Positions 1-20,200 of a stretch of DNA of 20,200 bases are shown piece after piece. The stretch is from the IMG/VR virus record IMGVR_UViG_3300033571_008319, positions 1 through 20,200 of that record. The stretch is one strand, 5' to 3'. Source of the stretch: a virus. Positions within the stretch are counted from its first letter, which is position 1, and each line of letters starts with the position of its first letter. The notes under the pieces were generated by a model, which made no database searches, was not told the origin of the DNA, and was given only the letters and a program-made list of their open reading frames with translations. Position numbers and translations under genes: made by a program.

Positions 1-3000
1 CGCCACGTACAGTAGATATAGTAAATTGTGTACTGTTAGCAATACTAGTAACAAAATACGTAGTATCTTCAAACCTTACACCGCCAAATATTTCAGCACC
101 GGTAGAATCGCGTTGGAATATTAATCTATCGTTAACGTTGAGATCGGCTGTACCTGAACTAGTAGTTAACAAGTTAGTATCTAGTACAAAATTATTGCTC
201 TGCGCTGCCGCTGAACCAGCTGTGGCTAATACTACATTTCGACTATTTCCATATGCAGCCGCAAACCAGTTGCCTGTAGTGGTCAATGCTGGACCTTCTA
301 TCCATGTAACACCGTTAGTAGAATATGCAGTTCTGGTGCTGTTATAAGCAAATGCTGTAAATGCGCCGCCGCCATAAATTACTTTGTTCCAACGTGCTGC
401 TACGCCTGGCATAGTTGCCGCTAGCCATGTTGTACCATTGGTACTGTATGCTGCTGCGGTACTAGCAGTTGCGGTATTGCCGGATACTGCAACAAATCTA
501 CTATCACCATATGCTACTGAACTCCAAAGTTGCGCACTTGGGAAGCCCGTTGCGTTAGCAGTCCAAGTAATACCGTCTAGTGAGAATGCACTTACTTGGC
601 TTGCTGAAGTTAGTCCTGATGTGATTACAAAGCGATTAACACCGCTGATTGAACCGTTCGCTATGCTGGTATACTCACTAGCAGCAGCAGAGATTGTACC
701 GTTAGTCCATGTAACACCGTCTGTACTGTATGCAGTTCTGTTAGCACTGGCACTGATTGCTACAAATCTAGTTCCGTTGTTGGCTATATCACTCCACTGA
801 GATGCTGATCCCGGAATAGCATTAACTGTTCCTGCCCATGTAACGCCATCTGATGATGTACTTACATGACGAGTGTTAGTTAGAATTGCAACATATGTTG
901 TACCGTTATAGGATAGTGCAGTGTATTCATACTGTCCACTTACTACTCCAAGTGTTACTGGAGACCAGCTTTCGCCAGTTGTACTTGATGCTGCAACTGC
1001 GGCCCCAACTGCACCGTTATCATGGCCGATCGCTACAAATTTTGTACCAGTCCAGATAACATCGGTCCAATATGAAGATGTTGGCAATGTTCTTGCTACA
1101 TATCCCGCATTGGTGTCTTTAGCTGTTACTGTGATATCAATTGGTTGATAAATGCTGCTTCTAGAAGTCCAAGTTACGCCGTCTGGTGAAGTAGCTGAAA
1201 ATTCACCGTATGACATTGCGTTAAATACGCCTTGTCCGTAATCAACTGTAGACCATTCAGCAGTGGTTGGCATATTGCTTCTGGTAAATGTTATACCATC
1301 AAGGCTATATGCTGCCATTGCCGAACTATCGGAAATTGCAACAAATCGGTTGTTACCATATGCAATATCTACCCAGTTAGATTCTGTAGAATCGTTGTTA
1401 GATGGTAATGTTCCCACAGTCCATACACTGCCATTAACAGAGTATGCAAAGCTGTTTGAGAAGTTGCCTTCAACTAGAACAAACTTTCCGCCACCGTAGG
1501 CAATTGCTTTTGCACCTGTAGCAACAGTATTGAACGTCCATGTTGTACCACCGTTGGTGCTAACAGCTCTAAATGCTAAACTAGAATCACTTTCAGCAAT
1601 AGCAACAAATGTGCCATTACCATAAGCGATATCACACCAATCAACGGTATCTCCCATGTTGGCCAAATTCCAGTTTAATCCGTTTGTAGACCATGCTGCC
1701 TGTGATGATTCTCTGGCTACTGCTACAAAATATCCGACATTTGAAACAACACCGTAAGCAATTGCCGACCACCGAGTAGCTGATCCAGGTAGTGTAATGT
1801 CGGTCCAGTCAATTCCGTTGGACGAAACTGCTCCTGTTAGTGAGTCGCTTGCTACTGCTACAAATCTTGGAGTAACTGCATTTCCAACATGAGTAAATGT
1901 TACAATACCGCCACTTGGACTTGTTACTGAAGAAATTGTAATTATCAAATCATTAGCAGGACTTGTTCCGCCTAGACTTGTACCTGCTATAGTTAATGTT
2001 TGACCTGCTGCATACAATGTGCCGCCCGCATACAATTCAACGGTATACACACCATCTATTCTGGATACATCAAACGATGCAAATGATCCTGTTCCGCCAG
2101 TTGCGCTAACCTGTGCATAAGAACCACGACCGTTGCCCCAAACAACATCTGACCAGGCTCTTGATGCTGGCATATTTGCCTTGGCTTGAGTATAATTAGG
2201 TGCTGTAAATGTAATTCTAGGAGTAATCGAGTAAGTTGTAGTTACGTCAGGAGCAACAATAGTTGTTCCTGCTACTACATGATCCCAACCAGCTGTTCCT
2301 GTTGACTCTCTAAAAACTGTGGCAATTTTACTTGCAGAGTTATATGTTGCAATATATCCGTATTGTCCTGCTCCAAGGCCTGCTGTTAAGTATATGCTCA
2401 TCCCAACGTATACATCGCTTCCTTGAATATCAGAAGCTGCAAGTGTTATGGAAGTTGTGCTACCTGCCTGGCCTTGATTGCCGGCAGTGATATATCCAAC
2501 TCCACCTGTTCCGCTGCTATCGCCTGGATCAGTTAGTCGAACATTAAATACGCCGCCGTCTCTAGTTTCGTCACCTAGTGTGCTAACTCCAGATCCTGCA
2601 CCTGCAATATTAAATGTTGCTGAGGTATATGTAGAACCAGCATTGCCAAATTCTAACAATAGTACTCTAGTACCGTCTGTGATAACATCCACAATATCTG
2701 CTTCTGTATTTCTATTATTAATTTGACCAGTTATTGGGGTTTCAGTAACGTCAACACCTTCAGCAATAGCACCGTATGTACCATAACTGTTGTTACCGTT
2801 AGTAGCACGAATCTTACCGCCATTCTCAGCTAGATAACCAATGTAGTTATAGTATGAGAACACAGAAACAAGTTCTGCACGACCCAAGTTAGTAATCCAT
2901 GCACCAATACCGTCACTCAATACTTGTGTAAAGTCGTTGGAAACAATAGAGTCGTTGCCGCCGCTGTGTAAGCTACCGTCAATTTTTTGTCCGACACAAC

Positions 3001-6000
3001 CAATACCAAATGTTGTTACGTTTTGCACATATGTAGATCTTGTTGTAACCCATGTACGATTGTCATTAGGTCCCCAACCTGGATCTAACGATACATACGC
3101 ACCTGCACGTGGTCGCTGTGTTCCAAATTCGTTGGCTGGTAATAATGCAGACTGTTGTGCTGTTAAGTTACCGTCACTGGATCCATCTAGGCCTGTCAAT
3201 GTCATGTTACGAGCACCGCAACCGTTTCTAACCAAGAACATATTTTCTAATTTAGAACCAGTTAATGCATTTCTGTAATACTTAGCAGCATATGTAGATG
3301 CGTAGTTGCCAACATATATCATGTCACGTACAATTGCATCAATTGTTTCTCTAACATCGCGTTGGCATTTTGCAGAATCGTAACTGTAAATCACAGTCAT
3401 TGTTCCTGAAGCAGTAGTTAGATTTTTTACTGCTCCGCCAAGCGTATCAGCTATAGTAAATTCTGTACCGCTAATTACCTGTTTAACAAAGTAGTCAGTA
3501 CCGGTCGCAACACCACCAAATGTTGTACCAACAAATCTAATCTTGTCGCCAGCAACCATCCACGATGTACTTGAAGTTGTAAATTGATCAGTAGTTGTTG
3601 TAGCTGCCGTAACTGTTGAGTTATTAGTTAAATCGGTGTAAGCAGTTGATTCTGCAACTAAAAATTCTTTATTAAGTTCAAGAATCCTTGCACCGTTAAT
3701 TAGATTTAAATTAATGTCAGGTGTGTTTGTTCCAATTATTAGTGGAGAAGTACCAGTGTTAACATATGCAATCAAGTCAGTCCAGATTAGATCAACAAGT
3801 GCTTGAGCACCGCTGGCTGCAATGAACGACGCTTTCTTAGATATAAAATCTAAAATAGTCTGTGTTGCTGCTAATTGGTCAGCTACAACTAATTGTGCAG
3901 AACTGGTGCCTCTTCTGTATGCTAGGCCTGCTTTAACAGAAGCAAAGTTGCTGTTAAATGCTAGGTCGTAACCTAATGCGTCAACAATATATCCAACGTC
4001 TCTACTACAAGTAGTATAATTAAAACTCAATACTGGGAATTCACGCTTAATATATTCTACAGCATCACTTTGAATTGTTGATCTAGCAGATACTAATCTT
4101 GTTCTAGCAGTTTGTAATTCGGTAGATACCCAAGATAAACTTGGAGCAATCAATGCTGGTAATGTGCCATTGTTAGTTAGCGTGTCAATAACATCCTGCA
4201 TTCTAGCAGATCCAAAAGTTGCAGATCCTGCAGATCCAGGTGTACCAGCTGTATTCTGAGTTGTTGTGTTGCTAGGAGTGCGAGTAATTGCAGTCTCTAA
4301 AATAACAGAGTTCACAATAGTCTTCATGTGTGTATACGCTGCAAGCGTAACAGCACCTTCGCCTACTCCATATGTTCCTACTCCGTATGAGAAATATGCA
4401 TCAGCAGCTACTCTAGTCTGATAGTTTCCACCATATGTTAAATCATATTTCAATGCATCAATAATGTGTCCAACGTCTCTTTCGCATGTTGCAGAGTTAT
4501 AATCAAACTGTACAATGGTAGAGAATGAAGCAGTTGTTAGTGGAACAGCATCAATTGTATTACGTGTTGCACCTACAGTGAATTTAGTTCCGCTGATAAT
4601 ACTTTGAACGTAGTATGTAACCCCTGCTAAAACACCGCCGTTGCTGGCCGCAAATCTAATAGGCATGTTAACTGCCATCCAGCTTGTGGATGAAGTGGTC
4701 ATTGAGTTATCAACTGCACTTGAAGCCGTAACTGTCTTGCTGTAGTTGTCAAAGATCCAACCGGTAATTTCAGCTTTAATAAACGCGGTGTTAGCAGTTA
4801 ATTGTGCTCTAGCATCGCCGTAGCCAATTAGATAAGAAACATTATATCCTGTAGGGTCTGGAGTGCTGAATGCATCAGCTGCTGCTTCACCGTTCGTTAG
4901 GATATCTTTAATTTCAGCTGTCAACGCTGTTACTCTAGAAACTGCTGTAGTGCTTCCAGCGTCACCTTCGTTCTGGCTAGTTCTATTCTGAGTTTCTGTG
5001 TTTCCTGAGCTCGGAGTTACTGCTGCGTTGATCACAATATTTTGTGATACTGTTTTTAATCGCTGATAAGCAGCTACTGATTTAGCTTTGTCATTGTCTG
5101 CAATAATTTTTGCAGCTGGAGAAATACGTGAACCACGTAATTCGTCACCAACAACTGCTGTAAGAGAAGGTACAATGATAGGCAATACTTCGTAGTACTG
5201 ACCTGTTTTAACATTCAGTGTGTACGTTGGCGAATCTAACGTTGGTAAACCAGTTAAATTGCCTGCTGTAATTGCACTGGTTACAATACTTGCTAGCGTT
5301 GTAGCAGTTTCAAATGTTCCCGTTTCAGCTGTGTAGGCGATAGAAGTAATTTGAAGAATTCTGTTCGCCAGTATAATGCCATTAGCACCTTGATAGTTTA
5401 CAGAAGGTGCTGTTTGTGCTAGAACACTACCTATTAAACTTACACCGTAGTTAATGGACGCTACAGTTTCGTCTTCTTGACCAGTAACATAAGATATTCC
5501 CAATGCTGTAAAGTATCTTTGCGCTGCTTCAATTGCTCTACTGTTACCAGTGTGTGTTAAGTCATATGCAATAGCATCAACAAGTAGACCCATATCGCGC
5601 TGACATGTCTCTTTATTATAGGTGAAAGAAGTTGTAAATGGTGCTATATTATTGGCTATTTGATAATCAGTCCATTCGACAATTTCTTTCTGAATGAACG
5701 TTCTGTTTTGTGCCAGTAACCAACCAGCATCTTGATTTTGATAACCTTTTTCAATTTGATCACAAGCATATCTAACACTTGCCCATGGTTGATCAATTGT
5801 TAATCCGTAAGTTGGTGCTGGGCTGTTAACACCGTGAGGTGCTACATAGAACACTTTAGCAACACGGCCCCAATATTCCCATGCAGGTAAATTATCAGCA
5901 CTAACTGTAAGAACCTGTCCAGTATCGCCAATTGGCAATCTTGTAGGGCCTGCTCCACCGTAAATAACCAAGTCACCCGGTGTAGTTAATACGCTTTCTT

Positions 6001-7309
6001 CGTTTCCTGCAGCAAGTAAATTCCAGTAAATTCCGCCAATATCGTTATCTGGTCTATCAGCTCCTGTTGAAGAAGTATGAGCTTGTATAACAATATAACT
6101 GTTTGGGCCATATTTTGCAGCGTCGCCAAGTTTATATGCTCTAGCACTAACCCAATTGCCTCTCCACTGAATACCTTGATTCAATAGTGACCAAAATGTT
6201 GCATTTGGAGGAGATTGATTTGTGTTATTTGCAACAGCTACATAAGTATAACCGTTTAATCTAACAACTTCACCAATTTTAAATGCGGTACTTGAATTCC
6301 AATCACCAAAGAATTTAAATCCTTCAGTGAATAAATCATAATTTGTACTGTCTAACGAAGGAGCACTGCTAGAAAGGTGAGTAGTTTTAGCAATGTACGA
6401 GTTACCGCCGTATTTGACAATGTCGCCGTGTTGATAAACTGTAGCAGTTACCCAATCATTCTCATACTCGATACCTTCCACGAACTGCGACCAGTTTGTC
6501 TGGTCAGTTACAAAGCTAGTAGTCTGTGTATGAGCCGTAGTACAAATCCATGTACCCGATCCATATTTAACAACGTCGTTGATTTTGTATCTTACTGCTC
6601 CGGCAGTAGTCCATGTGCCTTTATATTCAAACCCTTGATTGTAGTAATCCCATTTGGCTTGATCAGCTTCGAGTCCTAGTGCTGTTGTTAATGCCGAAGT
6701 ATGGTGTAGATTACAAACATATGTTGTACCACCGTACTTGACAATATCACCAACTTTAAATCTTGTGTTCGTAGTCCAATTGCCTTTCCAATCAACGCCA
6801 ACAGAGAACTCATCCCATTTAGCTTGGTCGGCTTCAAGTCCTAGTGTTGTTGTTAGTGCTGAAGTATGAGCTTGTGTACATAGATAAACGTGGCCGCCAT
6901 ATTTAACTAGGTCGTTTATTTTGTAAGTTGTGTTAGTACCCCAGTTAGCTGTCCAGTTGAAAGACTCTGCCAACAGTTCCCATTTAGCTTGATCGGCTTC
7001 TAGTGTTAGTCCTGAAGTATGACCAGTGATAGCAATATATAAAAGGCCACCATATTTTACTATGTCGTTGACTTTATAAGTAAAGCCATCGTCCCAGTCA
7101 CCTTTCCAATCCTGTCCATCTGAGAACTGATTCCACTTGCTTGGAATGTTATTTAGATCGGTATAAAAATTTGCCGCTGCGGAGTGTCCTACTACGCATA
7201 GGAAAGTTTTTCCGCCGTATGAAACAACGTCATCTTTATAATATGTGGTTGAAGTGATCCAGTCACTTTTCCATACAAACCTGATTCTACCTAATTTAAA
7301 TTCGGCCAT
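1..7309 (-). CDS. Giant modular tail-fibre/adhesin-like virion protein A (C-terminus beyond window)
   Basis: The frame runs open from ATG at 7309 to the left edge: 2436 codons, no stop, so the C-terminus is missing. The start is backed by a Shine-Dalgarno (GGAG, with AAGGA just before it) and a late promoter box at 7331-7338. Order of domains: eight Trp/Tyr-rich repeats (residues ~9-435, e.g. YKINDLVKYGGHVYLC), resembling CBM5/12-type carbohydrate-binding repeats; a VFYVAPHGVN segment (~484-496); four copies of a C.RDVG..(V/I)DA..YDL.YGGN module (~560-1350); a beta-helix-like core (NMFLVRNG, YVQNVTTFGIGCVG, SNDFTQVLSDGIGAW); and about thirteen BNR/Ycf48-like blades (~1713-2380; WSTVDYGQGVF, YSTDGVTWT). 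It is a paralogue of the adjacent 1851-aa protein. The motifs are familiar from structural proteins of T4-like cyanophages. Inferred role: receptor-binding or surface adhesion on the tail or baseplate. The exact virion position is not shown by the sequence. Confidence 0.85.
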   Translation of the reverse strand, partial: MAEFKLGRIRFVWKSDWITSTTYYKDDVVSYGGKTFLCVVGHSAAANFYTDLNNIPSKWNQFSDGQDWKGDWDDGFTYKVNDIVKYGGLLYIAITGHTSGLTLEADQAKWELLAESFNWTANWGTNTTYKINDLVKYGGHVYLCTQAHTSALTTTLGLEADQAKWDEFSVGVDWKGNWTTNTRFKVGDIVKYGGTTYVCNLHHTSALTTALGLEADQAKWDYYNQGFEYKGTWTTAGAVRYKINDVVKYGSGTWICTTAHTQTTSFVTDQTNWSQFVEGIEYENDWVTATVYQHGDIVKYGGNSYIAKTTHLSSSAPSLDSTNYDLFTEGFKFFGDWNSSTAFKIGEVVRLNGYTYVAVANNTNQSPPNATFWSLLNQGIQWRGNWVSARAYKLGDAAKYGPNSYIVIQAHTSSTGADRPDNDIGGIYWNLLAAGNEESVLTTPGDLVIYGGAGPTRLPIGDTGQVLTVSADNLPAWEYWGRVAKVFYVAPHGVNSPAPTYGLTIDQPWASVRYACDQIEKGYQNQDAGWLLAQNRTFIQKEIVEWTDYQIANNIAPFTTSFTYNKETCQRDMGLLVDAIAYDLTHTGNSRAIEAAQRYFTALGISYVTGQEDETVASINYGVSLIGSVLAQTAPSVNYQGANGIILANRILQITSIAYTAETGTFETATTLASIVTSAITAGNLTGLPTLDSPTYTLNVKTGQYYEVLPIIVPSLTAVVGDELRGSRISPAAKIIADNDKAKSVAAYQRLKTVSQNIVINAAVTPSSGNTETQNRTSQNEGDAGSTTAVSRVTALTAEIKDILTNGEAAADAFSTPDPTGYNVSYLIGYGDARAQLTANTAFIKAEITGWIFDNYSKTVTASSAVDNSMTTSSTSWMAVNMPIRFAASNGGVLAGVTYYVQSIISGTKFTVGATRNTIDAVPLTTASFSTIVQFDYNSATCERDVGHIIDALKYDLTYGGNYQTRVAADAYFSYGVGTYGVGEGAVTLAAYTHMKTIVNSVILETAITRTPSNTTTQNTAGTPGSAGSATFGSARMQDVIDTLTNNGTLPALIAPSLSWVSTELQTARTRLVSARSTIQSDAVEYIKREFPVLSFNYTTCSRDVGYIVDALGYDLAFNSNFASVKAGLAYRRGTSSAQLVVADQLAATQTILDFISKKASFIAASGAQALVDLIWTDLIAYVNTGTSPLIIGTNTPDINLNLINGARILELNKEFLVAESTAYTDLTNNSTVTAATTTTDQFTTSSTSWMVAGDKIRFVGTTFGGVATGTDYFVKQVISGTEFTIADTLGGAVKNLTTASGTMTVIYSYDSAKCQRDVRETIDAIVRDMIYVGNYASTYAAKYYRNALTGSKLENMFLVRNGCGARNMTLTGLDGSSDGNLTAQQSALLPANEFGTQRPRAGAYVSLDPGWGPNDNRTWVTTRSTYVQNVTTFGIGCVGQKIDGSLHSGGNDSIVSNDFTQVLSDGIGAWITNLGRAELVSVFSYYNYIGYLAENGGKIRATNGNNSYGTYGAIAEGVDVTETPITGQINNRNTEADIVDVITDGTRVLLLEFGNAGSTYTSATFNIAGAGSGVSTLGDETRDGGVFNVRLTDPGDSSGTGGVGYITAGNQGQAGSTTSITLAASDIQGSDVYVGMSIYLTAGLGAGQYGYIATYNSASKIATVFRESTGTAGWDHVVAGTTIVAPDVTTTYSITPRITFTAPNYTQAKANMPASRAWSDVVWGNGRGSYAQVSATGGTGSFASFDVSRIDGVYTVELYAGGTLYAAGQTLTIAGTSLGGTSPANDLIITISSVTSPSGGIVTFTHVGNAVTPRFVAVASDSLTGAVSSNGIDWTDITLPGSATRWSAIAYGVVSNVGYFVAVARESSQAAWSTNGLNWNLANMGDTVDWCDIAYGNGTFVAIAESDSSLAFRAVSTNGGTTWTFNTVATGAKAIAYGGGKFVLVEGNFSNSFAYSVNGSVWTVGTLPSNNDSTESNWVDIAYGNNRFVAISDSSAMAAYSLDGITFTRSNMPTTAEWSTVDYGQGVFNAMSYGEFSATSPDGVTWTSRSSIYQPIDITVTAKDTNAGYVARTLPTSSYWTDVIWTGTKFVAIGHDNGAVGAAVAASSTTGESWSPVTLGVVSGQYEYTALSYNGTTYVAILTNTRHVSTSSDGVTWAGTVNAIPGSASQWSDIANNGTRFVAISASANRTAYSTDGVTWTNGTISAAASEYTSIANGSISGVNRFVITSGLTSASQVSAFSLDGITWTANATGFPSAQLWSSVAYGDSRFVAVSGNTATASTAAAYSTNGTTWLAATMPGVAARWNKVIYGGGAFTAFAYNSTRTAYSTNGVTWIEGPALTTTGNWFAAAYGNSRNVVLATAGSAAAQSNNFVLDTNLLTTSSGTADLNVNDRLIFQRDSTGAEIFGGVRFEDTTYFVTSIANSTQFTISTVRG
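175..2173 (-). repeat. About thirteen BNR/Ycf48-like beta-propeller blade repeats in giant protein A
   Basis: Units of about 40-45 residues follow the pattern W..(I/V)AYGNG.FVA(V/I)......A.ST(N/D)G.(T/N)W....(M/L)P. Examples are WCDIAYGNGTFVAIAESDS, YSLDGITFTRSNMP and WSSVAYGDSRFVAVSGN. I count thirteen, with a linker of about 20 residues after the sixth, which would suit two propellers. The pattern is that of BNR/sialidase-like and Ycf48-type repeats; these folds commonly bind proteins or glycans. Blade count and fold are inference from the repeats. Confidence 0.75.
1868..2128 (-). other. Domain of about 87 residues inserted inside the first propeller blade of protein A
   Basis: The canonical blade core YGNG-RFVAVA is split here. 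VVWGNG (2146-2131) is followed by a Gly-rich domain (VSATGGTGSFASFDVSR, then YTVELYAGGTLYAAGQTLTI and GTSLGG), and the blade resumes at RFVAVASDS (from 1867). The inserted unit looks like a free-standing beta domain seen elsewhere in phage fibre proteins. The paralogous 1851-aa protein lacks it at the equivalent place. Confidence 0.6.
3264..5632 (-). repeat. Four dispersed C-RDVG/YDL-YGGN modules in giant protein A
   Basis: Approximate copies lie at 5508-5632 (CQRDMGLLVDAIAYDLTHTGN), 4391-4507 (CERDVGHIIDALKYDLTYGG), 3901-4026 (CSRDVGYIVDALGYDLAFN) and 3264-3390 (CQRDVRETIDAIVRDMIYVG). They are helical-looking units of about 40 residues, separated by 120-370 residues of other sequence. The 1851-aa paralogue has one degenerate copy (INALIDAVIYDLRYTGNY). 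The function of the unit is unknown to me; it recurs in structural proteins of T4-like cyanophages. Confidence 0.7.
6003..7285 (-). repeat. Eight tandem Trp/Tyr-rich (CBM-like) repeats in giant protein A
   Basis: Each unit is about 50-55 residues with the pattern W..W....Y..(G/N)D(I/V)VKYGG..Y.C..(A/G)HTS, then a Trp near the end (DQAKW or similar). Three consecutive units (cores near 6652, 6817 and 6982) share the same LEADQAKW ending and are spaced exactly 165 nt apart. This indicates recent tandem duplication. The pattern resembles chitin/carbohydrate-binding module 5/12 repeats, so glycan binding is the inferred role. No catalytic residues are visible. Confidence 0.75.
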
Positions 7310-7330
7310 TTTTACTCCATCCTTACAGTA

Positions 7331-7338
7331 TATTTATT
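7331..7338 (-). promoter_or_regulatory. T4-type late promoter box (AATAAATA)
   Basis: Read on the minus strand, the box AATAAATA matches the NATAAATA form of the T4 late -10 element used by gp55-type late sigma factors. It sits in the 40-nt gap between the stop of the 1851-aa gene and the ATG at 7309. Transcription would begin a few bases before the Shine-Dalgarno, giving a very short leader. Confidence 0.55.
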
Positions 7339-7349
7339 CATTTGTTAAT

Positions 7350-10300
7350 TCACACTCCGCTTGACAAGAACATTGAATGGGTTAACCAATCACCGTCTAT
7401 GCCGCCTTTAAAGTTTACTTTTGCTGTAAAAATTGTTTCTTCACCAGTTACGTTTTCAATTGTATCTGGACCAATTTTAGTTACACCTGCAGTAAGAGAT
7501 CCTGTAATAGCATCTGCTCCACCACCTGAAACTCTTCTAGTTATATACGCCTTAATAGCTGCTTGTGTTGATATAATATTGTTTGAGTCAGCTACCATTA
7601 ATGAATCTGTTGAAAATTCTCTAATAACAACTCCTGACCCGCCAACAGTAACTCCGCCTAACGTTAGTTCTTCTAGACCTTGTAGTTCAAAGAACTGTGC
7701 ATTTAGTGTAACTGTTCCTGTGCTCTGTTCTACAGCAAATAACTCACCTACTCGGAAGTTACCGTCCTGGTCAGTTGATGTGTAGAACACACGACCACCT
7801 TCTTTTTCTTGAACTTCTTGCTCTGGTGATACAATAGTTCCTATTGGATTTAGTACATCCGGATAATTAGTTTGTTCAAAATTACCTAGGCCAATGTCTA
7901 AGAAGTCGTGTCCTGTCAATCGAACCTGACTATATAACTGCCTAATCTGTATTGCTTCGTCATGCTCAGGAGATTCGCCCCTATTAATATCTTTAGCAAC
8001 AGAAATTCTTGCGGTTACATTCGGGAAAGTTCCGGATAAAATAGTAACTGCTAACAGCTTGTACGTGTAGTCGTTGATGCTTGCAAATCTTAAGTTATCG
8101 CCTGGACCAGGCAGTCTACTTAAATTGTTAATAATTAAATCACTTCCAAGGTGATACTGATCTTTGTATCCGTCGCCTATTATTGTTGCAGAAGTACTGG
8201 TAGTTGCCCATCCTGTACCTGCATTAAGAATAGTTGGGCTAGCCAATACTCCGTTTCCGATTCTAGCCAGTGTTGCTACTTCAGAGCTATTATTAGGATC
8301 TGTTATTGACATGATTGGGGAAGAACTATATCCGCTTCCTGGCTCCCATATGTTAAATTCGCTAATTCTACCGGATACTACCGTTGCTCTAGCTTTGGTG
8401 GTAACACCTGTATTAATAATTCTAGCTGAGGTTGAGTTAACTGATGATCCTGATATTGCAACAAATTTGCCAGGTAAAGAAGATACTCCCGGTGCAAATA
8501 CTACTCCGGCCCATGTTGCTGAAGTTCCAATATTTTGTGTTGTCCAGTTTACGCCGTCATCTGAGGTTGCACATACATTTGTTCCGCTAGCAACTGCAAC
8601 AAACAAACCTTGTCCGTAAGTAACTTGTTGCCAATTAAGTGTAGACGGTAGTGTCCCTGTTATCCAGGTTATTCCGTCGAAACTAATTGCAGTTGCTATT
8701 GATAAAGCAGTTCCTCCAGCAATTGCAACATATCGGCCATTGCCGTATGTTACGCTGATGGCTCCTATACCTGTACTGCCGGCAGTCCAGTTAGTTCCGT
8801 CAGTGCTGTATACCGTATCAACTATTGACGAATCGCTTAGTGCCACAGCAACAAATTTACCTTTGCCGTATGTAATAGAATTCCAGTCTGCACCTTCTGG
8901 TAGTGCTGCTGAAGTCCAGCTTACTCCGCCGTTAGTTGATCTTGCATACGTTGCACTGCCGCTAGGAACGGCTATCCAAACACTATTTCCATAAGCAACA
9001 TCTCGATATTCAAGACCAAGCGGCATTGTCATTGCTGACCAAGTTACACCGTTGTCTGTTGATCGTGCAGCTTCACCGTCTGCACCGAATATCATAAGAA
9101 CGCCACCTACAAATTTAATTTTGTTCCAGTTCGCTGTCTCTGGGAGGCCGGCTAGTTGACTCCACGCTTCTCCATTAGTTGACACTCCAACATAGTTAAT
9201 ATCTAACGCTGATGCAAAAAACTTGTCAGCGGATCTTGTAATAGATGTCCACTGTTTGTTTGCAGGCAAAGCTGCTGCGGTAGTGGTAAAACCAGGACTA
9301 GTAAAGCTAACTCTAGGTTCAACATAATATACTGTTGTGCCATCAAGTGTACTTTCGATTGGTGTTCCTGGAATAACATTTTCCCATCCTAAAAAGTGGA
9401 TAGTCATATTGCTCAGGGCATTACTTCCATTAATTAAGAAATACACAGGATCAAGGTCGCTACCGTCTAAGCTAAGTGTAATAACATTACTGCCCAATGA
9501 TTTAATATAATAGACCGTTAGTGGTTGTATGTTTCCAAATTGTGAATCGTCTGTAGATGAAAATATTACAGGATCTCCTACCTTTACTGATTCGGGAGGA
9601 CTTGAATTTAATGTTACGGTATTTCCAGAAGAACTAGTACTCAACACTGTTATACTCGGTGTTGACTCTGTTGCTACGTATGCATATTTTCCAGCATCAT
9701 CAAAGTCTGCAACATAACCGTATTGACCAACTCCTAGGCCTGCACTTATATATACTCGCATTCCAATGTATACATCACGTTCGGCAGAGTCTGAGCCGGC
9801 TAGTTGAATTGATCTAGAATTTCCGCTTTGTGCAGAATTAGTTGTAAATGTATAACCAGCGCCGCCTGCATTTGAAGAGTCACCTGGGTCAGTAATTCTA
9901 ACTTCATATGTGCCGCCGTCTCTAAATTCGTCAACTAGTATGGACGCATTAATGCCTGCACCTGCCAGTGTCATTGTTGCCTGTGTATAGGTTGTGCCGG
10001 CATTACTAAAGAAAAATTTCTTTATCTGTCCGTTACTGCACAGTACTTGTGAAACGTCGGCTTCGTAATATCGATTATTTACAGTAGCCGTTATTGGATT
10101 TTCGCCTGCGCTTGAACCAATTGAGATCGCTCCAAATTTTCCATATGAACAGTTTCCGTTGGTACCTCGAATTTTTCCGCCAGCAGTACACAGATAGCCA
10201 ATATGATTATAGTAAGTAAAGACTGATACTGCTTCTGATCGGCCTGCACTATTACACCATATTCCAATGCCGTCACTTAAAATTTGTGTAAAATCATTAC

Positions 10301-12905
10301 ATACAATTGTTTGATTACCGCCAGCGTGTAAATCTCCGTCAACTTTTAGTCCAACACATCCGGTACCAAAGGTTGTTACGTTTTGCACATACGGTGATTT
10401 AGTCCCTACCCATGCTGTAGTGTCGCCTACTCCCCATCCTGGATCTAAACTTGCGTAGGCGCCCGCAGTTGGACGTTGATATACATATTCTATTTGTGTT
10501 TGCGCTGGAGTTAATGTACCAGATAATCCTCTAAGCGTCATGTTTCGTAAACCGGTACCATCACGCAACAAAAACATATTTTGTATTTTATTTCTATTAT
10601 ATGAGTTTGCATTTATAAAATATGTTGCAAGTTCGTATGTTTTATAATTTCCAGTATATCGTAGATCGTAAATTACTGCATCGATTAGTGCGTTAATATC
10701 TTGATTCCATCTTGCTGGCGGCACAAATGCTGCTGTGGTTTCAAGATATAGTGTAACTTCATTAAGAATAAAAGATTTATTATTAACTAGTTGTGCCGCG
10801 GCATTTAGTTTAAATGTTTCTGCAGTTACGTTATTTGTGCTAGTTGGTGTTTGCGAATTAAATGTAGTAATTCTACTTTCAAATAGTTCCAATAATGATT
10901 TAATAGCTAACACTTCACCGGGTGATGCAGCAGATCCGGAAAAGTCTTGTGGTACAGTTCCATATAAAACAGTAGTTGGATCTACTGGATCATCTGCACC
11001 AACTTGAATTTCTTGTATGATAAATCCTGCAATATCTTGTATGTATGCAGATGCCGATGACAGCGTATTTAAATAAGCTGTGGATAACACTTGATTTGCA
11101 GGAGCTACTACAGTACTACGTAATTCGTCTCCTACGATTCCTACAAATGCAGGAATACGTATTGGTAATATTTCTTCAAACACGCCAGTTCTAACAAATA
11201 TAGTTGCCGGTGATCTAGTTGCTTGGTCAGCAAGGATATAATCACATGCATATCGTATGGTTCTAAATGTAGCGTTAGGAGAACCACCTTGAGTTTCTTC
11301 GTCTACACCTGTGAGAGAAACATAGTATACTCGATTGCTTTGATTAAGATCAATCCAGCTTGCGTTATTTGTGCTAGATGCTACAACAGCTTGTCCTACA
11401 TTACCCACTGAGATATTAGTAAATCCTACAGTACTACCGTCTTCATCTAGACCAAATGTTCTTAGATCTCCACGATTTCTCAATCTATTAACTGCTGATC
11501 CTTCAGTAATTTTGATCCAATATCTGCCAGTTAATGTGCTGTCGCCTGCGCCAGCTTCAGTTCCCATCCCAATTAACGGATCATCGTCTGGTCTATTTGT
11601 AGCATCTGATACATGTTTATCAACGCACTTGAATGTACTGGATATCCAAAGCACTGTGTCGCCGGTAATATAGGTAACGTCAGTGTCCCAGATACCTCTC
11701 CATCGTGTTCCAGTAATAATTAATTGCCAGTATGTTGAGTTAGTAGAGCTACCATCTTCTGCGGTGTCTGGATCTACAAATGTATTTTTAAGTATAGCAA
11801 CATACAAGTTGCCTCCACGTCTAACCACATCTCCTGGTCGGTATTGAATGGCACTAGTCCACTCTCCACGCATTCTACTATTTTCAAACAGCAGCGTCCA
11901 TGCACTATTAACTCCGGGTTCGACTCCCGGAGTTAATGCTGATCCAAATATATCCTCTGTTGTTGCATATATGTTTCCGCCGTACCTAACAATATCTCCC
12001 TTGTTGTACTGAACCAGCGGGCTCCATGCTGTTTCAAATTCAACACCAGGAGAATATATTTCCCACTGAGTGGAGTTGAAAAATGTACCCGATACTTCTA
12101 AAACATTATTCTTTTTGTAAATATATCCGCCAAATTTTATAATATCATTTGGATAATATAATGTCGTTGCCTGCCAATCACCGCGATATTGTATGCCGTC
12201 ATAAATTAATACCCAGTTGGCTATATCGTAAGGTATGCCTTCTTCTATATTTTGTGTTGACACGTGACCGATAGTACAGCGATAAACTCTACCATTATAT
12301 TTGACAAAGTCATTGGTTTTATATAGTGTTGATGTTTGCCAATTTCCGGTCCAGTTATCTGAAATACTAACAACGTCCCAGTTGGCAATACTTGATTCTA
12401 ATGTAGGATTATCGCCGCCTGCAGAAAGGTGTGGAAGATTGCATCGATATACTCTGCCGCCAAATCTAACAACGTCATTTAGTTTGTAGTAGGTGACAGG
12501 TAACCAAGTTGAAAACCAAGTCTCTGTAGAAATTAACACAGTCCAGTGTGTAAGTTCTTCATAAAATCCGCTGACTAACGCTGACGACGTATGTGGTGCT
12601 GTACAAATATAAGAAATTCCGCTGTATTTGGCAATATCACCAATAACGTAGTCATACTCTGTTTGCCAATCGCCGGTCCAACGTGCGGAAGTAACCATTA
12701 ATTGCCATCTAGGAATCGCTAACGGTGGTATGTCTCCATTAATTGCATTTAGATCTGAGTAGAAATCGGTGTTTGAAGTATGTGAAGTAAGGCATACATA
12801 TACCAATGCTCCAAAATTAACAATATCGTCTGGATTGTATTTTGTGATAGACGACCACTCGCCTCTCCAGGTACACTTAAATCTACTTAATTTAAAATCA
12901 GCCAT
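7350..12905 (-). CDS. Giant modular tail-fibre/adhesin-like virion protein B (1851 aa)
   Basis: The complete gene starts at ATG 12905 with a rather distant GAGGA and ends with TGA. N-terminus: eight Trp/Tyr repeats (residues ~10-475; e.g. YNKGDIVRYGGNIYA), resembling carbohydrate-binding modules. Next come VYYVSLTGVDEET, GDELRSTVVAP and a beta-helix-like core (NMFLLRDGTGLRNMTLRGL, YVQNVTTFGTGCVGLKVDG, CNDFTQILSDGIGIW). Seven BNR/Ycf48-like blades follow (~1211-1500; WQQVTYGQGLFVAVASG). The C-terminus holds GRVFYTSTDQDGNFRVGELF and a LQGLEELTLGG segment, typical of structural proteins in T4-like cyanophages. It shares its N-terminal plan with the giant downstream (MADFKLSRF against MAEFKLGRI). 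Inferred role: late virion protein in the distal tail or baseplate acting in host-surface recognition. The propeller resembles the cyanobacterial Ycf48 assembly factor, but the protein is clearly a virion component. Confidence 0.9.
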   Translation of the reverse strand: MADFKLSRFKCTWRGEWSSITKYNPDDIVNFGALVYVCLTSHTSNTDFYSDLNAINGDIPPLAIPRWQLMVTSARWTGDWQTEYDYVIGDIAKYSGISYICTAPHTSSALVSGFYEELTHWTVLISTETWFSTWLPVTYYKLNDVVRFGGRVYRCNLPHLSAGGDNPTLESSIANWDVVSISDNWTGNWQTSTLYKTNDFVKYNGRVYRCTIGHVSTQNIEEGIPYDIANWVLIYDGIQYRGDWQATTLYYPNDIIKFGGYIYKKNNVLEVSGTFFNSTQWEIYSPGVEFETAWSPLVQYNKGDIVRYGGNIYATTEDIFGSALTPGVEPGVNSAWTLLFENSRMRGEWTSAIQYRPGDVVRRGGNLYVAILKNTFVDPDTAEDGSSTNSTYWQLIITGTRWRGIWDTDVTYITGDTVLWISSTFKCVDKHVSDATNRPDDDPLIGMGTEAGAGDSTLTGRYWIKITEGSAVNRLRNRGDLRTFGLDEDGSTVGFTNISVGNVGQAVVASSTNNASWIDLNQSNRVYYVSLTGVDEETQGGSPNATFRTIRYACDYILADQATRSPATIFVRTGVFEEILPIRIPAFVGIVGDELRSTVVAPANQVLSTAYLNTLSSASAYIQDIAGFIIQEIQVGADDPVDPTTVLYGTVPQDFSGSAASPGEVLAIKSLLELFESRITTFNSQTPTSTNNVTAETFKLNAAAQLVNNKSFILNEVTLYLETTAAFVPPARWNQDINALIDAVIYDLRYTGNYKTYELATYFINANSYNRNKIQNMFLLRDGTGLRNMTLRGLSGTLTPAQTQIEYVYQRPTAGAYASLDPGWGVGDTTAWVGTKSPYVQNVTTFGTGCVGLKVDGDLHAGGNQTIVCNDFTQILSDGIGIWCNSAGRSEAVSVFTYYNHIGYLCTAGGKIRGTNGNCSYGKFGAISIGSSAGENPITATVNNRYYEADVSQVLCSNGQIKKFFFSNAGTTYTQATMTLAGAGINASILVDEFRDGGTYEVRITDPGDSSNAGGAGYTFTTNSAQSGNSRSIQLAGSDSAERDVYIGMRVYISAGLGVGQYGYVADFDDAGKYAYVATESTPSITVLSTSSSGNTVTLNSSPPESVKVGDPVIFSSTDDSQFGNIQPLTVYYIKSLGSNVITLSLDGSDLDPVYFLINGSNALSNMTIHFLGWENVIPGTPIESTLDGTTVYYVEPRVSFTSPGFTTTAAALPANKQWTSITRSADKFFASALDINYVGVSTNGEAWSQLAGLPETANWNKIKFVGGVLMIFGADGEAARSTDNGVTWSAMTMPLGLEYRDVAYGNSVWIAVPSGSATYARSTNGGVSWTSAALPEGADWNSITYGKGKFVAVALSDSSIVDTVYSTDGTNWTAGSTGIGAISVTYGNGRYVAIAGGTALSIATAISFDGITWITGTLPSTLNWQQVTYGQGLFVAVASGTNVCATSDDGVNWTTQNIGTSATWAGVVFAPGVSSLPGKFVAISGSSVNSTSARIINTGVTTKARATVVSGRISEFNIWEPGSGYSSSPIMSITDPNNSSEVATLARIGNGVLASPTILNAGTGWATTSTSATIIGDGYKDQYHLGSDLIINNLSRLPGPGDNLRFASINDYTYKLLAVTILSGTFPNVTARISVAKDINRGESPEHDEAIQIRQLYSQVRLTGHDFLDIGLGNFEQTNYPDVLNPIGTIVSPEQEVQEKEGGRVFYTSTDQDGNFRVGELFAVEQSTGTVTLNAQFFELQGLEELTLGGVTVGGSGVVIREFSTDSLMVADSNNIISTQAAIKAYITRRVSGGGADAITGSLTAGVTKIGPDTIENVTGEETIFTAKVNFKGGIDGDWLTHSMFLSSGV
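8404..9275 (-). repeat. Seven BNR/Ycf48-like propeller blades in giant protein B
   Basis: There are seven units, each near 40 residues: starting at WTSITRSADKFFA, WNKIKFVGGVL, YRDVAYGNSVWIAV, WNSITYGKGKFVAVA, ISVTYGNGRYVAIAGG, WQQVTYGQGLFVAVASG and WAGVVFAPG. Each but the last ends in an (S/T).(D/N)G..W element. Seven is the usual blade number of Ycf48/Hcf136-type propellers, so one closed propeller is the natural reading. Confidence 0.75.
9390..9660 (-). other. Inserted GD-V-F/YY module in giant protein B
   Basis: Alignment by eye with the paralogue shows the shared order TEST-(gap)-GW(E/D). In protein B about 90 residues are inserted there, with the pattern VKVGDPVIFSS...LTVYYIKSLGSNVITLSL. 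The same kind of module occurs at other positions in protein A (about 4505-4735, 3395-3625 and 1-180), so it appears to be a movable domain. Confidence 0.5.
11505..12878 (-). repeat. Eight Trp/Tyr-rich (CBM-like) repeats in giant protein B
   Basis: The eight units, of about 50-70 residues, share W.G.W.....Y..(G/N)D(I/V)V(K/R)(Y/F)GG..Y.C and a closing Trp. They are more diverged from one another than the corresponding repeats of the downstream giant and show no recent DNA-level duplication. The carbohydrate-binding assignment is by resemblance to CBM5/12 repeats. Confidence 0.7.
11907..11937. repeat. Perfect 12-bp inverted repeat shaped like a tRNA acceptor/T-arm minihelix
   Basis: On the plus strand the order is ATTAACT (7), CCGGG (5), TTCGACT (7-nt loop), CCCGG (5), AGTTAAT (7), with all 12 pairs perfect. 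The 7+5 stem and the TTCGACT loop match a tRNA acceptor stem plus TΨC arm. There is no D-arm, anticodon arm or CCA, so it is not a tRNA gene. It lies inside the 1851-aa gene, where the minus strand encodes ALTPGVEPGVN (residues 323-333) in a loop of the sixth N-terminal repeat. Confidence 0.85.
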
Positions 12906-12913
12906 AGTTTATT

Positions 12914-13285
12914 TTATTCCTCTGAAACGCCAGCAGTATATACGTGGCCGCTATTAACTCTTGCTACTAGTTGTCCATCGTTATCGATGTAATAAAAAAT
13001 AGCTCTATCATCCCATCTATATTGTTGATACTTTAAATTTTCATAAGGTTCGTTATGATTAACATCGAGCCCTTCAAAAAAATCTACTCCAACTTCAAAA
13101 CCATCAAAATTATTTTCTGGTGCACCGGGTACGTTGATCTCAATAGAATCAGCTTCTTTCATCTGATCGCTTCGTACTAGAAACATGCTGCCATTTTCAT
13201 TTTTTCGAAGTGCGTAGAAAAATCTAGGAGTATCGCCTAATCTAGATTGTGGGTCTGTACCTAAATAATAACTTGAATTAGCCAT
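12914..13285 (-). CDS. Conserved T4-like phage virion-associated protein (123 aa)
   Basis: ATG at 13285 is preceded by AAGGA seven bases upstream. The protein is soluble and acidic, with no signal peptide or membrane segment. Visible features are LGTDPQSRLGDTPRFFYALR near the N-terminus, FEVGVDFFEGLD in the middle, and QQYRWDDRAIFYYIDNDGQL near the C-terminus. This pattern recurs as a small conserved protein in the tail-fibre clusters of T4-like cyanophages, but no function is known to me. It lies nine bases after the 110-aa gene and eight before the giant gene, so it is co-transcribed with both. Inferred role: small structural or attachment component of the fibre complex. Confidence 0.75.
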   Translation of the reverse strand: MANSSYYLGTDPQSRLGDTPRFFYALRKNENGSMFLVRSDQMKEADSIEINVPGAPENNFDGFEVGVDFFEGLDVNHNEPYENLKYQQYRWDDRAIFYYIDNDGQLVARVNSGHVYTAGVSEE

Positions 13286-13295
13286 TTGTTATTCC

Positions 13296-13628
13296 TTATG
13301 ATATTTCTACAAAACTTACTGTTGCATCGATACTGCTAGCAGTATCGCTGACAATTCTTAAAATATGCCCTTCAGGCAGAATCAATTTCTCGCCGTTGGT
13401 AATAACTTTAAGAGACGAGTTCGGAGGAATAGTTATTCCTTTAACATAATATGCCGATTCACTACCACCTCCTACTACTATTACATCAACGTTAACTGTG
13501 TCGTAATCTGTTGTGTTAGCAAGATTACAGCCTATTACTGTGGTTCTAAACCCATCAGGAGTGCTCAGTACGTCAACTGGGGATATTCCTATATCAGTGT
13601 TTATTGAATTTCTAAATGTGGTTGGCAT
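13296..13628 (-). CDS. Small beta-rich virion-associated protein (110 aa)
   Basis: ATG at 13628 follows an AGGA that lies inside the last codons of the upstream gene. The protein has no signal peptide or helix-rich segment. It looks like a small beta-sandwich: TTVIGCNLANTTDYDTVNVD, then ITIPPNSSLKVI and KLILPEGHILRIVSDTASSI. The same order (T-I-CN, alternating beta residues, VPAGETVFL, IVLDSGDQIRATAS) appears in the 125-aa protein upstream, so the two are likely paralogues. Similar small proteins occur in cyanophage fibre clusters. Function unknown; a fibre-tip or joining protein is only a guess. Confidence 0.75.
   Translation of the reverse strand: MPTTFRNSINTDIGISPVDVLSTPDGFRTTVIGCNLANTTDYDTVNVDVIVVGGGSESAYYVKGITIPPNSSLKVITNGEKLILPEGHILRIVSDTASSIDATVSFVEIS
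13328..13347. repeat. Perfect 20-bp palindrome
   Basis: The sequence CGATACTGCTAGCAGTATCG is its own reverse complement over all 20 bases, inside the 110-aa gene. In RNA it would form an 8-bp stem with a CUAG loop. No U-tract follows on either strand, so it is not an intrinsic terminator. Confidence 0.85.
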
Positions 13629-13632
13629 CGTG

Positions 13633-14685
13633 TTATCCTAAAATTAGTGCAAATCTTGCGGCAATATCTGTGGCTGTTCCTTCAGAAACAGCTCCAATCG
13701 AGCCTGCAGGACTTGACCATTGTAATCCGTCCCAGATTTCTAAAGACTTAGAATCTGTGTTATATCGTGTCATACCTTCGACAGCGTATGCTGTTGGTCT
13801 ATCAGACGTAGGACCTACAGGTGGAACAAACGCATTTGTTCCTTCAAATTTTACATACCCTGTACCTGTTTGTCTAAATGTTGAAATAGAATCGTTAACA
13901 AAGTTTGTGATAACATTGTCACGAACAGCATAGTGTCCCAATACTACCGAGCCAGCTGCATTAGCATCTAATATAAGATTCTGGCCTGGAGTGGTTGTAA
14001 TTTGATTATCTGTAAAAATCAAATTGCCTACATTGAATGCTGTTAGAGCGAGTGTATCTGCAGTAATAGTCTGTGCATATACATTTCTCCAATTGTAAGA
14101 TGCTGAGCCAAGATCGTATGTAGCGTTAGTCTCTGGAATTAGGCTGCTTCTAATACTGGCATTGATAGTAATAGAATCAGTAATAGCATTACCAATAACT
14201 AAATTGCCATCAATTCTAATATCGCCGGTCGCTGTGATATTGCCATCAACAGTAAGTGTGCCGGTAACTCTAGCACTTGACTGTATGTCTACAATGCCTG
14301 TACCAGATGGACGTAGTTCTAGATTTTGATTTGTTGCAACCGTAGAGATTGTGTTTCCGTTAAGCTCGATATCATTTACTAACAGTCTAGAATGATATGC
14401 TGTAACGTCCGCGCCAACGGTTGTAAAATTAATTGTTTGAGCAGTACTGGCAATTGTGTTACCGGATACTGTGAAGTTTCCAATAGTAAATTGATTGTCT
14501 ACTTTTAGTGTTGTGGTCTTTGCACTACCAACAACATCTAGTGAGTATTGAGGTGAGCTGGTGTTTACACCAATGCGGCTATTATTAACATCAAGATATA
14601 AGAGGTCTGTCTCAAAGGCTAAATCCACACCGTCTCTGATGAGGTTTGACTTTAAGAGCGGACCGGAAATTCGACCGATAGCCAT
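13633..14685 (-). CDS. Tail-fibre-like virion structural protein (350 aa), paralogue of the 407-aa protein
   Basis: ATG at 14685 has a strong Shine-Dalgarno (AAGGAGAG). The protein begins GRISGPLLKSNLIRDGVDLA, then LYLDVNNSRIGVNTSSP. It continues with repeated beta units (TVDGNITATGDIRIDGNLVI, TYDLGSASYNWRNVYA) typical of phage fibre shafts, and closes with RPTAYAVEGMTRYNTDSKSL and the C-terminus ARFALILG. The 407-aa neighbour shares the order ISG-L-R-G-DLAF-TDL-YL, YDLGS..W, RP...RWNT and a LILG end. It is the first gene after a perfect late promoter. Related proteins are known in T4-like cyanophages. Inferred role: fibre or baseplate-attached virion protein; the exact location is not shown. 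Confidence 0.85.
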   Translation of the reverse strand: MAIGRISGPLLKSNLIRDGVDLAFETDLLYLDVNNSRIGVNTSSPQYSLDVVGSAKTTTLKVDNQFTIGNFTVSGNTIASTAQTINFTTVGADVTAYHSRLLVNDIELNGNTISTVATNQNLELRPSGTGIVDIQSSARVTGTLTVDGNITATGDIRIDGNLVIGNAITDSITINASIRSSLIPETNATYDLGSASYNWRNVYAQTITADTLALTAFNVGNLIFTDNQITTTPGQNLILDANAAGSVVLGHYAVRDNVITNFVNDSISTFRQTGTGYVKFEGTNAFVPPVGPTSDRPTAYAVEGMTRYNTDSKSLEIWDGLQWSSPAGSIGAVSEGTATDIAARFALILG

Positions 14686-14694
14686 GTGCTCTCC

Positions 14695-14717
14695 TTAACC
14701 CCGTGTTTCACGGTTAA
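14695..14717 (-). promoter_or_regulatory. Leader hairpin abutting the Shine-Dalgarno of the 350-aa gene
   Basis: On the minus strand TTAACCGTG pairs across an AAA loop with CACGG..TTAA, interrupted by a two-base bulge. The helix ends directly at GGAGAG, the ribosome binding site. It could affect access to the site or protect the leader; this is inference. Confidence 0.45.
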
Positions 14718-14753
14718 CCACCTTGCATTGCGGGTTTACCACAGTCTGATCAT

Positions 14754-14775
14754 ACAAGAAATGGTCGTTTCTTGT
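14754..14775 (-). promoter_or_regulatory. 8-bp hairpin near the expected 5' end of the late transcript
   Basis: ACAAGAAA and TTTCTTGT form a perfect 8-bp stem with a six-base loop, about 10 bases downstream of the late promoter box. It would lie at or close to the 5' end of the mRNA. No U-run follows, so it is not a terminator. A role in 5'-end stability is plausible but unproven. Confidence 0.45.
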
Positions 14776-14784
14776 AATCGTTAG

Positions 14785-14792
14785 TATTTATA
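14785..14792 (-). promoter_or_regulatory. Perfect T4 late promoter box (TATAAATA)
   Basis: TATAAATA on the minus strand is the exact T4 late promoter element recognised by the phage sigma gp55. It lies in the 119-nt gap between the 407-aa and 350-aa genes, about 100 bases before the next start codon, and leaves room for a structured leader of roughly 90 bases. Confidence 0.75.
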
Positions 14793-14804
14793 CAGATTGA
14801 AAAA

Positions 14805-16028
14805 TTAACCCAATATCAAGCTATATATTTCGCCAAGTTCCTGCATGATAGTTGCCGTAACAACAGTACCACCACCTGTTGCCACTTGATAAATCGATCC
14901 GTCAAAACATTCAAGATACTGAAAATCAGTATTCCATCTAGTTTCACCAATTTCACCAAATGGTCGTTGTGATATGTCCCCTACAGGAATAACAATAGCG
15001 TTGGTGCTGTCAAATTCAACATAGCCTCTTCCTGTACTTTTAAATGTTAAAGGAGTATTAAGAGTGTTAGATATAACATTATTTTCAATTGTTAAATCTT
15101 CTATTTCAATAATTCCGGTATTTGAAAATAAATTTAAATTATCATTACTTCGAATGCTGGTAATAGTATTACCTAAAAACGATGTTTGGTCGCTAATTCT
15201 CAAGTCCGTAATAACTGCAGAAGTAATATTAACAGATCCGTTAAGATACAGTGTTCTCCATTTTTTATCACTTGATCCTAAGTCATATAAATTAGTAACT
15301 CCTGGTTCGATAGTTTGTGTAAAATCAGTATTAACAGTTACAGTATCTATAGGATTGTTACCGATGATCAGTTGCCCTGCAATTGTTACATCCGAACGTG
15401 CAATTATATCTGTGTCAACTGATAAATTTCCAGCAATATTTGTATTGCTTTGTATTTCAATACGCCCGGTTCCGCTGGCATCAAGTACAATACTTTGATT
15501 AGTTCCAGTGGCTTGGATATAATTATCTTTGACTTTTAATGCTGTATTTCGAACTTCTCCGTACCGAACAAATGCATCAACTCCGGTAGGAGCAATGACA
15601 ATATTTCCAGTTACAGAACTTATATTATTTGTGTTGTTAAAAACAATGTTAGAAAAAGTAGCAGTGCTTCCTATCGCTGTTAAGTTAGACGACACATGAG
15701 CAGATCCATTTACAGTTAGGTCATTAGAAAAACCATCAATATTAATTCCAATACCACGACCTGTTGCTAATGCATTTCCGCTTGGATCTCCGTCTTCGTA
15801 GATATTTTCTGGTAGGCTCGGTGCTCTGTATGGCCCTACTTTTAGATACATTAGATCTGTATCAAATGCTAGATCAATGCCGTTACGTTCTAAATTATAT
15901 AAGGTGTCTGTTACACGTTTCCCCAGCATTTGGCCGCTGATTTTACCTACTGATGGCACATCTTTTGGCTCGCTGCCAAATTCGCCTTCACCACCTAAAT
16001 TAAGATCATCGCCTAATATGCCTGCCAT
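14805..16028 (-). CDS. Tail-fibre-like virion structural protein (407 aa), paralogue of the 350-aa protein
   Basis: ATG at 16028 follows AAGGA ten bases upstream, which overlaps the stop of the preceding gene. A specific N-terminal extension (MAGILGDDLNLGGEGEFG) precedes the shared block KISGQMLGKRV..NGIDLAFDTDLMYLKV. The middle is repeated beta sequence (IVLDASGTGRIEIQSNTNIA, NLYDLGSSDKKWRTLYLNG), as in fibre shafts. The end has QRPFGEIGETRWNTDFQYLE and GEIYSLILG. No transmembrane segment is visible. The shared plan and C-terminus point to a duplicated fibre gene pair. Role inferred as a virion fibre or adaptor; related proteins occur in T4-like cyanophages. Confidence 0.85.
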   Translation of the reverse strand: MAGILGDDLNLGGEGEFGSEPKDVPSVGKISGQMLGKRVTDTLYNLERNGIDLAFDTDLMYLKVGPYRAPSLPENIYEDGDPSGNALATGRGIGINIDGFSNDLTVNGSAHVSSNLTAIGSTATFSNIVFNNTNNISSVTGNIVIAPTGVDAFVRYGEVRNTALKVKDNYIQATGTNQSIVLDASGTGRIEIQSNTNIAGNLSVDTDIIARSDVTIAGQLIIGNNPIDTVTVNTDFTQTIEPGVTNLYDLGSSDKKWRTLYLNGSVNITSAVITDLRISDQTSFLGNTITSIRSNDNLNLFSNTGIIEIEDLTIENNVISNTLNTPLTFKSTGRGYVEFDSTNAIVIPVGDISQRPFGEIGETRWNTDFQYLECFDGSIYQVATGGGTVVTATIMQELGEIYSLILG

Positions 16029-16041
16029 GTTATATTATTCC

Positions 16042-16908
16042 TTAAGGTGCTTGTGTAATTTCTGTTGCGAATATTCTAACGTATACCGCATTGGCACTGG
16101 GCGTGGTACACAGTACTTGTATTCTGCTGGTAAGTGCGTTCCACTGTGCGGTAAATGTTGCCAATGGCGCTGTACTGGTATGTACAACAGCATATACTGA
16201 AGAAGCTATGTCATCGGCTCTAAAACTTTTGGCTATGATCATTTCACACGCTTGTGAGTCGGTAGCCGCCGCCGCGCCTTCAAAGCCTTCAACTTGTATC
16301 AATAATTTTACAGTGTATTGAACGGCAGAAGCCGCTGTGTAAACCACAGTACTGGCGTTGCCTGGACACGTCACTGTGATAGTGTCGCGTTGTAGGGCAC
16401 TTCTGGGATAGGATAATGTGCCGTCTGAACCAAAGGTCCAGTTATTGCCGCTGTTACTGATTGTGCCCTCTGGCGGTAAGGTCAGTATGCCATCTTCACC
16501 AAACTGCCAACGATGCAGAGTCGAGTCCGATAAGTTAATGTCAATGTTGATATTGCTTTCACTGCGAAGATCTCCAACACTGCCAGTGCCTGCAATAGTC
16601 TGTGCTAGGCTTGATGGAAATGTGCCAAATACATTTTTCCCGCCGACTGGAAAATTTACTTTATTATTGTTGTTTGATGATGATATAACTGTATTGCGGG
16701 ATAAAGTTTCTACAGTTAAAACTTTAGTATATGTACCTTGGCCAATTTCCCAATTTCCTACATTGTCAATGATTCCGTAGTAGGTGTCGTTGCCGCTGCC
16801 GACAGCTTCAAAACTTTGAAAACCCAAGGCAGTATCCGCTAGGGTAATTGTACCCGTTCCTGCTGTTTGGGATCTTACTTTTACACGGTCTGCTAATACT
16901 AGGGCCAT
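16042..16908 (-). CDS. Tail-fibre-like virion structural protein (288 aa)
   Basis: ATG at 16908 has GGAG seven bases upstream; an upstream ATG is followed at once by TAA, so it is not the start. The N-terminus MALVLADRVKVRSQTAGTGT with GFQSFEAVGSGNDTYYGI is a common opening of phage fibre-like proteins. Two WQFGEDGILTLP / WTFGSDGTLSYP units follow. The C-terminal third (VKLLIQVEGFEGAAAATDSQ ... SVYAVVHTSTAPLATFTAQW ... IFATEI) is a recurrent module of T4-like virion proteins. By eye that third is richer in G+C than its neighbours, which may mean recent acquisition. Inferred role: virion or tail-fibre accessory; function not established. Confidence 0.8.
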   Translation of the reverse strand: MALVLADRVKVRSQTAGTGTITLADTALGFQSFEAVGSGNDTYYGIIDNVGNWEIGQGTYTKVLTVETLSRNTVISSSNNNNKVNFPVGGKNVFGTFPSSLAQTIAGTGSVGDLRSESNINIDINLSDSTLHRWQFGEDGILTLPPEGTISNSGNNWTFGSDGTLSYPRSALQRDTITVTCPGNASTVVYTAASAVQYTVKLLIQVEGFEGAAAATDSQACEMIIAKSFRADDIASSVYAVVHTSTAPLATFTAQWNALTSRIQVLCTTPSANAVYVRIFATEITQAP

Positions 16909-16932
16909 TACATATCTCCAATTCGATATGTA

Positions 16933-16940
16933 TATTTACC
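16933..16940 (-). promoter_or_regulatory. Weak candidate late promoter box (GGTAAATA)
   Basis: GGTAAATA on the minus strand matches six of eight positions of TATAAATA and lies in the 42-nt gap before the 288-aa gene. It is clearly weaker than the other boxes and may be chance in AT-rich DNA. Confidence 0.25.
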
Positions 16941-16950
16941 TAGATCCTAG

Positions 16951-17487
16951 TTAGTTAGCAAAGCCAAATAATATTGTGATATTTTTAGTGTAGGGAATAG
17001 GGCTAGTGAATACAATATATGTATTCCCCGAACCTAAATAGTTGTTTGCAAGACTATAGTTAGTATCCGAAATTTGCATAACGTTTTCTACTAATACTAT
17101 AATGTTGTTTGCAGAACTAGGAATTTGATCTAAAGGACCAAATGTTGTTTCGATGCCGTCACCTGGGCCTAGAGTCTGTTTGTAGATAGATTTAGCACCT
17201 GGCGCACGTATAACTTCCCAATGATCTTGTACATACGCTTCAATGCCAATGTCTAATCCTGTAAGAGGATCATTAGTGGTGTTATATCGAATATATCCGT
17301 TAACACCTGCTGGGTGCCTTGCTCCGGTCTGGCCGGGCATGGTACCGAATGGGCGTTCAGCTGTTGTGCCTTTTGGCAACATCAATCCGCCTTTTAGATT
17401 CATTACGGCACGGCCGTATTGATTTGTAAAAAGTGTTTGATCTGTAGGATTTAATCTACTGAGAGATTTTTGTTTTAAGAATCTCAT
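16951..17487 (-). CDS. Tail-fibre-like virion structural protein (178 aa)
   Basis: The start ATG at 17487 overlaps the stop of the 125-aa gene (ATGA), with no strong ribosome binding site of its own, so translational coupling is likely. The protein has LKGGLMLPKGTTAERPFGTM and GVNGYIRYNTTNDP, then an aromatic-containing segment IEAYVQDHWEVI. This is the RP..G..RYNT..(x)..E....W unit also seen near the C-termini of the 407-aa and 350-aa proteins. The second half is beta-rich (GPGDGIETTFGPLDQIPSSA, NNIIVLVENVMQI). I recognise it as a type common in T4-like cyanophage structural clusters, without a defined role. Confidence 0.75.
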   Translation of the reverse strand: MRFLKQKSLSRLNPTDQTLFTNQYGRAVMNLKGGLMLPKGTTAERPFGTMPGQTGARHPAGVNGYIRYNTTNDPLTGLDIGIEAYVQDHWEVIRAPGAKSIYKQTLGPGDGIETTFGPLDQIPSSANNIIVLVENVMQISDTNYSLANNYLGSGNTYIVFTSPIPYTKNITILFGFAN

Positions 17488-17861
17488 ACTGGTAATGCGC
17501 TCACTGTTATGCTTAGTCTATTACCTACAGATGCTGTTGCTCTAATTTGATCTCCGCTGTCTAGCACAATACGCTCTTCACTTAAAAATACAGTTTCGCC
17601 TGCGGGTACAATTAGTTCGCTGATAATTCTGTTAGTAGCTGTGCTTGTTGGTCCTAAAGGATCATACTTGCATAAATTAATAGTGATTGTTGCACTGCCA
17701 ACTGTTTCGTCTGTTAGATCAGGGGTCGCTGTATTACAAATAATCATAGTAGTGATTGCGTTTACCTGCCCAACTACTAACCCGCCAATTGGGGCTCCTG
17801 TAGTTGTACTGGTGTAAACTGCTTGATCACTACTTGTTGTTAATCTTGTGCTATAAATCAT
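17484..17861 (-). CDS. Small beta-rich virion-associated protein (125 aa), paralogue of the 110-aa protein
   Basis: ATG at 17861 has AGGA eight bases upstream. The stop overlaps the next start (ATGA). The sequence is beta-rich, with no signal peptide: TTMIICNTATPDLTDETVGS, then IISELIVPAGETVFLSEERI and LDSGDQIRATASVGNRLSIT. The second half matches the 110-aa protein in order and spacing (hydrophobic strand, Pro-X-Gly/Asn turn, L..GD.I, S-terminal strand). Likely a small structural partner of the fibre proteins; the function is not known. Confidence 0.75.
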   Translation of the reverse strand: MIYSTRLTTSSDQAVYTSTTTGAPIGGLVVGQVNAITTMIICNTATPDLTDETVGSATITINLCKYDPLGPTSTATNRIISELIVPAGETVFLSEERIVLDSGDQIRATASVGNRLSITVSALPV

Positions 17862-17873
17862 TTCTTTTTCCTG

Positions 17874-18932
17874 TTAGAAAATCATGCTAAAGAGTAATGC
17901 TTTTCTTTTACTTATAAGCTCACCGTTGTCAGCCGAGTTAACAAAGAAAATTCCAGTTGTACCAATACTTGGAGCTCTAGCATAAACCACTGTTGAGTTT
18001 GAAACTACTGTTGGATTTCCCAATCCTCCAACAGAGTCTAGTTGTATTCCGTAGGTAAATTGAACTTTACCGCCCTGTGGTAACCCTTCTTTGTTAGTGT
18101 CAAATTTAATATTTGCTGGAGTACTGAGAGCCTGTAACACCACACTGTCGGGAACTCCTACACCTGCATCTTCATTAAAAATATTTAAACCAAACAGTTC
18201 TGCTCTATCTGCATATATTTCTGCAGTCACTATATCATCTACAATAAATCCAACTGCACTTTCCGTTTCGGTTCTAGTAGTAACTGATTGCCAATACGCT
18301 AACGATCCAGCAGTGTCTGGAATATTTGGTGTTGCCCCACTGTCTCGAATAGCCACTCGAGTGTCTAATGCTCTAATCTGAAAAGTAGGCGAATCTTGAA
18401 TAGCTCGATCTACATATCGCTTGTTTGGTATATCGCCGGGATCTGTAACAAGATTTGCATATACCGTTCCGGTTGCGTCTCCACGACTGCCAACTTTAAC
18501 TACTCCGGTGCCTTCTCCGATTAAAATTAAGTCGCCGTCATCGGTTATGTCAGTTAAAATTTCTTTTAGTCGTAGTTTACTTACAGAATTACCGCTGTTG
18601 TCTACAAAAAAATATGAGCCAGCTGTGCCGCCAACAATATTCCAAGCGTTATCAGCTTCTGTGAATATGAAACCAATGTTAAATTCGGTACCTCTATCAA
18701 CTTCGATACCGGCAGTTCCCAACGACACACCTGCACCTGTTTCACCGGCATTAATTGTGATGATGTTATCATTGATCGTTAACTGCTCGGTTTCAATGAA
18801 TAAAGTATCACCTTCAACAACTAAATTACCGGTTACTCTAGTTTGACCTGTGGGACCAGTATCTAAGGTGATTGTAGCACCTTGCTTGGATTTTATATTG
18901 TAATCGCCGTTGACTTGTATTACTTGTCCCAT
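17874..18932 (-). CDS. Tail-fibre-like virion structural protein (352 aa)
   Basis: ATG at 18932 has AGGA eight bases upstream. The N-terminal half carries the phage fibre-shaft pattern (TRVTGNLVVEGDTLFIETEQ, LTINDNIITINAGETGAGVS, AGIEVDRG), well known from T4-like cyanophage structural proteins. The middle has GTVYANLVTDPGDIPNKRYV followed by IRALDTRVAIRDS. The C-terminal part (IKFDTNKEGLPQGGKVQFTY, STVVYARAP) is beta-rich and ends in a hydrophobic LLFSMIF tail. No membrane anchor is evident. Inferred location: tail or baseplate-associated fibre. Confidence 0.85.
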   Translation of the reverse strand: MGQVIQVNGDYNIKSKQGATITLDTGPTGQTRVTGNLVVEGDTLFIETEQLTINDNIITINAGETGAGVSLGTAGIEVDRGTEFNIGFIFTEADNAWNIVGGTAGSYFFVDNSGNSVSKLRLKEILTDITDDGDLILIGEGTGVVKVGSRGDATGTVYANLVTDPGDIPNKRYVDRAIQDSPTFQIRALDTRVAIRDSGATPNIPDTAGSLAYWQSVTTRTETESAVGFIVDDIVTAEIYADRAELFGLNIFNEDAGVGVPDSVVLQALSTPANIKFDTNKEGLPQGGKVQFTYGIQLDSVGGLGNPTVVSNSTVVYARAPSIGTTGIFFVNSADNGELISKRKALLFSMIF

Positions 18933-18946
18933 ACTTTAATCCTAGA

Positions 18947-19333
18947 TTATAGTGCTGTTAGAACAATATAGTCTGCAGACGAATCGCTTTCTAAGTACCA
19001 TTTGTAGCGGTTACCGCTAAAGTCAATAGCAATACGCTTGGTTAACTTACGAATAGCTACTAAGTTTTGATCTAGTAAACCAGTTGTAGATCCACGAATA
19101 CGCATCTCGTATTCTGCTGCTGGAGTTCCTGATACTAATTTTGCTATGTATCTTGTATCTGGTGAGCCAATACGGGCGACCATGAATGAGCTTGCGCCGC
19201 GCTGCTTGATTAAAATACCGTCTGTTTGGTTTGTTGAACCATCATAAAATTCGCAAGTAATACCAGTTGCGGTACTTGCTGGGGTGTTAATTGCATCAAC
19301 ACCGTTTACATCTTTTCTTAATGGACGTCCCAT
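18947..19333 (-). CDS. Conserved T4-like phage virion-associated protein (128 aa)
   Basis: ATG at 19333 has a good Shine-Dalgarno (AAGGAG, seven bases upstream) and lies 68 bases after a late promoter box. The protein begins MGRPLRKDVNGVD, an opening I recognise from small proteins near the capsid or tail genes of T4-like marine phages. It continues ITCEFYDGSTNQTDGILIKQ, a basic, beta-rich central part (SSFMVARIGSPDTRYIAKLV) and a terminus DYIVLTAL. There is no catalytic motif. It opens the fibre transcription unit. The role is unknown; a small decoration or tail-attachment protein would fit but is unproven. Confidence 0.75.
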   Translation of the reverse strand: MGRPLRKDVNGVDAINTPASTATGITCEFYDGSTNQTDGILIKQRGASSFMVARIGSPDTRYIAKLVSGTPAAEYEMRIRGSTTGLLDQNLVAIRKLTKRIAIDFSGNRYKWYLESDSSADYIVLTAL

Positions 19334-19367
19334 TTTGTTTCTCCTTAATTTGACGTTCTAGGTCTAC

Positions 19368-19382
19368 GCAGAGGGATTCTGC
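19368..19382 (-). promoter_or_regulatory. Leader hairpin upstream of the 128-aa gene
   Basis: GCAGA and TCTGC form a 5-bp stem (6 with a G-T pair) around a short loop, between the late promoter box at 19401-19408 and the Shine-Dalgarno. The layout repeats the promoter, hairpin, ribosome-site order seen before the 350-aa gene. It is short and could be chance. Confidence 0.3.
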
Positions 19383-19400
19383 ATAAATCTTCTGACTCTT

Positions 19401-19408
19401 TATTTATC
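19401..19408 (-). promoter_or_regulatory. T4-type late promoter box (GATAAATA) overlapping a stop codon
   Basis: GATAAATA on the minus strand fits the NATAAATA form of the T4 late element. Its TAA is the stop of the 89-aa gene (Gly-stop: GGA TAA), so promoter and gene end share bases. It would drive the 128-aa gene and the fibre genes behind it. Confidence 0.6.
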
Positions 19409-19673
19409 CGCGGGCAATCATTGCCATCAACTCAATTTTTTCAACTGTGCTGAGTATTTGATTAATCGCATCTATTTCTTGTTGGGCTTTTTCTAGGTAG
19501 CTTTTATTATGGGTCTGTCTATAACTAACAAGATATTTGCTGTATTGCTGTATGTGACTATCTATCATTCTTTCTATATTAATAACATCGTGCTTAAACA
19601 TAGGAAAACGTTTTCGCCAAATTGAAAATTGTTTTCTTAACTCGGTAAAGTCTTTATCTGATTCTATTTTCAC
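19404..19673 (-). CDS. Small helical, coiled-coil-like protein of unknown function (89 aa)
   Basis: The frame opens shortly after a TGA and the only plausible start is GTG at 19673; no clear Shine-Dalgarno is visible. The composition is strongly helical and charged: FTELRKQFSIWRKRFPMFKH, then SYLEKAQQEIDAINQILSTV with heptad-like hydrophobic spacing. This suggests a coiled coil. It lies between the gp23 terminator and the next late promoter, whose box overlaps its stop codon. It has no signal peptide or membrane segment. I do not recognise the family; a small capsid- or assembly-related protein is only suggested by position. Confidence 0.6.
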   Translation of the reverse strand: MKIESDKDFTELRKQFSIWRKRFPMFKHDVINIERMIDSHIQQYSKYLVSYRQTHNKSYLEKAQQEIDAINQILSTVEKIELMAMIARG

Positions 19674-19690
19674 CCAATATTTAAGTCAAC

Positions 19691-19714
19691 AAAAAAGCCC
19701 CGAAGGGCTTTTTT
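19691..19714 (-). terminator. Intrinsic terminator after the major capsid gene (UUCG tetraloop)
   Basis: AAAAAAGCCC and GGGCTTTTTT form a perfect stem with a four-base loop. On the minus strand the RNA is GCCC-UUCG-GGGC followed by six U, a classic rho-independent terminator with the very stable UUCG loop. It ends the gp23 transcript 25 bases after the stop codon. The stem is symmetric, so weak function on the other strand is possible. Confidence 0.9.
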
Positions 19715-19738
19715 GATATTGCAACAACGAATTACTGA

Positions 19739-20200
19739 TTAAGCAAAACGTAGGTTATTAGATGTTACTTGAACTTTAGCTAGGTAGTCAGCTGCATTAC
19801 CTAGTGAAGAAGCAGTATTAGTCAACTCAACATAACCATAACGTGTCATAAATGATACGACTGGTTCGAAGGTTGACGGATCTAATACAACACCGCTTGA
19901 CATCAATGGGATGTATGGGCAGTAGAATGCTGGTGCATCGCTTTCGCTTGCGCCTTTGTATCCAATAAGGATATCATCGCTAGTTGCGTAGCTGTTTACA
20001 AACACACGTAGAGCACCGTTCAATGTACCAACAAACTTAGTGTTTGTAGGTGCTTCGAAAGTACCTTCTGTTGTACGAGCAAATGCGCTTGTAGTAGCAG
20101 ATTGTAGAAGAGTTAGAACTGTTGGAGATACAACAGCCCAGTTACCAGCGCCACGACGTGTACGCTGAGCGATCAAGTTAGCAGTACGATTGATTTGAAC
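19739..20200 (-). CDS. gp23: Major capsid protein, gp23 family, C-terminal part (N-terminus beyond window)
   Basis: The last 153 residues are present; the reading frame is open to the right edge, so the start lies outside. An internal TTG at 20176 is not the start. It is identified by the T4 gp23 C-terminal pattern: TRRGAGNWAVVSPTVLTLLQ, then FVGTLNGALRVFVNSYATSD, ILIGYKGASESDAPAFYCPY and FEPVVSFMTRYGYVEL. The family forms the hexamers of the T4 head and has an HK97 fold. The segment after FYCPYIPL (MSSGVVLDP) differs from T4 itself and, from memory, from the usual cyanophage form, so this is a more distant T4-like member. A strong terminator follows, as expected for a very highly expressed late gene. 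Confidence 0.95.
   Translation of the reverse strand, partial: VQINRTANLIAQRTRRGAGNWAVVSPTVLTLLQSATTSAFARTTEGTFEAPTNTKFVGTLNGALRVFVNSYATSDDILIGYKGASESDAPAFYCPYIPLMSSGVVLDPSTFEPVVSFMTRYGYVELTNTASSLGNAADYLAKVQVTSNNLRFA

Follow-up and report, generated by a model that had tools for sequence, protein, structure and literature searches.

Fraser et al. (2006) reportedly described promiscuous Ig-like domains in the structural proteins of phages. In beta-propellers of the Asp-box type, the turns carry an S-x-D-x-G-x-x-W-like motif, and the A-B and C-D turns lie on one face. In a paper on the phage protein Hoc (PMC10385173), Hoc appears as strings of Ig-like domains arranged end to end, and Ig-like additions are thought to aid attachment in the environment. 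Mosaicism of receptor-binding proteins, with fragments common to tail fibres, spikes, and baseplate proteins, was reported by Smug et al. 2023 (PMC10684548); its main text does not contain the words "nested" or "propeller", and its domain-level part rests on known ECOD domains, whereas none of the libraries searched here holds a family specific to the domain under study. The tail fibre of cyanophage Pam3 has been solved, and the paper on it (PMC9608196) uses neither "propeller" nor "insertion". The domain described below resembles the promiscuous Ig-like domains and Hoc in that small beta domains are added to many virion proteins, but it differs from the end-to-end strings of Hoc in being nested inside another domain. 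It also differs from Ig-like domains in having no clear Ig family by sequence and no significant match in the PDB. In behaviour, the promiscuous Ig-like domains and the Hoc strings are its nearest counterparts.

The window analysed is linear, is 20,200 bases long, and comes from a virus record of IMG/VR. Both of its large paralogous genes matched phrog_9851 (tail fibre protein) strongly, and CBM_5_12 repeats were found in eight stretches of ORF1 and seven of ORF2. Four of the nine other minus-strand ORFs scanned had PHROG family matches, and for two of these four the matches were weak and pointed to wedge or virion structural proteins. The window was also scanned for tandem repeats and tRNAs, and none were found. 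The features relevant to the nested domain are the following.

2-7309, minus strand: ORF1, 2436 residues, open at the left end of the window, a large fibre-like virion protein
7350-12905, minus strand: ORF2, 1851 residues, paralogue of ORF1 with one propeller
176-1123, minus strand: propeller 2 of ORF1, seven uninterrupted units (model residues 523-838)
1154-2161, minus strand: propeller 1 of ORF1, with unit 1 of its six repeats interrupted, the units being read from the sequence and the predicted strands
2198-2458, minus strand: upstream domain (TTSITLAASD...ITPRITFTAP), the anchor for comparing first blades across phages
2129-2161, minus strand: strand A of blade 1 (RAWSDVVWGNG), the part before the insertion, ORF1 residues 1717-1727
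1868-2128, minus strand: nested GGTGS-type domain, 87 codons, ORF1 residues 1728-1814
1778-1867, minus strand: remainder of blade 1, strands B-D, including the Asp-box-like SSNGIDW, ORF1 residues 1815-1844
9138-9257, minus strand: first blade of ORF2 used for comparison, uninterrupted and degenerate

The propeller units of ORF1 are four-stranded with S-x-D-x-G-x-x-W-like turns, as in Asp-box type beta-propellers, and the best structural match of propeller 2 was virginiamycin B lyase 2z2o_D (Z 31.4, rmsd 2.5, 285 aligned, identity 11%). With respect to window positions 1109-1160, propeller 1 of ORF1 comprises six units and the single-propeller relatives L062 and L094 add a partial seventh; the closing unit of the tandem propellers in ORF1 may be shared or lost.

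The preliminary description of this DNA, made from the sequence alone, held that the 87-residue segment sits exactly inside one propeller blade and that both halves of the blade remain intact. In ORF1 the segment is flanked by RAWSDVVWGNG and RFVAVASDSLTGAVSSNGIDW. We scored blade 1 against a profile built from the 11 other ORF1 units, with unit 1 excluded. When the segment was removed at its exact boundaries, the blade matched in one piece over profile positions 3-38 at 44.8 bits, and the repeat of the neighbouring units was matched across all four strands. With the same profile, the score dropped to 31.0 and 29.0 bits when the cut was shifted by -3 and +3 residues and to 24.9 and 19.5 bits at shifts of -5 and +5, and with the segment kept in the blade was recovered only as two partial matches (6.0 and 22.0 bits). 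The loss of score at shifted cuts and the split but intact matches place the cut at the boundaries originally proposed and show that the interrupted unit is indeed a blade with both halves preserved. The insertion site is the A-B turn, between strands A and B. An outer or top loop had been suggested; by the convention given above, the A-B hairpin shares its face with the Asp-box turns between C and D and is not an outer edge. The nested domain would then be carried on a propeller face, close to where the upstream domain joins. The uninterrupted blade said to occupy the matching place in the paralogue does exist, but it scored only 8.5 bits, and this degenerate unit is a weak control. Better comparisons came from relatives lacking the domain: the first blade of L188 is uninterrupted, scores 40.9 bits, and follows the same upstream domain, and that of L186 is nearly identical to it and likewise uninterrupted. 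The possibility that the segment packs as a regular part of the preceding domain was rejected on the basis of the boundary test, its separate predicted fold, and the occurrence of its family in other proteins, and simple growth of the hairpin was rejected on the same three grounds.

An AlphaFold2 model of ORF1 residues 1541-2400, made with 45 sequences, predicted the segment in place (model residues 188-274) as a distinct domain with a pLDDT of 94-95. Its predicted strands span model residues 189-195, 205-211, 214-221, 231-234, 248-255, and 262-269 with a short helix at 236-239, and those of blade 1 span 178-185 (A) and 275-281, 285-289, and 294-299 (B-D). When the segment was modelled alone with 101 sequences, the same elements in the same strand order were predicted at a pLDDT of 97.8 and a pTM of 0.87. 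The models thus bear out the earlier proposal of a separate domain and point to a self-contained unit of six strands and one short helix that would fold separately. The long model has a pTM of 0.57, so the relative orientations of its domains are unreliable.

Neither Pfam nor NCBIfam gave a family match for the window copy. Among 101 copies of the domain, the commonest Pfam match was weak and was obtained for only four; two copies matched Pfam Fn3_arc (best E 0.0022), one matched NCBIfam Ig_like_ice (E 5e-4, the best Ig-like match), and none matched CBM_5_12 (PF02839), whose matches in ORF1 and ORF2 lie elsewhere in those proteins. Short stretches of two PHROG profiles were matched by many copies, 86 of 101 for phrog_32294 (baseplate wedge subunit) and 76 of 101 for phrog_6005 (virion structural protein). 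Each of these profiles holds the domain as one short stretch, and they represent whole-protein families of 2435 and 1512 positions, respectively, unlike a single nested domain. Searches of the PDB gave 23 Foldseek matches, none of them significant (best E 4.2), and none of 75 chains reached a Z of 2 or more with VIA-align; the best PDB sequence match of the module profile, Tenascin-R (E 0.011), was not believed. Predicted viral structures yielded seven matches at an E of 0.001 or better (query TM 0.79-0.89), six of them from uncultured tailed phages, so relatives exist among predicted phage proteins while no solved relative was found. The absence of a usable PDB match does not establish a new fold. 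A literature search, with most subscription papers outside its scope, returned no report of the nested domain or of nesting in phage propellers, and the family is probably undescribed.

The segment was searched on its own, and it was found in other phage virion proteins in several contexts, as the preliminary description had anticipated. A tblastn search located it in 49 phage records, nearly all of Synechococcus and Prochlorococcus phages, at features annotated as tail, short tail fibre, baseplate wedge, or virion structural protein. The surroundings were read in regions from nine of these 49 records. The cyanophage contexts include gp7-type wedge and short-fibre proteins, and in S-CAM1 and S-CAM3 the domain occurs in a tandem-like series. 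Among metagenomic loci, L074, L080, and L097 each carry two copies in the B-C loops of propeller blades, and with the copy removed each of these six blades scores 30-52 bits. At 12 loci (L029, L031, L067, L071, L072, L074, L076, L080, L100, L101, L103, and L106) the domain is found at the start of a CBM_5_12-like repeat, a context that could be an inter-repeat site instead of true nesting. It precedes an apparent helical domain, as read, in L074 and L101, forms tandem arrays in L075, L086, L087, and L091, and in L116 is the N-terminal domain of a reading frame of 305 residues that also has DUF4214. Species genomes contributed only three loci (L246, L247, and L248), all on metagenome-assembled contigs. 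The copy in L247, assigned to a Euryarchaeota assembly, clusters with those of S-CAM1 and S-CAM3, and this locus is probably a misbinned phage contig; L246 and L248 belong to an Alphaproteobacteria assembly. The presence of the same domain in other places of other phage surface proteins points to a reusable building block that is probably undescribed, and the finding is more general than first stated: a conserved plug-in domain is nested in the blade and is widely reused.

The history of the domain at blade 1 was followed in relatives of ORF1. All four full-length relatives of the first scan (57-91% identical) have it at the same site. First-blade regions were then counted as distinct regions sorted by the scan that found them, in sets that overlap. 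The upstream-domain scan gave 59 regions, 55 of them with the domain; the ORF1-propeller scans gave 26, of which 23 carry it; the ORF2-propeller scan gave 11, none with it; and the module scan, which is biased by design, gave 47, with the domain in 39. All scans combined gave 92 of 118, a total in which most loci were retained for their resemblance to ORF1 and one scan selected on the module itself. The four regions without the domain in the upstream-domain scan comprise L187 and L218, which have no propeller behind the upstream domain, and L186 and L188, which have a clean blade. L187 nevertheless has a copy of the nested domain, located within the upstream region and preceding SATNIANGGVFEV. 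A recent insertion was ruled out by the occurrence of the domain in all four full-length relatives and in divergent ones; the GC content of the module (42.1%) is like that of the following blades (43.4%). The description of the domain as foreign is therefore apt for its origin but not for its standing within the ORF1 family, where it is old and inherited and does not represent a fresh insertion.

Whether the blade-1 copies go back to one event or to independent insertions at a favoured site was judged from two trees. On a host tree of 66 rows, calculated with the module, L187, and L218 left out, presence and absence require at least four changes, compared with a mean of 16.0 for shuffled states, and none of 500 shuffles was as low. 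Strongly supported branches force two of the four changes, so more than one gain is possible, and L186 is placed among carriers with moderate support. The module alignment spanned 86 columns, and the module tree comprised 119 modules, of which 58 were blade-1 copies, after two long branches and L065_1334 (odd composition) had been dropped. Constraining the blade-1 copies to one clade gave a log-likelihood 7.23 above that of the free search (p-AU 0.574), and this better fit than the free tree found argues against repeated insertion, which we regard as unlikely despite the changes forced on the host tree. A single origin of the blade-1 copies is compatible with the trees, being not rejected but also not proven, and one old insertion followed by some losses is the simplest reading.

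The preliminary description raised the possibility that the inserted domain forms a binding tip, that is, a receptor- or glycan-binding element shown on the propeller. The surface position and the CBM_5_12 repeats of this fibre-like protein are in keeping with such a role, and in 11 chosen close pairs the dN of the domain exceeded that of blades 2-6 in eight. One pair, L145/L146, combines a strongly diverged domain with conserved flanks (59% versus 86% identity, the largest gap among the pairs compared). The drop in DNA identity between the two is not confined to the module, so that no sharp exchange breakpoints were seen, and the divergence possibly fits module exchange or selection for change. 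Against a binding tip, the dN of the domain was well below dS in all 11 close pairs, although dS was often saturated. Over 990 pairs of relatives, mean identity was 47% in the domain versus 45% in blades 2-6; among the 215 pairs with 25-35% blade identity the domain was better conserved than the blades in 204, and among the 37 pairs above 80% identity in only 7. Its strongest conservation falls largely on glycines and likely core positions, it is also present in wedge-annotated baseplate proteins where a receptor tip is less likely, and phages with an uninterrupted blade exist (L186 and L188). We conclude that the domain is under purifying selection, constrained, and somewhat faster over short times, without being a hypervariable tip, and a specific binding tip is unlikely.

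Purifying selection, a location in the first blade and thus immediately behind the upstream domain, and retention across divergent relatives are also what a structural brace would show, in which contacts with the upstream domain or a neighbouring chain hold the propeller in position on the shaft. Uninterrupted first blades nevertheless follow the same kind of upstream domain in L186, L188, L029, and ORF2, and the domain orientations of the long model (pTM 0.57) are too uncertain to indicate such contacts; this role is doubtful, yet it ranks ahead of the receptor tip. The least probable of the functional readings is that the domain is a functionless passenger, spread by recombination and kept because hairpin loops accept it. 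Its reuse in at least five contexts, the probable loss that left a clean blade, and a second module family nested in the same two genes would suit such a passenger, but long retention at one place under purifying selection would not. The best-supported guess for function is instead an accessory, laterally displayed module that most likely adds contact surface, rather than a specificity-determining receptor tip; its partner might be a neighbouring chain, the upstream domain, or, weakly, cell-surface material.

Overall, we consider it likely that the segment belongs to a self-folding phage family of approximately 85 residues that was inserted once in the A-B hairpin of blade 1, has been inherited since, and serves as an accessory plug-in. 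According to this account, tailed phages would reuse the family across virion proteins, the insertion in the ORF1 family would most likely have taken place long ago, and at least one probable later loss would have produced the blades of L186 and L188. Since the guest enters and exits through a short turn between neighbouring strands, the blade can still form around it. A broader proposal, which we put forward tentatively, is that this is an undescribed mobile domain of tailed phages, with no solved fold relative, that nests in unrelated virion domains and also grows in tandem, as one of several plug-in families; its nesting sites would include the A-B and B-C loops of propellers, CBM-like repeats, and helical domains.

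Other modules were noted in the same proteins. A second family (GGV..GTTYYV.SI..T.FT) has three copies in ORF1 and one in ORF2, as follows.

About 4562-4735, minus strand: second module, ORF1 residues about 859-916
3440-3616, minus strand: second module, ORF1 residues 1232-1290
5-202, minus strand: second module, ORF1 residues 2370-2435
9471-9650, minus strand: second module, ORF2 residues 1086-1145

The ORF2 copy interrupts the upstream domain, whose ORF1 counterpart is continuous, a mirror image of the nested blade domain, and the profile of this module gave 398 matches in the loci examined, with redundant copies counted. The long frame-3 ORF of L029 has, at residues about 1830-1910, a third kind of module (FTVASATGIVIGQLVVGTG...), nested between strands B and C of one of the later blades.

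Domain libraries lack the building blocks of the large fibre-like proteins found in uncultured phages, which makes these proteins difficult to annotate. A compact domain that is recognisable by sequence, confidently predicted, and nested in several host folds offers a handle on the evolutionary assembly of these proteins. It makes testable the idea that adhesins are built by nesting, beyond end-to-end joining, and it shows, in natural proteins, loops that can take up a guest of 85 residues.
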